DNA of 64,000 nt from Pseudomonadota bacterium. GTDB taxonomy: Bacteria; Pseudomonadota; Gammaproteobacteria; JAKAQQ01. The stretch lies in NCBI GenBank assembly GCA_021785265.1, contig JAJYFY010000002.1, positions 1-64,000 on the forward strand. The letters are read 5' to 3'. Every line of letters starts with the position of its first letter. The stretch's first letter is position 1. A program made the position numbers and the translations under genes. The notes under the pieces were generated by a model. The model was not told the origin of the DNA, did no database searches, and saw only the letters and a program-made list of their open reading frames with translations. This document shows, one piece after another, positions 1 to 64,000 of the stretch.

Positions 1-1889
1 CGGCGGGTGCGCACCCCCAGCGCTTGCTCTGGGCTTCCACGGGGGCCAAGGATCCGTCCCTGTCTGCAACCTACTATGTGGATCGACTGCTGGCACCCCA
101 CTCGATCAACACGGTCCCCGAAGCAACCCTTTTGGCTTTTGCGGCCGCAGGTCAGCCTCAAGACTTCCTATCCATGGGGTCAGCGGAAAAAACACTGGCC
201 CAAGCCCGCGACCTTGGTATTGACCTCGAGCAATGGGCGAGAACCCTGCAACTGGAGGGTCAACAGGCATTTGTTCAGTCTTTCGATAACCTGACTGAAC
301 GGCTGCGTCAGAAAACGAAGGCCCTGGGCCAGGCGCGTACAACTTCCTCACTTCCCCATTACGAAGGCCCCCTTGGAAAAACCCTGTCCGAGAAGCTCAC
401 ATCTTTGCAAAACGAAAAACTTGTGGAACGGTTCTGGAAACGTGATTACCGGATCTGGCAACCCCAGCCGGACGAAATCACCAACCGGATGGGATGGCTG
501 GATACCCCTCGTTACATGCAGGATCACGCCACCCGCCTGGAACATTTTGCCGCCGAACTCGTCCGCTCCGGCATCCGGGAAATTCTATGGTGCGGTATGG
601 GGGGTTCCAGCCTCTTCGCCCGGGTCGTCGAACAGGCTTGGCCGACTGCAAAGGGGGTCCGCATCGAAGTGCTGGACACAAGTCACCCCGTTACCCTGAA
701 GAGGGTCCTGGATCGCTATCAACCCGGCAAAAGCCTAGTGGTCATCGCATCCAAATCCGGCAAGACCCTGGAGACGCGTTCCCAACTGGAGCTGTTCTGG
801 GCGCGGGACCCGGACGGCTCCCACTACCTGGCCATCACGGACCCGGGTACCGAACTTGAAAAACTGGCATTGAGTCGGGGATTTCGTGCGTTGTTTAGAA
901 ACGATCCAACCATCGGGGGTCGCTACTCGGCACTTTCCTATTTCGGATTGGTTGCCCTGGCGTTCAAGGGAGTTTCTCTACAGGCATGGCTTCATAGTGC
1001 CGAGGCCATGGCCACCGCCTGTGCACCCTGTGTCCCGGCGCATGAAAACCCGGGCCTCGTTCTCGGAACCATGCTGGGCCTAGAAGCCCAAGCCGGACGT
1101 GATAAGTGCACCCTCATCCTACCACCGACGGTCTCTCGGTTCGGGGGCTGGCTGGAGCAACTCCTGGCAGAGTCCACCGGGAAGCACAATCACGGGATCA
1201 TTCCTATTCAAGGTGAACCCCTGACCCAGGCCCGAAATTACGGATCCGATCGTCTGTTCGTGACTTTGGATACCCTGTCCGAGGGATGGAAAGCCCTAGA
1301 CCAAGCCGATCAAGCACAAGTCGTCCTGCCTGAGCTGAAACCCGAGCGCCTGGGTGCTGAAGTTTTCCGGTGGGAGTTTGCAACGGCTGTTGCCGGGCAT
1401 CTGCTGGGGCTTAATCCGTTTGATCAGCCGGATGTCGAAAGCGCGAAACAGGCCGCTGGACTGCGTCTTTGCGGAAAAAGCCCAACCGCAGCCCCTCCCC
1501 TGGATTCACCTGCAAAGGCCTTTGGAAGCATTCGGCCGGGCGACTACCTCGCTTTTCAGGCTTACATCGACCTGGACTCCCCCTACCGCTCGCAATTGGA
1601 AGACCTTCGCCTGCGGCTCAGGGACCGTTACCAAGTTGCCACTCAGTTGGAGTTTGGTCCCCGCTACCTTCACTCAACCGGTCAGCTTCACAAAGGAGGG
1701 CCTCAAAGTGGGGTTTTCATCCAATTTCTGGATGACTTCAAGGAAACCCTGCCCATTCCTGGACAGGCTTATGGTTTTGGTGAACTGATCAGAGCACAGG
1801 CGGATGGCGACTATGAAGCCCTCAAAACCAGGAACCGGCGGGTTTTCCGGGTCCGGCTGCTTGACCTTCTCAACTATGAGGGATCCTGA
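1..1889 (+). CDS. tal-pgi: Bifunctional transaldolase / glucose-6-phosphate isomerase, 5' partial
   Basis: The reading frame is open from the first bases, so the start lies upstream of the window. The first ~110 visible residues match the C-terminal end of transaldolase (LLWASTGAKDP, then a segment like NTVPEATLLAF). The remaining ~500 residues are a phosphoglucose isomerase domain with the sugar-phosphate binding segments CGMGGSSL, VIASKSGKTLET and GGRYSALS, and KHNHGIIP further on. Such fusions join the non-oxidative pentose phosphate pathway to fructose-6-phosphate/glucose-6-phosphate exchange in the cytosol. It is the first visible gene of a sugar-phosphate operon and lies 33 bp before gnd. 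The TTG at 24 is internal, because transaldolase sequence continues upstream of it. Confidence 0.93.
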   Translation, partial: AGAHPQRLLWASTGAKDPSLSATYYVDRLLAPHSINTVPEATLLAFAAAGQPQDFLSMGSAEKTLAQARDLGIDLEQWARTLQLEGQQAFVQSFDNLTERLRQKTKALGQARTTSSLPHYEGPLGKTLSEKLTSLQNEKLVERFWKRDYRIWQPQPDEITNRMGWLDTPRYMQDHATRLEHFAAELVRSGIREILWCGMGGSSLFARVVEQAWPTAKGVRIEVLDTSHPVTLKRVLDRYQPGKSLVVIASKSGKTLETRSQLELFWARDPDGSHYLAITDPGTELEKLALSRGFRALFRNDPTIGGRYSALSYFGLVALAFKGVSLQAWLHSAEAMATACAPCVPAHENPGLVLGTMLGLEAQAGRDKCTLILPPTVSRFGGWLEQLLAESTGKHNHGIIPIQGEPLTQARNYGSDRLFVTLDTLSEGWKALDQADQAQVVLPELKPERLGAEVFRWEFATAVAGHLLGLNPFDQPDVESAKQAAGLRLCGKSPTAAPPLDSPAKAFGSIRPGDYLAFQAYIDLDSPYRSQLEDLRLRLRDRYQVATQLEFGPRYLHSTGQLHKGGPQSGVFIQFLDDFKETLPIPGQAYGFGELIRAQADGDYEALKTRNRRVFRVRLLDLLNYEGS

Positions 1890-1922
1890 GCTGGGATCCT
1901 CCCTCTCACCGGAGACGAGAAC

Positions 1923-2948
1923 GTGAAACTGGGTTTGATTGGTTTGGGCCGGATGGGCATTAACATGGCCCGCCGACTCCTTGGCGCGAAGCACGAAGTG
2001 GTCGGATTTGACATGGATGCCGAGGCACTCCAGACACTGGACAAATACGGGGGCCGGGGCGTTAACAGTCTCACTGAGTTGATTCGACAACTCACCCCAC
2101 CCAGAGCGGTCTGGCTGATGGTTCCGGCCGGGAGGGTTGATGCCTTGCTCCACGAGCTGGTTCCACTCCTCGAGGCGGGGGATACGGTCATCGATGGGGG
2201 GAACTCGTTTTACCGTGATGACCAGCGTCGTTCCAAGGAACTCTCTCAAAAGCAGATTGAGTATTTGGACGTAGGAACCAGCGGTGGCGTTTTCGGACTG
2301 GAACGCGGATACTGCCTCATGATCGGTGGGACACAGCAGGCCTATGCACGTCTGGAGCCTGTTTTTAGCGCCCTGGCACCCGGCATGGCAGCTGCCGGCC
2401 GGACTCCTGCACGCAGCAGACAAGAGCCCACCAGCGCTGAAAAAGGCTATCTCCTTTGTGGTTCCAGTGGCGCCGGCCACTTCGTCAAGATGGTCCACAA
2501 CGGGATTGAATATGGCCTGATGGCAGCCTATGCCGAAGGAATCAATATCCTGCGCCATGCCAATGTCGGGACCCAACCGGTTGCGATGGATGCCGAAACC
2601 ACCCCTCTTCGGAATCCCGAAGCATACCGTTACTCTCTTCCCCTCTCCGAGATTGCCGAGCTCTGGCGCCGAGGGAGTGTGATCTCCTCTTGGTTACTTG
2701 ACCTCCTCGCAGATGCACTCAGCCAGGATGCAGAACTCAAATCATTTCATGGTCGCGTTTCCGATTCAGGAGAGGGCCGCTGGACCGTTCAGGCCGCGAT
2801 TGAATCGGGAACACCGGCCCCGACACTGGCCACTGCCCTTTTCGCACGGTTTGATTCACGTGGGGAAAGCGATTTTGCCCGGCGCCTGCTTTCCGCTTTG
2901 CGCAGTGAGTTTGGGGGACATCTCGAAAAAACGGGGAACCTTCCATGA
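1923..2948 (+). CDS. gnd: 6-phosphogluconate dehydrogenase (decarboxylating), short GntZ/YqeC type
   Basis: 341 residues, the short form of the family. It oxidatively decarboxylates 6-phosphogluconate to ribulose-5-phosphate. The N-terminal Rossmann motif is GLIGLGRMG (residues 4-12). Substrate signatures follow: [20 protein letters not shown] and the catalytic K189/N193 in [10 protein letters not shown]. An aspartate (D30) ends strand beta-2 in VVGFDMD; in this family that favours NAD over NADP, so an NAD-linked enzyme is inferred. The start is GTG, 33 bp after tal-pgi and preceded by a GGAGACGAGA stretch. The stop overlaps the zwf start in an ATGA. Confidence 0.95.
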
Positions 2949-4363
2949 CCGAAGTCGAGCGCTCGGATGCTTTTATCCTTTTTGGCGCAAGTGGTGATCT
3001 GGCTGCAAAAAAGATTTTCAGCGCCTTGGCCCGTCTTGGGTCATCTGGCGAGTTACCTGAGAAGCTCATCGGGGTGGCCAAAAGCGGCTGGTCTCTCGAT
3101 CAGTTTCACCAGCGAATCCGGGAAAGCCTGAACGCGAACTCGCCAGGCTCCGGTAACCCGGGAGCCGAAGGCCTTTGCAAAAAGTTTTCCTACATCGACG
3201 GAGACTACCGCGATGATGCGACGTTCCGTACCCTAGCTGACCACCTGCGGGACGTCCGGGCCCCCCTCTTCTATCTGGCGATCCCGCCCAGTTTTTTTGG
3301 AACGGTTGCCGATGCTCTGCACAAGCACAAACTGACTCGCCGGGCCCGGCTGATCATTGAGAAACCCTTTGGACACGATCTGCAGTCGGCCAGTGCATTG
3401 AACCGGCTGCTCCATTCAGTCGTCCCTGAAGAACGACTTTTCCGGATTGATCACTATTTGGGGAAAGATCCAGTTCTGAATCTGGTCTATTTCCGTTTTG
3501 CCAACAGCTTTCTGGAACCCATCTGGAATAACCACTATGTGGAAAGCATCCAAGTCACCATGGCGGAAAGCTTCGGGATCTCTGACCGGGGAGCCTTTTA
3601 TGACGAGGTCGGCGCCATTCGGGACGTAGTCCAGAATCACCTACTCCATACCCTCTCGATTCTGACCATGGATCCTCCCATCAATGCTTCAGCCGAGTCA
3701 AGCCGGGACGAAAAAACCAAAATTTTGAAGGCGATCCAGCCTATTCAACCGGCGAATCTCATCCGCGGTCAATATGCTGGATACCTCAAGGAACCGGGTG
3801 TTCGTCCCCATTCCAACATGGAAACCTATGCGGCGCTCAAGACCATGATCAATTCCTGGCGCTGGAGCGGGGTTCCCATCCTCATTCGGGCGGGGAAGCA
3901 CCTGAAAGTCAGTGCCACCGAAATCCTGGTCCGTTTCAAGCATCCACCCGTCTCCCTCACGAACGAACCTTTCCCACCAGGAAGCAATTACCTCCGGTTC
4001 CGTCTCGGACCAGACCGGGTGGAGATCGGACTCGGCACACGTGCCAAACGGCCGGGCCCTGCCATGGTCGGCCAGCCTCTCGAGTTACTGGTGATGCGCA
4101 ATCAGAGTGGTGAAGAAGAGCCCTATGAACTGTTGCTGGGTGACGCCATCCGGGGCGATCAAAGCTTGTTTACAAGCCAGGATGCGGTGGAAGCGGCCTG
4201 GCGCATTGTGGATCCAGTTCTGAACCATGAAACTCCCTTATATGAATACCCTGTGGGGTCAATGGGACCTCAGGAAGCCGACGCTCTCGCTGACCTGCCG
4301 GGAGGTTGGTTTGATCCGTCAGGAAAAGAAAGTAACGGACTAGCCTCAAAAATTGCTTCATGA
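2945..4363 (+). CDS. zwf: Glucose-6-phosphate 1-dehydrogenase
   Basis: 472 residues, full length. It converts glucose-6-phosphate to 6-phosphogluconolactone with reduction of NAD(P). The nucleotide-binding motif is [10 protein letters not shown] (about residues 14-23). EKPFGHD and the catalytic signature RIDHYLGKD (about residues 167-175) contain the substrate-binding lysine and catalytic histidine. It overlaps gnd upstream and pgl downstream by ATGA each, so gnd-zwf-pgl are very likely translationally coupled. Together they complete the oxidative pentose phosphate branch in one transcript. Confidence 0.97.
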
Positions 4364-5097
4364 ATGATTTGGCGTTCTGTAACCTCAGGATTTATCCGGA
4401 TTGTCGAACGGCCTGCGAGGAAGCGGCCCTGTACTTGACCCACTTCGCGGCGGAAACCGTTACCCGGAACGGTCGCTGCCGACTCGCAGTTTCCGGTGGC
4501 ACCACTCCATGGCCCATGCTCGCCGCCTTTTTCCGTAGCGATTTACCCTGGTCCTGCATTGACTTGTTCCAGACCGATGAACGCATGGTCCCGGAGAACT
4601 CACCGGAGCGTAACGCGAGCCATCTGATTCCCCTGATTCCTCCCGGGATCCGTTTTCATCCAATGCCCAATGACTGCACAAACTCGACCCTCGAACAGGC
4701 CAAGGCCTATGAAAAGGTCTTGGAATTTTTCTGTGGAACACCTCCGGTTCTCGATCTTGTTCATCTCGGGCTCGGAACAGATGGACACACGGCTTCTCTC
4801 ACCCCTGGCGATCCCGTTCTTGACTGTATGGACCTCGGGGTTTCCCCCACCCGTCCGTATCACGGGCAAAGTCGACTGACCCTCACCGTTCGGACTCTTC
4901 GAGCAGCCCAAACCCGTCTCTGGCTGGCTTGCGGACATGATAAACACCAAGCGCTGATCCGTTGCCTGAAGAGGGATCCCAACATACCGGCGACCCTGGT
5001 TTACCAACCGTCAGATCTGTTTTGGTGCGATCGTCCTGCTGCCGGATCCGTGGGGGACACCGATGCGACCGGATCCAAGCTTCCACTCGGCCCTTGA
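4360..5097 (+). CDS. pgl: 6-phosphogluconolactonase
   Basis: 245 residues of the DevB/SOL family. It hydrolyses 6-phosphogluconolactone between the Zwf and Gnd steps. Family motifs are SGGTTPWPM near residue 46, the [14 protein letters not shown] segment, and [13 protein letters not shown], which carries the conserved GxxxDGHxASL signature. Its ATG is embedded in the zwf stop (ATGA). The next gene, eno, starts 36 bp downstream. Length and motif order are normal for the family. Confidence 0.95.
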
Positions 5098-5133
5098 TAC
5101 AATGACGACTACCTCAGCATTCAGCGATCACCC

Positions 5134-6444
5134 ATGAAACCTTGGATTCAGCAATTTCAGGCTTCGGAAATTCTTGATTCACGCGGCAACCCCACCCTGT
5201 CGGTGCGCTGCGTGCTGACGGACCACAGCGTCCACGAGGCCCAAATCCCATCTGGCGCCTCGACCGGAAGCCATGAGGCCCATGAACTTCGTGATGGTGA
5301 CCCTTCTCGCTATCGCGGGCTGGGCGTTCTTCGGGCCATCCAGGCGGTTGAGGGAGAACTGGCACACGCGATCGTCGCGCGACAGCCGGACGATCAGTCC
5401 AGTCTTGATCACCTGATGATCGAGCTGGACGGGACACCAAGAAAAAGCCGTCTCGGGGGGAACAGTGTCCTTGGCTGCTCAATGGCTTTTTCACGCGCGC
5501 TTGCGCATCGGCGGAAACTACCCCTCTATCGTTCCCTGCACCCGGACCAAGCCCCGACCCTGATCCCGGTTCCATATCTCAATATCTGGAACGGAGGAGT
5601 CCATGCCCAGTGGCAGGGATCTGATTTTCAGGAGTATATGATCGTACCCTGGGGCGCCCCTTCCTTCCGTGAGGCCTTGCGCTGGAGCAGCGAGATCTAC
5701 CATGCGCTCCAAGGTGAACTCAAGAAAAACCACCTGCCTACCGGGGTCGGCGATGAAGGCGGCTTCGCCCCCCCCACTACCTCCAACCGTGAGCCGATTG
5801 ACTTTATCGCCCGGGCGATCGAACAGTCTGGGTTCACGCCGGGTGCTGATGTGGCAGTCGCCCTCGACCTCGCGGCGAATGGTTTTTATGAGTCCACCAG
5901 ATACTTGCTGAGAACCGAAAAGAAGACCCTCGATTCTTCGGGCATGGTGGATTATTGTGCGGCGCTGGTCAAAGACTATCCCTTTCTGATTTCTCTGGAA
6001 GATCCGCTCAGTGAATCAGACCCCGAATCCTGGCCATTGTTGACTGAACGAATGGGATCCCACGTTCAGGTTATTGGAGATGACCTGTACTGCACCAATC
6101 CCCAGTTGATCGATCACGGCATCCGGAACCGGCAGGCCAATGCCGTTTTGATCAAACCGAACCAGATTGGCACCGTCTCCGAGACCCAGGCGGCAGTGGG
6201 AAAAGCCGTACAGGGGGGCTGGCGGGCCATGCTGTCTCACCGTTCGGGCGAAACTCCAGACGCATTCATCTCGGATTTCGTGGTTGCCTGTCATGCGGGT
6301 CAGATCAAGGCGGGTGCGCCTGCGCGTGGCGAGCGTGTCGCCAAATATAACCGTCTCCTCACCATCGAAGGGGAACTGGGCAGAGAAGCCCGTTATGCCG
6401 GTCCTGACCTGATCCGCCAGAATTCCAGGAACCTTTACTCCTGA
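5134..6444 (+). CDS. eno: Enolase (phosphopyruvate hydratase), slightly divergent
   Basis: 436 residues. It converts 2-phosphoglycerate to phosphoenolpyruvate. Visible motifs are ILDSRGNPT, PSGASTGSHEAHELRDGD, the proton-shuttling glutamate in VGDEGGFAP, magnesium ligands in LDLAANGFY, SLEDPL and IGDDLY, and the catalytic lysine in LIKPNQIG. MLSHRSGET carries a substrate-binding histidine. The normally invariant loop after GG(E)HA, usually DNN, reads QWQGSD here and is one residue longer, while the following QEYMI is kept. The position downstream of the pentose phosphate genes suggests co-transcription. Activity is expected, but the loop is atypical. Confidence 0.93.
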   Translation: MKPWIQQFQASEILDSRGNPTLSVRCVLTDHSVHEAQIPSGASTGSHEAHELRDGDPSRYRGLGVLRAIQAVEGELAHAIVARQPDDQSSLDHLMIELDGTPRKSRLGGNSVLGCSMAFSRALAHRRKLPLYRSLHPDQAPTLIPVPYLNIWNGGVHAQWQGSDFQEYMIVPWGAPSFREALRWSSEIYHALQGELKKNHLPTGVGDEGGFAPPTTSNREPIDFIARAIEQSGFTPGADVAVALDLAANGFYESTRYLLRTEKKTLDSSGMVDYCAALVKDYPFLISLEDPLSESDPESWPLLTERMGSHVQVIGDDLYCTNPQLIDHGIRNRQANAVLIKPNQIGTVSETQAAVGKAVQGGWRAMLSHRSGETPDAFISDFVVACHAGQIKAGAPARGERVAKYNRLLTIEGELGREARYAGPDLIRQNSRNLYS

Positions 6445-6478
6445 AATCTGCATCGTGCAGAGGTTTCGGTGAACCTGG

Positions 6479-6571
6479 ATGATGATTGACCTAGATGACT
6501 TCTGGGTGTTTGATGCCTCACGTGATCGGGATCCGGTCGGTACGCACTGCTACGGCATCTGGGCGCCGTAG
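6479..6571 (+). other. Possible 30-codon open frame of unknown status in the eno-glgC gap
   Basis: The 193-bp gap between the eno and glgC stops holds an ATG ATG-initiated frame of 30 codons, ending TAG. It is acidic and tryptophan-containing (starts MMIDLDDFWVF, ends GIWAP). No convincing ribosome-binding site precedes it. Its 3' end overlaps a 7-bp inverted repeat (CTACGGC at 6550-6556, GCCGTAG at 6565-6571) that lacks a T-tract. It resembles nothing I recognise. It may be chance or a remnant, and is recorded mainly to describe the gap. Confidence 0.15.
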
Positions 6572-6637
6572 ATGATCTGGCGGCCGGGGAGGCCATAAAC
6601 AAGTCACTTTCTTAATCTATGTCTACGGAGATGACTC

Positions 6638-7870
6638 CTAGCGGACCAAAGTGATGCCGCTCAAGCTTCTTTCATAATCCCTGGCATCGGTCGCTGGGTC
6701 GTAGCCAATCCACGTACCGGGTTTGAGATTGACCCCTTCTTCTACAACCACCCGGCGTAACCGGGAGCCTACTCCGATTGTCGCACCACTCAGGATCACG
6801 GACTGCTCGACCTCGCAGCCGTCTTCGATCCGGACATTGCGCGAAACCACGGAAGTGCGGATGGCTGATCCTGAAATGATCGATCCACCGGCAATGAGTG
6901 AGTTCAACGCCATCCCCTTACGGGAAGGTTCGTCGAACACAAACTTGGCGGGTGGCCCTTGTTCAGCAGCCGTCCAGATCGGCCAGTCCAGATCGTACAA
7001 ATTGCATTCCGGAATGACCTCAACCAATTCCATGTTGGATCTCCAGTAAGCATCCAGGTCCGCAATATCCCGCCAATACGCTGGTGCTCCCACCCCGTCT
7101 GTAAACCGGAATCCAAAAACCTTCGCAGTAGAAAGAAGCCGTGGCAGAAGGTCATGCCCGAAATCATGCCCCGAGTCAGCTCGACTGGCATCCTCCCTGA
7201 GACAGGAATTCAGGAAATCGCGGTTAAAGACATAAATGCCCATGGAGGCAACCGCTTGCCCTTCTGGATACCATTCCTCCGGAAGCGGGTCAGGTTTTTC
7301 ACGGAAATCGACAACCCGGTCGTCGGAATCAAGACGAACGATCCCGTACCGGGAGGCTTCACCTATAGGGACCACACTCAGCCCAACTGTTACATCGGCC
7401 TCCCGGCTGACGTGAAAACCCAGAAGAGTACTGTAGTCCATCTTGTAGATATGGTCTCCCCCGAGAATGAGCGCATAGGCATAGCGATGGGTCTGCATAA
7501 GATCCAGGTTCTGGAACACGGCATCCGCAGTACCCTGGTACCACTCCGACCCGCGTTGCTGCTGCGCCGGCAGGATTTCGATGAATTCCTCGAAATCTCC
7601 CCGTAGAAAATTCCATCCCTGTGACAGGTGCCGGATCAAGGTATGCGCCTTATATTGAGTGACCACCTCAATCTGCCGGATCCCGGAATTCAAACAATTA
7701 GACAGGGGAAAATCGATGATTCGGTATTTGCCACCGAATGGCATGGCAGGCTTTGCGCGATTTTCTGTCAATCCTTTGAGACGGGAGCCCCGGCCACCCG
7801 CGAGAATCACGGCCAAGGTCTGGCGGACCAGCCGACTGATGAACCGGTGCGAAAAATCCAAGTTCTTCAT
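6638..7870 (-). CDS. glgC: Glucose-1-phosphate adenylyltransferase (ADP-glucose pyrophosphorylase)
   Basis: 410 residues from the chosen ATG. It makes ADP-glucose from glucose-1-phosphate and ATP, the committing step of glycogen synthesis. Visible are the nucleotide-binding motif LAVILAGGRGSRLKGLT, the FGGKYRIIDFPLSN segment, the catalytic aspartate in LGGDHIYKMDY, the substrate-binding FREKP and a C-terminal left-handed beta-helix region. A longer frame extends to 8008, but it would run into the divergent glgA start at 7989. The extra ~46 residues do not resemble the family. The ATG at 7870 gives the usual ~20 residues before the nucleotide loop. Confidence 0.95.
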   Translation of the reverse strand: MKNLDFSHRFISRLVRQTLAVILAGGRGSRLKGLTENRAKPAMPFGGKYRIIDFPLSNCLNSGIRQIEVVTQYKAHTLIRHLSQGWNFLRGDFEEFIEILPAQQQRGSEWYQGTADAVFQNLDLMQTHRYAYALILGGDHIYKMDYSTLLGFHVSREADVTVGLSVVPIGEASRYGIVRLDSDDRVVDFREKPDPLPEEWYPEGQAVASMGIYVFNRDFLNSCLREDASRADSGHDFGHDLLPRLLSTAKVFGFRFTDGVGAPAYWRDIADLDAYWRSNMELVEVIPECNLYDLDWPIWTAAEQGPPAKFVFDEPSRKGMALNSLIAGGSIISGSAIRTSVVSRNVRIEDGCEVEQSVILSGATIGVGSRLRRVVVEEGVNLKPGTWIGYDPATDARDYERSLSGITLVR

Positions 7871-7988
7871 TTGGCAAACCGCAAGGCCGGTTTCCTTTTT
7901 TTTCAAGCATTCTGATACGATAGCACGGGCTGGATTGATGTGCTGGGCGCTGTCAGAACCCAATCGTCTGGCCTCCATCTGAGCACCG

Positions 7989-9476
7989 ATGAACATCGCT
8001 TTTATCACCAGTGAACTTGCCCCATGGATTAAGGTTGGAGGACTGGCCGATGTCTCGGCCTCACTGGGTGAGGCCTTGACGACCTTGGGCCATGAGGTCC
8101 AAATCTTGGTTCCCTACACGGGAACCACGGGACTGCCGGAAACGGTTCTGTTGCCGCGGGAGCGGAGTGGCTTTCTGGTCGAGCCGGCATGGACATGGCA
8201 GGAAACCCCCGTTACCGATCATCTGCGCATTCTCTGGATCTCGGGACCGGGGTTTTCGGACCGCGTCGGCACTCCCTATTCGGATGCTTCCGGTCGACCC
8301 TGGCCGGATCTGGTCGAACGCTATGCCCAGTTCTGCAAGGTCTTGATCATGACCTATGCCCGGGGTGGGGCGGACGCCCCGACTCGACCTGATCTCCTGC
8401 ACGGGCACGACTGGCCCATGGGCTTGATTCCTTTCTGGTCCCAGGCACTCGACATCGGCATCCCTACCCTCTTCACGATTCATAACCTGGGATACCCCGG
8501 CCTCCTGGACCGTGCAAGCTTCGACCGGCTGGGACTTCCGGCCCAGTTGTGGAACGAGGATCAGGGAATCTTGATCGGCCAGTCGGCCTCGAGTCTCAAA
8601 GCCGGCCTGCGTTTTGCCGACCAACTGACGACTGTCAGTCCAAGCTATGCCCGCGAGATCGGCACGCCCGAACAGGGAGGGGAGTTGGCCGATCTGGTCC
8701 GGAAACGACAAGGAGATCTTTCCGGGATTCTCAATGGCATTGATCCCGACACGTGGGATCCCCGGTCAGATCGGCTGTTGCCAGCCCATTATTCGGCGGA
8801 CTCAACCGAGGGCAAGCGGCAATGCCGGAGATCGCTTCTGGATGTCCTGCGTCTCGAAGACACGACGCATCCCGTCGCCGGGTTCATCGGTCGGTTCGTG
8901 AATGAAAAAGGGGTTGACCTGCTTGCCGCCGCGATCCCCGAACTGGTGAACCGGGGTTGGCGGCTCGTGTTGCTTGGGAGAGGCGCTCCAGCCATGGAGC
9001 AAGGGCTTAAGGAGTCCTGCTCACCCTACCGGGGGAAGGTCGTTCTCCTGACCGAACAGAGCGAGCCGATGGCGCACCTCATCATGGCCGGAGCCGATCT
9101 TTTCCTGATGCCTTCCCGCTATGAGCCCTGCGGACTGACTCAGATGTACAGCCAGCACTATGGAACGCCACCCGTGGTCCATGCGGTGGGCGGGCTCGTC
9201 GATACGGTTCGCGACGCGGACAGGGACACGGGGGGAACCGGTTTCCTGTTCAAAACACCGACCGTCCAGGCCTTGCTCGACTGCTGCCAGCGGGCTGAAC
9301 AGGCATTTCAGGATCCGGGGCGCTGGTCTTCAATCTGTAAACGCGCCATGAAACTCGATTTCAGCTGGTCCTCACCTGTCCGCGAATATGAACAGGCTTA
9401 TGGTCGGGCCACCGACCGGCGCCGGAAACGCACCAGCTGTTCCACGCACAACCGGGCACCAAAAAGTTCCAGTTGA
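7989..9476 (+). CDS. glgA: Glycogen synthase, GT5 (ADP-glucose)
   Basis: 495 residues. It transfers glucose from ADP-glucose to the growing alpha-1,4-glucan. The N-terminal KVGGLADV motif binds ADP-glucose. LHGHDW, FTIHNLGYPG and the C-terminal signature RYEPCGLTQMYSQHYGTPPVV (ExxxxGLT) identify a GT-B fold starch/glycogen synthase. It is divergent from glgC across a ~118-bp spacer likely to hold both promoters. The family-like sequence ends near REYEQAYGRA. The last ~22 basic residues are an unusual tail that overlaps the convergent glk gene by 79 bp. Confidence 0.95.
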   Translation: MNIAFITSELAPWIKVGGLADVSASLGEALTTLGHEVQILVPYTGTTGLPETVLLPRERSGFLVEPAWTWQETPVTDHLRILWISGPGFSDRVGTPYSDASGRPWPDLVERYAQFCKVLIMTYARGGADAPTRPDLLHGHDWPMGLIPFWSQALDIGIPTLFTIHNLGYPGLLDRASFDRLGLPAQLWNEDQGILIGQSASSLKAGLRFADQLTTVSPSYAREIGTPEQGGELADLVRKRQGDLSGILNGIDPDTWDPRSDRLLPAHYSADSTEGKRQCRRSLLDVLRLEDTTHPVAGFIGRFVNEKGVDLLAAAIPELVNRGWRLVLLGRGAPAMEQGLKESCSPYRGKVVLLTEQSEPMAHLIMAGADLFLMPSRYEPCGLTQMYSQHYGTPPVVHAVGGLVDTVRDADRDTGGTGFLFKTPTVQALLDCCQRAEQAFQDPGRWSSICKRAMKLDFSWSSPVREYEQAYGRATDRRRKRTSCSTHNRAPKSSS

Positions 9477-10429
9477 GGATTGAGGACTGCAGCCAGCGGG
9501 ATCCGGGCGACGACTTCGGAGAGCCTCCCCTTCTCTGCGAAAGATTTGAGGAGCGTACTTCGGCGAAGATGGGAGGCCAAATGGATGACCACCCCCCCGG
9601 CCAAGTAAATCCCGCCTTCCGGCATAAACAGCAATGCCGCATTCCCGGCAAATGCACCCAGCAAATCGAGGAACTTTGCCACTGCCCGAACCGCATCCGC
9701 ATCTCCCCCATCCTCGGCCCGCCGACTCACTTCGGCCGGTTCACAACCCGGTCCCGTCTCATCGCTCTGCGCCAATCCCCTCTGCAGACGGTAGAAAGCA
9801 TAAAGAAGACTCAGACCGGAACCGGAAATCAAGCGTTCATAGCCGACCCGACCCTCGAAGACCCTCCGGGCATAACGCCAGACCTCGGCATCCTCGTCCG
9901 ATCGAGGAGCAAAATCGATGTGACCTCCCTCCGACGGCCAAGCGTCGAGCAGGTGTGAGGCTCCGGATCGTGGAATCCCGAAACCCAAACCCAAACCAGT
10001 ACCGGCCCCCAGGACTACACGCATGCCGGTCGGATTGGGAATCTCTCGATTCAAACGACAAAAATCCTTTTCACCGAGTTCCTGAATTCCAAACACGGCC
10101 GCAACAAAATCGTTGATGAGGAGGACCTTGGGGATTCCCAGTTTCTTGGACAAGATTGACTGATCCATCCTCCAAGGCAAGTTAGTGAACCGGCCCTGCC
10201 CTTGACGAAGCGGAGCCGCCACTGACAAGGCGGCTGCTCGAACCGGGGTACCTTCGGATTCCAGAAAATGGGCCAGCAGCGCCTCCAGCGACTCGTAATC
10301 GGGACTTCGCAACTCCCCCTGACGAACCCTTCGGGGACCCTCCGGATGTGCTTCGAAAAGCTCCAATATGGCCTTGGTGCCGCCAATATCACCGGCCAGC
10401 AGTAAAGGGTATACCGACTGGGTTTTCAA
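9398..10429 (-). CDS. glk: Glucokinase (Glk/ROK-related, bacterial ATP type)
   Basis: 343 residues from the proposed TTG. It phosphorylates glucose to glucose-6-phosphate, feeding the pentose phosphate and glycogen genes nearby. The phosphate-binding motif LLAGDIGGTKA is near the N-terminus. INDFVAA, the adenosine-binding GAGTGLGLGF and the SEGGHIDFAPR segment follow in bacterial glucokinase order. The start is a TTG at 10427-10429, with an AAGGGGGA ribosome-binding sequence immediately upstream. A further in-frame TTG at 10456 lacks one. The 3' end overlaps glgA convergently. Confidence 0.9.
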   Translation of the reverse strand: MKTQSVYPLLLAGDIGGTKAILELFEAHPEGPRRVRQGELRSPDYESLEALLAHFLESEGTPVRAAALSVAAPLRQGQGRFTNLPWRMDQSILSKKLGIPKVLLINDFVAAVFGIQELGEKDFCRLNREIPNPTGMRVVLGAGTGLGLGFGIPRSGASHLLDAWPSEGGHIDFAPRSDEDAEVWRYARRVFEGRVGYERLISGSGLSLLYAFYRLQRGLAQSDETGPGCEPAEVSRRAEDGGDADAVRAVAKFLDLLGAFAGNAALLFMPEGGIYLAGGVVIHLASHLRRSTLLKSFAEKGRLSEVVARIPLAAVLNPQLELFGARLCVEQLVRFRRRSVARP

Positions 10430-10576
10430 GAATCCCCCTTGGCCGTCTCGGCACAAATCCCATCGTTCTTGGCTTCATTTTACCAATTCCTGACCGTCTG
10501 CCCCGACCGTTCTACACGTATCCAGGATACCGGTAATTCAAGATAAGATAAGAGGACAATCCTCCAAATACACCCC

Positions 10577-11323
10577 GTGCAGAACTTCCGACTCATTGTC
10601 TACAACATGCGATACGCCACAGGGACGGGTGCAGCCTTCAACCTGCCGATGCCGGGCGCGGGGTACCTGAGGGACACACAGGTCCGGTTTCGCCGACTCT
10701 GCCGATACCTGGGTTCCCTCAATCCGGATATCCTGGCCTTAGTCGAGGTCGACTCTGGATCGCTGCGCAGTGGCCGGATCAACCAAGCAGAAGCCATTGC
10801 TGAAGCATTGGGCAGTCACGGAGCACGCTGGGAATGCAAGTACGCGCCTCGTTCGCTCCTGACCCGCCTACCGGTCATCAGGAAACAGGCCAACGCATTT
10901 ATCACCCGAGGAGGCCTCGGCCAGGTTCACTTCCATTATTTTGAAACGGGCGTCAAGCGACTCCTGATCGAGCTTGAGTTCGAGGGGGTCCGAGTTTTCC
11001 TGGTCCATCTCTCGCTCAAGTATCGCCATCGTCACTATCAATTATCCGACCTCTATGATCTCGTGAAAGCCAGTACAAAACCGGTCGTCGTCGCTGGTGA
11101 TTTCAACACCCTCTGGGGAGATTACGAAATTAAACTCTTCTCGGCCGCCACCCATCTGACGACGGCCAATGCCACCGGCGAACCCACTTACCCAAGCCTA
11201 CGCCCGCGCAAGCAGCTCGACTTTATCCTCGCCAGCCCCGAGATCGAGATCCGCAATTTCAGGATCCCACGTGTCCGCTACTCCGACCATTTGCCACTGA
11301 TCTGTGATTGTCGCCTTCATTGA
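10577..11323 (+). CDS. Endonuclease/exonuclease/phosphatase (EEP) family protein
   Basis: 248 residues, GTG start. The fold signatures of the DNase I/EEP superfamily are visible in order: an asparagine in VYNMRYA, the metal-binding glutamate in LALVEVD, the histidine of VHLSL, GDFNT (general base aspartate and asparagine), and the terminal SDHLPL with the catalytic Asp-His pair. No signal peptide is visible, so a cytosolic enzyme is likely. The substrate (nucleic acid, phospholipid or inositol phosphate) cannot be told from motifs. It stands alone between glk and the FadB-type gene. Confidence 0.85.
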   Translation: MQNFRLIVYNMRYATGTGAAFNLPMPGAGYLRDTQVRFRRLCRYLGSLNPDILALVEVDSGSLRSGRINQAEAIAEALGSHGARWECKYAPRSLLTRLPVIRKQANAFITRGGLGQVHFHYFETGVKRLLIELEFEGVRVFLVHLSLKYRHRHYQLSDLYDLVKASTKPVVVAGDFNTLWGDYEIKLFSAATHLTTANATGEPTYPSLRPRKQLDFILASPEIEIRNFRIPRVRYSDHLPLICDCRLH

Positions 11324-11429
11324 GTCAGTGACCACGACACGACAGCACGAACCCAGGAGCCAGGTCTGACCAGACCCATTCAGACGGCCCACCACTTGCG
11401 ACCCCGATCCCGGGTCGGCTGGACCGGGC

Positions 11430-11435
11430 TATAAT
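11430..11435 (+). promoter_or_regulatory. Consensus -10 element (TATAAT) before the FadB-type gene
   Basis: A perfect TATAAT sits in the context GGGCTATAATGG. It overlaps an ATG at 11434 that is in frame with the downstream gene, which argues that translation starts at the later ATG (11467). A run of four G lies about 8 bases before that later start and can serve as ribosome-binding site. No good -35 is visible at 16-18 bp spacing. Confidence 0.5.
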
Positions 11436-11466
11436 GGTCAGACGATCAAAAAATGGGGTCAACCCA

Positions 11467-13500
11467 ATGGTTTCGCATTGGTCATATGAAATCGACAAAG
11501 ACCAGTTGGCTTGGCTCGCGATTGACCATCCGGATAGCGGGACCAACACGCTCTCGCAGGCAGTCGTTACCGAGCTGGGCGTACAGATTCACGAAATCGC
11601 CGCGACCTCACCTCGTGGTCTGATTATTTACTCAAAAAAGAAAAACGGATTTATCGCAGGCGCTGACATCAAGGAGTTTACGACGCTCAAGAATGCCGAC
11701 GAGGCGTTGAACCTTATCCGCAATGGCCAGAAAATTCTTTCCCAGATCGAAAACCTCCCTTTCCCAACCCTCGCACTGATTCACGGCTTTTGCATGGGGG
11801 GTGGCCTGGAGTTGGCCTTGTCGTGCCGTTACCGGGTGATTGTCAAGGGGGCAAAACTTGGACTCCCGGAAATCAAGCTAGGGATCCATCCAGGATTCGG
11901 GGGAACGGTGCGGAGCGTCCGACTCATCGGTCCCTCTGCCGCCTTACCGATGATACTGCGCGGAAATCCGGTTCAGTCAGCCCAGGCGCTCAAAATCGGT
12001 CTAGCCGACCGGATGGTCAATGACTTGGAGCAAGGCCGGAACGAAGCCCGCTTACTTTTGCTTGAAACCCCGCCAGTTCACCGACCCGGGTATGGCGCCA
12101 GCCTTCTCAACCTCCCGCTGCTGCGACCCTGGGTGGCCCGACGCCTGCGTGAGAAAATCAAGAAACATGCACGACCTGATTTCTATCCAGCACCCTACGC
12201 GGTCATTTCCCTGTGGGAACGCTTTGGTTCCACAGCAACTCCGGCACACTACGAGGCCGAAGCGCATTCGATCGCGAACCTCATGGATTCTGCCACGGCA
12301 CGCAACCTGGTCAGAGTTTTCCTTCTACAGGACAAGCTCAAAGCACTGGGCAAGCGTTCCGACCTCGAGGTCCGACATGTGCACGTGATCGGTGCCGGAG
12401 TCATGGGTGGTGATATAGCGGCGTGGTGCGCTCTTCGGGGCTGCCGGGTTTCGCTCGAGGACCGAGAGGCCCGTTTTGTGGAACCTGCCCTGGCTCGTGC
12501 GCGGAAACTGTTCGAGCGTCAACTCCAGGACCCCCGCCAGGTGGCGGAAGCCACCGCACGTCTCCAGATGGATATTGGGGGGCGCTCCATTGCGGAAGCC
12601 GACGTGGTCATCGAAGCCATCTTTGAAAACCTTGAGGCCAAGAAAAAACTCTACACGGCAATCGAAGGACGGCTCAAGCCCCTGGCTGTTCTGGCAACCA
12701 ATACATCCAGCATTCGCCTCGAAAAACTGAGTGCCGATCTTGAAAATCCCGGAAGACTGGTGGGCATCCATTTTTTCAATCCCGTCGCCAAAATGCCGCT
12801 CGTGGAGATCGTACACAGTCCGGGGACGGATTCTGCCGTCACGGCACGGGCCTTAAGCTTTGTCCGCCACATTGACCGACTCCCCGTACCGGTGAGGAGC
12901 ACGCCTGGTTTTCTCGTGAATCGGGTTCTCATGCCCTACCTCTTGGAAGCCGTTCTGGCCAGCATGGAGGGGGTTCCCTTCGAGGCCATCGATCAGGCTG
13001 CACTGGACTTCGGCATGCCGATGGGACCGGTCGAACTGGCGGACACGGTCGGCCTCGACGTGGCCCTTTCAGTCGCTGGGATTTTTTCAGAGGAGCTGGG
13101 GAAACCGGTTCCGGAACTGCTCCAAACCAAGGTCAAAGCCGGTCAGCTCGGGAAAAAAACCGGTCAGGGTTTTTACCGGTACCGGGATGGGAAAGCCAAC
13201 AAGGACCCCTCCCGGGCCCGCCTCGGCAATACCGATCTCATGGACCGACTTCTTTTACCACTACTCAATGAAGTGATCGCCTGCCGTCGCGAACAAGTGG
13301 TCGCCGACGATGACCTGATCGATGCCGGGGTCATCTTTGGCACCGGCTTTGCACCGTTCCGGGGTGGACCGCTCCGTTACATCCGGGAAACCGGAGCCCC
13401 GTCGATTTACGACCGTCTCCGGCACTTTGAGGACCGGCTGGGTGAGCGCTTCAAGCCGGACTCCGGCTGGACGGACCTCCTTCCCCCATCGACTCGCTAG
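11467..13500 (+). CDS. fadB: Enoyl-CoA hydratase / 3-hydroxyacyl-CoA dehydrogenase (FadB/FadJ-type multifunctional protein)
   Basis: 677 residues. The N-terminal crotonase domain keeps the oxyanion-hole segment GADIKEF and both catalytic glutamates (GGGLELAL and GLPEIKLGIHPGFGG). The dehydrogenase half starts at VHVIGAGVMGGDIA. It keeps the catalytic histidine in GIHFFNPVAKMPLVEIV and the TPGFLVNR and DFGMPMGPVELADTVGLD segments. It therefore carries hydration and NAD-dependent oxidation of fatty acyl-CoA. No thiolase (FadA) gene is adjacent; a thioesterase follows 36 bp later. An alternative ATG at 11434 overlaps a TATAAT and is less likely. Confidence 0.93.
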   Translation: MVSHWSYEIDKDQLAWLAIDHPDSGTNTLSQAVVTELGVQIHEIAATSPRGLIIYSKKKNGFIAGADIKEFTTLKNADEALNLIRNGQKILSQIENLPFPTLALIHGFCMGGGLELALSCRYRVIVKGAKLGLPEIKLGIHPGFGGTVRSVRLIGPSAALPMILRGNPVQSAQALKIGLADRMVNDLEQGRNEARLLLLETPPVHRPGYGASLLNLPLLRPWVARRLREKIKKHARPDFYPAPYAVISLWERFGSTATPAHYEAEAHSIANLMDSATARNLVRVFLLQDKLKALGKRSDLEVRHVHVIGAGVMGGDIAAWCALRGCRVSLEDREARFVEPALARARKLFERQLQDPRQVAEATARLQMDIGGRSIAEADVVIEAIFENLEAKKKLYTAIEGRLKPLAVLATNTSSIRLEKLSADLENPGRLVGIHFFNPVAKMPLVEIVHSPGTDSAVTARALSFVRHIDRLPVPVRSTPGFLVNRVLMPYLLEAVLASMEGVPFEAIDQAALDFGMPMGPVELADTVGLDVALSVAGIFSEELGKPVPELLQTKVKAGQLGKKTGQGFYRYRDGKANKDPSRARLGNTDLMDRLLLPLLNEVIACRREQVVADDDLIDAGVIFGTGFAPFRGGPLRYIRETGAPSIYDRLRHFEDRLGERFKPDSGWTDLLPPSTR

Positions 13501-13536
13501 TTTTCCATCACTCCATGTGACTCAAAGGGCTGACGG

Positions 13537-13938
13537 ATGCATTTTACCTCTCCACCGCATGACCGGGCTGCTACGGTCTCCACACTGGCAATGCCGAAAG
13601 ATACCAACGGAGTCGGAGACATCTTTGGGGGCTGGCTCATGTCTCATGCAGACATTGCCGGAGCCATTCTTGCCTACCGCATCGCGGGCGGACGGGTGGT
13701 CACGGTGGCCGTTAACGAGTTTATCTTCCTGAGGCCGGTCTACGTGGGGGATGTAGTCAGCTTTTATACCGATCGGTCACGGATTGGCCGCACGTCAGTC
13801 ACCATCGACGTCTCAGTTTTCGTAGAGCGACCCATCGATCTTGGCGAAATCGAGAGCCACCTCGTTTCCACGGCACAGCTCACCTATGTCCATATTGATG
13901 GCAATCAGCGACCGGCACCCATCGAAACTCGCCCCTGA
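13537..13938 (+). CDS. Acyl-CoA thioesterase, YciA-like hotdog protein
   Basis: 133 residues. A single hotdog domain closely follows the YciA pattern: TLAMPKDTNGVGDIFGGWLMS with the catalytic aspartate region, IAGAILA, and the FLRPVYVGDVV strand-turn. It hydrolyses acyl-CoA to free acid and CoA in the cytosol. It sits 36 bp after the FadB-type gene and is probably co-transcribed, suggesting a role in CoA recycling or product release. It ends 22 bp from the convergent radA stop. The chain-length preference is not visible. Confidence 0.9.
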   Translation: MHFTSPPHDRAATVSTLAMPKDTNGVGDIFGGWLMSHADIAGAILAYRIAGGRVVTVAVNEFIFLRPVYVGDVVSFYTDRSRIGRTSVTIDVSVFVERPIDLGEIESHLVSTAQLTYVHIDGNQRPAPIETRP

Positions 13939-13960
13939 CCGAGAAAGCCGGATGGGTCCT

Positions 13961-15370
13961 CTAATCCCGGGAAGCAGGTCGGGAATCCGAGTCTGACCGA
14001 AACTGCGGATCCCCAGCCAATACCGAAATACACGCGGCAAAGGTTTCGACCGCCCGAAATCCACCATGCGAAGCCCGGCCTGAGCGGGGCAAGTTTCCTT
14101 TAGGGACCAATGCCTTTCGAAAACCGTGTTTCCATGCTTCCTGAAGCCTTTCCTCTCCCCCAAAAACCGGTCGAATTTCACCGTTCAGACCCACTTCGCC
14201 GAAGGCCACAAGATCCCGTGGCAAAGGCTGGTTGACCAAGTTCGACCAGACCGCGAGAAGCAGGGGGAGGTCAATGGCCGTCTCGGAAACCCGTAAGCCC
14301 CCGGCGATATTGACAAACACATCGCGACCGCTGACCGAATGACCACTATGGCGGTTAAAGATAGCCAGTAACAGGACCAGACGCTGCGAGTCCGACCCGA
14401 CCGTAATCCGTCGGGGAGGGACAATCGGGGTCTCGTCGACCAAGGCCTGAACCTCGACCAAGAGGGGACGATTGCCTTCACGAATCACCGCCACGACACT
14501 CCCGCTGACCGACTCCAGGCGGTTCGAAAGGAAGATGGCGGATGGATTGCGGACCTCCCGCAATCCCGCATCCGTCATGACAAACACACCCAGTTCATTC
14601 GCTGATCCAAACCGGTTTTTCACAGAACGGATCAGGCGGTAGCGGCTTCCCGCATCGTTTTCGAAATAAAGGACGGTATCCACGAGGTGTTCCAGAACCC
14701 GTGGGCCTGCGATAGCACCCTCCTTGGTCACATGGCCGATGATAAACAGGCAGATTCCGGTCTTTTTAGCCAGCCGGACAAGCGCTGCGGTGGATTCTCG
14801 TAACTGCGTCGCGGAACCGGGAGGAGATTCTGTCAGATCGCTATAAATGGTTTGAATCGAGTCGATCACGGCGAGACGCGGACGGGCCTGCTCGAGCAGG
14901 GGAAGAATGGTTTCAAGATGCGTTTCTGCAACCAGAAAAAGCTGCTCGCCCTTGAGACCGAGACGCTGGCTCCGAGCAGCCACCTGTTCGGGTGATTCTT
15001 CGCCGCTGACATAGACCACAGGCTCATCCTGGGCAAGAAGGGCGGCCGCCTGGAGCACCAGCGTCGACTTTCCGATTCCGGGATCACCTCCCACCAGTAC
15101 GACGGAGCCAGTCACCATTCCGCCTCCCAGTACCCGATCCAGTTCCGGTATGCCCGAGCTTCTACGGGCCTGATGTTCACCGGTAATCTCATGAAGGGTC
15201 AGAAGACGAGAAGGCTCAGTGGGCCGGGCCTTCCCGGATCGACGGGTCGGCATGACACTTTGTCTCTCGGTCAGCGTATTCCAGGCTCCACAGGCCGGAC
15301 AACGCCCGGTCCAGCGAGGAGCTTCTGCTCCGCAGGCATCACAGCGGTAGGGTGCAACGGTTCGTGGCAT
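13961..15370 (-). CDS. radA: DNA repair / branch-migration protein RadA (Sms)
   Basis: 469 residues. It is a RecA-related helicase that helps process recombination intermediates. The domains in order are a C4 zinc finger (CDACGAEAPRW...CPACGAWN), a RecA-like ATPase with Walker A GGDPGIGKSTL, the family hallmark SVKNRFGSANELGVF, and a C-terminal Lon-like domain (VNIAGGLRVSETAIDLPLL). The start was placed at the ATG giving the usual ~8 residues before the zinc finger, with AGGA just upstream. A second ATG two codons earlier is equally possible. It overlaps the end of alr by ~32 bp. Confidence 0.94.
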   Translation of the reverse strand: MPRTVAPYRCDACGAEAPRWTGRCPACGAWNTLTERQSVMPTRRSGKARPTEPSRLLTLHEITGEHQARRSSGIPELDRVLGGGMVTGSVVLVGGDPGIGKSTLVLQAAALLAQDEPVVYVSGEESPEQVAARSQRLGLKGEQLFLVAETHLETILPLLEQARPRLAVIDSIQTIYSDLTESPPGSATQLRESTAALVRLAKKTGICLFIIGHVTKEGAIAGPRVLEHLVDTVLYFENDAGSRYRLIRSVKNRFGSANELGVFVMTDAGLREVRNPSAIFLSNRLESVSGSVVAVIREGNRPLLVEVQALVDETPIVPPRRITVGSDSQRLVLLLAIFNRHSGHSVSGRDVFVNIAGGLRVSETAIDLPLLLAVWSNLVNQPLPRDLVAFGEVGLNGEIRPVFGGEERLQEAWKHGFRKALVPKGNLPRSGRASHGGFRAVETFAACISVLAGDPQFRSDSDSRPASRD

Positions 15371-16490
15371 AGCCATCCTGTGTCTCTGAGACCCGCGATC
15401 CCCGCCATTCATGGCGAACCCTTTGGGCCACCCCGCACAAGAGTTCATAGGGAATGGTACTGGCACAGCGCGCGACTTGCTCGACAGGCAATCCTTTTCC
15501 CCACAGCACAACCGGCGTTCCCACGGGTTGCGGTTCTGATCCGAGGTCAACGGCAATCATGTCCATGGAGACCCGCCCGATCAGTGGGTAAATCCTCTCC
15601 CCTACCCGAACCGGGGTACCCCCAGGGGCGTGATAAGGATAGCCATCCCCGTAACCCGCGGCGGCGATCCCAATCCAGCCGTCCCGTCGGACCTGCCAGG
15701 TCGCCCCATATCCCACCGTATCTCCCCGCTTGACGGGTTTGACCGCCATCAGTGCTGTAGCTAGGGTCATCACGGGTTCAAGCCCGAGTGCCTCTGCCGA
15801 GACAGTCTCCAGTGGTGAGACCCCGAACAGCATCAGACCAGGCCTGATCCAGTCGGCGGCAGCTCCCGGATAATTCAGGACGGCTGCTGAATTGGCCAGG
15901 CTCCGGTGGCCGGGAAACCCTCTGGTCACTTCGTCAAACCGGTCGATCTGAACCCGGGTCATCGGGTTGTCCGTCCGGTCCGCCATGGCCAGATGGGTCA
16001 TGAGGCCCGGCGGTTCTCGACTGAGTGAAAGCAGACGGGGGTATACGGACTGAACATCGGAGGGAGGGAAACCCAATCGGTTCATACCTGTATCGATCTT
16101 CAGCCAGAGGCGGGGCCAATCCGTGATCTCCCGAACTGCCTCCAGATGCTCAAGTACCGACTCTGCATGAACCACGAGCTCGAGCTCGGCTTGCCTAGCC
16201 TGGAACACCTCCTCACGGCTGAATACTCCTTCCAGAATCATCACACTCGTCCGGATCCCCCCTTCACGCAGGCAAAGTCCCTCCTCCAGAGAAGACACTG
16301 CAAAACCCTCCACACCACCGGAGAGGGCACGTGCCACCGGTAAAAGTCCATGGCCATAACCGTTTGCCTTGATGACCGCCCAGATACGGGATTGCGGAGC
16401 CCGATTCCGGACCACGCTTAGATTATGGCGCAAGGCCCCAAAGTCGATTCGGGCACAGGTTGGTCGGCTCACGGAGCCCAGGCTGCACAA
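15339..16490 (-). CDS. alr: Alanine racemase (PLP-dependent)
   Basis: 383 residues. It interconverts L- and D-alanine for peptidoglycan. The PLP-lysine is in AVIKANGYGHG. WLKIDTGMNRLGF and the catalytic tyrosine segment TVGYGATW follow, and GRVSMDMIAVDLG marks the C-terminal beta domain. The TTG start lacks a clear ribosome-binding site; a GTG six codons in is an alternative. It lies 18 bp after dnaB, the usual gammaproteobacterial dnaB-alr neighbourhood, and its tail overlaps radA. Confidence 0.94.
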   Translation of the reverse strand: MCSLGSVSRPTCARIDFGALRHNLSVVRNRAPQSRIWAVIKANGYGHGLLPVARALSGGVEGFAVSSLEEGLCLREGGIRTSVMILEGVFSREEVFQARQAELELVVHAESVLEHLEAVREITDWPRLWLKIDTGMNRLGFPPSDVQSVYPRLLSLSREPPGLMTHLAMADRTDNPMTRVQIDRFDEVTRGFPGHRSLANSAAVLNYPGAAADWIRPGLMLFGVSPLETVSAEALGLEPVMTLATALMAVKPVKRGDTVGYGATWQVRRDGWIGIAAAGYGDGYPYHAPGGTPVRVGERIYPLIGRVSMDMIAVDLGSEPQPVGTPVVLWGKGLPVEQVARCASTIPYELLCGVAQRVRHEWRGSRVSETQDGYATNRCTLPL

Positions 16491-16508
16491 AGCGAAAAGC
16501 CGGGTATC

Positions 16509-17882
16509 TCACCCATACCGTGACTCATCCGCCAGGTTTTCAAAACGGGTATACGGAGCGAGAAAAGCCAAACGGATCTCACCGATAGGACCGTTCCGGT
16601 GTTTTCCAATGATGACCTCGGCGACTCCCTGATCCGTTGATTCCCGGTTATACATTTCATCTCTGTAGATGAAGGCGATGAGGTCTGCATCCTGCTCGAT
16701 GGTTCCGGAATCCCGGAGATCCGACATCACCGGACGTTTGTTGGGGCGCTGTTCTAGGTTACGGTTGAGCTGCGAAATAGCAATCACCGGGATATTCAGC
16801 TCCCGGGCCAGTGACTTGAGATCCCGCGAGATCTCGGAAATTTCCATGGTCCGATTCTCGATAACTCGGGCGGTCTGCATCAGCTGGAGATAATCCACAA
16901 TGACAAGACCCAATCCATGCCGGTGCTTGAGTCGTCTGGCCCGGGCACGGACTTCTGTCGGTGTGAGGCCGGGCATGTCGTCGATAAACAGGGGGATTCC
17001 TGTCAACAACTGTACTGTTGCCGTGAGTCTGGGCCAATCGTTTTCCTCGAGGCGACCCGTCCGGAGATGAGACTGGTCCACACGGCCCAGTGAAGAGAGA
17101 AAGCGGAACACCAACTGTTCCGCTGACATTTCCATGCTGAAGATCGCGGTAGGAACCTGATATTTGATGGCCGCGTGTTCAGCAATATTCAACGCGAAAC
17201 TGGTTTTCCCGCTTGAAGGACGACCGGCCACGACAATCAGATCTCCATTCTGGAGACCCGACGTCATGCGATCGAACTCTGAAAGACCCGTGGCAACTCC
17301 GGTAATAGGCTGCTTAGAATGATACAGGGTGTCGATCCGGTCGATTGTCCGGTTGATCACCTGAGGCAAATCAACAAAGGTGTCCCGCCCACGAAACCGT
17401 TCGTCTGAGAGGCGAAAGATGCGTGACTCCGCATGATCCAGAACTTCCACAAGACTCCGTCCCTCCGGACGCATGGCCTGTTCTGTGATCTCGCTGCCCG
17501 CACGGATTAACTGTCGAAGCAAGGACTGTTCACGAATGATGGTGGCATAAGCCAAGGTATTGGCAGCGGTTGGGGTATCGTGGAGCAGTTGAACCAGATA
17601 AGCGGTTCCACCGGCCTCGTCCAGCCGACCGGTTTGGGACAGGTGGTCCGTAAGGGTCACCAGATCAACCGGTTTCCGCGCCTGGAAAAGCGCCAGCATT
17701 GCCTCAAACAGGGTCCGGTGGTCGTTCCGGTAAAAATCTTCGGATCGAACGATATCCGAAACTTCGGGCCACATCGTGTTGTCGAGGATCAGCCCCCCGA
17801 GAAATGCCTGTTCCGCTTCGTCCGAGTGTGGGGGTCCTTGGATCAGAAGCCCGGCAGATTCATGCGGGCGGTCGAGACTCAT
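16509..17882 (-). CDS. dnaB: Replicative DNA helicase DnaB
   Basis: 457 residues. It is the hexameric replication-fork helicase. The N-terminal primase-interacting domain (SDEAEQAFLGGLILDN) is followed by the RecA-like core. Walker A is GRPSSGKT (residues 220-227), Walker B-like IVDYLQLM and the DnaB motif AISQLNRNLEQR with SDLRDSGTIEQDAD complete it. No intein is present. It is 9 bp downstream of rplI and 18 bp upstream of alr. Confidence 0.97.
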   Translation of the reverse strand: MSLDRPHESAGLLIQGPPHSDEAEQAFLGGLILDNTMWPEVSDIVRSEDFYRNDHRTLFEAMLALFQARKPVDLVTLTDHLSQTGRLDEAGGTAYLVQLLHDTPTAANTLAYATIIREQSLLRQLIRAGSEITEQAMRPEGRSLVEVLDHAESRIFRLSDERFRGRDTFVDLPQVINRTIDRIDTLYHSKQPITGVATGLSEFDRMTSGLQNGDLIVVAGRPSSGKTSFALNIAEHAAIKYQVPTAIFSMEMSAEQLVFRFLSSLGRVDQSHLRTGRLEENDWPRLTATVQLLTGIPLFIDDMPGLTPTEVRARARRLKHRHGLGLVIVDYLQLMQTARVIENRTMEISEISRDLKSLARELNIPVIAISQLNRNLEQRPNKRPVMSDLRDSGTIEQDADLIAFIYRDEMYNRESTDQGVAEVIIGKHRNGPIGEIRLAFLAPYTRFENLADESRYG

Positions 17883-17891
17883 GGACGCCGA

Positions 17892-18344
17892 CTAGGCTTC
17901 GGATTCGACTCGGAGAATGAGGTTGGCTTCCACATCGGTATGCAGGTGGATCGTCAGCTCTTCGTCCCCAAGTTCGCGGACTGGACCATTCGGCATCCGG
18001 ACATGACGACGTTCCAACTGGATACCCAGGATTTCCCGGATCTGTTCAACCACATCCTGGGGTCCAATGGATCCGAACAGACGTCCTTCAGGTCCCGCCT
18101 TGACCCGGATCACAAGAACCTGTCCCTGCAATTTTTCGAGGGAGGTCTTGGCCTCTTCAAGCAGACGATGGGCTTCGGCTTCCAGTTCAGCCCGGCGCTC
18201 TTCAATTTTGCGAATGTTCTCGGGCGTTAGCGGCAGTGCTTTCCGTTGCGGAATCAAAAAATTCCGGGCATAGCCGGGTCGCACGTTGACCTGCTCGCCG
18301 ATGTCACCCAGATTCTCAACCTTTTCAAGCAACACGATCTGCAT
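17892..18344 (-). CDS. rplI: 50S ribosomal protein L9
   Basis: 150 residues, normal length. The N-terminal rRNA-binding domain starts MQIVLLEKVENLG and contains VRPGYARNFLIP. It is joined by the long charged helix of L9 to the C-terminal globular domain (RLFGSIGPQDVVEQI). The ATG at 18344 is preceded by AGGAAAG; an in-frame upstream start is rejected because it would add residues not found in L9. It lies between the DUF2232-like membrane gene and dnaB. Confidence 0.97.
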   Translation of the reverse strand: MQIVLLEKVENLGDIGEQVNVRPGYARNFLIPQRKALPLTPENIRKIEERRAELEAEAHRLLEEAKTSLEKLQGQVLVIRVKAGPEGRLFGSIGPQDVVEQIREILGIQLERRHVRMPNGPVRELGDEELTIHLHTDVEANLILRVESEA

Positions 18345-18411
18345 GGCACTTTCCTCAAAAACCAAAAAAACGGGCAGATGATTCCTGCTGACTCACCACG
18401 GGATCACCGGC

Positions 18412-19368
18412 TCAGATGGCCCTCGCCGCTCGCGGGGGGAAAAAATTATCTGCAAACCCGACCAGCATCAACACCACCCAAAGGTATGCACCCAGCATGG
18501 CGAGTGCTGAAACCGGAGGTCCAAGAACCGAACCAAAAAAACTGGAAACCAGCAGCAGGTAGACTATAAGTCGCCCCCAAGCCAGTTGCGGATGTGATTT
18601 CACCCAGCGCTGTACGACCGCGAGCCCCTGATAAATGAACATGATTGCGAGTACAAACGCGAAATTGTCAAACAGGTCGGATTGGGCCATTGCCGCCACG
18701 ATCACCACCAAGGCAAAAAGGAACGAGGCCGCATAGCCACAGCGATAACTGCGGAACTCGTCACCAAACCGGCCAGGCTTTTCCAGACGCATCTGCAACC
18801 AGCGGGCAGCCAAAAGAAACAATGAAACACCAAACACCAAGAAAGCAGCAAAGGTTCCGATCAGCCAAGGCGCATGAGTCGTCACCACGCGGCCCAGAGC
18901 ATGGTAAACCGGCTGGTGCTTGAAATAACGTCCCATGGATTCCTCAAACCAGTGTGACCAATACTGCTGAGGATTGGGAACCAGTACCCGAAACAAAAAA
19001 ACACCGGCTAACCCAAGTAAGGATGTGATTTCCACCACCAGGGACAGGGAGCGGCCAGATCCGATGAGAGAAGCCAGTACAACCAGCACAAACCAAAACC
19101 CGGTCAGCTCAATCAGGGAAAGGATGCTTTCGGTCGTCAAACCAGATTTCCCCGGACGACCCATGAGCTCTAAAGCGATCAGCCCAGCCAGGATCAGGAT
19201 GGCATAAACCATCGTGCGGGAGCCGGTCCAGAAACCTTTCCGCATGGCGACGAGCGCAAGCACCAGCCCGGCCAGCGGGGTAAAAACGACTGAAAGAACA
19301 GCCAGATCCGAAAAAAGCGCAGCCGCAAGGTCGTGCTCAGAAATCCATTCGCTAAAACGGTTCAGCAT
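18412..19368 (-). CDS. Multi-pass membrane protein, DUF2232/YybS-like
   Basis: 318 residues with about eight hydrophobic segments separated by short polar loops, so an inner-membrane protein. No catalytic motif is recognised. The position between rpsR and rplI is where many proteobacteria carry a DUF2232-family membrane protein of unknown function. The assignment rests mainly on that synteny and the membrane topology. The ribosome-binding site is weak, and the start may lie slightly upstream in the 76-bp gap after rpsR. Confidence 0.7.
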   Translation of the reverse strand: MLNRFSEWISEHDLAAALFSDLAVLSVVFTPLAGLVLALVAMRKGFWTGSRTMVYAILILAGLIALELMGRPGKSGLTTESILSLIELTGFWFVLVVLASLIGSGRSLSLVVEITSLLGLAGVFLFRVLVPNPQQYWSHWFEESMGRYFKHQPVYHALGRVVTTHAPWLIGTFAAFLVFGVSLFLLAARWLQMRLEKPGRFGDEFRSYRCGYAASFLFALVVIVAAMAQSDLFDNFAFVLAIMFIYQGLAVVQRWVKSHPQLAWGRLIVYLLLVSSFFGSVLGPPVSALAMLGAYLWVVLMLVGFADNFFPPRAARAI

Positions 19369-19444
19369 GGCCGCACTATCGGGGTCCGGGAAACGGACAT
19401 GGAGCCACTCGGGACCGAAGCACGGAAGCAGCGCAAACGCAGGA

Positions 19445-19666
19445 TCAATGCCGGTCCGTGTAGGGCAGAAGCGCCAAGTACCGAGCCCGTTTGACGGCCA
19501 GGGTCAACTGCCGCTGAAACTTGCTGGTTGAACCCGTGAGACGGCTCGGGATGATTTTTCCGGTTTCGGTCACATAGTTTCGCAACGCTTGAAGGTCCTT
19601 GTAATCAATCTCCGCGTGATCGAGTGTGGGACGGGAAAAGCGTCTACGACGGTAATACTGCGGCAT
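19445..19666 (-). CDS. rpsR: 30S ribosomal protein S18
   Basis: 73 residues. It is a small basic S18 protein with the conserved core [10 protein letters not shown]-like start (here [10 protein letters not shown]), [19 protein letters not shown] and the [11 protein letters not shown]-type rRNA-binding segment. It binds S6 in the 30S platform. The ATG at 19666 has AGGAG 8-9 bases upstream. It is 22 bp downstream of rpsF in the usual rpsF-rpsR order. Confidence 0.97.
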
Positions 19667-19688
19667 GATATCGGTCTCCTCTAAAAAC

Positions 19689-20222
19689 TCAGTCGGCGGA
19701 TCCGTTGGCGCCGGCCAAATCCGGATCCATTTCTTCATTCTGGTCTTCGTCCTCTACTTCCGGCGTCAACTCCAAGTCCTGCTCTGCCTTTTCAGGTTCT
19801 GTTTCCTCGGAACTCGACCCACCCGCCCCGGCAGCAGCAGCACGCGCAAGCATTTCCTGCTCGAGCTGCTCTCGTTCCCGGGCATCTTTTTCTTCGCGAT
19901 CTCGAAGCAACGCAGTCGGCTCGACCTGTGCAGTATCCCGTCGAACAATGAGGTGCCTCAAGACCACGTCATTGAAGCGGAACGCCTCCTGTAAAGCGGC
20001 CAGTGTCGGCGAATCACACTCGATGTTCATCAGTGCGTAATGCGCTTTGTGAAGCTTGTGGATCGTGTAGGTGAGTTGCCGGCGCCCCCAATCCTCCGAA
20101 CGATGAACTACCCCGCTGCCGGATTCGACCAGCGTTCGGTAGCGTTGTAGCATTCCGGGGACTTGTTCGCTCTGGTCGGGATGGACCAGGAAAACCACTT
20201 CGTAATGACGCTTCAAGGTCAT
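19689..20222 (-). CDS. rpsF: 30S ribosomal protein S6 with long acidic C-terminal tail
   Basis: 177 residues against about 131 in E. coli. The first ~100 residues are the S6 ferredoxin-like fold ([47 protein letters not shown]). The C-terminal extension has a charged helix ([16 protein letters not shown]), then an Ala/Gly stretch, then a strongly acidic tail ([14 protein letters not shown]). Many S6 proteins end in acidic residues, sometimes post-translationally glutamylated, but this genetically encoded tail is long. A structured leader precedes it. Confidence 0.96.
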
Positions 20223-20241
20223 GACCTCCTTACGGACGAAG

Positions 20242-20307
20242 GCCCCGCTCGGGGCAAGGAGTGGATGGGCGACTTGCTCACTCTAGAGGCCCTGGCGGGC
20301 CTGGAGT
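20242..20307 (-). promoter_or_regulatory. Structured leader before rpsF (two hairpins), possible S6:S18 autoregulatory site
   Basis: The gap between rlmB and rpsF can fold into two hairpins on the transcript. The first (20280-20307) pairs ACTC with GAGT and AGGCCC with GGGCCT around a GCCA loop, with an asymmetric internal loop. The second (20242-20255) is GCCCC/GGGGC around a 4-base loop. An 8-bp direct repeat GGAGTGGA (plus strand, 20258-20265 and 20303-20310) flanks them. rpsF leaders in many bacteria bind S6:S18; that role here is inferred from position only. Confidence 0.35.
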
Positions 20308-20340
20308 GGACGTCAGTTTAACGGAGAATCCCCCCGAAGG

Positions 20341-21153
20341 TCAACTTCCGCCGTCCGGATTCCGGACAGAAGGCCCCGTTTTGCCGTTGCCACAGACATT
20401 GCCTCCTTCCCGGAAAGCATTCTGCCGTCCGATTTCGTAAAGCGCGATGGCCACGGCCACAGAAACATTGAGGCTTTGCATCCGGGGGGACATGGGAATT
20501 CTCAGGATCTCATCACAAGTCTCCTTCGTGAGCCGCTTGATTCCAGCCCCCTCTCCGCCTGCGACCAAGACCGTCGGCTGATCAAATGACCACTCATGGA
20601 GGTTTCGCACCCCTCCATGATCCAGTCCCAAAACCCAGAAGCCCGACCGCCTAGCCTGCTCCAGGCACCGCACGAGATTCGGGACAACACAGGAGGGTAC
20701 CCGGTCCCCCCCCCCTGAGGCGCTTTTGAGCGCGGTGGCATTGAGGGGCGCAGACCGGTGACGAGGCAGCACAACTCCGGAAACACCAAATGCAGCCGCA
20801 GAACGTAGACAGGCTCCCAGGTTGCGGGGGTCCTGGATTCCATCCAGAGCCAAGAGCAGTCGATAGCGGTCAGGGTTACCGAGCCAGGTCTCTATCCCTT
20901 CTCCCGGAGTTCCTGGGCCGTTCCCCAGGCCTGATCTAACCTCGGCCACGATCCCCTGATGGATCCCCTCCTGGGTCAACTGATCTATCACAGAACGCTC
21001 CACCTCACAAATCTGCACCCCAGCGTGCTCCAGGGTCTCCCGCAAGGCATGCACCCGCCGGTTCCGGCTGCCCTTCTGCACGTAAAGTCGTTCCAGGGGA
21101 CGCCCACCTGTCCAGGCGGCTTCCACGGCATGGAGACCATATATCCTGTCCAA
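20341..21153 (-). CDS. rlmB: 23S rRNA (guanosine-2'-O-)-methyltransferase RlmB (SpoU family)
   Basis: 270 residues from the proposed TTG. It methylates the 2'-OH of a guanosine in 23S rRNA. The N-terminal L30e-like domain starts DRIYGLHAVEAAW. The SPOUT knot motifs follow: LDGIQDPRNLGACLRSAAAFG, LVAGGEGAGIKRLT and IPMSPRMQSLNVSVA. The TTG at 21153 lies 4 bp after the rnr stop and matches the usual family N-terminus. A longer version would start within rnr, for example at the TTG ending at 21180. It is paired with rnr as in E. coli. Confidence 0.92.
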   Translation of the reverse strand: MDRIYGLHAVEAAWTGGRPLERLYVQKGSRNRRVHALRETLEHAGVQICEVERSVIDQLTQEGIHQGIVAEVRSGLGNGPGTPGEGIETWLGNPDRYRLLLALDGIQDPRNLGACLRSAAAFGVSGVVLPRHRSAPLNATALKSASGGGDRVPSCVVPNLVRCLEQARRSGFWVLGLDHGGVRNLHEWSFDQPTVLVAGGEGAGIKRLTKETCDEILRIPMSPRMQSLNVSVAVAIALYEIGRQNAFREGGNVCGNGKTGPSVRNPDGGS

Positions 21154-21157
21154 CGAT

Positions 21158-23332
21158 TCAACAGCCCAGACGTTCGACAAACCCCAGATCGAGTTTGCCT
21201 TCCTCAAGGTCAATCTTCAGAATCTTGACCCGCAGGCGGTCGCCCAAAGCAAAGACTTGTCCCCGGTGCTCGCCTGTCAGGTTTCCCTGCTTGGCTTCGT
21301 GGTGATAGTAATCATCCGGCAGATTGGAAATATGCAGCAACCCGGAAACCAGGAAACGTTCCAGTTCAACGAACAGTCCGAATCCGGCAACGCCTGTGAC
21401 CAGGCCGTCAAAGGACTGGCTGACCTGTCGGCTGAGATAGCTGAGCTGACACCATTGCAGGGCGGCACGCGACGCCTCATCGGCTCTTCGCTCCGTATAG
21501 GAACAGTGCACGGCCAAGGACGGCCAGTCAATTCCGGGAACATCCAGTTGGCGCAGCCCCCGGTGAACCAGAAGGTCCGGATAGCGACGGATGGGTGATG
21601 TAAAATGGCAATAGTGGCGCAAGGCCAGACCAAAGTGGCCACGGGGCGAAGGATCATAGCTGGCCCGCGACAGGGTGCGCAGCATTAACATCTCAATGAC
21701 ACTCCGTTCCGGCCGATTCGAGACCTGATGGAGCAACCGGATAAAATCCCGCGGTTCGGGATGATGGCCACCGCCCAGAGTCAACCCCCACACCGAAAGA
21801 GCCATGCGTAAATCGGAGAGACGGTCCAAGGTCGGAGGTGAATGCACGCGGTACAGCACCTCCGCTTTCTTTTGCTCAAGCCGACGCGCGACTTCCGTAT
21901 TGGCCAGAATCATACATTCTTCAATCAGCCGATGGGCGTGGGTACGCTGTCGGATCTCAATGCCCACCACATGGCCATCCGAGCCAAAGACAATATGCGG
22001 CTCACGGCTCTCGAAATCGATGGCGCCCCTTTTTTGGCGTACCCGGCACAGTTGCTCATAAAACGCATAAAGAACCTGAAGCGGCTCGAGGACCGTACTC
22101 AGTCGGCGTTGTGCCGCAGGATCTGCACTTTCCAGAGCGCAGGCCACTTCCTGGTAAGTGAGGCGCGCATGGGAATGAATGACCGCCGGATAAAAATGGC
22201 TGCGTCGCAGCTCTCCTTTCTCTGTGAGCTCCAGATCCGCGACGTATGCCCATCGATCCTCACCGGGTCGCAGGGAACACAGGTCATTGGAAAGACGTTC
22301 GGGCAACATGGGAATCACCCGATCAGGAAAATAGACCGACGTCCCGCGGTGGGCTGCCTCTCGATCCAGAGCCGTTCCCGGGCGCACGTACTCGGAAACA
22401 TCGGCAATGGCCACAATCAGCCGGAAACCGCCCCCTGCAGTCCGTTCCGCAAAAACAGCATCGTCGAAATCCCGTGCATCCTCCCCGTCGATCGTCACCA
22501 GAGGAAGATGACGGAGATCTCGTCGCTCGGCTCCATAAGGCGGGCGGGGTGACTCGAGGGCTTCCAACTCGACCAACACATCGGCGGGCCAGCCGACGGG
22601 CAGAGAAAAACTGGTCACGACCAGGTCCTGGCCGAGCTGAGGTGATTTCTGCTGTCCCAGAATTTCAAGGATTTGGACAACCGCAGACTGCCCTCTTCTC
22701 GGATACTCGAGGATCTCAACCTTCACGAAATCACCCTCGTGCGGGATCTTCCGGTCATCTGGAGAAACAACGAAATCCGTGAAGAGTCGAGGATGGTACG
22801 GCGTCACAAAACCCACATTCCGCTGGACAAAGTAACGGCCCGATACGACGTGGTGCGCCCTCTCGATGACTTCGATCAACCGGGCGGAGGGCAGCCCTTG
22901 GGAATCCAGAGCTATCCGCGTTTGGATCCGGTCGCCATCCATGAGGGTCACCATTTCTGCAGGGGGAATCGGGATCCGTTCGCCCCCCTGCAGGGGTTCC
23001 AGGTAACCGAAACCATCCCGCTCCGCACGAACTCTCCCCGTGACGATCGGCAGGACCCGCACCAGGCACCACTGGTTCCGGCGGTTCTGGATCAGCTCGC
23101 CATCTCGTCGCATAGCCTGGAGGCGACGTTCCAAACCCTGGATGAGCTCCGGGTCTTCAAACCCAAAAGTCTCGATCAGGGTCTCGCGATCCACTGGTTG
23201 TCCCATGGCCTCGAACCATTGCGAGAGAAACAGTCGACTGGGCAACGGGTTGGCATATTGCCGGCGTTCGCGCTCATAGAGCGGATCCTGATCCGGCCAG
23301 AGGGGCACAGGGGGCGAGGGAGAGTGGATCAT
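21158..23332 (-). CDS. rnr: Ribonuclease R
   Basis: 724 residues. It is a 3'-5' exoribonuclease that degrades structured RNA. The N-terminal winged-helix region is followed by cold-shock domains (GRVRAERDGFGYLEP), the RNB catalytic core with magnesium-binding aspartates in TIDGEDARDFDDAV, and FTSPIRRYPDLLVHR. A C-terminal S1 domain begins FDGLVTGVAGFGLFVELE. It lacks the long lysine-rich tail of the E. coli enzyme (813 aa). The ATG at 23332 was chosen because longer starts run into the divergent tRNA-Leu promoter. Confidence 0.95.
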   Translation of the reverse strand: MIHSPSPPVPLWPDQDPLYERERRQYANPLPSRLFLSQWFEAMGQPVDRETLIETFGFEDPELIQGLERRLQAMRRDGELIQNRRNQWCLVRVLPIVTGRVRAERDGFGYLEPLQGGERIPIPPAEMVTLMDGDRIQTRIALDSQGLPSARLIEVIERAHHVVSGRYFVQRNVGFVTPYHPRLFTDFVVSPDDRKIPHEGDFVKVEILEYPRRGQSAVVQILEILGQQKSPQLGQDLVVTSFSLPVGWPADVLVELEALESPRPPYGAERRDLRHLPLVTIDGEDARDFDDAVFAERTAGGGFRLIVAIADVSEYVRPGTALDREAAHRGTSVYFPDRVIPMLPERLSNDLCSLRPGEDRWAYVADLELTEKGELRRSHFYPAVIHSHARLTYQEVACALESADPAAQRRLSTVLEPLQVLYAFYEQLCRVRQKRGAIDFESREPHIVFGSDGHVVGIEIRQRTHAHRLIEECMILANTEVARRLEQKKAEVLYRVHSPPTLDRLSDLRMALSVWGLTLGGGHHPEPRDFIRLLHQVSNRPERSVIEMLMLRTLSRASYDPSPRGHFGLALRHYCHFTSPIRRYPDLLVHRGLRQLDVPGIDWPSLAVHCSYTERRADEASRAALQWCQLSYLSRQVSQSFDGLVTGVAGFGLFVELERFLVSGLLHISNLPDDYYHHEAKQGNLTGEHRGQVFALGDRLRVKILKIDLEEGKLDLGFVERLGC

Positions 23333-23359
23333 GTGGGCGTCGGGACTGGGGGAATCACG

Positions 23360-23389
23360 TTGACCGCTTGGTACGAACTCGGCTATATT
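23360..23389 (+). promoter_or_regulatory. Sigma-70 promoter of tRNA-Leu
   Basis: TTGACC (23360-23365) and TATATT (23384-23389) are separated by 18 bp. The predicted transcription start is only a few bases before the first base of the mature tRNA, as expected for a stable RNA promoter. This supports the tRNA being transcribed on the plus strand, against purA and rnr. Confidence 0.65.
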
Positions 23390-23398
23390 GCACATCGA

Positions 23399-23483
23399 GC
23401 CGAGGTGGCGGAATTGGTAGACGCGCTGGTTTCAGGTACCAGTGGAGCAATCCGTGGAGGTTCGAGTCCTCTCCCCGGCACCA
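23399..23483 (+). tRNA. tRNA-Leu (anticodon CAG)
   Basis: 85 nt including encoded CCA. The anticodon stem CTGGT/ACCAG encloses the loop TTCAGGT, giving anticodon CAG. A class II variable arm (GGA/TCC) and the T-arm GGAGG-TTCGAGT-CCTCT are present. The acceptor stem GCCGAGG/CCCCGGC contains an A-C mismatch at position 5-68. It is transcribed opposite to purA and rnr from its own promoter. Confidence 0.96.
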
Positions 23484-23523
23484 TACGCGGACGATGGGCA
23501 TGGAAAATCGCCGGGCCCGGTTC

Positions 23524-24879
<1,356 letters not shown>

Positions 24880-25755
24880 TCATGGTGCCTTCGACCGGCC
24901 GGAAACCGGGCTTCCTGCATGGAGGGAAGTCCGCGGGACTCCGATTTTCAGGTTCACGACCCGTCTTTTCATCCGTGCTCGCTCATTCTCATAGTGGACC
25001 AGAAAATCATAGAACCCCGGATCCAGCCGGCGGGCAGGGGCTTCAATGGCGGCGACTTTCGATAACCCCCTGGCGACAATCCGGCCCACACGCATCGTTT
25101 CCAGCAGCCGATACGCCATCCGTCGCTTCTCGTAAGATGCCCGGATCCGAGCCAGATCCTCTCGAGCCGTCATCTTCAATCGGGCCAAGGCCAGCTTCCA
25201 TTCCTGGGTCGCACGCCCCTCGCGGATCGCCATCTGGCGAGTCGGCCATCGCAGGCTTGTACTTTGGAGCCATAGAACCCGAACACCCTCCTGTGCCAGG
25301 CGCGAATTAAGAGAATCGGGTCGTAACGTCGGCAGGGTGGAGAAAGCAGCGGGAACAGTTTCCACTCGGACCGGTAATCGGGAGGTTTTGAGGGCGCCCT
25401 TCAGCGCCGCCAGGATTTTGCCGTTGGCAGCGGCCTCGCTGCCCAGCCGCGCTTCATACCGTTCCGGGTCACTGATCTGCCAGGAAACAAGAAAACGAGC
25501 CAGAACATCGGGCGTGCCCGAACCCGGCCATGGGAGCGACGGGCTCAGATAGACCTGACGCCGACGATCCATGCGATGGACGGTCTCAAGGAGTGGCCAG
25601 TGCCAATGCCATCCTGCCTGGGTCACCAACTGGCTCGCTCCGGCTGTCCCCCGGACCAGTGCCATTTGCCAAGGGTAAAGCAGGTAGCCCCCCCACCCGA
25701 TGATGCCCCCCCCAAGCAGCAAAACGACCAGCGCAGCTTCCCGGAGATACTTCAT
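24880..25755 (-). CDS. hflC: HflC-like SPFH/band 7 membrane protein, divergent
   Basis: 291 residues, shorter than the ~330 usual for HflC. One N-terminal transmembrane helix (ALVVLLLGGGIIGWGGYLLY) leads into a band 7 domain recognised by AGWHWHWPLLETVHRMDRR (compare PGLHFKxPxxxxV in HflC) and the FLVSWQISDPERY segment. HflC forms a complex with HflK that modulates the FtsH protease at the inner membrane. The assignment depends on position after hflK (ATGA overlap) and before purA. Sequence conservation is low. Confidence 0.78.
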   Translation of the reverse strand: MKYLREAALVVLLLGGGIIGWGGYLLYPWQMALVRGTAGASQLVTQAGWHWHWPLLETVHRMDRRRQVYLSPSLPWPGSGTPDVLARFLVSWQISDPERYEARLGSEAAANGKILAALKGALKTSRLPVRVETVPAAFSTLPTLRPDSLNSRLAQEGVRVLWLQSTSLRWPTRQMAIREGRATQEWKLALARLKMTAREDLARIRASYEKRRMAYRLLETMRVGRIVARGLSKVAAIEAPARRLDPGFYDFLVHYENERARMKRRVVNLKIGVPRTSLHAGSPVSGRSKAP

Positions 25756-26807
25756 GATGCTCCCCGCTCCGAGTGAGTGCGTGGGTTTACAACACGCCTT
25801 CCTGGGGCCGACTGGCTCCTGGAATCGGACCTGGACTGACTCGTGACAGAGGAAACTGGCAGGAGAGGCCTCTCGTAAAGCGCATGGATCAAGGTCTGCC
25901 GGACCAGGGTTGGATGTCTTCGGTATACCGGAAGCAACGCATGAAAACGGGCCACCAGAATCTTGGCCTGCCCGATCCAGCGCTGGATCCGGATCCCGAC
26001 TCGGTCTACCCGCTGCAGGGCCTGCCGGTTCTGGCGAACCAGCATGAGTCCCAGTTTGCGTGCCAGAGTCCGCGCATCCGTTTGCTCATGGGCAGTGCGT
26101 TGCTTCCATTCTTTCCAGGTCACTCTCACCGCACGCCCCGGGACAATTGAAATTCCCAGATGCACCAGCACCAGCCCCACCTGTTCTTTCAACAGGACCT
26201 GATTGATCCGGCTGCGTAGACGCGCTACAGACGGCAGCACAGGTTGTCGTTGTGGCTCCCGGGGCGATCGCACGACCCGATCATGCGCAATCGTCCATCG
26301 GGTCAGGGCTGACATGAGTAAGCCCCTGAGCCAAAGTCCGGGGTGGGGAGCGAAGAGGATGGAAGCGTGTGGATGATTCGTTTGGTAGCGATAGTGGATG
26401 GTCACGAGAACCGGAAGCCCCTGTTTCGTAAACGTGTGAAACACCACATACCGGGAGTGCTGTTTGGACGGATCCTCAAAAATCACACGACCCAATGGAG
26501 TCGGCCAGTTCCAGAAATTCCCGTGGTGCACCTCACGAACCGGGTATCCGAACGCGTACAGCAGGGCAACCTGCCCGGGCGTCACGGAAGATAAGCCGGA
26601 AGCCAGCCAGGCTCCCAGAAGCAACACGGCCGCCCACGGTAAAGAACGTTTCCACTGGGGACGACGGGAGGAGGAAGCGGGTCCCGGGGATCTCTTTTTG
26701 AACGCACGCCAAAGTGCATCCTTGGTCCGCCGGATCCACTCGTCGAGTTCCGAATGTCCCTCGTCTTTCCAGGGATCCCGTTCGGGTGGCAGTTCATCCA
26801 GTGCCAT
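25752..26807 (-). CDS. hflK: HflK-like SPFH/band 7 membrane protein, divergent
   Basis: 351 residues. A polar N-terminus (ERDPWKDEGHSELDEWIRRT) replaces the glycine-rich HflK start but keeps its DPW and DLDE-like pattern. One membrane helix (LPWAAVLLLGAWLASGL) precedes the band 7 region, with VTPGQVALLYAFGYPVREV and GNFWNWPTPLGRV. The C-terminus is arginine-rich and low in conservation. It overlaps hflC by ATGA and abuts hflX. The likely role is an FtsH-associated HflKC complex. The divergence is greater than for any other gene in this block. Confidence 0.78.
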   Translation of the reverse strand: MALDELPPERDPWKDEGHSELDEWIRRTKDALWRAFKKRSPGPASSSRRPQWKRSLPWAAVLLLGAWLASGLSSVTPGQVALLYAFGYPVREVHHGNFWNWPTPLGRVIFEDPSKQHSRYVVFHTFTKQGLPVLVTIHYRYQTNHPHASILFAPHPGLWLRGLLMSALTRWTIAHDRVVRSPREPQRQPVLPSVARLRSRINQVLLKEQVGLVLVHLGISIVPGRAVRVTWKEWKQRTAHEQTDARTLARKLGLMLVRQNRQALQRVDRVGIRIQRWIGQAKILVARFHALLPVYRRHPTLVRQTLIHALYERPLLPVSSVTSQSRSDSRSQSAPGRRVVNPRTHSERGAS

Positions 26808-28121
26808 CTAAAACTCTACCGCCGTCTCACCGAGAGTTTCCCGACTCGGTTCCGAAATTTCGACAAATCGGTCGCATGAAACCTGAAAGCGGTGGGCAAT
26901 CCGTTTCCAGTTGACCCCGGTGAGGCACAGAAGCATCTCAAGCGTTCCGGATCGGTTCTGGTGCTCGGATCGGACAGCTCCGAGTCGATACAATGCGGAC
27001 CGCAGGGCACCCTCTCTCATCTCCAGTTCCAGGTATCCCCAGCGGGCTGGAATTTCAACAAAACTCAGTACGGACTCGGCCAGAAGATCCAACCCTATTC
27101 TCTCACGTGCTGAGACCCACACCCGTGACGGCCGCCCTTCCGCGTTCCGTTCCATTTTCACCTGACCGTCGACTCGGTCGATCTTGTTCATGACCTCGAT
27201 TCGGGGGACAGACTGTGCCCCAATCGTGTCCAGGACTTCTTCGACCACCTCGATTTGACGGCTGCTGTTCTCGGCACTGGCATCAATCACGTGAAGAATG
27301 AGATCCGCGGAGCGGGTTTCTGCCAGGGTGGTCTGAAAGGCCGCCACCAGCTCGTGGGGCAGATCCCGGATGAAACCCACCGTATCCACAAGAACGGCCG
27401 TGGCCCCGAATGGTAGACGAATCTGGCGCCAGGTCGGGTCCAAGGTGGCAAACAGCTGATCCGCCACGGTCACTTGGCTCCCTGTCCATGCCCGGAACAG
27501 GGAGGACTTTCCTACATTGGTATAGCCCACCAAGGCTACTACGGGAACGTTCATGCGGGAGCGACGTTCCACTGCCCGGTGCTTTTCGAAATTCTGAAGC
27601 CGGTTTTCCAGCACAGAGACTCGCTTCGCGATCAGGCGCCGATCGGTTTCGAGCTGGGTCTCGCCAGGTCCTCTCAGCCCAATTCCTCCTTTCTGGCGTT
27701 CCAAGTGACTCCATCCACGAATCAGGCGACTCGCCGCATAGCGCAGGCGGGCGAGTTCCACCTGCAGTTTGCCCTCATAACTCCGAGCTCGCTCAGAAAA
27801 GATTTCGAGAATCAGGCCCGTTCGATCCAAAATCCGGGCACCGGCCGCCTCACCCAAGTTCCGGGCCTGCACGGAACTCAAGACATGGTTCACAATGACT
27901 TGGGCACAATGCTGATCACGAACCGATTGCACGAGTTCGGCAACCTTTCCAGACCCAAGGTAATGGGATGGGTTGGCTTCCTTCAAACGCCCGAGCACAT
28001 ACCCCTTTGGCAAATAACCTGAGCTCCGGGACAGTTCTACAAACTCCTGGAAACGCTCTTCCGAAGAGGCTGGCTGTCGCCCCACATCCATATGAACGAG
28101 TATCGCCTCCTTCAGAGGCAC
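26808..28121 (-). CDS. hflX: GTPase HflX (ribosome-associated)
   Basis: 437 residues from GTG 28121. It is a GTPase that splits stalled or heat-damaged ribosomes. The HflX N-terminal domain includes GYVLGRLKEANPSHYLGSGKV and the GGIGLRGPGETQLETDRR linker. The G domain follows with VGYTNVGKSSLF (G1), DTVGFIRDLP (G3) and MNKIDRVD (G4). The GTG has AGCAGGG upstream and lies 13 bp after the hfq stop. Longer frames would overlap hfq and add non-conserved residues. Confidence 0.95.
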   Translation of the reverse strand: MPLKEAILVHMDVGRQPASSEERFQEFVELSRSSGYLPKGYVLGRLKEANPSHYLGSGKVAELVQSVRDQHCAQVIVNHVLSSVQARNLGEAAGARILDRTGLILEIFSERARSYEGKLQVELARLRYAASRLIRGWSHLERQKGGIGLRGPGETQLETDRRLIAKRVSVLENRLQNFEKHRAVERRSRMNVPVVALVGYTNVGKSSLFRAWTGSQVTVADQLFATLDPTWRQIRLPFGATAVLVDTVGFIRDLPHELVAAFQTTLAETRSADLILHVIDASAENSSRQIEVVEEVLDTIGAQSVPRIEVMNKIDRVDGQVKMERNAEGRPSRVWVSARERIGLDLLAESVLSFVEIPARWGYLELEMREGALRSALYRLGAVRSEHQNRSGTLEMLLCLTGVNWKRIAHRFQVSCDRFVEISEPSRETLGETAVEF

Positions 28122-28134
28122 TGGGAGCCCTGCT

Positions 28135-28413
28135 TCAGGAGCGATCGACGCCAGAGCCGTCTTCCTCCGACGCCAGTTCCTGTGCATACTCGTCGCCTTC
28201 ATCGAGGGAGATCCGGCGCGAGGGGACGACGGTCGAAACCGCATGCTTGTAGACCATCTGGCTCACGGAGTTACGCAAAAAAATGACAAAGGGATCAAAG
28301 GAGTCAATCTGGCCCTGAAGCTTGATTCCGTTGACCAAGTAGATCGAAACCGGCACCTTGCTTTTCCGCAAAGCGTTCAAAAAGGGCTCTTGAAGGGATT
28401 GGCTTTTCGTCAT
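28135..28413 (-). CDS. hfq: RNA chaperone Hfq
   Basis: 92 residues. The Sm1 core [35 protein letters not shown] and the Sm2 segment [14 protein letters not shown] are almost canonical. The Q-FLN-Y-NG contacts and the KH motif line the RNA-binding faces. A short acidic tail ([18 protein letters not shown]) ends the protein. The ATG at 28413 follows GGAGAAGA. It sits between miaA and hflX, the standard gammaproteobacterial order. Confidence 0.97.
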
Positions 28414-28508
28414 AGCGTAATCTTCTCCAGTCGGACGAAGGCAACTCAAAAGTCAGGAATCTGGGTTTTTTTGGAGTCCTCCCCCTGTCTTCGACATTCT
28501 AGCACATT

Positions 28509-29474
28509 TTACCCGACCCACCGCTCCAAAACCGCCTGCATCTGCATCGGCCAGGACGGGTTTTCAACATTCCACCGGTGTTCAACATCAAATCTTCGCA
28601 GCCAGGTCATCTGGCGCTTGGCCAAACCCATCGTAGCTTGGACAATGTCCTCGCGAGTTTGTTCCAATCGTTCCGGGTTTTCAAGACAATGCCAAAGGTC
28701 GGCATAACCGACCGACCGGAGGGCCGGCAGCTGCGGGTGGAGATCCCCACGAGCACGCAGGGCGGACACCTCTTCCAGCCATCCGGCGCCGATCATCTCG
28801 TCGACCCGGCTACGGACTCGCTGGTGCAATGCCTGACGATCTGTAACCACGACCGCCATTGCACAAAATTCAGGCTTCGCGCGAAGTGGAGGGCGATGCA
28901 GGAGATCGCTGAACTTTTTTCCGGTCAGGGCAATGACTTCATGGGCCCGTGTGATCCGCTGACGATCATGGGGGTGGATCCGGCGTCCCGACTCAGGATC
29001 CAGGCGCGAGAGCTCGCCGTGCAAAACGGACCAACCAACCCGTCTCGCGCTGTCCTCGATAGAGGAACGGACTGCAGGATCGGAGGGTGGCAAAGCCGAG
29101 AGCCCATGCCACCAGGAATAAAAATAGAGGAACGTACCGCCCACCAGGACTGGTAGCCGATCCCGGTCATGAATTTCCATAATCACCCTTCGCGCGTCGC
29201 TCACGAACCGGCCCGCGGAGTAGCTGTCCGCCGGATCCAGTATATCGATCAGGTGGTGAGGCACCTGTTTCCGGATATCGAGCCCGGGTTTCGCCGTTCC
29301 AATATCGAGACCCCGGTAGACCATGGCCGAATCGACACTCACGACCTCGATCGGAAAACGGGAAGCCAACTCGATGACATGCCGTGTTTTCCCACTTGCC
29401 GTGGGACCCATCAGCAGGAAAACCGGCTTTCCCACAGTCTTATTGGCCCCGTCTGAAACGCCGATCCAACTCAT
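28509..29474 (-). CDS. miaA: tRNA dimethylallyltransferase
   Basis: 321 residues. It adds a dimethylallyl group to A37 of tRNAs reading UNN codons. The P-loop is GPTASGKT. SVDSAMVYRGLDIGTAKP, HHLIDILDP and VGGTFLYFYS follow in MiaA order, with KRQMTWLRRF near the C-terminus. The ATG at 29474 overlaps mutL by 35 bp. A GTG at 29433-29435, 4 bp after the mutL stop, is a reasonable alternative start that keeps all motifs. Confidence 0.95.
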   Translation of the reverse strand: MSWIGVSDGANKTVGKPVFLLMGPTASGKTRHVIELASRFPIEVVSVDSAMVYRGLDIGTAKPGLDIRKQVPHHLIDILDPADSYSAGRFVSDARRVIMEIHDRDRLPVLVGGTFLYFYSWWHGLSALPPSDPAVRSSIEDSARRVGWSVLHGELSRLDPESGRRIHPHDRQRITRAHEVIALTGKKFSDLLHRPPLRAKPEFCAMAVVVTDRQALHQRVRSRVDEMIGAGWLEEVSALRARGDLHPQLPALRSVGYADLWHCLENPERLEQTREDIVQATMGLAKRQMTWLRRFDVEHRWNVENPSWPMQMQAVLERWVG

Positions 29475-31191
29475 GAAGATCAAGACGACTCCATGTGGGG
29501 CGTCCGTGATTGCAAAAGTCACCGGATGGGGTTTTTTCCAGTGTCCGCAGCAGGGCGTTCATCTCCTCCATCGTGAGATGTCGTCCGGCCCGCACCGCGC
29601 CATGACAGCCCAAGTCTGCGACCAGAGACAGCATGCACTGTTCCAGTGGCTCACGGATCCCAATTTCCGGTTCCTGGGCCAAACGTCCGAGCAGGGCGAT
29701 GGCGACCGCTGTTTCCAGCAAGGCCGGATGCCCGCGCAAAAGAATCGACCGGGAAGTCACTCTGTCAAAGTCATATCCTAGGGGTTCCATGAGCTCTCTG
29801 CAGGCCACGAGCTGTTCGACTTCTGACACCCCCAAATCCAAGGAAACAGGAGTCAACAGGCGCTGCAGGGCCAGAGGCGGTGAGGTCAGCGCCTGCTTGA
29901 GTTTTTCATAGAGAATCCGTTCGTGGGCCGCATGAAAATCCACAATGACCAGAGCATCGGCCGTCCGGGCCACGATATAAATCTCGGCCAGCTGAGCCAC
30001 TGCCCAACCGAGGGGAGGGCAGACTCCCTCTGGTGAATGCACGAGACTGGACTCAAGAAATTCCAGGGGAAGCCGGGTATCTGGAGACACATTGGGCCTC
30101 CATCGAGTCATCCGGTGATCCTCGGACTCGATCTGGGCACCCGGTCCCTCCTGTAGGGAGATCAGCCCGCTCTCGTCCCCCGTCCCTTGAGCCGCACCGC
30201 CCCTCCACGCCGACCGGATCAGACGAGTGACCGACTGGTGTACGGCCTGAGCATCACGGAACCTCACTTCAAGTTTACGAGGATGAACGTTGACATCAAC
30301 CGCATGGGCATCCAACTCCAGGAAGCCCACATACCGGGGTCGATTGTGGCCGTACAGCACATCTTCGTACCCGCTCCGTACTGCATGTCGTAGAAGACGG
30401 TCCTGAACTGCGCGACCGTTTACCATCCAGATCTCTGGAGTCGTCTGCTCGGTTGCCAGCCGCGGTTCCACAAACCATCCGGACAGCCGCAACCCCAGAT
30501 GTTCTCCCGAGAGGTATCTCATCGACCGGATGGCATCCTGGCCAAAGAGGACTCCCAGCCGGCCCGCCTGACCTTCCAGGCCAGGAGCTGGGGAAAGCTC
30601 GAGAACCCGCTTGGATTCGTGGATGAGCTGAAATGCCACATCGGGATGCCCCACGACCAGAAGTCGGAAAACCTCGAGGCAGTGCTGATATTCCGTGCGT
30701 GCGCTCCGCAAAAAACGGCGTCGGGCCGGCAAGCGAAAGAAAAGATCGCGCACCTCGACCGTCGTTCCGACCGGATGCGCGACCGGCCGTACCGGAGAGG
30801 GCTCCAAGGCCACCCGGATCTCCGTTCCCACATCCTGGGCCAGGGTTCGTGAAGCCATCCGGAAATCCGCCACGGCCGCGATGCTGGCCAACGCTTCACC
30901 CCGGAAGCCCAGGCTTTGAATCGCATCCAGGTCCTCGGCCGCACGGATCTTGCTCGTCGCATGGGGCAGGATTGCGAGCGGCAGCTCTTCTGGTGCAAGC
31001 CCGCAACCGTCGTCCCGAACACGGATCAGGCGGATTCCCCCCTGTTCCAGTTCCACGATAATTGACCGGGCACCCGCATCCAGGCTGTTCTCCAGCAGTT
31101 CCTTGAGAATCGAGGCGGGACGCTCGACCACTTCGCCCGCCGCGATCTGCAAAACGAGTTCCGGTGGCAAAATCTCAATCCCCATGCCCAT
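29440..31191 (-). CDS. mutL: DNA mismatch repair protein MutL, endonuclease type
   Basis: 583 residues. The GHKL ATPase half has IAAGEVVERPASILKEL, LDAGA, RDDGCGL and HATSKI. The C-terminal half carries metal-site motifs of nicking MutL proteins: DFHAAHERILYE (418-429, normally DQHAxxExxxxE), GCHGAVRAG (528-536), CNHGRP (560-565) and FRR near the end. E. coli MutL lacks these. A self-nicking, MutH-independent mismatch repair is therefore inferred. The Q-to-F change in the first motif is unusual. Confidence 0.95.
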   Translation of the reverse strand: MGMGIEILPPELVLQIAAGEVVERPASILKELLENSLDAGARSIIVELEQGGIRLIRVRDDGCGLAPEELPLAILPHATSKIRAAEDLDAIQSLGFRGEALASIAAVADFRMASRTLAQDVGTEIRVALEPSPVRPVAHPVGTTVEVRDLFFRLPARRRFLRSARTEYQHCLEVFRLLVVGHPDVAFQLIHESKRVLELSPAPGLEGQAGRLGVLFGQDAIRSMRYLSGEHLGLRLSGWFVEPRLATEQTTPEIWMVNGRAVQDRLLRHAVRSGYEDVLYGHNRPRYVGFLELDAHAVDVNVHPRKLEVRFRDAQAVHQSVTRLIRSAWRGGAAQGTGDESGLISLQEGPGAQIESEDHRMTRWRPNVSPDTRLPLEFLESSLVHSPEGVCPPLGWAVAQLAEIYIVARTADALVIVDFHAAHERILYEKLKQALTSPPLALQRLLTPVSLDLGVSEVEQLVACRELMEPLGYDFDRVTSRSILLRGHPALLETAVAIALLGRLAQEPEIGIREPLEQCMLSLVADLGCHGAVRAGRHLTMEEMNALLRTLEKTPSGDFCNHGRPTWSRLDLHELDRRFRRGQ

Positions 31192-31245
31192 AGTGTAACG
31201 CCAGGCATCACCGGGGATGCCCGAAAGCTCACTGCATTCGATTCC

Positions 31246-32562
31246 CTATCCTGAACTCGTGGTATCAGCTGGGATGGTCAAAACCTGTCCCGGGAAAAGG
31301 CGTGATCCGGGCAGATGGTTCAGGATTTCGAGTCGTCGGACCGCCACGTGATACCGCTCCGCAATACCGTCCAGCGTATCACCGGACCGGACGACGTAGT
31401 GGAGCTGGTTTTTCTCCCGGGCTTCCACCAGCACCGTCCGGGTACGATGGTTCTGGTACAGATACTGGAGAATTCCCTTCGCCACCGCGCGCGCGATGCG
31501 TTCCCGGAATCGTGGCTCAGCCAGTTTCCGTGCCTGCCAGGGATTCGAAATGAAACCACACTCAATCAGGACCGAGGGAACTATCGGATCCCGCAAAACC
31601 GCAAAGTTCGCCTGGGCGACATAGCCCCGATGCAAGGGGACTTGGAAAGCCGACAGCTCGTGGATGAGATCAGTTCCCAGTTTGAGGCTTTGGTGGAGGG
31701 TTGCCGACTGAGCCAGATTCAGCAACACAGCGCGCAAAGTCGGACTTTTGTTTCTGAGATCCACCGAGTAGACATGTCCATAGCGTGTCCGGACGCTATT
31801 TTCGCTATGGGCCAGCCACCGGGCCTCGGCATCGGTTGCTCCATGCTGCGACAGCGCAAAAACCGTGGCACCCTCTACTGCCCGCACTGGATAGGAATCC
31901 GCATGGAGGGCCACGAACAGGCTTCCGTGCGCCTGCTCGCAAATCTCTCGTCGCTGGCGTAAGCCCACGTAGTAATCTCCGGTCCGCGTCATGACGACCC
32001 GCAAGCCGGGGATTCCCCGGAGAAACGCCCGGATATCCAGGCCGACCGACAAGGTCACGACCTTTTCCATGAGCCCATTCGGGCCAATGGCACCGGAATC
32101 GATCCCGCCATGCCCTGGATCGAGACAGACCACGACCCGATGAGGGTGGACCGGTAAACGTTCAAGGCTGACCACAGGCCGGAACACGCCCCACGGCCGG
32201 AGGATCAGGACCAAAAGGCCGGGATGTGCACTGGAGGGGTAAAAGGACTGTGGAAGGACTCGTTGGCGCAAGTCGAAAACCAGGCGCAGCATGCGGGTGT
32301 GTTGACCCATGCGAACATCACGGACCAGCCCCTGGCCGGCTGGGAGCCGGAATGGATCCGGATGCGCCCCCCGCAAGTCCACGACAAGGCGGTTTGGATC
32401 ACTCATCGTGAAAAGAGTGTGATGGACCGGCTTCGACAGCCGGATGCGGATTTCTGTGACATGGAGACGCGTTTCCATGTGAATTCCACGAAGCCAGACC
32501 CGGCCCCAAACCGGATGCCCAGCCAGCGCGACCACGAACAAAATCCAGATTCCTTTGCGCAC
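31246..32562 (-). CDS. amiB: N-acetylmuramoyl-L-alanine amidase, AmiB/AmiC type
   Basis: 438 residues. A signal peptide (KGIWILFVVALAGHPVWG) directs it to the periplasm. An AMIN domain follows, then a zinc amidase_3 domain with DPGHGGIDSGAIG, a VALHADS histidine and the catalytic glutamate in VLIECGFISN. A LysM domain (YVVRSGDTLDGIAERY) ends it. It cleaves peptide stems from glycan during cell separation. The start is GTG. It is separated from tsaE by an AT-rich spacer and precedes mutL, as amiB does in E. coli. Confidence 0.95.
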   Translation of the reverse strand: MRKGIWILFVVALAGHPVWGRVWLRGIHMETRLHVTEIRIRLSKPVHHTLFTMSDPNRLVVDLRGAHPDPFRLPAGQGLVRDVRMGQHTRMLRLVFDLRQRVLPQSFYPSSAHPGLLVLILRPWGVFRPVVSLERLPVHPHRVVVCLDPGHGGIDSGAIGPNGLMEKVVTLSVGLDIRAFLRGIPGLRVVMTRTGDYYVGLRQRREICEQAHGSLFVALHADSYPVRAVEGATVFALSQHGATDAEARWLAHSENSVRTRYGHVYSVDLRNKSPTLRAVLLNLAQSATLHQSLKLGTDLIHELSAFQVPLHRGYVAQANFAVLRDPIVPSVLIECGFISNPWQARKLAEPRFRERIARAVAKGILQYLYQNHRTRTVLVEAREKNQLHYVVRSGDTLDGIAERYHVAVRRLEILNHLPGSRLFPGQVLTIPADTTSSG

Positions 32563-32582
32563 GAGCTCAAAACCAGAGCGTA

Positions 32583-32706
32583 ACCTTGGCTTAGCTAATC
32601 ATATTTAAAATTAATTATCAAGTATCTCATATGGATACCGTAATCACTTCATGATCTGGATTCGAATTAATCGATTTTTTATAATAAAATTATCTACTTA
32701 TTTTAT
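32583..32706. other. AT-rich intergenic island between tsaE and amiB
   Basis: About 124 bp at roughly 25% G+C by hand count, against G+C-rich flanks. It holds a near-palindrome GTATC-T-CATATG-GATAC (32622-32638), a TCGAATTAATCGA element (about 32662-32674), and a run TTTTTTATAATAAAATTAT. Read on the minus strand it contains TATGAT (32598-32603) and other -10-like hexamers that could drive amiB. No open frame or RNA gene is seen. Confidence 0.6.
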
Positions 32707-33117
32707 TCATGATAAAATCAGACATCGCTGATCGTCGTTCTCTCCAAAACCGATCGTGATCGCCCAGTCTGCCGGAGGAGTCGCTCCTCTCCCCTTTTCC
32801 GGCCACTCGATCAGAAGGAGTGAGTTCCCCCAATAGTCCAGCAAGCCCGTATTCAGGAGTTCCTTCGCGCCCCCGATCCGGAACAGGTCGGCATGGACAA
32901 TCGTCGACCCATCCCGTTCATAGCATTCGAGGATCGTAAAGGTTGGGCTCCGGATTCTTCCCTCGATTCCGAGATACCGGAGCCAAGCCCGGACCAGAGT
33001 CGTTTTCCCAGCACCCAGAGGGCCCATCAGGTAGACCACCCGCGGCTTCAGGCCCGCGACCCGGGCCAAGCGCCGGGCCATTCGGTCCATCATTTCCAAG
33101 TCACGGATTTTGATCAC
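32707..33117 (-). CDS. tsaE: tRNA threonylcarbamoyladenosine biosynthesis ATPase TsaE
   Basis: 136 residues. It is the small ATPase of the TsaBDE complex that makes t6A37 in ANN-decoding tRNAs. Visible are Walker A GPLGAGKTTLVRA, the SPTFTILECY switch-like segment, HADLFRI and LLIEWPEKG. The start overlaps the nnrD stop by 17 bp, so the two are coupled. The stop lies at the border of the AT-rich island. Length and motifs are standard. Confidence 0.95.
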   Translation of the reverse strand: MIKIRDLEMMDRMARRLARVAGLKPRVVYLMGPLGAGKTTLVRAWLRYLGIEGRIRSPTFTILECYERDGSTIVHADLFRIGGAKELLNTGLLDYWGNSLLLIEWPEKGRGATPPADWAITIGFGENDDQRCLILS

Positions 33118-34651
33118 GTCTCACGACTCGGTTCAAGTCGGCCGGAACCGGGTTGACCAGGGCTCTTACATACGGAAGGAGATCGGTGGCCAAAAGCCCC
33201 CGTTCACCCCTTTCCTGCGCAGCCCGATCACCCGCCAGTGCATGAACCAAAACACCCATGGAGGCAGCCCGTTCCAGCGGCAGTTTCTGGGCTGCCAGCC
33301 CGCCAATGAGGCCGGCCAAGAGATCACCCATGCCGCCACTGGCCATCCCGGGGTTTCCGTAGGGACAGACACGGGTGAGGGGCCCGGAAACCAGGCTTCC
33401 CGCGCCCTTGAGGACCACGACGGCACCGTAGCGTTCAGCCAATCGACGGCAGGCAGAAAAGCGGTCGTCTTGGATGGTCGAGGTCGAAAGCCCGAGAAGC
33501 CGGGCCGCCTCACCCGGGTGAGGCGTGAGGATCCAGTGATCCCGCCTCCGGGGGAACCTGGCCAGCCAGTTCAACCCGTCCGCATCGACCACGATCGGAC
33601 CGGGCCAGCCCATCATTTGTTCACACAGCACCCGGCCCCAATCTTCCTGACCTGCCCCGCAGCCCACTACTGCGAGATCCGCCCATCCCAACAGGCGTTC
33701 AGGTACCTCCCCGCTTTCCGAGCCGTAGACCATGGCTTCGGGACGGGCCGCGAGCAATCCCCCGACATGCTGAGGGTGCGTCACCACAGAAACCAAACCG
33801 GCACCTACCCGTAGAGCGCCCTCGGTGGCCAGCCGGATGGCGCCTCCCATCCCCGACCCACCACCGGCAATCAACAACCGGCCGTAATCCCCTTTTTGAG
33901 AGACCCGTCGGCGCGCTGGGAGGGAGGCGGCCAACTCTCCCGGCGCAAGCAGGGAGGCACTCACGGCCTCACGGGACCCGACTGAATCCGGTACCCCAAG
34001 GTCGTCCAGCACGAGTTCGCGGCCCACCTGATTTGCGGCTTCACCGGTAAACAGCCCCCGCTTCCAGCACAGGAAGGTCAGGGTCGACGTCGCACAAACC
34101 GCGCTTCCCGACCCGCCGGGCAAGGACCCGGTTCCGGCATCCAATCCGGAGGGAATATCGAGGGAAAGAATGGGCGAACGGGACTGGTTGAGGAAACGAA
34201 TGGCTTCAAGCATGGCCCCTTCAGGCGGACGACCCAGTCCGATCCCCAACAATCCGTCAACCCACAGTTCGGGCTCGCCGGCAGGCGCTTCCGCAAGGGA
34301 TCCAATCGGGACGGGTTGTGATTTCAAGCGAGACCACATCGTTCGAGCCGGTTCAGAACGAACGGGGCCGGTCAAGAATACTTTCGCTTCATATCCCTCC
34401 GCCTGTGCCAGCCTCGCCAGGACCAACCCATCGCCTCCGTTATTGCCGGGCCCGCAGAGAATCCCAATCCGCCGGACCGTCGGCCAGCATTGACGGATCC
34501 ATCCCAAAGATGCCTCCCCAGCCCGTTCCATGAGGTGCTCGGGTTCAAGTCCATGCACGTCCTGGACCCACCGTTCGAGTGCCTTTGCCTCACTGGGTGA
34601 AAATAGTGGCACCGCAGCGCCTGAACCCGTACCAGAACATTGGATCCGCAT
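33101..34651 (-). CDS. nnrD: Bifunctional NAD(P)H-hydrate epimerase / ADP-dependent dehydratase
   Basis: 516 residues. It repairs damaged NAD(P)H hydrates. The N-terminal YjeF_N epimerase domain has CGPGNNGGDGLVLAR and LDIPSGLDAGTG. The C-terminal ribokinase-like dehydratase has GDYGRLLIAGGGSGMGGA, VDADGLNWLA, LTPHPGEAARLL and the GMASGGMGDLLAGLI signature. The ATG at 34651 is chosen; the frame extends to 34783 but that would cross the divergent queG start. It is followed by tsaE with a 17-bp overlap. Confidence 0.94.
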   Translation of the reverse strand: MRIQCSGTGSGAAVPLFSPSEAKALERWVQDVHGLEPEHLMERAGEASLGWIRQCWPTVRRIGILCGPGNNGGDGLVLARLAQAEGYEAKVFLTGPVRSEPARTMWSRLKSQPVPIGSLAEAPAGEPELWVDGLLGIGLGRPPEGAMLEAIRFLNQSRSPILSLDIPSGLDAGTGSLPGGSGSAVCATSTLTFLCWKRGLFTGEAANQVGRELVLDDLGVPDSVGSREAVSASLLAPGELAASLPARRRVSQKGDYGRLLIAGGGSGMGGAIRLATEGALRVGAGLVSVVTHPQHVGGLLAARPEAMVYGSESGEVPERLLGWADLAVVGCGAGQEDWGRVLCEQMMGWPGPIVVDADGLNWLARFPRRRDHWILTPHPGEAARLLGLSTSTIQDDRFSACRRLAERYGAVVVLKGAGSLVSGPLTRVCPYGNPGMASGGMGDLLAGLIGGLAAQKLPLERAASMGVLVHALAGDRAAQERGERGLLATDLLPYVRALVNPVPADLNRVVRRDQNP

Positions 34652-34713
34652 TGGCTCGCAGTCAATTCCAAAGTCGATGAGGCGACTTCCACACCACACT
34701 GCTAGCATACTGG

Positions 34714-35850
34714 ATGCTTGGTCATTTGACGAATCCTGTGGCCTCAACTCCTTCCCGGCCAAAATCTGATCTCCTGCGGCCATCCGACCCGTGGCGCGTT
34801 GTGCTTGAGCAGATCTCTCGTCGACTCGGTTTTTCAGCCGTTGGGGTGTCCTCTCCTCAACTCCCGGTCGCGGCTCAACGGTTAAACCAGTGGCTCGAGC
34901 TCGGCTATCAGGGCACGATGAGTTATCTCTCGAGATACGGTCTGGATCGCGCGAATGCGGCCCGATGGTTACCGGATACCGTTCGCGTCATCTCGGTCGC
35001 ATGTGATTATGGCAAGCCAAGCCCGAACCGGGTTCGACTGCTACAGGATTCGACTCGGGGCTATATTGCCCAGTATGCACTGGGACGCGATTACCACCGG
35101 GTCATGCGGAAAAAACTACGACAGCTGGCAGCCGAATTGGCTCAGCAGGGCAGACCTCATGGCTATCGCGTTTTTGTGGACTCGGGACCGGTCATGGAGA
35201 AACCTTTGGCACAAAACGCGGGCCTGGGCTGGATTGGGAAACATACCAATCTGATAGCCCCCCACAGCGGTTCCTATTTCTTCCTGGGCGAGATCCTGAC
35301 CACCCTGCCGCTCGCTCTGGATGTGGCGGAAGTCGACCATTGCGGCCGTTGCCGGGCCTGTCTCGAAATCTGCCCGACACGCGCAATTGTGAAACCGTAC
35401 CAACTCGACGCACGGCGGTGCATCGCCTACCTCACCATCGAAAACCGGGGCCCCATCCCCACCGAGTTACGGCCGCTGATCGGGAACCGGATCTTCGGGT
35501 GTGATGACTGCCAGCTGATCTGCCCGATGAACAAGTTCGCCCGAAAGCACACCTTGGCTGAGTTTTCTCCACGAAGCGATCTGCTGGCTCCGGAGTTGGC
35601 CACTCTGATGGGATGGAGCGCAACCGAGTTCGATGAAAAAACACGTGGAAGTGCCCTGCGTCGGGTCGGTTATCACGGTTGGTTGAGAAACGTGGCCGTT
35701 GCCCTGGGCAACGCCCCGACTAGCCCCGAGGTTCTGTCTGCCCTGTCCGGACAGGCAAACCACCCGAATCCTCTTGTCCGCGAGCATGTCACATGGGCTC
35801 TTTCACAGCATCGCCAACCTGCCCGGCACGGGCTTCCGAGTCCCTCCTGA
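34714..35850 (+). CDS. queG: Epoxyqueuosine reductase QueG
   Basis: 378 residues. It performs the last step of queuosine synthesis, reducing epoxyqueuosine in tRNA with a cobalamin and two [4Fe-4S] clusters. Cluster motifs are CGRCRACLEICPTRAI and CDDCQLICPMNKFA. LGWIGKHTNLI lies upstream of them. C-terminal HEAT-like residues (VGYHGWLRNVAVALGN, VREHVTWAL) complete it. The first ATG leaves a slightly long N-terminus; a later start is possible. It is divergent from nnrD, as in many gammaproteobacteria. Confidence 0.94.
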   Translation: MLGHLTNPVASTPSRPKSDLLRPSDPWRVVLEQISRRLGFSAVGVSSPQLPVAAQRLNQWLELGYQGTMSYLSRYGLDRANAARWLPDTVRVISVACDYGKPSPNRVRLLQDSTRGYIAQYALGRDYHRVMRKKLRQLAAELAQQGRPHGYRVFVDSGPVMEKPLAQNAGLGWIGKHTNLIAPHSGSYFFLGEILTTLPLALDVAEVDHCGRCRACLEICPTRAIVKPYQLDARRCIAYLTIENRGPIPTELRPLIGNRIFGCDDCQLICPMNKFARKHTLAEFSPRSDLLAPELATLMGWSATEFDEKTRGSALRRVGYHGWLRNVAVALGNAPTSPEVLSALSGQANHPNPLVREHVTWALSQHRQPARHGLPSPS

Positions 35851-35891
35851 TAAGCCACATCCGGAGAGGTGCACGGGGCGGGGATCCGGAT

Positions 35892-35920
35892 TTGCCGGGT
35901 GGCCGGATTTTTGGTATTTT
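35892..35920 (+). promoter_or_regulatory. Sigma-70-like promoter before the DoxX-family gene
   Basis: TTGCCG (35892-35897) and TATTTT (35915-35920) are 17 bp apart. The downstream ATG at 35960 leaves a leader of about 33 bases that contains GGATGGG as ribosome-binding site. Spacing and hexamers are reasonable but not consensus. Confidence 0.4.
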
Positions 35921-35959
35921 TCCCCTATCTTGCCTCGTTTCACACCGGATGGGTTTTTC

Positions 35960-36298
35960 ATGCGTAGTACCCTGCGAATCTTGGGAAGAATTTTATTGGC
36001 CCAGATCTTCATCATTTCTTCGATTCAGAAGATCTTCGACTTCGGCGGGACGGAAGCCTACATGGCGGCCTCCGGTCTGACCCCTACGCTTCTACCGTTC
36101 GTCATCGCAATAGAGATGGGCGGCGGTCTCATGATCCTGACCGGCTGGGGCATGCGCATCGCGGCTTTTGTACTCGCCTTGTTTAGCATTGCCGCAGCCG
36201 TGATCTTCCACCTGGATTTCACCAATCCCACTCAAGTCATCCTGCTCATGAGTGACCTGGCATTCGCCGGAGGCCTGCTGGTCCTCGCCAGTAGCTAG
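35960..36298 (+). CDS. DoxX-family membrane protein
   Basis: 112 residues with four hydrophobic helices. The DoxX signature is visible in LGRILLAQIFIISSIQKIFDF near the N-terminus and in the later helix FVIAIEMGGGLMILTGWGMR. DoxX-type proteins are small inner-membrane proteins, variously linked to quinone-coupled thiosulfate oxidation and to redox stress. The specific role here is unknown. The ATG is preceded by GGATGGG and by its own promoter-like sequence, so it is probably a single-gene transcript. Confidence 0.8.
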   Translation: MRSTLRILGRILLAQIFIISSIQKIFDFGGTEAYMAASGLTPTLLPFVIAIEMGGGLMILTGWGMRIAAFVLALFSIAAAVIFHLDFTNPTQVILLMSDLAFAGGLLVLASS

Positions 36299-36351
36299 GT
36301 CCCGCCGAGAGAAGACGAACTAGATTCTGCGTGAAAACTCGGAGCCGCAGG

Positions 36352-37104
36352 TTATTCCAGATCCGAATCATTCGCGATCCTCTGGAGTGCCGGCCGGTCG
36401 GTCAGGATCAGGTGACGACGCTCCACTTCGATCAATCCCCGCTTCCTGAAGTTCGAGAATAACCGGCTCACCGTTTCGAGCTGGAGCCCCAGATAACTTC
36501 CGATTTCCTCTCGCGACATGCGCAGGTGAAACGAAGCGGGGGAATATCCTCGACTCTCGTACCTTTCCGAGAGATCCAACAGAAACACGGCCAGTCGTTG
36601 TTCCGCAGTTTTGCAGCCCAAAACCCGCATGATTTGATGATCCCGCTGAATCTCCCGACTCAGGATCTGATGAAAACGTTTCTGGAGAGCAGGCAGCTCC
36701 CGGCCCAAAACTTCAAGGTCTTCAAAGGTCACTTCACAGACCTCGCTATCTTCAAGTGCGATAGCCTCGCAGGTATGCACCCCGCCTGCAATTCCATCCA
36801 AACCGAGGAGTTCTCCTGCCATGTGAAAGCCAAAAATCCGACATGAACCGGAACTTTCCGGGTCACGGGTCTTGAGAAAACCCACCCGCACGGCATAGAG
36901 CGAGCGGCAAGTCATGCCAGCATGATAGAGCGTCTCGGTTTTCCGGACCTTACGCCGGCGCCGAACGATCGCATCGACCCGTTTGATCTCCGCTGCCGAC
37001 AAGCCCAAGGGTAAGCACAGTTCTCTCAATCCGCAGGTCGAACAGGCCACTTTGAGGGTCTCCAAGCTGAAGACCGGATTAGCGCTGTCAATACGGGTGG
37101 CCAT
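36352..37104 (-). CDS. fnr: FNR/ANR-type oxygen-sensing transcriptional regulator
   Basis: 250 residues. Cysteines 21, 24, 30 and 123 correspond almost exactly to the four [4Fe-4S] ligands of E. coli FNR (20, 23, 29, 122), so oxygen sensing is expected. A CRP-like cyclic-nucleotide fold is followed by a helix-turn-helix, EIGSYLGLQLETVSRLFSNF. Glu210, Ser213 and Arg214 match the residues that read TTGAT. The ATG at 37104 has GGAGGGAAG upstream. It is divergent from hemN, and a perfect FNR box lies 38 bp upstream of its start. Confidence 0.93.
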   Translation of the reverse strand: MATRIDSANPVFSLETLKVACSTCGLRELCLPLGLSAAEIKRVDAIVRRRRKVRKTETLYHAGMTCRSLYAVRVGFLKTRDPESSGSCRIFGFHMAGELLGLDGIAGGVHTCEAIALEDSEVCEVTFEDLEVLGRELPALQKRFHQILSREIQRDHQIMRVLGCKTAEQRLAVFLLDLSERYESRGYSPASFHLRMSREEIGSYLGLQLETVSRLFSNFRKRGLIEVERRHLILTDRPALQRIANDSDLE

Positions 37105-37142
37105 CGAACACTTCCCTCCGGACCGGTTCGAGAAATCCAAAC

Positions 37143-37156
37143 TTGATATGGATCAA
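37143..37156. promoter_or_regulatory. Perfect FNR/ANR box
   Basis: TTGAT-ATGG-ATCAA matches the FNR/ANR consensus TTGATNNNNATCAA exactly. It lies between the divergent fnr-type and hemN genes. A -10-like TAGAAT (37189-37194) on the hemN side puts the box centre near -51, not the classic -41.5, so the exact promoter geometry is unsure. Close to fnr it could also mediate autorepression. Confidence 0.75.
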
Positions 37157-37210
37157 TATTCACTTTATCACGAAGCGGATCAACGGATTAGAATTGAACG
37201 GTTTAAGGGC

Positions 37211-38665
37211 ATGGAACCCCCCATGCAGAGTCGTCCAGATCCAACCGGTTTCCCCGTGGGACTCCCCTCGGAGGAAACGCTTCGGACAGTGGTTTTCGAC
37301 GGCGAACTCATTCGCCGACTGGACCGCCCGGGTCCGCGCTACACGTCCTACCCGACCACCAACCATTTTTCCGAGGAGTTCAACGAGCAGAGCTATCAGA
37401 ACTGTGTGGCCCAGGAGGAAGCGGCCCCGCAACCACGTGACTTGTCACTGTATTTCCATATTCCGTTCTGTAGGCACCTCTGCTTTTATTGCGCGTGCAA
37501 TAAGATCGTGACCCGTAACCGGGACAAGGCCGCGAAATACCTCGACTACCTCCTTCGGGAACTGGAACTCCGGAGCGTGGGGTTCAAGGACGGGCGACGG
37601 GTCAGTCAGCTTCATTGGGGAGGAGGAACGCCCACGTATCTCGAACCCGCACAGATGGCAAACCTCATGCAGTCCATCCGGAAGCGGTTTTTTCTGTCAG
37701 ACGATGCCCTGGGTGAATACTCAATTGAAGTGGATCCACGAACGGTGAGTCAGGAGACCGTGGGTTTTCTGCGTTCCCTGGGATTTAACCGGATCAGCAT
37801 CGGGGTCCAGGACTTTGACCCCCAAGTCCAGAAAAAAGTCCACCGGATTCAGTCTGAGGAGGAAACCCAACGGGTCGTAGAGACCGCACGCCAATCAAAG
37901 TTTCGTTCCATCAACCTGGACTTGATCTACGGGTTACCGGCGCAATCGGTCGAAAGCTTTGAACGGACCCTCGACCAGGTTCTGGCCATCTATCCCGACC
38001 GGGTCGCACTGTACAACTACGCCCATCTGCCGCATCTTTTTCGACCCCAGAAAAAGATTGATGCCCGGGATCTTCCGCCTCCCGAGGTAAAACTCGAGAT
38101 TCTGCGGTGCGCCGTGGAAAGGCTGACCCGTGCGGGTTATCACTATATCGGGATGGATCACTTTGCCAGAGCGGACGATGAGCTCGCGATTGCCCAACGG
38201 GAGCACCGTTTACAACGAAATTTCCAGGGGTATTCCACTCATCCGGAATGCCACCTCATCGGGTTTGGAATATCCGCCATCGGGATGATGGGAGCCAGCT
38301 ATAGCCAGAACTTCCGGACCCTCGACTCCTATTACCAGAGCATTGACCAAAATCGCCTGCCGATCTTCCGCGGAATTATCCTGACCCCGGATGACCGTTT
38401 GCGTCGCACCCTCATTCATTCCTTGGCCTGTCAGTTCCGGATTTCCATCCCCGCCATCGAGGAAAGCTATGGTATCCGGTTCGACGCCTACTTCCAGGAT
38501 GAACTTCGGGAGCTGGCGGAACTCGAAGCCCTCGGTCTCCTCTCAACCGGACCACAGGAAATCCGGGTGACCCTCAAGGGGCGTTTGCTGGTTCGCAATA
38601 TCTGCATGATCTTCGACCGCTACCTGCGCGCGGAACGGATGCCGCAGTATTCGCGCGTGATCTGA
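37211..38665 (+). CDS. hemN: Oxygen-independent coproporphyrinogen III oxidase (radical SAM)
   Basis: 484 residues. It decarboxylates coproporphyrinogen III without oxygen in haem synthesis. The signature GPRYTSYPT is followed by the radical SAM cluster motif C87-R-H-L-C91-F-Y-C94 within FHIPFC. GGGTPTYL, IEVDPRT and GLPAQS follow in HemN order. The start at 37211 has AAGG very close upstream; an ATG four codons later is nearly as good. The frame is open further upstream through the FNR box, which argues against longer starts. Confidence 0.95.
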   Translation: MEPPMQSRPDPTGFPVGLPSEETLRTVVFDGELIRRLDRPGPRYTSYPTTNHFSEEFNEQSYQNCVAQEEAAPQPRDLSLYFHIPFCRHLCFYCACNKIVTRNRDKAAKYLDYLLRELELRSVGFKDGRRVSQLHWGGGTPTYLEPAQMANLMQSIRKRFFLSDDALGEYSIEVDPRTVSQETVGFLRSLGFNRISIGVQDFDPQVQKKVHRIQSEEETQRVVETARQSKFRSINLDLIYGLPAQSVESFERTLDQVLAIYPDRVALYNYAHLPHLFRPQKKIDARDLPPPEVKLEILRCAVERLTRAGYHYIGMDHFARADDELAIAQREHRLQRNFQGYSTHPECHLIGFGISAIGMMGASYSQNFRTLDSYYQSIDQNRLPIFRGIILTPDDRLRRTLIHSLACQFRISIPAIEESYGIRFDAYFQDELRELAELEALGLLSTGPQEIRVTLKGRLLVRNICMIFDRYLRAERMPQYSRVI

Positions 38666-38683
38666 ATCGAATACGGACTGTTT

Positions 38684-38716
38684 GACTCCGGGATTCCAAG
38701 CGGAGGGTCTTTTACT
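38684..38716 (+). terminator. Weak hairpin with T-rich tail after hemN
   Basis: CTCCG (38686-38690) pairs with CGGAG (38701-38705) across a 10-base loop, followed by GGTCTTTTACTTTTTTC. The stem is short and the loop long, so termination efficiency is doubtful. Confidence 0.35.
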
Positions 38717-38722
38717 TTTTTC

Positions 38723-38751
38723 TTGTAAAACAAAATGACTTCCCCTATGAT
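38723..38751 (+). promoter_or_regulatory. Sigma-70 promoter of the diiron protein gene
   Basis: TTGTAA (38723-38728) and TATGAT (38746-38751) are separated by exactly 17 bp. The predicted start near 38758 leaves a short leader with AGGGAGA before the ATG at 38780. This is one of the best promoter matches in the window and shows the gene can be expressed independently of hemN. Confidence 0.65.
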
Positions 38752-38779
38752 TTAAGATCACCTCCGCAGGGAGACCCAG

Positions 38780-39634
38780 ATGCCGGGTGAGGTCAGCCAT
38801 AAAGAAGCCGGGAGGGTCGCCCGAGCCCACCGACCGGACCACTGGAATGTCGATGCGCTTCCCTGGGATTCACTTGAGCTTGAGCGCATTGCAGACAACG
38901 AAGTCTTTTTTTTTCTGATTTCTACAGCATCCTTTGTCGAGATTACGACTGATCTTTACACCTCGAACCTGACTGCGCATTATGCCGGTGACGATGAGGT
39001 CACGGTCTGGCTCCATGAGCATTGGCAACCGGAAGAGCTCCAGCACGGTGCCGCCCTCAAACGCTATGTGAAAACCGTCTGGCCCAGCTTTGACTGGGAT
39101 CTGGCCTACCAGAACTTTTACCAGGAATACGGTCGGCTTTGTAATGCAGCCCAGCTCGAAGCGACCCGGTCACAGGAAATGGTTGCCCGCTGTATTGTCG
39201 AGACAGGCACGGCGTCCTATTACACGATGGTTCGGGATGCCTCCCCGGAGCCGCTCCTCCAAAAGATCGCCCACCATATCCGGACTGACGAGGTCGGCCA
39301 TTACAAGTATTTTTTCCGCTACTTCCGGAAATATGCCCGACAGGAATCCGTTTCCCGCCGGGCCATCTTCAAAGCGCTCTGGACCCGCATCCGGGAGATC
39401 GACAACGAGGATGGACTGATTGCCTACAAACACGCCTTCCAGGTCCGCCATCCGGACCAGGCCTTCGACCCGCAACGTTACGAGCAATTCCGCTTGAACC
39501 TGAACCGGATGACCCGTGACCACTTTCCATTCGAGATGGCCGTTCGGATGTGCCTCCGACCCATGGATCTGCCTCACCCGGTTGAACGTCTCTCCATTCC
39601 CATTCTGGTTGCCGGAGCCCGGCGATTTCTCTAG
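38780..39634 (+). CDS. Ferritin-like diiron protein of unknown function
   Basis: 284 residues with no signal peptide. It carries a complete carboxylate-bridged diiron set: Glu54, E86-x-x-H89, Glu141 and E171-x-x-H174 on predicted long helices. This is the pattern of ferritin-like oxidases, oxygenases and desaturases. I do not recognise a named enzyme. Candidates are a desaturase- or N-oxygenase-like enzyme, or an oxygen or peroxide reductase. It has its own promoter, lies after the oxygen-controlled hemN and is followed 62 bp later by a photolyase. The substrate is unknown. Confidence 0.8.
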   Translation: MPGEVSHKEAGRVARAHRPDHWNVDALPWDSLELERIADNEVFFFLISTASFVEITTDLYTSNLTAHYAGDDEVTVWLHEHWQPEELQHGAALKRYVKTVWPSFDWDLAYQNFYQEYGRLCNAAQLEATRSQEMVARCIVETGTASYYTMVRDASPEPLLQKIAHHIRTDEVGHYKYFFRYFRKYARQESVSRRAIFKALWTRIREIDNEDGLIAYKHAFQVRHPDQAFDPQRYEQFRLNLNRMTRDHFPFEMAVRMCLRPMDLPHPVERLSIPILVAGARRFL

Positions 39635-39696
39635 CCCGCCCGGTGCGCACATCCGAGTTCCCCTCTGGTCCTGTATCCGGACCGGATTTCTGAACC

Positions 39697-41118
39697 ATGA
39701 TTCTGCACTGGTTTAGAAGGGACTTACGGGTAGACGATAATGTGGCGTTGGCTGCCGCCTGTCGGAATGACACCCCGGTCGTCGGGGTGTTTTGTTGCGA
39801 TCGCCGTTGGTTCCCCGCGCAAACCGGCCAAACCGGAGTTCATCAAGCGACTTTTTTACTGGCTGCCCTTTCAGAGCTTGCCACGAATCTGGCCCGCCTC
39901 AACATTCCACTCAAGTTCAGGGTTACAGACGATCCGGTACAGACCCTACTGGCACTCGCGGCTGAGCTCAGGGCGACATCCATCGTTTTCAACAAGGAAT
40001 ACGAGCCGGCACAACTCAAGCAGGACTCTCGGCTGATGAGAGAGGCAGCCCGGATCGGCCTTCCGGTCAACGGGTTCAAAGATGGGGCGATCTTTGAGGA
40101 AAACGAGATTCTCTCCTCCAGTGGCAAACCCTACACCGTGTTTTCGCCCTACCGGCGGAGTTGGCTCACCCGCTTAGGCATGAATCCATTGAACATGGCC
40201 AGACCGCCCCGGGCCCGATCGGTTATCCCGACGCAGCCTGACCCTATCCCGGAACCAACGGTTTTCGGATTTTCCGCGGTGAACCTGGTCCAGGCACCCG
40301 GCGAACGGGCCGCGATCCAAAGACTGAATACATTTGCCCGCCAGTCGATTATTGAATACGAATCCCAACGGAATTTCCCTGCAGTGGAAGGAACCTCACG
40401 GCTTTCGCCCCACCTGTCGGCGGGGACCGTCTCCATTCGCCGATGCGTGAATGCCGCACTGGATCAGGGAGCCGGTCAAGGCGTGCATGGCGCGGGGGTG
40501 TGGCTGACAGAGCTGATCTGGCGTGATTTTTACCGGATGATCCTGTTCCATTTCCCCCATACCGAAAACCAGGCCTTTGATCAGAAGTATGCCACCCTGG
40601 AATGGAGCAGTGATCCGGAGCTTCGGGATACTTGGATCCACGGCCGAACGGGGTACCCCATCGTCGACGCGGCCATCCTTCAGGTACGGGAAACGGGCTG
40701 GATGCACAACCGTCTCCGCATGATCGTGGCCATGTTTCTCACCAAGGATCTCGACGTCCACTGGCGCTTCGGTGAGCGGCAGTTCCGCTTCTGGCTCATG
40801 GACTATGATCAGGCCAGCAATGTCGGCGGCTGGCAATGGAGTGCTGGAACTGGCACGGATGCAGCTCCCTATTTCCGCGTGTTGAATCCTATTCTTCAGG
40901 GACAGCGATACGATCCGAATGGCCGTTTCGTCCGGCTATACCTGCCAGCCCTGCGCCGGGTTCCGGATCGGTTTGTCCATGCTCCCTGGCTCATGCCATC
41001 GGCACTTCAATCAACCACAGGATGCCTCATCGGTCGCGATTACCCCGCACCCGTCGTGGACCACGCGACGGCGCGCCGGCAGGCGATCGAGAAGTTTCGC
41101 CGCAGGAGTTCACGTTGA
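39697..41118 (+). CDS. phrB: Deoxyribodipyrimidine photolyase (CPD class I)
   Basis: 473 residues. It repairs cyclobutane pyrimidine dimers with blue light. The N-terminal antenna-binding Rossmann domain starts LHWFRRDLRVDDN. The FAD domain includes SRLSPHLSAGTVS, WRDFYRMILFHFP, and the C-terminal signature GWMHNRLRMIVAMFLTKDL followed by GGWQWSAGTGTDAAPYFR. The tryptophans expected for electron transfer are present in this region. Length and motifs match CPD photolyase rather than cryptochrome-only proteins. It is convergent with dnaJ. Confidence 0.94.
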   Translation: MILHWFRRDLRVDDNVALAAACRNDTPVVGVFCCDRRWFPAQTGQTGVHQATFLLAALSELATNLARLNIPLKFRVTDDPVQTLLALAAELRATSIVFNKEYEPAQLKQDSRLMREAARIGLPVNGFKDGAIFEENEILSSSGKPYTVFSPYRRSWLTRLGMNPLNMARPPRARSVIPTQPDPIPEPTVFGFSAVNLVQAPGERAAIQRLNTFARQSIIEYESQRNFPAVEGTSRLSPHLSAGTVSIRRCVNAALDQGAGQGVHGAGVWLTELIWRDFYRMILFHFPHTENQAFDQKYATLEWSSDPELRDTWIHGRTGYPIVDAAILQVRETGWMHNRLRMIVAMFLTKDLDVHWRFGERQFRFWLMDYDQASNVGGWQWSAGTGTDAAPYFRVLNPILQGQRYDPNGRFVRLYLPALRRVPDRFVHAPWLMPSALQSTTGCLIGRDYPAPVVDHATARRQAIEKFRRRSSR

Positions 41119-41170
41119 GGCTCTGAACAAGGAATGGGGAAATCATCCCCCCCTGTGACAAAAAATCCGG

Positions 41171-42229
41171 CTACACCGTACGGGCAGCCGCGAAGCTCGA
41201 CTCCAGCTCTTTGAGCAGGCGCTTTTGGTCCTCGGTCAGGCGCTTGGGCACCTCAACCGTGACCCGGCAGATGAGATCCCCCCGTTTCTTGTTTTTGAGG
41301 GTCGGCACACCTTGGCCGTGGAGACGCAGCAGGGCACCATCCGGAGTCGCGGGTCCGACTTTGAGCGAATCCTTCCCCTGCAAGGTCTCGACCTCCATCA
41401 CCCCACCCAGCGCGAGCAGCGTGTAGCGGACGGGAATTTCGCAGTACAGATCCCCACCTTCACGTCGGAACCTCGGGTGGGCCCGGATATGAATCTCCAC
41501 ATAGAGATCCCCCCCCGGTTGCCCCACCTCACCTGCCTCTCCCATCCCTGCAAGCCGAATCCGATCGCCTTCATCCACCCCGGGAGGAATCCGGACTTCA
41601 ATCCGGCGGCGGGAACGAATCCGACCTGAACCGTGGCAACCCCGACAGTCCCCCTTCCGGGTTTGCCCCCGCCCTTCGCATCTCGGACAGCTTTGCCGGA
41701 GGGTAAAAAAACCCTGCTGGACCCGGATTTCACCCGTTCCCCGACAATCCATGCACGGTTCCGGACGGGAACCCGGTTTCGAACCGCTGCCCTTGCAATC
41801 TTGGCAGATCACCATCGTCTCGTATTCAAGTGGAGTGGACTCGCCTTGAGCGACCTGTTCCAGGTCGAGTTCCAGGGCATAGACCAGGTCCCGTCCTCGG
41901 CCATTGCGTGTCTGACCAAATGCAGAACCGAAGATGCTGCCAAACAGGTCTCCGAAGATCTCGTTGGGATCAAAACCCGGTGAGGCTCCGGGCTGTCCCG
42001 CAAGGCCGGCATGGCCAAACCGGTCATAGAGAGCGCGACGTTCAGGGTCATAGAGCACATCGAAGGCTTCCTTCACCGTCTTGAACTGCTCTTCCGCCTC
42101 CCTCGATCCTGGATTGCGATCAGGGTGCAGCTTCATCGCCAGACGCCGGAACGCCTTCTTGATTTCCTCTGGACTTGCGTCACGGGAAACCGAGAGAGTC
42201 TCGTAATAGTCGAGCTTTGAAGGCGCCAT
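41171..42229 (-). CDS. dnaJ: Chaperone DnaJ (Hsp40, type I)
   Basis: 352 residues. The J domain (DYYETLSVSRDAS) carries the HPD motif in KLHPDRNPG. A Gly/Phe-rich linker (FGDLFGSIFGSAFGQ) is followed by four zinc motifs CxxCxGxG (CQDCKGSG, CMDCRGTG, CPRCEGRG, CRGCHGSG) and the substrate-binding domain. It delivers clients to DnaK and stimulates its ATPase. It is the last gene of the hrcA-grpE-dnaK-dnaJ block, 50 bp after dnaK, and slightly short for the family. Confidence 0.97.
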   Translation of the reverse strand: MAPSKLDYYETLSVSRDASPEEIKKAFRRLAMKLHPDRNPGSREAEEQFKTVKEAFDVLYDPERRALYDRFGHAGLAGQPGASPGFDPNEIFGDLFGSIFGSAFGQTRNGRGRDLVYALELDLEQVAQGESTPLEYETMVICQDCKGSGSKPGSRPEPCMDCRGTGEIRVQQGFFTLRQSCPRCEGRGQTRKGDCRGCHGSGRIRSRRRIEVRIPPGVDEGDRIRLAGMGEAGEVGQPGGDLYVEIHIRAHPRFRREGGDLYCEIPVRYTLLALGGVMEVETLQGKDSLKVGPATPDGALLRLHGQGVPTLKNKKRGDLICRVTVEVPKRLTEDQKRLLKELESSFAAARTV

Positions 42230-42279
42230 GTGAGCCCAGCTAGGAGTGAATCACCCGCAGATCCACTGCGGGAAAGTCA

Positions 42280-44214
42280 TCACGACTTGCCGTTCTTGTG
42301 GTCGTCCACCTCTTCGAACTCGGCATCCACCACTTCCTCGCTGCCGGATCGGTTCTGGCCGGCTCCATTCGCTTCGGCCGCGCTGGACTGGGCATTCGCA
42401 TTTTCGTAAAGACGCTGACCCAGTGTGGCGCTCGCCTGGGCCAAGGCCTGGGCCTTCGCCTCCAGTATCGCCTGATCCCCGGTATCCAAAACACTCTTGA
42501 GATCCGACAGGGCGGCTTCGACCCGGGCCCGCTCTTCTGCCGGCACTTTTTCACCCATCTCATGGAGGGTTTTCTCGGTGACGTGGATCAGGCTATCCGC
42601 CTGGTTCCGGGCCTCGATCCGCTCACGGGCCCGCCGGTCCTCTTCACGGTGGGCTTCGGCCTCGGTCACCATCCGCTTGATCTCATCTTCGGTCAGACCA
42701 CTCGAAGCCCGGATGATAATCGATTGCTCCTTGCCGGTTGCCTTATCTTTCGCAGACACATGGAGGATCCCATTGGCATCGATGTCGAAAGTGACTTCGA
42801 TCTGCGGAATGCCCCGGGGAGCCGTGGGAATCCCAGCCAGATCAAAACGTCCAAGGGACTTGTTGTCCCGTGCCAGTTCGCGTTCCCCCTGGACCACATG
42901 AATCGTGACGGCGGACTGGTTGTCATCGGCGGTCGAAAAGACCTGCGTCGCCTTGGTGGGGATCGTGGTGTTTTTGTCAATAATCCGGGTCATGACCCCG
43001 CCCAATGTCTCAATTCCCAGAGAAAGCGGAGTCACGTCGAGGAGCAGGACATCTTTGACCTCACCCTGCAGCACCCCCCCCTGAATCGCCGCACCAATCG
43101 CCACGGCTTCGTCCGGGTTGACATCCCGGCGGGGTTCCTTGCCGAAAAACTCGCGGACCACAGTTTGCACCTTGGGCATGCGGGTCTGTCCTCCCACGAG
43201 GATGACATCGTCAATGTCCCGAACCGACAGATGGGCATCCTGGATGGCCAGACGGCAGGGCTCGATGGTCTTCTGGATCAGATCCTCGACCAGGGCTTCA
43301 AGCTTGGCCCGGGTCAGACGGATATTGAGGTGTTTGGGACCACTGGCATCCGCTGTAATGTAGGGCAGATTGATTTCTGTCTGCTGGGTCGAGCTGAGCT
43401 CAATCTTGGCCTTTTCCGCCGCTTCCCGCAGCCTCTGCATCGCCAGGGGGTCACTTCGCACATCGATCCCCTGCTCCTTTCGGAACTCATCCGCCAGATA
43501 GTCGATCACGCGCCTGTCAAAATCCTCACCCCCAAGGAATGTATCCCCGTTTGTCGACAGGACTTCGAACTGTCGCTCGCCATCCAACTCGGCAATCTCG
43601 ATGATCGAGATATCGAACGTGCCCCCACCGAGATCGTAAACCGCCACCTTGGTGTCCTTCGGTTTCTTGTCCAGCCCGAACGCCAGGGCCGCCGCCGTCG
43701 GCTCGTTAATGATCCGCTTGACCTCTAATCCGGCAATACGGCCTGCGTCTTTCGTCGCCTGCCGCTGGGAATCATTGAAGTAGGCCGGAACGGTAATCAC
43801 TGCATCGGTAACGGCCTCTCCCAGGTAGTCCTCCGCCGTCTTTTTCATTTTCATGAGGACCCGGGCCGAGATTTCTGGCGGGGACATTTGCTTGCCCGAC
43901 ACTTCGACCCATGCATCGCCATTTTTGGCCTGCACGATCGAGAAAGGGGAGCGAGTCAGGGAATCCTGGACCATCGGTTCGCTAAACCGCCGGCCAATCA
44001 ATCGCTTGACCGCATAGAGGGTATTTTTAGGATTGGTCACAGCCTGGCGCTTGGCCGTTTGTCCCACCAGCACGTCGCCATCCTTCGCAAAAGCCACGAC
44101 CGACGGAGTGGTCCGATCCCCCTCGCTATTGGGAATCACCTTGGGTTGCCCCCCCTCCATGACGGCGACGCAAGAATTCGTGGTTCCCAAATCGATGCCA
44201 ATGATTTTAGACAT
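42280..44214 (-). CDS. dnaK: Chaperone DnaK (Hsp70)
   Basis: 644 residues. The start [21 protein letters not shown] is canonical. The ATPase domain includes [15 protein letters not shown] and [12 protein letters not shown] (with DV preceding). The substrate domain begins [18 protein letters not shown], with NTTIPT following. The C-terminal lid ends in the acidic [12 protein letters not shown]-like tail. The ATG at 44214 has GGAGAAA upstream; four extra codons upstream are unlikely. No CIRCE element is seen before it. Confidence 0.98.
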
Positions 44215-44302
44215 AAATTTCTCCAAACGCGGTTTCGATCACAATCCAGCCCGGAGGCTCACCATTTCTATCAACCCAAATATGGGGACGGATAGTCCCG
44301 GA

Positions 44303-44860
44303 TCAAGCCTCATCAGGCCGGTTGACGATGACCCGTGCAGGACGCAGGAGACGCCCCCTTAAACGATACCCCTTCTGAATGACCCGGAGCACGGTTTCGG
44401 GGCCGGCTTGCGGCGCAGACTCAGTCCCGATGGCTTCCTGGTATTCCGGGTCAAACGGCTGATGAAGAGGGTCAATCTCTTCAACACCTTGTTTTTCAAG
44501 TAGTTGTTTGAAAAGCCGGAGTGTCAGTTCGACGCCTTCTTTAAGTCCAGCTCCCGCCTCTCCGGTTGCACTCTGAAGTCCCAGCTCCAGACTGTCCTTG
44601 ACGGTCACCAAATCGGTGATAAACCCTTCCAGCGCATAGCGATGGGCATTTTCCACCTCCCGCTGCGTCCGCTTCTTGAGATTCTCGAACTCCGCCGCTA
44701 CACGAAGATAGCGTTCCCAATTCTCCCGAGCTTTTCGCTCCGCATCCTCAAAACTGGCCTGGAGCTGTCCAATCCGGTCCGGGTCTGCCGCATCGGCCGA
44801 AGCGGACGGCTCGGTGCTTTCCGGACAACCGGGTGGCAAGGTCTGTGGATCTTCCAACAT
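44303..44860 (-). CDS. grpE: Nucleotide exchange factor GrpE
   Basis: 185 residues. An acidic disordered N-terminus leads into the long coiled coil (about residues 30-75, ENWERYLRVAAEFENLKKRTQRE). The beta-wing domain follows with HQPFDPEYQEAI and VLRVIQKGYRLRGRLLRPARVIV. GrpE releases ADP from DnaK. The ATG at 44860, directly after a GTG codon, has GAGGAG at good spacing. It lies between hrcA and dnaK. Confidence 0.96.
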   Translation of the reverse strand: MLEDPQTLPPGCPESTEPSASADAADPDRIGQLQASFEDAERKARENWERYLRVAAEFENLKKRTQREVENAHRYALEGFITDLVTVKDSLELGLQSATGEAGAGLKEGVELTLRLFKQLLEKQGVEEIDPLHQPFDPEYQEAIGTESAPQAGPETVLRVIQKGYRLRGRLLRPARVIVNRPDEA

Positions 44861-44963
44861 CACTCTCCTCTCCAGCGCGATGAATCACAGCGACGACTGG
44901 CCCTGCCTCCCACGCAAGCGAACACCACCGCCAAACCGGAGGAGGCGCAGCCGGGAAGTCAGC

Positions 44964-46022
44964 TCAGTGGTTCTGCAGCGAGGCGCCGATCAGGTCGGCA
45001 CTGACCTGGACAATCGGAATGATCTTTTCGTACGGAATCCGCGTCGGTCCGATCACTCCGAGGACCCCCAAAGTCCGCCCCCCCGCCCGGTACGGCGAGA
45101 GAATCACTGAGCAGGGACTCAGGGCATTATACCCGGACTCACTCCCGATATAAATCTGGACCCGGTCTGCACGCACGCTGGCGTCAAACAGACGGATGAG
45201 ATCCCGCTGACGGGCAAGAGTATCGAGAAGATCGCGCAGGCGGGATAAATCTCTCAGTTCATCGAAATCCATGAGATTGACCTCTCCACTCACCACCACC
45301 TCCGGAGTCGGAGTCAGGGTCTGGGCCAGAATCGTTTCCGCGAGAGACATCGCCTGCTTCATCCAGTCGGAAAGTCCCGCCCGCGTCTTCTGCAGGTCAC
45401 CCACCAGTCGTTGGCGGACCGCTTCCAGGTTCCGTCCAACGAACATCTCGTTCAAGAATTGGGCCGCTTGTGCCAGAAAAGACCGGGAATAGGGGGCCGC
45501 GGTTTCAATGAGTCGGTTTTGAACCTCCTGATCATCGGTCAAGAGAACCACCAGGATCCGATGTTCCGACAAAGGAACAAATTCGATCCGGTTCCAGGAC
45601 AGCTGGTCCCTTCCGGGAAGAGTCACGACCGCCGCCAAGTGGGTAATCGAGGACAGCAGTTCAGTGGCCGCACTCCACTGCCCCATCGTGACCGGTTTCT
45701 GTTCAAACCCGGTTTTCAGGGTTTCGATCAGTTCCGGGCCCACGGCGGGAGCCTCGATCAGGCTATCCACGAAAAAGCGGTATCCCAAAACGGTGGGAAC
45801 CCGTCCGGCCGAGGTGTGAGGGGAATGGATCAGACCCGCATCTTCAAGATCCGCCATGACGTTGCGAATGGTCGCCGAACTCAAGGCATGGCCGAAATCG
45901 CGCGCCAGCGTCCGGGACGCGACCGGTTGCCCGTCCTGAATGTAGTGCTCGATCAGCAACTTCAGTACGGCACGCGCCCGCTCATCCAGCTCGGGTAATG
46001 GAGATCCGGGTGGATTCGTCAT
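44964..46022 (-). CDS. hrcA: Heat-inducible transcription repressor HrcA
   Basis: 352 residues. The N-terminal winged helix has LDERARAVLKLLIEHYI, GQPVASRTLA and SSATIRNVMADLEDAGLIHSPHTSAGRVPT, the latter typical of HrcA DNA-binding domains. The GAF-like and dimerisation regions end in GPTRIPYEKIIPIV. HrcA represses chaperone operons through CIRCE inverted repeats. It is the first gene of the hrcA-grpE-dnaK-dnaJ block, yet no CIRCE is visible before it. It is divergent from nadK across ~164 bp. Confidence 0.96.
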   Translation of the reverse strand: MTNPPGSPLPELDERARAVLKLLIEHYIQDGQPVASRTLARDFGHALSSATIRNVMADLEDAGLIHSPHTSAGRVPTVLGYRFFVDSLIEAPAVGPELIETLKTGFEQKPVTMGQWSAATELLSSITHLAAVVTLPGRDQLSWNRIEFVPLSEHRILVVLLTDDQEVQNRLIETAAPYSRSFLAQAAQFLNEMFVGRNLEAVRQRLVGDLQKTRAGLSDWMKQAMSLAETILAQTLTPTPEVVVSGEVNLMDFDELRDLSRLRDLLDTLARQRDLIRLFDASVRADRVQIYIGSESGYNALSPCSVILSPYRAGGRTLGVLGVIGPTRIPYEKIIPIVQVSADLIGASLQNH

Positions 46023-46186
46023 CTGGTCGACGGGGAATCCTGTCTAACAGGAGGAAACTGGTTCAAGTTACCATAAATTGCCGGAGAACACGCACCAGCC
46101 GGGTGTTCCGTCAAGCCTCCCGGTTGACCCCGTCGGGAAACCGGGGAAAGTGACGCCCCCCGGGCCGTCTAAGGTAACATCAGCCC

Positions 46187-47050
46187 ATGCCGACACTCGC
46201 ACGTGCCTACATTTTCTGCCGGGGAGAGACTCCCGCGTGTCCGTCCGTCCTCGTCACCCTCGAAAGGATTCTCGGACAGGCCGGCATACCCATCGTTCAG
46301 AAACGTGAAATACCGGGAGTTTCCGGGCAAACCGATCCTCCGCCCAGCGAAGCCGTCTTCGAACCGGGGGACTTTGCCATCAGTGTCGGGGGGGATGGCA
46401 CCTTTTTGGCCACCGCCACGGCCACACGGGCGGAGATTCCGATACTGGGCATCAATCTGGGTCGACTGGGTTATCTCACGGATTTCGCCGCCGATCGGCT
46501 CGACCGGGAGCTCCGACCCCTTCTCGAAGGACACTACCAAACCGAAACACGGATCCTCATTCGGGGATGCCTAAAACCCGGACCGTCTGAATGGCGTCTC
46601 GCCCTGAACGACATCGTCCTGGGAAAGGCCGATGGCGGGAGGATGATCGATATCGAAACCTGGATCGAAGGACGCTTTGTCTGTGCTCACCGAGCCGATG
46701 GACTGATTGTCTCGACACCGAGTGGCTCCACCGCTTACGCCCTTTCCTGCGGCGGGCCGATTCTTCATCCGGAGCTGTCCTGCCTCGTCATCCTTCCGAT
46801 TGCCCCTCACAACCTGTCCGACCGCCCACTGGTCATCCCGGGAGAGGCCCAAGTTGAGCTCCGGGTACCGGAGGGGCAGGCCTCGCGTTGCCTCGTCAAC
46901 TGGGATGGTTCCGCCACCCGGCGTCTCGACCCCGGAGTCCGGGTCCAGATTAACCGGGCGGATCGTGAACTCAAGATCATCCACCCGGCGAGCTACGATC
47001 CGATCTCTCGTTTGCGCGAGAAGCTCCATTGGGGCCGGTCCGAGAGTTAG
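46187..47050 (+). CDS. nadK: NAD kinase
   Basis: 287 residues. It phosphorylates NAD to NADP. Family motifs are the GGDGT ATP site (in ISVGGDGTFLA), INLGRLGYLT, LNDIVLGKADGGRM and the second signature VSTPSGSTAYALSCGGPI. It ends 2 bp before recN, so the two are co-transcribed, the usual nadK-recN arrangement. It is divergent from hrcA. Confidence 0.96.
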   Translation: MPTLARAYIFCRGETPACPSVLVTLERILGQAGIPIVQKREIPGVSGQTDPPPSEAVFEPGDFAISVGGDGTFLATATATRAEIPILGINLGRLGYLTDFAADRLDRELRPLLEGHYQTETRILIRGCLKPGPSEWRLALNDIVLGKADGGRMIDIETWIEGRFVCAHRADGLIVSTPSGSTAYALSCGGPILHPELSCLVILPIAPHNLSDRPLVIPGEAQVELRVPEGQASRCLVNWDGSATRRLDPGVRVQINRADRELKIIHPASYDPISRLREKLHWGRSES

Positions 47051-47052
47051 GC

Positions 47053-48735
47053 ATGCTGGCCAGCCTCGAAATCCGAAACTATGCCCTGATCAGCCAACTG
47101 GAACTGGACTTCGAACCGGGACTGACGGTGCTCACGGGGGAGACCGGAGCCGGCAAGTCGATCCTGATCGAGGCGTTGGGACTGGCCTTGGGCGGACGAG
47201 CCGACAGTGTGGTGGTCGGCCCTGAGCGGGATGAAAGCGCAATCACCGCCCTGTTCCGGCCTGGAAAGCGCTCCCAGGCTGAGTGCTGGCTTCGGGAGCA
47301 AGGCCTGGGCGACGGTGAGGAATGTACCCTCCGGCGTTTGGTTTACCGGGACGGAAAACCCTCGCGGGCCTATGTCAACGGACATCCCGTAACGTTGCAG
47401 ATGCTTGGTCAGTTCAGTGACTTGTTGGTCGATCTTCATGGACAGCATGAGCATCAGTCCCTCACCCGTCGCGAGACCCAGATGATGCTACTTGACGTCT
47501 TCGGCGGTCTTTCCGCTCAGGTCCAAGACATCCAGTCTCGCTATAGCGGATGGCACAAAGCCCGTCTCGCCCTTGAAGCACAGGAAAACCAGACTGCGAC
47601 GTCCGAGTCGGAAGCGGCAACCGTCCGGGACCGATTGGAGCAGCTCGTGTCGCTGGACCCGCGGGCCGGAGAGTTCGAGCACCTGTCCGAGTCCCAGAAG
47701 CGGTTTGACCATCTTGAACGCATCCGTCAGGGACTGCTCGCCATCCGGAAGTTGCTCACCGGCGGGGAGGATCCCCAGGCCCCCGGATGTGAACCGCTTC
47801 TGGGCCGAGCCCAAAGGGAGCTTCGGCCACTCCTGTCTCTGGATCCCGGTCTTGAAATCCTCGCTGGCCGGATCGACACGACCCTGGAGGCCATCGGTCA
47901 ATGTGAAGAGACACTCGACCAGTATGAGAGCCGCGTCGAGATCGATGCCGCCAACATGGAATCCACCCGGCAACGCTTTGACCGCTATCAGGAACTGGCC
48001 TACCGCTTTCACCTGCGACCCGAGGGTCTTGTGGAAGCACTGGAGGAGACGCGGCGCCGAGCAGAAGTCCTGGCCGTGGGTTCTGGCCTCCTCGAACGCT
48101 ACCGGGCCGAGACGGTAGCGGCTGAACAGCACTATCAAAAAGCGGCCCAGGAACTATCACGGGAGCGTCGGGATGCAGCAACCCGGCTGGAGGAAGCCGT
48201 GAACCGCCTGCTTCCTGAGTTCGGGATGTCGGGCGCCCGTCTCTCCGTAAACTTCGAGTCAACGCCCCCGGGACCCCGTGGCCTCGAATCGATCCGGCTG
48301 GATTTCAGGAGTCATGCCGACCAGCCCATCCTGCCTCTGGTCAAAATCGCTTCCGGTGGCGAGTTATCCCGTCTGGCCCTGGCCCTCCAGCTGGGCTCGG
48401 CCCACGCCCAATGGATCCCGACACTGATCTTTGATGAAATCGATTCCGGAATCGGCGGTCGCGTCGCCGAACGGGTCGGACTCAAACTCCGGGCTCTGGC
48501 CGGGCACCGGCAGGTCTTTTGCATCACCCACCTGCCTCAGGTCGCCTGCCAGGGACATCACCATCTCCGGGTGGTCAAGGAAAGCCGACGCGGAGTCACT
48601 CGAACCCAGATCGTTCCCCTGGATCCCAAATCGCGGGAACAGGAGGTTGCGCGCATGCTGGCCGGCGAGGAAGTCACCGACGCGGCTGTCCGCCATGCCC
48701 GTGAACTCATCGACCGGGCACAAAAAACGCCCTGA
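47053..48735 (+). CDS. recN: DNA repair protein RecN
   Basis: 560 residues. It is an SMC-like ATPase acting in double-strand break repair. The Walker A motif GETGAGKSIL follows MLASLEIRNYALI. Long coiled-coil arms span the middle, and the ABC signature VKIASGGELSRLALAL and Walker B TLIFDEIDSGIGG are near the C-terminus. The ATG at 47053 is 2 bp after the nadK stop. An earlier in-frame start inside nadK would add non-family residues. No LexA box was found upstream of nadK. Confidence 0.96.
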   Translation: MLASLEIRNYALISQLELDFEPGLTVLTGETGAGKSILIEALGLALGGRADSVVVGPERDESAITALFRPGKRSQAECWLREQGLGDGEECTLRRLVYRDGKPSRAYVNGHPVTLQMLGQFSDLLVDLHGQHEHQSLTRRETQMMLLDVFGGLSAQVQDIQSRYSGWHKARLALEAQENQTATSESEAATVRDRLEQLVSLDPRAGEFEHLSESQKRFDHLERIRQGLLAIRKLLTGGEDPQAPGCEPLLGRAQRELRPLLSLDPGLEILAGRIDTTLEAIGQCEETLDQYESRVEIDAANMESTRQRFDRYQELAYRFHLRPEGLVEALEETRRRAEVLAVGSGLLERYRAETVAAEQHYQKAAQELSRERRDAATRLEEAVNRLLPEFGMSGARLSVNFESTPPGPRGLESIRLDFRSHADQPILPLVKIASGGELSRLALALQLGSAHAQWIPTLIFDEIDSGIGGRVAERVGLKLRALAGHRQVFCITHLPQVACQGHHHLRVVKESRRGVTRTQIVPLDPKSREQEVARMLAGEEVTDAAVRHARELIDRAQKTP

Positions 48736-48779
48736 TCGGTTATGATGGCCGCTCCTCCCAGCGCCTCTGGCCGTCACCG

Positions 48780-49130
48780 ATGAGTTTTCGCAACCGGTTA
48801 TTGCTGTTGGGTTCGTGTGCGATCGGACTGGTCGGCTGCAGTTTGGTCTATATCGCGCCCATGCACCAGGGTAATTATCTTTCACCCGCGATGATGCATG
48901 AGCTCAAGGTCGGTATGACCCAATCGCAGGTCACCTACCTTCTGGGTCCGCCAGCGCTCAAAAACCCCTTTTCTGCCCATCGCTGGGTGTACATCTACTA
49001 CCGGAAGGCCGGCCACTTTTCATCCGCCCGGCTTCGTCATCTTTGGATCGTGTTTCATCAAGGGCGGGTCGTCCGGATTCAACGCCGGCCGGGTCTCCAA
49101 ACGGCAAAACCAAAGCCGGGGTCTCACTGA
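48780..49130 (+). CDS. bamE: Outer membrane protein assembly factor BamE (lipoprotein)
   Basis: 116 residues. A lipoprotein signal peptide ends in LVGC, making Cys20 the likely lipidated residue. The mature protein has the SmpA/OmlA fold with GMTQSQVTYLLGPP, NPFSAHRWVYIYY and a C-terminal strand VVRIQR. It belongs to the Bam machine that inserts beta-barrel proteins into the outer membrane, so the organism is diderm. A TATGAT (48741-48746) just upstream may be its -10. It overlaps rnfH convergently by 7 bp. Confidence 0.93.
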   Translation: MSFRNRLLLLGSCAIGLVGCSLVYIAPMHQGNYLSPAMMHELKVGMTQSQVTYLLGPPALKNPFSAHRWVYIYYRKAGHFSSARLRHLWIVFHQGRVVRIQRRPGLQTAKPKPGSH

Positions 49131-49411
49131 CTGACTGGCTTCGCCCTTCGCCCCAACCGCTTGAGCCGCAGGTCTCCCGGACGGATCGTGAGTGACTTGA
49201 GAAACTCAACCCGATCCATCGGCCGAAGAACCGTGTCGAAACTGATCTGCCGGCCTTCCACGGCGATCCCTCCACCCGCAGCAAGCCAGCGCTCGGCAAA
49301 ATCTTGAAGCCCAGCCATCCCAAGCGCATCGGTCAGAGTCGATCCCACGGTCAGAGTCAGTATCCGCCGGCACTCGGCTTCCCCCTTCATCCAGACCATC
49401 TCAATCCACAT
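49124..49411 (-). CDS. rnfH: RnfH-family ubiquitin-like protein (UPF0125)
   Basis: 95 residues. The beta-grasp pattern ILTLTVGSTLTDALGM, GIAVEGRQISFDTVLRPMDRVEFLKSL and a basic end (LKRLGRRAK) match RnfH. Its exact role is unknown; in many bacteria it accompanies ratA, smpB and bamE exactly as here. The ATG at 49411 overlaps the ratA stop by 11 bp. A start at 49456 is rejected because it lies deeper in ratA. Confidence 0.85.
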   Translation of the reverse strand: MWIEMVWMKGEAECRRILTLTVGSTLTDALGMAGLQDFAERWLAAGGGIAVEGRQISFDTVLRPMDRVEFLKSLTIRPGDLRLKRLGRRAKPVSQ

Positions 49412-49868
49412 GGCGGCCCTCCGGGTATCTTCTCCGGGCTTCTTCCACAAAGGCATCGGTCAAAGTCTCCATGGCTTCACCGATCAAGGGAGCAACCAGA
49501 TGCCCCATCATGCGACTGCCTGTCACAAAGGACAGATCGAGTCGGACCTCGCACTGTCCAGAGCCTACAGGTTCGAACCTCCAGGTCCCGTCCAGTTCGC
49601 GCAAAGGTCCCTCGACCAGCTTCATGCGAATCTGGTCAGGGAAATGGTTCGAGTTACGGGTCCTCAACCGATACCGGAGGGGCCCCCACGCGAGGCCCAT
49701 CTCCGCCAAGACGATTTCACATCCCTCAACTTCCACTTCTTTCCCGAGGATGCTCGCAGTCGCACACCAAGGCAAAAACCGGGAATAGGATGGAACATCT
49801 GCAACGAGCCGGTACATTTCCTCGATGCGACACGGGACACGAGCACGTCTTTGAATATTCCGCAACAC
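49401..49868 (-). CDS. ratA: RatA / CoQ10-type START-domain protein
   Basis: 155 residues, GTG start. The START/polyketide-cyclase fold shows in [45 protein letters not shown] and the C-terminal helix [20 protein letters not shown]. In E. coli the protein is described as a toxin blocking 70S formation; the wider family binds ubiquinone-like lipids, which I consider the likelier general role. It is divergent from smpB and coupled to rnfH. Confidence 0.9.
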
Positions 49869-49899
49869 GGGGCAGGGATCGTCTCAGGAAGTGCCCCCG

Positions 49900-49905
49900 T
49901 ATAAT
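49900..49905 (+). promoter_or_regulatory. Consensus -10 element directly before smpB
   Basis: A perfect TATAAT ends 6 bases before the smpB ATG at 49912. Transcription would start at or next to that ATG, giving a leaderless message. No ribosome-binding site is present at normal spacing. No clear -35 hexamer is seen. Confidence 0.45.
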
Positions 49906-49911
49906 GCCATC

Positions 49912-50397
49912 ATGAAGGATCAGACGCCGAGATCACAGGCCCCGCCCCGGGTTGAAAACCGCAGGGCACGCCACGACTACTCCATCGAGGAACGCTACGA
50001 AGCCGGTCTGGTGCTCGAAGGGTGGGAAGTCAAAGCCCTGAGGGCGGGGCGCATCCAGATCCGGGACAGCTATGCCATCGTCAAGAATGGTGCCATTTGG
50101 CTGATTGGAAGCCAGATTGCCCCGCTGCCCACCGTCTCCACTCACCGGACCGTCGACCCGGAGCGAACACGCAAGCTACTCCTTCACCAACGGGAAATCG
50201 ACACCCTACGCGGAGCCGTTGAACGACGCGGACTGACCCTGGTTCCCTTGCGGTTGTATTGGAAGCACGGCCGGGCCAAACTGGAACTGGGCCTGGCGCG
50301 GGGCAAAAAACTCCACGACAAGCGGCGAAGCGAGCGGGAAAGGGACTGGGCCAGGCAAAAAGCCCGACTCTTGCGTCATGAACGCCCTTCTTCTTGA
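49912..50397 (+). CDS. smpB: SsrA-binding protein SmpB
   Basis: 161 residues. It binds tmRNA for trans-translation. Motifs are [42 protein letters not shown], and the basic tail [24 protein letters not shown] that contacts the ribosome. The ATG at 49912 fits the family start. It is divergent from ratA, as in many proteobacteria. No tmRNA gene is seen in the window. It ends 13 bp from the convergent sulfurtransferase stop. Confidence 0.96.
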
Positions 50398-50410
50398 TGA
50401 GCCCGCGGGG

Positions 50411-51274
50411 TCAGGACCCGCAGACGACCGGACGTGATCCCGGACGGATCCACTCACTGTAGGAACCGGCATAGAGCCGTGATCCCGTGAGCCCGGCCCA
50501 TTCCATCGCCAGTAATGTCTGGCAGGCAGTCACCCCGGAACCGCAGGAATGGATCACCTCCCGTGGGGGGCGTGCCCCCAGGGCGTCGGCAAAACGCCGG
50601 CGGAGCTCGCCCGGGTCGAGGAAACGCCCATCGGGAGCCAGTGTCTCCAAGTAACAGAGATTGACAGCGCCCGGGATGTGCCCCGGTACGGTGTCGATGG
50701 GCTCCTCAAGTCCCTGATAGCGGGCAGACTGGCGTACATCCAGGAGCAGTCCCTCGACCTGACCCGCCACAATGGCTTCGATGGCTGGAGTGGTCAGCCA
50801 CATACTGGAGTCAGGCCGTGGTTCGAAAGACTTCGGCCGCACCGGCGAGGGATTGCCGGACTCGATCGGCCCCCCACTGTCGACCCAAGCCGACCAGCCT
50901 CCATCGAGAACGGACACGTTCGACAAACCGAGCCAGCGCGCAAGCCACCATAAGCGAGCTGCGAAGGGTCCCGTGGTTTGGTCGTAGGCCACAACCCGTG
51001 CCTCCCGGTCAACACCGGCCTGACCCAGCCAACGCGCCAGTGCAAAGGGGTCGGGCAAGGGATGCCTTCCGCTCCTTTCCGTCATGGGACCCGAGAGAAC
51101 CCGGTCGAGATGGGCATACCGAGCTCCCGGGATATGCCCGTTTTCCCAGCTCCGCTCCCCCCAACCGGGGTCCTCGAGCCGGAACCGGCAATCGAACAGG
51201 CACACACCCGTCTGGTCGATCCACGCTTTCAGGGTCTTCCCGTCAATCACGGCCGGGCTGGCGGCAGATCCCAT
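50411..51274 (-). CDS. sseA: Thiosulfate / 3-mercaptopyruvate sulfurtransferase (two rhodanese domains)
   Basis: 287 residues with tandem rhodanese domains. The first, inactive one has FDCRFRL, HIPGARYAHLD and VLDGGWSAW. The second carries the catalytic loop HSCGSGVTACQ with the active-site cysteine; CGSGVTA is typical of the mercaptopyruvate/thiosulfate family. It transfers sulfane sulfur to a thiol or cyanide acceptor. Start 51274 has GGGA upstream; an ATG at 51301 is only 3 bases from a TATACT-like -10, so it is less likely. Divergent from the SDR gene. Confidence 0.92.
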   Translation of the reverse strand: MGSAASPAVIDGKTLKAWIDQTGVCLFDCRFRLEDPGWGERSWENGHIPGARYAHLDRVLSGPMTERSGRHPLPDPFALARWLGQAGVDREARVVAYDQTTGPFAARLWWLARWLGLSNVSVLDGGWSAWVDSGGPIESGNPSPVRPKSFEPRPDSSMWLTTPAIEAIVAGQVEGLLLDVRQSARYQGLEEPIDTVPGHIPGAVNLCYLETLAPDGRFLDPGELRRRFADALGARPPREVIHSCGSGVTACQTLLAMEWAGLTGSRLYAGSYSEWIRPGSRPVVCGS

Positions 51275-51334
51275 CACCGATTCCCATTTTGAGCACCGCA
51301 TGAGAGTATATAGCGAAGGTTGGAGAAGCCCAAG

Positions 51335-52213
51335 ATGTCGACGTCTACCCCTTTCTTTACATTGAAAGACCGGGTTTTGCTGATCACGGGAGCGAGCCGC
51401 GGCATCGGGCGTGCGATTGCCCTACGGGCCGCTCGCGAGGGTGCCCGGATCGGAATTCTTGCAAAAACCCAGACCCCGCACCCGCACTTGCCCGGAACCA
51501 TCGAAACCGTAGCCCGTGAGGTCCGGGAGCTAGGCGCCCAGGCATTGCCGATTGCGACAGATATCCGCGATGCGGACGCCGTCGAAGCTGCCGTTTCCCG
51601 CGTGGTCAGCGAGTGGGGCCGATTGGATATTCTCGTGAACAACGCCAGTGCCATTGCACTGGGTGGGCTCGCCGAAATCCCAGTCAAAAAGTTGGATTTA
51701 CTCTGGTCCGTCAATGCCCGAGGGACCTACCTCTGTACCCGCGCTGCCTTGCCCCACCTCCGGAAGGCCGAGAACCCGCATGTGCTCGTGCTCGCCCCAC
51801 CTCCCAGCCTGGATCCGCACTGGTTCTCAGGGCATCTGGCCTATACCCTGACTAAAATGGGGATGAGCTTTTGCGTCCTCGGACTGTCCCAGGAACTGGC
51901 CCGGGAAGGCATTGCCGTCAATGCCCTTTGGCCCAAAACGATCATCGCGACCCAGGCCCTGACCCAGCTGGGCGGGCCCATCCGGCCGGAAAATTGTCGC
52001 AAGCCGGAGATCGTCGCCGATGCCGCGGTGGAAATCCTTAAACGACCTGCACAAACGACAACCGGACAGTTTTTCATCGACGAGACGGTACTGGAGGAAG
52101 CCGGAATCACCGATTTCGCGCGTTATGCCGTGTCTCCCGGTGCACCGTTGCTACCGGATCTTTTTCTTCCGGAATTTCTGAGGCAGTTCGATCGGAAAAC
52201 GGAATCCGGCTGA
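51335..52213 (+). CDS. Short-chain dehydrogenase/reductase, HSDL2-like
   Basis: 292 residues. The cofactor motif is TGASRGIG and the NNAS motif is at NNASAI. The catalytic Tyr-Lys pair is in AYTLTKMG. The segment AKTQTPHPHLPGTIETVA is characteristic of the HSDL2/citronellol-dehydrogenase-like subgroup. An oxidoreductase acting on an alcohol, aldehyde or 3-ketoacyl-CoA-like substrate is likely; the substrate is not known. Start ATG 51335 follows GGAGAAG. It shares a TATATA-containing spacer with the divergent sulfurtransferase. Confidence 0.88.
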   Translation: MSTSTPFFTLKDRVLLITGASRGIGRAIALRAAREGARIGILAKTQTPHPHLPGTIETVAREVRELGAQALPIATDIRDADAVEAAVSRVVSEWGRLDILVNNASAIALGGLAEIPVKKLDLLWSVNARGTYLCTRAALPHLRKAENPHVLVLAPPPSLDPHWFSGHLAYTLTKMGMSFCVLGLSQELAREGIAVNALWPKTIIATQALTQLGGPIRPENCRKPEIVADAAVEILKRPAQTTTGQFFIDETVLEEAGITDFARYAVSPGAPLLPDLFLPEFLRQFDRKTESG

Positions 52214-52259
52214 ACCGAGCGGCCTCCCCAGCCGGTCCGGAAAGGCCAAGACCACTCAA

Positions 52260-52336
52260 TGGTCGGGGTGAGAGGATTTGAACCTCCGACCACCTGCACC
52301 CCATGCAGGTGCGCTACCAGGCTGCGCTACACCCCG
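52260..52336 (-). tRNA. tRNA-Pro (anticodon GGG)
   Basis: 77 nt including encoded CCA. Acceptor CGGGGTG pairs with CACCCCG; the D-arm AGCGCAGCCTGGTAGCGCA and T-arm GGAGG-TTCAAAT-CCTCT are canonical. The anticodon stem CCTGC/GCAGG encloses ATGGGGT, giving GGG. It lies 20 bp downstream of the merR-family gene, on the same strand, a placement common in gammaproteobacteria. Confidence 0.97.
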
Positions 52337-52356
52337 AATGATCCCGTGCTGAACCT

Positions 52357-52719
52357 TCAGCTTCTCAAGAGCTTCAGCAGATCTTCCAGTTCCATGCGCA
52401 ACTGCTTGACGATCTGAGTGCTGTGATGCATGTCCTGCTGCATCCCATCCCCGCCCAGCTGCTGACGCGCACCTCCAATCGTATACCCGTGCTCATAGAG
52501 AAGGCTTCTGATCTGGCGGATCAGAATCAGATCCTGACGCTGGTAATATCGCCGGTTGCCCTTGCGCTTGACCGGCCGCAACTGGCTGAATTCCTGCTCC
52601 CAATACCGGAGAACATGCGGTTTGACCTGGCAGAGATCACTGACCTCCCCGATCGTGAAGTAACGCTTCGCAGGGATTGGGGCCAGTTCAAGCCTATTCT
52701 CTGCTTCCAGCATAACCAT
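52357..52719 (-). CDS. MerR-family regulator adjacent to ihfA
   Basis: 120 residues. The N-terminal MerR helix-turn-helix is [25 protein letters not shown], with [16 protein letters not shown] forming the wing. A C-terminal coiled coil ([25 protein letters not shown]) would mediate dimerisation. There are no metal-binding cysteines as in CueR or MerR. This ihfA-linked MerR protein is widespread in gammaproteobacteria, but its effector is not established. The start overlaps the ihfA stop by ~26 bp; GTG 52725 is an alternative. Confidence 0.92.
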
Positions 52720-53017
52720 CGACACGGGTCCTCAGTTTCTGGCCGGGATGAAAGGTGATAACCCGGCGCGCGGAGATGGGGATCTCCTCACCGGTTTTGG
52801 GGTTCCGACCCGGCCGCTGGTTCTTGTCGCGGAGATCGAAATTCCCGAAGCTGGACAGATGGACGCAATGACCTTCGAACAGGGCGGCCTTGATCGCATC
52901 AAAGAACAGATCCACGAGTTCACGTGATTCTCGTTTGTTGATCCCGAGCTCGCCATTCAAGGCAGCTGCCAAGTTCGCCTTGGTCAAGGCGGTTGATTTA
53001 CCTTCGGAGTCTACCAC
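52694..53017 (-). CDS. ihfA: Integration host factor subunit alpha
   Basis: 107 residues. It is the DNA-bending HU/IHF fold: [67 protein letters not shown]. The flexible arm contains the intercalating proline (RPGRNP). The GTG start has GAGGGAGAG upstream and overlaps the end of pheT by 20 bp. It pairs with IhfB encoded elsewhere. Confidence 0.97.
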
Positions 53018-55367
53018 GGAACTCTCCCTCTATGAGGACAACGGCTTTTTCGCAGAGATCGTTGATGACCTTTTCCGTTAGTGTGCTATGTTCATCTCGA
53101 AAGATCAAGCCAAAAGCCAGGCTCCTGAAACCCTCCTGCAGAGGGGCCCCGATATAGACATCAAAAAGCCGTACTTCCGCGAGGTAGGGGCGGCCCGAAA
53201 TCAGAAGCGCCTCCTCTACATCCCCCAGCGGGACCGCGGTTGGCAACTCGAAGGCCAAATCGCGCCGGACTGAAGGAAAGCGTGGCGGCGACTTATACTC
53301 TACTTTAAAAACTATTCCTAAGTCAATCAAATTAAAGGACCAAAGATAGGTCTTCCCCTTGATTTCCCAGCGCTTCTGGAGTTTCGGGTGCAGGGCACCC
53401 AGAAAGCCGATTCGGCGATCTCCCAGAAGGAGGCTGGCACATTCCGCAGGATCCAAAGCCACATGTTGAGACGGCTTGAAGCACGGTCGTCCAGGTACAG
53501 AAACCAGCAAGGACTCCAGATCCGACTTGACGTCAAAAAAATCGACTTCCCGATCCGTGCTTCCCCATTGAATCTCCGTCGCCGAACCGTTCCACAAGCC
53601 GGCAATTTCTTCGTGTTCACTCTTCCGCCCGTCTTGATCCCGAAACACGGACCCGATCTCAAAAATCCGGAGCCGTTTCTGTTCGCGGGCCTGGTTGTAG
53701 ATCAGGGTTCGCACCAGGCAGGGCCAGAGACTGCGCCTGAGCGTAGCCTGATCACGAGCCAACGGATTGAGCAGTGGTACCGGCAACTCCTCTGCTGAGG
53801 AAAACGCCTGATCCCAGTCCGGATCAACGAGTGATAGGCTAATCGTCTCATGGTAGCCCCGCTCCACAAGCCGTCCGCGCCATTTCTCCGTAGACTCACG
53901 CGTTGGGTCTCCGGGCAAACACCGCAGGGCTCCGGAAAGCGGGCGCACCGGCAAGCGCGCATACCCATGCAGCCGGGCCACCTCCTCGACGAGATCTTCA
54001 GGGGCTTCGAGATCGTAGCGGTAGCGGGGAGGCGTGACATGGAAGCTCGAGCCCATCGGTTGAACGCGACACCCAGTGACCTCCAGGTATTTCCGTAGGG
54101 TCCGGCGCTGAAGACGGCAGCCGAGCAGTCTCTGGACCTGTGGGGGCTCGAAGCGGATGCTCCGCGGGCCGGGGCGATCTCCCGTGGCTTCAGACAGGGC
54201 TCGAAAGCGGATCGCCGGACCATAGATCGTGGTCAGTAACTCCACAGCACGCCCGAGGGCGAAAATTGGCAGATCCGGATCCACTCCCCGTTCGAAACGC
54301 AGTGCCGCTTCACTGCTGCCGTTGATCCGCCGGGTCCGTCCCACAATCGCCCCCGGGAAAAAATGGGCACTCTCCAGGAAAACGTGGCGGGTCTCGGCTC
54401 GTACCGCGGCATCACAGCCTCCCATTACCCCGGCCAGGCCCAAGGGTCGTTGCGAAGAGGCCACCACCAGAAAGCTTTCATCCAGCTCCAGTATCCGTTG
54501 GTTCAGGAGTTCAAGCCGTTCCCCCTCTCGACCCCAACGAACCCAAATTCCGCCCTCACCGATCGCGTCGGCATCGTAGGCATGGAGCGGTTGGCCGAGT
54601 TCCATCATCACGTATTGCGTGACATCGACTACGGGATGGATCGGGTCGATGCCCAGTCGGGCCAGCCGCACTCGCAGGGCCAGTGGCAGCTCGAGATGGG
54701 GATCAAGCAGCTCAAACTCGAGTCCGATAAAGCGGGAACAAGCAGAAGGCGCATCGATCCGGAGGGGCCGTCCCGGTGGCAGTTCGGGATCCCAAGTCGC
54801 CAAGGTACGGGTCAGCGCACGGCTCGACAGGGCGGAAATCTCACGGGCCAATCCAAGCGCACTCAAACAATCGCCGCGATTCGGTGTGACATTGAGTTCA
54901 AACAGTGCATCGGGCCACTCCAGTACCTGGTCAAGCCCGACTCCGGTGACGCCATCACCCGATAACTCCAGGATGCGGTCACTGCGGGTCCCGATTCCGA
55001 GCTCACGTTCCGAGCAGAGCATGCCAGAGGAAATCACATCCTCAAAGCGCCGTTCGGCAAGCGGGTCGCGTCCCGGCAGACGAGCCCCGGGCGCAGCCCA
55101 GGCAACCCGCCGGCCGGGCTCGAGGTTCGGCGCTCCGGAAACCACCGTTGCCAAGCGACCGCCCGCCTCTACCCGGCAGACCCGAAGCCGCCCTCCGGCC
55201 AACCCATCCACAGACTGGATTTGAGCCACGCAAACTCCGGAGAAAGGAGCAGACAGCGTTTGCACGGTCTCGACCTCAAGGCCTCCTTCCGTGAGTTGGT
55301 CCCGCAAGCGGTCATTCCGTATGGGGATCGGGAGCCAGTCCTCCAGCCAGCGACGGGTGATTTTCAT
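52998..55367 (-). CDS. pheT: Phenylalanyl-tRNA synthetase beta subunit
   Basis: 789 residues, normal length. It starts [12 protein letters not shown]. Domains in order are the B1 EMAP/tRNA-binding region ([31 protein letters not shown]), the B3/B4 editing region, the B5 domain, the catalytic-like core ([18 protein letters not shown]) and the C-terminal anticodon-binding FDX-ACB domain ([30 protein letters not shown]). It partners with PheS, overlapping its stop by ATGA. Confidence 0.97.
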
Positions 55368-56398
55368 GATCCGGAAGCAGCCGGTCGTGGCGTCAGAAAA
55401 CGCAGGTCATTGTCGTAAAACCACCGGATGTCGCCAATGCGGTACTTGAGCATCGCCAACCGTTCGATCCCCATTCCGAAGGCCAGTCCGGACCACTCCC
55501 CGGGATCCACCCCGGATTGCCGAAATACCTCAGGATGGACCAGTCCGCAGCCCAAAACTTCGATCCAACCCGATTGTTTGCAAACCCGGCATCCCTTCTG
55601 GGCGCAGAAAAAGCACTCCAAATCGACCTCTGCCGAAGGTTCGGTGAAGGGGAAATAAGAGGGACGAAACCGGATTTTCAGGCCCTCCGTGAAAAAGGCA
55701 TGGAGAAAGTCGGACAAAAGACCGGTCATCTCCGCCCATGAGATTTCCCGATCCACCACCAGCCCTTCGACCTGGTGAAACATGGGTGTATGCGTGAGGT
55801 CCGAATCCCGGCGGTAGACCCGGCCCGGAGCCATGATCCGAAGCGGAGGCCCCCAGCGCCTGAGGGCGCGGACTTGTACGGGCGACGTGTGGGTCCGGAG
55901 CAGGATCGAACCCGGATCGAGGTAGAAGGTATCGTGCGCAGCCCGGGCTGGATGATCCGGTCCCATATTGAGCGCCGTAAAGTTGTGGAAGTCGTCCTCG
56001 ATTTCAGGGCCCGTCGCGATGGTGAAGCCAGAACCCTGGAAATGGTTCTCAATGAGGAGACGGGCTTGGGTCAGTGGATGCAAGGCTCCCGGCAAGACAC
56101 CCCGACCGGGCAGGGTGACATCCACGCGCTTGCGGGCCAATTGTCTTTGGACGTCATCCGACTCCAGGGACTCCCGGCGCTTCCGGATCGCCTCCTCAAT
56201 TGCATCCCGGGCCCGGTTCAACCCCTGCCCTGCAGCACTTCGCTCGGCCCCGGACAGGGTCGCCAGCTGACGGAACGCCTCCGACAGGATTCCCTGGCGT
56301 CCCAGCCAGTGCACCCGCACACGGTCCAGTTCGGCCAGCGTGCCGGCGGAAGAGATGGCCGCCAAGGCTGAATCGAGAAACTCCGGTTCGAATGCCAC
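55364..56398 (-). CDS. pheS: Phenylalanyl-tRNA synthetase alpha subunit
   Basis: 344 residues from GTG 56398, preceded by CGGAGGTTCACT. Class II motifs are visible: motif 2 with APGRVYRRDSDLTHTPMFHQVEGLVV and motif 3 near GLAFGMGIERLAMLKY. N-terminal helices form the tRNA-contacting coiled coil. The catalytic core binds phenylalanine and ATP. A longer frame reaching 56494 adds basic, non-family residues. It is downstream of rplT and overlaps pheT by ATGA. Confidence 0.97.
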   Translation of the reverse strand: MAFEPEFLDSALAAISSAGTLAELDRVRVHWLGRQGILSEAFRQLATLSGAERSAAGQGLNRARDAIEEAIRKRRESLESDDVQRQLARKRVDVTLPGRGVLPGALHPLTQARLLIENHFQGSGFTIATGPEIEDDFHNFTALNMGPDHPARAAHDTFYLDPGSILLRTHTSPVQVRALRRWGPPLRIMAPGRVYRRDSDLTHTPMFHQVEGLVVDREISWAEMTGLLSDFLHAFFTEGLKIRFRPSYFPFTEPSAEVDLECFFCAQKGCRVCKQSGWIEVLGCGLVHPEVFRQSGVDPGEWSGLAFGMGIERLAMLKYRIGDIRWFYDNDLRFLTPRPAASGS

Positions 56399-56447
56399 AG
56401 TGAACCTCCGCAAGTGATTGCGGTAACAATACCCCTTGCTGGGAGGT

Positions 56448-56810
56448 TCAGCCGGCAGCCAGGGCCGTCTTGGCTTGCTCCACCAGCGTGGCAAAGGCTG
56501 CCGGGTCGTTCACGGCGAGCTCCGCAAGGATTTTCCGGTCAATCCCGATATCGGCCTTGGTTAGACCCTTCACGAACTGACTGTAGGACAGGCCATGCTC
56601 ACGGCTGCCCGCGTTGATCCGGACAATCCACAGGGCCCGGAATTCGCGCTTTCTCCGCCGACGGTCGCGATAGGCGTACTGGCCGGCTTTGAGAACCGCC
56701 TGCCGGGCCACTTTGATGGTCCGGCTGCGTGCGCCATAGTAACCCTTGGCCTGTTTCAGGACCTTCTTGTGTCGGGAGCGGCTTGTCACTCCCCTTTTTA
56801 CTCGTGCCAT
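56448..56810 (-). CDS. rplT: 50S ribosomal protein L20
   Basis: 120 residues. It starts [35 protein letters not shown], the basic rRNA-binding arm. The C-terminal globular domain ([32 protein letters not shown]) also represses its own operon in E. coli. It lies 12 bp after rpmI. Length and sequence are canonical. Confidence 0.98.
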
Positions 56811-56822
56811 GTCGAGTCTCCC

Positions 56823-57017
56823 TTACTGGTACGGCAGAAGCGGACGCAAGCGGTCACGATCAGCCGGTCCGACAACCGCCGGACTGCGGAGCTGACGCTT
56901 CCGTTTGGGCGATTTGGTAGATAGGATATGGCGGCGATGAGACTGTTTCCGCTTGAAGCCATTGGCTTGAGCCCGGAAACGCTTGGCCGCACCTCGGTTG
57001 GTTTTGAGCTTGGGCAT
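56823..57017 (-). CDS. rpmI: 50S ribosomal protein L35
   Basis: 64 residues. The strongly basic [15 protein letters not shown] start and [28 protein letters not shown] are typical of L35. The ATG has GGAG about 9 bases upstream. It sits between infC and rplT in the usual infC-rpmI-rplT order. Confidence 0.98.
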
Positions 57018-57073
57018 GACACGCTACTCCACATAGTGGCTTGGTTCCGCTCTCACGGCATTGACGACCAAGG

Positions 57074-57093
57074 GCATTTCCCCGGGGAAATGC
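57074..57093 (-). promoter_or_regulatory. Perfect 20-bp palindrome between infC and rpmI
   Basis: GCATTTCCCCGGGGAAATGC is an exact palindrome starting 10 bp after the infC stop. On the transcript it gives an 8-bp stem with a CCGG loop. On the minus strand it is not followed by a U-run, so it is not a plain terminator of infC. On the plus strand TTTT follows it. In E. coli this gap carries L20 autoregulatory structures; a similar role or mRNA processing is inferred. Confidence 0.45.
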
Positions 57094-57102
57094 TTTTCGG
57101 TT

Positions 57103-57621
57103 TTACTTGCGACGGGGCACGAGCACCATCACAATCTGGCGTCCTTCAAGGCGCGGGGCCATCTCGACCACCGCATTGGAATCCAAATCCGTCTGGATCC
57201 GGTTGAGAATCTGGGCACCCAGATCCTGGTGCAGCAACTCGCGTCCCCTAAAACGCAAGGTGACTTTGGCCTTATCTCCGTCCGCCAGAAACCGCATGAT
57301 GCTTTTCAGCTTGATCTGGTAGTCGTTTTCTTCCGTGGTCGGCCGGAACTTGACTTCCTTGATATGGATCTGCTTCTGCTTCTTGCGGTTGGCCTGAACC
57401 TTCTTGTTCAGCTCAAACTGGTATTTGCCGAAGTTCATCACCCGGCAAACTGGGGGATCGGCAGTCGGCGAAACCTCGACCAAATCCAGTCCCGCGTTTT
57501 CCGCCACTCTCATGGCCTCGCCCGTGGGCAAGACCCCAATTTGCTGACCATTATGGTCGATCACGCGCACTCGGGGCACCGTGATCTCGGCATTACGCCG
57601 AACTTTTTTCTCGCCGCTGAT
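57103..57621 (-). CDS. infC: Translation initiation factor IF-3, AUC start
   Basis: 172 residues when started at the ATC at 57619-57621. The frame in front of the first GTG encodes SGEKKVRRNAEITVPRVRVID, which matches the N-terminus of IF-3 (compare RINGEIR in E. coli) and would otherwise be lost. The ATC lies 3 bp after the thrS stop with GGAGG about 7 bases upstream. The core has LDLVEVSPTADPPVCRVMNFGKYQ and KVTLRFRGRELLHQ. Rare start codons are a known feature of infC and serve autoregulation. Confidence 0.93.
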   Translation of the reverse strand: MSGEKKVRRNAEITVPRVRVIDHNGQQIGVLPTGEAMRVAENAGLDLVEVSPTADPPVCRVMNFGKYQFELNKKVQANRKKQKQIHIKEVKFRPTTEENDYQIKLKSIMRFLADGDKAKVTLRFRGRELLHQDLGAQILNRIQTDLDSNAVVEMAPRLEGRQIVMVLVPRRK

Positions 57622-57624
57622 GCC

Positions 57625-59553
57625 TCAGTCCTCCACTACATCTTGGCCACAGCGATTCCGTTCCCTAGTCAAGTCAGCCACAAAGCTTTCCAGAGATCTA
57701 TCTCCCAAGTTACGGCCATTTTGGCGGCGTACGGCGAGAAGGCCTGCAGCCGCCTCTTTCGGCCCGATCACGGCAAGGTACGGAACCCGCTGGATCGAAC
57801 GTTCTCTAATTTTAAGGCCAATCTTCTCATTTCTCAAGTCCAGCACGACCCTGAAGCCGGCCTGCTCCAGAAGCAGCGCCGCCTGGCGGGCGTATTCGTC
57901 CTGTTGTCCTGTAATGGTCAAGAGGGCGACCTGGACCGGGGCCAGCCAAAGCGGCAGGACACCCGCATGGTGTTCCAGAAGAATTCCGATAAAGCGTTCC
58001 AGGGATCCCAGAATGGCCCGGTGCAACATGACGACCCGTTCCTTCTCACCCGCGGCATTGACAAAACTCGCCCCGAGCCGTTCGGGCAGCACATAATCCA
58101 GCTGCAGGGTTCCGCACTGCCACACCCGACCCAGGGTATCCTGGAGCGAAAATTCGATTTTCGGGCCATAAAAAGCGCCCTCTCCAGGCTGGATCGAGTA
58201 GGTCAAATTTTCGTGCGCTAAGGCTTGTGACAGAGCCTGTTCGGCACGATCCCAAAGCTCGTCGCTTCCCACCCGCTGCTCAGGACGCGTGGACAGATGG
58301 ATCTGGATGTCCGAAAAGCCGAAATCCCGGTACACGTTGAAGAGCAGGCGAATGAAGGCGATGGCTTCTGGTTCGACCTGGTCGGGGGTACAGAAAATAT
58401 GGGCGTCATCCTGGACAAAAGAGCGCGCCCGGAGGAGTCCATGGAGGGTCCCTGAAGGTTCATTCCGATGGCAGACCCCGAACTCCGCAAGGCGGAGTGG
58501 CAGTTCCCGGTAGCTCCGGATCCCCTGGTTGAAGATCTGGACATGGGCCGGACAGTTCATCGGCTTGATGGCATACTCCCGATTGTCCACGGCGACGGCA
58601 AACATCTGCGTGCCGAATTTGTCGGCGTGACCCGAACGCTCCCAAAGGATTCGATCCAGCATGAGCGGCGTATGCACCTCCCGGTACCCCGCGGCCGCGA
58701 GCTGCCCCCGGATATAGTCCTCAATGGTCCGGTACAGCGCCCATCCCGCCTCGTGCCAGAACACCATCCCAGGCGCTTCATCCTGGAAATGGAACAGGTC
58801 CATGAGCTTGGCCAGTCTCCGATGGTCCCTTTTTTCAGCCTCCGCGATCCGTTCGAGGTGCTGCGCCAGTGCATCCGGGCTGGCCCAAGCTGTCCCGTAA
58901 ACCCGGGTCAGCATGACATTGCGGGAATCCCCCCGCCAATATGCACCCGCAACCTGCGTCAGCTTGAAATCACCGAGACGTCCGGTCGACGGAACATGAG
59001 GCCCCCGGCACAAATCCTGAAACTCGCCTTGGCGGTAGAGACTGATGACCTCGCCCGCAGGGATTTCTCGAATGATCTCGGCCTTGTAGTTTTCTCCGCG
59101 CTCAGAGAAAAAACGGACAGCCTCATACCTCGTCATGACCCGACGTTCAATGGGCAGGTCCTCGGAGACGATTTTCCGCATCTCCTCCTCAATCTGGGGC
59201 AGGTCTTCCGCCGAAAAAGGAGGTTCAACATGGAAATCGTAATAAAACCCATCTTCGATGACCGGGCCGATCGTAACCTGCGCCTGGGGATAAAGCCGTT
59301 TGACCGCATGGGCCAAAAGGTGCGCGGTTGAATGTCTCAGGATTTCGAGCCCCAAGGGTTCATCCGCCATCACCGGTTCGAGGATGGCATCCACATCGAG
59401 CCTCAAGGACAGATCGACTGGCCGGCCATCGAGACGTCCCGCCACTACTTGGGACATAACCTTGGGATCGACGCATCGTACCAAGGCCTCTCGAACCGAC
59501 AGGGGCACCACTTGATCCACCTCGCCATGAAGTGGAATCTTCATCTTGGGCAT
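57625..59553 (-). CDS. thrS: Threonyl-tRNA synthetase
   Basis: 642 residues. Domains are an N-terminal TGS domain, an editing domain with HSTAHLLAHAVKRLYP and DLCRGPHVPSTG, a class II catalytic core with the zinc-binding cysteine in MNCPAHVQIF, the CHRNEPSGTLHGLLRAR motif 2 region and HRAILGSLERF motif 3, and a C-terminal anticodon-binding domain (RSIQRVPYLAVIGPKE). ATG 59553 was chosen; an ATG three codons later is possible. Its stop is 3 bp before the infC start codon. Confidence 0.97.
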   Translation of the reverse strand: MPKMKIPLHGEVDQVVPLSVREALVRCVDPKVMSQVVAGRLDGRPVDLSLRLDVDAILEPVMADEPLGLEILRHSTAHLLAHAVKRLYPQAQVTIGPVIEDGFYYDFHVEPPFSAEDLPQIEEEMRKIVSEDLPIERRVMTRYEAVRFFSERGENYKAEIIREIPAGEVISLYRQGEFQDLCRGPHVPSTGRLGDFKLTQVAGAYWRGDSRNVMLTRVYGTAWASPDALAQHLERIAEAEKRDHRRLAKLMDLFHFQDEAPGMVFWHEAGWALYRTIEDYIRGQLAAAGYREVHTPLMLDRILWERSGHADKFGTQMFAVAVDNREYAIKPMNCPAHVQIFNQGIRSYRELPLRLAEFGVCHRNEPSGTLHGLLRARSFVQDDAHIFCTPDQVEPEAIAFIRLLFNVYRDFGFSDIQIHLSTRPEQRVGSDELWDRAEQALSQALAHENLTYSIQPGEGAFYGPKIEFSLQDTLGRVWQCGTLQLDYVLPERLGASFVNAAGEKERVVMLHRAILGSLERFIGILLEHHAGVLPLWLAPVQVALLTITGQQDEYARQAALLLEQAGFRVVLDLRNEKIGLKIRERSIQRVPYLAVIGPKEAAAGLLAVRRQNGRNLGDRSLESFVADLTRERNRCGQDVVED

Positions 59554-59636
59554 CAGCAATCGTCCGGGTAAGCGCCAGCCTCACACGGGAGGCGAGGCGA
59601 CATTATACCGGGAAAGTCGATCCGGCCTGTCGATCG

Positions 59637-60626
59637 TCAGGCCAGAGCCCCGCCACAGGAACTGCCGGCCCCAGCCGTGCACCCAAAACAATGCGGACCG
59701 CAGGCAATCGGTCCACGCGCCAAATCGTCAAAGGCCCCAATTTCCCAAAGGTTCCGCGGTCGTCCACCCAGCGGCAACTCGAGCATCTGGTTGAAATCGC
59801 AGTCATAAAGCTGTCCATCCCAGCCGACCGAAAGCAGGTTCCGGCACATCAGGCCGTGGACGGTTTCGGGATTGAAGGCTTGGACGAGAAGTGCCTGGTA
59901 GGCCTCAAATGTCCGATCCCTGAGCAGTTGATGGAGGAACCGGTTGATCGGCATGTTCGTAATCGTGAGAAGACGGTTGAATCGAATCCCATACCGCTCT
60001 CCCAGCTGTGTCTTGTAATCTTTTTCAAGCCGGTCCTGGGGGGGAGGCAGGAAAGGTCCCACCGGGTTGTAAACCAGGTGCAGCTCAAGGCCGCTTCCGG
60101 GGGCCGCATAACCCAGTTCGTTCAGTTTTTCAAGTGCCCGCAGGCTGGGCTCGAATACGCCTAGCCCACGCTGTTTCTCAACGTTTTCACGGCTGTAACA
60201 GGGCAGAGAAGCGATCACGGTCACCTGGTTTCGTGCAAGAAAGTGGGCCGTGTCTTCCTGCCCCGGTTCAAACAAAACCGTGAGATTCGAGCGGTCGATC
60301 ACTTGTTTTCCTGTCCTTCGCGCCGCCACGACGAGACGGCGGAAGTGGGGATGGAGTTCGGGTGCGCCTCCGGTCAGATCAACGGTTGTGATACCCGAGG
60401 AGCGGTCAAGCAACTCCAGGACCCGGTCGACCGTGCGCTCCGCCATGATTTCGGTCCGTTTCGGCCCGGCTTCGACATGACAGTGGTGACAGGCCTGGTT
60501 GCAGCGTTTCCCCAGGTTGACCTGAAGGATTTCCAAGGGCCTGCGGGTCAAGGACAGCCGGTGTCGGCCCAGGATCTCCCCAAAGGTGGGCGCAGAATCG
60601 CTCGAAACGGGAACGGGATCAGACAT
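59637..60626 (-). CDS. arsS: Radical SAM protein, arsenosugar-biosynthesis ArsS-like
   Basis: 329 residues. The radical SAM cluster motif is CNQACHHC in LGKRCNQACHHCHVEAGP. LTGGAPELHPHF provides the SAM-binding GGE-like strand. The C-terminal Cys-rich region (CDFNQMLELP, CGPHCFGCTAGAGSSCGG) matches the radical SAM/Cys-rich (DUF3641) family, which includes ArsS. That enzyme joins the adenosyl group of SAM to dimethylarsinous acid in arsenosugar synthesis. No arsM or ars operon is nearby, so the substrate is open. ATG 60626 fits; a longer frame is not family-like. Confidence 0.8.
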   Translation of the reverse strand: MSDPVPVSSDSAPTFGEILGRHRLSLTRRPLEILQVNLGKRCNQACHHCHVEAGPKRTEIMAERTVDRVLELLDRSSGITTVDLTGGAPELHPHFRRLVVAARRTGKQVIDRSNLTVLFEPGQEDTAHFLARNQVTVIASLPCYSRENVEKQRGLGVFEPSLRALEKLNELGYAAPGSGLELHLVYNPVGPFLPPPQDRLEKDYKTQLGERYGIRFNRLLTITNMPINRFLHQLLRDRTFEAYQALLVQAFNPETVHGLMCRNLLSVGWDGQLYDCDFNQMLELPLGGRPRNLWEIGAFDDLARGPIACGPHCFGCTAGAGSSCGGALA

Positions 60627-60698
60627 GGTGATAGTCTCGCATAAAAGCTGATCCCGTTCCGGGTAGCCAACACGGTCCCTCACGCTCGATGAGCGGGC

Positions 60699-60704
60699 TA
60701 TACT
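60699..60704 (+). promoter_or_regulatory. -10-like element before the beta-lactamase-family gene
   Basis: TATACT in the context GGGCTATACTCG lies 35 bases before the ATG at 60740. The GGGCTATA context is the same as at the FadB-type gene. No clear -35 is seen. Confidence 0.35.
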
Positions 60705-60739
60705 CGTCATCGGCTCCGCCCGCTGTTCAAGGATACGGC

Positions 60740-62335
60740 ATGAAAAATCCGGCTCGCCACATGTTTTTTGTTGTCGCCCTGACCGGGATCTCGATGACGA
60801 TATTCCCGGTCGGCATGTCATTCGCGCGACCCCTGGCCCCTCTCCCGGCACCCCTGGCACACCTCAATGCCTATGTCCGCAAGACCATGAACCTTTGGCA
60901 CGTTCCGGGCCTTGCCCTCGCCGTCGTCCAAAACGGGAGGCTGGTCTATGTACGGGGATACGGGTACCGCATGCTCGATCCGGCCCAGCGCGTCAACCCG
61001 GAAACCCGCTTTACCCTGGGCTCGCTGACCAAGGCATTTACCGTGGCGGCACTGGGCGAGCTGGTCTCGTCAGGGAAACTCAGCTGGGATACACCGGTCC
61101 ACCACGATCTCAGGGACTTTCGTTTGGGGAATGCGTACGTCACCCAGAGGATCACGCTCCGGGACCTGCTCACACATCGGAGCGGATACTGCGATCCCAC
61201 GGCCATGTGGTACACCTCCTATGACACCGTGCGAAATGTCCTCCGGAGGCTCCGTTACCAAAAACCAACCTATGCTTTCCGGACCCACTTTTGCTACAAC
61301 AATACCCTGTATCTCGCAGCGAGCCAGTTCATTCCGGCGATCACAGGCATCACCTGGAACCGTTTTGTCCGACTGCATCTTTTTCGCCCCTTGCACATGA
61401 ACGGTACAGTCACCCGGCAAGAAGCCCTGGCTGGCAAAAAGAACGTGGCGATCCCCTACGCGGTGATCGATGGTCGAGTGGAACGGATTCCGCGCTATTG
61501 GACACACAACATGGATGTTTTTGCACCCGTCGGCGGCATCAACACCAGCGTGCTCGACATGAGTCATTGGCTCGAAATGCTCCTGGATCACGGTCGTTAC
61601 CAGGGAAAACGCATCCTGGCTCCCTCCATCATCCATGCCATGGAAACCCCCTGGATGCTCATTCATGAAGACAACCCCTCAGTCGGCCGCTGGTTACAGA
61701 TCCAAACTCCCGGCGAGCCCTTCTATGCCTACGGTCTCGGTTTTTTCATCCAGGAGTACGACGGTCACCGGCTGATCTGGCATCCGGGGAACATCGACGG
61801 AATGTCGACCGTTCTCGCCATCGTCCCGAGCCTACATCTGGGCGTTGTCGTGCTCTCAAACCTGGATCAGAACTTTGCCCCCGAAGGGGTTCTGTTTGAC
61901 GTGCTTCAATCCTACCTTGGCCTGCCCCACCGTGACATCAGTCGCGCCTGGTACCGCTTCCTCAAGAAGCAGCGGGCAGAAGAAAAGTCCACTCGGAAAA
62001 AACTCGTGGGCCCGCGCGAACCTCGGGTCCGGCCGCTTGCCCCTCTCGCGCAGTATGTGGGTTTTTACCAAAGTCGGTTCGATGGAACGGCACAAGTGAA
62101 CGAGCGGGACGGCATGCTCACCCTCAGACTCGGGAACCCGGCTTTTCGGGGCATCCTCGTGCCGTGGAATACCAACACCTTTGAGGTCCGCTGGCGTGAG
62201 CGCTACGAAGGCAGGAGCTATGCCACCTTCACCCTAAGCCCCCGGGGACAACCCCAAACCCTGTCGTTTGTCGCACAGCCACTTCATTTCCGGAAAAAGG
62301 CTCCCTTCACGCACCCGGCACACAATCGGCCCTGA
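60740..62335 (+). CDS. Secreted serine hydrolase, class C beta-lactamase / EstB-like family
   Basis: 531 residues. A signal peptide (HMFFVVALTGISMTIFPVGMSFA) precedes a serine beta-lactamase-like fold. The nucleophile motif is S-L-T-K in LGSLTKAF, the Tyr-x-Asn motif is CYNNTLY, and HPGNIDG takes the place of KTG. A C-terminal beta-sandwich region resembles DUF3471-type extensions. Such proteins are usually esterases or D-amino-acid peptidases rather than resistance enzymes. ATG 60740 follows AAGGA. It stands alone and diverges from the ArsS-like gene. Substrate unknown. Confidence 0.85.
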   Translation: MKNPARHMFFVVALTGISMTIFPVGMSFARPLAPLPAPLAHLNAYVRKTMNLWHVPGLALAVVQNGRLVYVRGYGYRMLDPAQRVNPETRFTLGSLTKAFTVAALGELVSSGKLSWDTPVHHDLRDFRLGNAYVTQRITLRDLLTHRSGYCDPTAMWYTSYDTVRNVLRRLRYQKPTYAFRTHFCYNNTLYLAASQFIPAITGITWNRFVRLHLFRPLHMNGTVTRQEALAGKKNVAIPYAVIDGRVERIPRYWTHNMDVFAPVGGINTSVLDMSHWLEMLLDHGRYQGKRILAPSIIHAMETPWMLIHEDNPSVGRWLQIQTPGEPFYAYGLGFFIQEYDGHRLIWHPGNIDGMSTVLAIVPSLHLGVVVLSNLDQNFAPEGVLFDVLQSYLGLPHRDISRAWYRFLKKQRAEEKSTRKKLVGPREPRVRPLAPLAQYVGFYQSRFDGTAQVNERDGMLTLRLGNPAFRGILVPWNTNTFEVRWRERYEGRSYATFTLSPRGQPQTLSFVAQPLHFRKKAPFTHPAHNRP

Positions 62336-62492
62336 ACCCCCTTAAAACCAAATACAATTCCTGAGGCTTGTTCCCGATGGACGGCAGCCCTGGAAGCCGG
62401 AAAACCCCTTTGCGGGGAATCCATGGCTACATACCGGGGCGCCCCTCATCAGCAGGATCAGTAGCTTTGGTGTTCTAAATTTTCACGGATCC
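62336..62492. other. Intergenic stretch with two short inverted repeats
   Basis: Between the hydrolase stop and tRNA-Val. It contains CCCC-TTTGC-GGGG (near 62405-62417) and a perfect GGGGCGCCCC (62436-62445), neither followed by a T-run. No open frame or RNA gene is recognised. Confidence 0.3.
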
Positions 62493-62569
62493 TGGTAGGC
62501 GCGATTGGACTCGAACCAACGACCCCCACCATGTCAAGGTGGTGCTCTAACCAGCTGAGCTACGCGCCT
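62493..62569 (-). tRNA. tRNA-Val (anticodon GAC)
   Basis: 77 nt with encoded CCA. The acceptor AGGCGCG pairs with CGCGCCT. The D-arm is AGCTCAGCTGGTTAGAGCA. The anticodon stem CCACC/GGTGG encloses TTGACAT, giving GAC. The T-arm is GTTGG-TTCGAGT-CCAAT. The body is nearly identical to E. coli tRNA-Val(GAC), but the stem begins with A1-U72 instead of G1-C72. Confidence 0.96.
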
Positions 62570-62586
62570 TCCGATTCAGGGTGGTG

Positions 62587-62616
62587 AAAATACCACGGAG
62601 AGCCTGATCCTGACAA
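62587..62616 (-). promoter_or_regulatory. Sigma-70 promoter of tRNA-Val
   Basis: On the minus strand TTGTCA (62611-62616) and TATTTT (62587-62592) are 18 bp apart. The tRNA begins 17 bases after the -10, giving a short 5' leader. It lies in the gap after uvrB and indicates independent transcription. Confidence 0.5.
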
Positions 62617-62653
62617 GCCTTTACCCTTCTTTACTACACCTCCTCCACTCCCT

Positions 62654-64000
62654 TCACGGGTTGGCCTGTTTCAGGAAATGTTCCTTGAGCCGTATGACCT
62701 GATCGCGGATTTCCGCCGCTTTTTCAAACTCCAGTTGTCGCGCCTGCTCCCGCATTTCCTTCTCCAGTTTCCGGATCTCCCGTGCCAGGTCATCCGGGCT
62801 CGGCGGGCCACCCGGTTCGTTCCCCGTCCCACCCCATCGTCGGCCGCGACGTCCTGACGAACCGGCTGTGGACCCACCCACTTCCTCCAGTGCATCCACA
62901 ATCCCTTTCCGGATCCCCCTGGGTGTGATCTGGTTCTTCTGGTTGAACTCGAGCTGCCGCTGCCTCCTGCGTTCGGTTTCCTGAATGGCACGGGCCATCG
63001 AGGGCGTGGTCCGCTCGGCATAAAGAATGGCTCTCCCCGCCAGGTTACGGGATGCACGGCCGATGGTCTGGATCAATGCGCCTTCCGAACGAAGGAAACC
63101 TTCCTTGTCTGCGTCGAGAATCGCGACCAAGGACACCTCGGGCAGGTCAAGTCCCTCTCGCAGCAGGTTGATTCCGACCAGAACGTCAAAGGTGCCCTTG
63201 CGCAACTCCCGGATCAGTTCCGAGCGTTCGAGGGTATCAATGTCGGAATGCAGATACCGGACCCGAACTCCGTTTTCCTGAAGATACTCGGTCAAATCCT
63301 CGGCCATCCGCTTGGTCAGCGTGGTCACGAGCACGCGTTCTTCACGATGGGCACATTGCCGAATCTCGGACAAAAGGTCATCGATCTGGCTGAGCGCCGA
63401 TCGGACTTCGACCGCGGGATCCACCAGTCCTGTGGGCCGGACCAGCTGCTCGACGACCCGATCGGCGTGCCGAATCTCATAAGGACCAGGAGTTGCGGAG
63501 ACATAGACCGTCTGCAGGGCGCGCGCCTCAAACTCCTCGAACCGCAGGGGCCGGTTATCCAAGGCGGAGGGCAGGCGGAACCCGTATTCAACAAGCGTCG
63601 ACTTTCGGGAAAAGTCCCCGCGGTACATACCGACCAGTTGCGGAATGGTGATATGGCTTTCATCGATCACCAAAAGCGCCTGGGATGGCAGATAGTCGAA
63701 AAGTGTGGGAGGCGGCTCCCCAGGACCCCGCCCGGACAAATGGCGCGAATAATTTTCAATCCCGGTGCAATAGCCGAGTTCCTGGATCATTTCCAGGTCA
63801 AAGCGCGTACGCTGTTCCAGCCGTTCGGCCTCAAGCAGCCGACCCTGTTCCCGAAGCCCATGCAGGCGCTCGTCAAGCTCGGCCCGGATCCGCGTCAAGG
63901 CCTCGAGGATTCGGTCCCGAGGCGTGACGTAATGGCTGCCCGGGTAGACCGTATAGCGAGGCAGACGGAGGCGGTTTTTGCCCGTCAGGGGGTCGAACAG
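62654..64000 (-). CDS. uvrB: Excinuclease ABC subunit B, 5' partial
   Basis: 448 C-terminal residues; the frame stays open to the window end ([30 protein letters not shown] continues upstream of the first internal Met), so the start lies outside. Visible are [18 protein letters not shown], the Walker B region [15 protein letters not shown], helicase motifs V and VI ([24 protein letters not shown]) and the C-terminal UVR domain that contacts UvrC. It acts in nucleotide excision repair with UvrA and UvrC. It precedes tRNA-Val. Confidence 0.97.

Follow-up and report, generated by a model that had tools for sequence, protein, structure and literature searches.

A deep, unnamed branch of bacterial diiron proteins near the soluble acyl-ACP desaturases

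The window, by which we mean the whole 64,000-nucleotide stretch of gammaproteobacterial DNA that was analysed, contains a gene for a protein of 284 residues that has all the ligands of a diiron site and is very probably of the same kind as the soluble acyl-ACP desaturases, enzymes known chiefly from plant plastids. The window protein and its relatives (loci and genomes are cited here by our L and G numbers) constitute a deep, unnamed branch near these enzymes. We file the protein as desaturase-like and not as a member of the group, because the family forms a clade of its own, genome scans with PF03405 at E <= 0.001 reported other genes and not the window gene, and the window protein itself misses this Pfam model. 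Judged from its sequence and predicted structure, the balance of probability leans slightly towards an oxygen-dependent enzyme that acts on a carrier-bound acyl chain.

The gene and its family

The gene is real, an intact open reading frame with an ATG start and a GGAG in front of it (Table 1). The earlier note had ascribed to it a strong separate promoter, and a consensus scan did locate a candidate promoter that matches 9 of 12 consensus positions, in a region (36200-41300) that holds 5 promoter-like sites where 2.0 are expected. Among the upstream regions of five relatives that were aligned, the two hexamers and the spacer are identical in the close relative G002 and no such promoter was seen in the other four; the candidate promoter recurs in one relative, while its strength is an inference only.

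Table 1. Positions of the window gene, its start signals and active-site codons, and of two arrangements found around distant relatives
Feature	Location	Strand	Basis
Gene for soluble diiron protein, acyl-ACP-desaturase-like	38780..39634	+	ORF, ligand conservation, predicted structure, profile, alignment
Putative own sigma-70-type promoter, TTGTAA-17-TATGAT	38723..38751	+	consensus match
GGAG, likely ribosome-binding site, 6 nt before ATG	38770..38773	+	read directly
W22 codon, aligned with castor W62	38843..38845	+	W in 45/45 members
Ligand E54 codon (castor E105)	38939..38941	+	conservation and castor alignment
First E-x-x-H motif, E86 and H89 (castor E143, H146)	39035..39046	+	conservation and castor alignment
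E141 and T144 (castor ligand E196, active-site T199)	39200..39211	+	E in 45/45, T in 44/45
D170, E171 and H174 (castor D228, E229, H232)	39287..39301	+	45/45 each
Run with fab genes (distant relatives)	L121 3074-10559; L122 6729-14881; L126	one strand	
Gene directly after the atpG-atpD(-atpC) end of the ATP-synthase operon (distant relatives)	L116, L117, L119, L120, L123, L124		

The protein had been described as an orphan, a description that no longer holds. Family members are present in 16 of the 369 genomes sampled from the class (E <= 1e-20) and in 24 of the 398 sampled from the phylum (E <= 1e-10), the window genome being counted in both, and Burkholderia and Cupriavidus are among the named carriers. 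One genome of the phylum, G496, has four copies (L078, L090, L091, L092); in terms of the tree below, three belong to the core branch and one to the distant branch. We searched a plasmid collection by tblastn and obtained no match, and we found no paper on the family in a literature search that left most subscription journals outside its coverage; this bacterial family is apparently unstudied.

The ligands of the window protein are E54, E86-x-x-H89, E141 and E171-x-x-H174, exactly as numbered in the earlier note. All six are kept in 12 relatives that are 38-86% identical to the window protein, and in an alignment of the 45 distinct family members, window protein included, none has lost any of them. 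This count takes a gene that was reached twice only once (L070 is L007, and L025 is L016) and leaves out the repeats L008-L010, L012, L017, L020-L024 and L036. To judge from such conservation in sequence, the diiron set of the window gene is under selection.

Database models place the window protein poorly. No Pfam family matched it at E <= 0.1, PF03405 did not match it even at E <= 1 (its gathering score of 22.7 bits was not reached), no rubrerythrin or ferritin match at the Pfam cut-offs was obtained, and NCBIfam returned only models far below their cut-offs, the best being an encapsulated-ferritin model at 16.6 bits against a cut-off of 125. Its relatives come closer: 7 of 13 members touch PF03405 at E <= 0.1, and 4 of the 11 scanned singly exceed the cut-off (L005 with 25.5, L071 with 24.5, L079 with 24.4 and L092 with 26.4 bits). 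The earlier statement that the protein has no named family therefore stands for the window protein in Pfam but not for those of its relatives that pass PF03405, and the solved relatives of the family's own profile are acyl-ACP desaturases.

The encapsulated-ferritin match would also suit a diiron oxidase that merely scavenges oxygen or peroxide or guards iron, in the manner of a rubrerythrin or ferritin, as would the rubrerythrin matches seen at E <= 0.1 in 2 of 13 members; L080 reaches 35.5 bits for rubrerythrin (cut-off 22.8) and just passes COQ7 as well (23.9 against 23.5). The predicted chain, however, is a 284-residue bundle of the desaturase/R2 type, and its conserved Trp-Asp-His set and active-site threonine would in our judgement better fit directed oxygen activation than storage. 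We regard a scavenging or storage role as improbable.

Relation to the acyl-ACP desaturases

Searched directly against PDB sequences, the window protein matched nothing, even at E 10. A profile built from 30 of the 45 members matched ten PDB sequences at E <= 0.1, nine of which are acyl-ACP desaturases: DesA2 of M. tuberculosis (1za0) is the best (E 1.2e-9), eight plant sequences match weakly (E 0.0023-0.024), and the tenth match is a designed helix bundle. In profile comparisons the family matches two bacterial desaturases with 94.6% probability (E 6.9e-8) and a second desaturase-like protein of the same genome, L019, with 97.0% probability (E 9.1e-11). DesA2, although it heads the solved structures that the family profile finds, is matched far more strongly by a profile made from two bacterial PF03405 proteins (2.1e-29).

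The fold search that the earlier note had proposed points in the same direction. The AlphaFold2 model of the window protein has a mean pLDDT of 88.6 and a pTM of 0.86, with residues 1-17 uncertain. When the best 1000 chains found by Foldseek were structurally re-aligned to this predicted model, ranks 1-9 were all acyl-ACP desaturases (Z 16.6-18.1 over 236-257 residues, rmsd 4.1-4.3 A), followed by R2-like oxidases (R2lox, Z 15.7), the azoxy synthase VlmB (15.6), an aldehyde-deformylating oxidase of Kitasatospora (6d9f, 15.3) and R2 proteins (about 15); DesA2 gave Z 14.8 over 207 residues. Foldseek alone gave weaker matches (best E 1.7e-3) with R2-like oxidases in its first four rows, an order that was lost on structural re-alignment. 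Among viral structure models none was similar at E <= 0.001. The earlier reading of the protein as ferritin-like and diiron is upheld, and desaturase is the best supported of the several functions guessed at with it.

Since the same fold also carries VlmB and 6d9f, the protein could instead be a diiron oxygenase that acts on a small molecule in place of an acyl chain, by hydroxylation, N-oxygenation or cleavage, and 1 of 13 members does show a weak match to AurF (E 0.033). Against this, desaturases rank higher by Z, and inspection by eye of the loci that we read revealed no biosynthetic cluster, most of their neighbours lying outside the family-library scans. AurF also has a histidine as seventh ligand, presumably four residues before the last glutamate ligand, where the family has residue 167, an isoleucine in 44 and a leucine in 1 of the 45 members. 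A small-molecule substrate seems to us rather unlikely, if a serious alternative.

The acyl-ACP-desaturase reading is borne out by individual residues. Nine positions of the castor stearoyl-ACP desaturase (1afr) are identical in the window protein in our alignment; in castor-to-window order they are W62-W22, E105-E54, E143-E86, H146-H89, E196-E141, T199-T144, D228-D170, E229-E171 and H232-H174. Castor W62 we take to be the point of electron entry, and the Trp-Asp-His series the path of the electrons. Trp22 and Asp170 are as invariant in the family as the ligands, and Thr144 is nearly so (Table 1). The same six ligands and equivalents of W62, T199 and D228 thus unite the window protein with the soluble desaturases (PF03405, FA_desaturase_2; castor 1afr and ivy 2uw1), with which it shares a fold at Z up to 18.1; the window protein nevertheless is only 14-15% identical to them, is shorter, misses PF03405 and falls in a separate clade. 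Numbering of the castor chain required an offset of 18, set by hand, which reproduces the published ligand numbers. These six numbers agree with those in a review (PMC9825965), where an active-site threonine is described as essential.

Residues likewise bear on whether the protein could be a radical-generating R2 subunit of ribonucleotide reductase or an R2-like ligand-binding oxidase, which have the diiron bundle in common with it, follow next after the desaturases by Z and, as R2lox, come first in Foldseek; the Trp and Asp also align in two R2 proteins. The radical tyrosine of R2 presumably lies four residues after the first histidine ligand, and the cross-link tyrosine of R2lox five residues before the third glutamate ligand. 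The window family, however, lacks a tyrosine at either of these positions, residue 93 being leucine in 45 of 45 members and residue 136 alanine in 44 and serine in 1 of 45, and neither R2 nor R2lox is among the ten PDB matches of the profile. We consider either identity very improbable.

In a tree rooted on an R2 outgroup (PF00268; R2 was found in 2 of 8 genomes), the 45 family members form their own clade with support of 0.995, while the castor enzyme and two bacterial desaturases (L060 and L061) group apart with support of 0.997, and a grouping of the family with known desaturases was not obtained. Branches in this tree are long and only three true desaturases are included, which leaves the order among groups weak. 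Within the family, a core branch of 31 members separates from a distant branch of 14, most of which belong to classes of the phylum other than that of the window. From the PF03405-like comparison loci that were fetched, a subset was aligned, six resembling L019 and two resembling L064. The Trp of L060 aligned as W when the full protein was used.

L019 itself lies on contig 34 of the window's genome (G000; 1186-2058, minus strand), with a short-chain-dehydrogenase-like ORF nearby, identified by eye. This paralogue keeps the six ligands, the Trp and the Asp, but it is only 21% identical to the window protein, has Leu at the active-site Thr position and passes PF03405 at 29 bits. L064, L067, L068 and L069 belong to another PF03405-like group, with three copies in genome G120; L064 and L067 retain the six ligands and the Thr and have Gln in place of the Asp and Leu in place of the Trp.

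Gene neighbourhoods

The genes that the earlier note had recognised on either side of the window gene are confirmed by family models as hemN upstream (TIGR00538, 614 bits) and a photolyase downstream (PF03441, PF00875). The order fnr-hemN-gene-photolyase is shared by the window and G002, a genome of the same genus; such an arrangement might tie the protein to oxygen control or light damage, as had been proposed. We compared 43 other loci, of which 42 could be used (L042 extends past the end of its contig, and in L026, L039, L041 and L043 less than 1.2 kb is available on one or both sides of the gene), and found hemN or photolyase within 6.5 kb of the gene in only one, that of G002. In five other genomes of the taxonomic family hemN sits on a separate contig or, in the case of G005, at a distance of about 91 kb, and in G001, an 86% complete assembly from the same genus, neither the family gene nor hemN was found. 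A single perfect FNR box, TTGATATGGATCAA, lies at 37143-37156 between the divergent fnr and hemN genes, fitting oxygen control of that pair as far as the motif can tell. No good FNR site precedes the window gene, the nearest (38657-38670) having two mismatches and overlapping the hemN stop codon; sites with up to two mismatches number 33 in the window against 21 expected. The linkage is therefore no clue to an oxygen or light role, which we think scarcely credible, and the window gene's own neighbours say little about what the protein does.

Other genomes of the taxonomic family retain parts of a wider queG to dnaJ region around the gene. Outside the window's own family, a comparison with few distant loci found that L049 and L007 have two genes in common and that L051 has a dnaJ-type fragment. 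When more loci were compared, there was family-level synteny in L005, L106, L107 and L108 and in L049, L105 and L109.

Three of the 14 loci of the distant branch, all from one genus (L121, L122 and L126, two of them nearly identical at 97-100%), have the gene within a same-strand run of fab genes: an enoyl-CoA hydratase-like gene precedes it, and an OpuAC-type protein, a methyltransferase, fabD, fabG, acpP and fabF follow, with spacings in L121 of no more than 35 bases down to fabG. No such run was found in the core-branch loci examined. The fab run is the only direct hint of a substrate, and the relatives that provide it share only about 25% identity with the window protein. Another six of the 14 loci, representing five taxonomic families, have the gene downstream of ATP-synthase genes and co-oriented with them, with atpD within 0.5-1.2 kb (AtpD and AtpC were confirmed by Pfam in L117); this adjacency may simply reflect an ancestral gene order. 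The wider comparison as a whole raises somewhat our confidence in the acyl-chain reading and in that of a second desaturase lineage, discussed below.

Proposed activity and fatty acid supply

Our computations cover the fold, the ligands, the identity of nine residues with the castor enzyme, and the operon-like acpP/fab run of distant relatives in one genus. In the mechanism that we propose for a desaturase-like enzyme, four glutamates and two histidines would hold two irons inside the helical bundle, and electrons, most likely from ferredoxin, would enter along a Trp22-Asp170-His89 path. O2 would then be activated at the reduced diiron site, where Thr144 is positioned like its castor counterpart, and a long chain lodged in the protein would lose hydrogen. 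As the most likely substrate we favour a carrier-bound acyl chain, with ACP as the first choice of carrier and CoA as the next, and as the most likely outcome a double bond. For the window protein, the metal content, the use of oxygen, the electron donor and both the substrate and the product are all inferred.

A replacement of FabA by the family is unsupported, as carriers are not poor in FabA: at E <= 1e-30, FabA is matched in 9 of the 16 class carriers and in 200 of the 369 class genomes overall, the seven carriers lacking a match being G000, G003, G005, G021, G214, G253 and G286. The window's genome, an 85% complete assembly with no FabA match, does encode a membrane desaturase (PF00487), whose His boxes we identified by eye. 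Two genomes of the same taxonomic family, G003 and G005 (96% and 94% complete assemblies), have neither FabA above the cut-off nor PF00487, and are the only ones to lack both among the 20 genomes tested (19 carriers and G001). Both carry a window-type protein as well as the paralogue.

The review cited above places soluble acyl-ACP desaturases exclusively in plant plastids (PMC9825965). We tentatively raise the possibility, which we hold at somewhat less than even, that bacteria have a second lineage of soluble, oxygen-dependent acyl-ACP desaturases or hydroxylases, so far unrecognised and represented by this family, which in one genus lies within a fatty-acid synthesis gene run. If this is true, the second lineage would explain the unsaturated fatty acids of G003 and G005. 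The family would also offer a shorter natural variant for enzyme studies, and in one genus the acpP-fab run allows the substrate to be tested directly. More broadly, a scattered bacterial branch whose active site is complete would give bacteria a further, oxygen-dependent way of making modified acyl chains.
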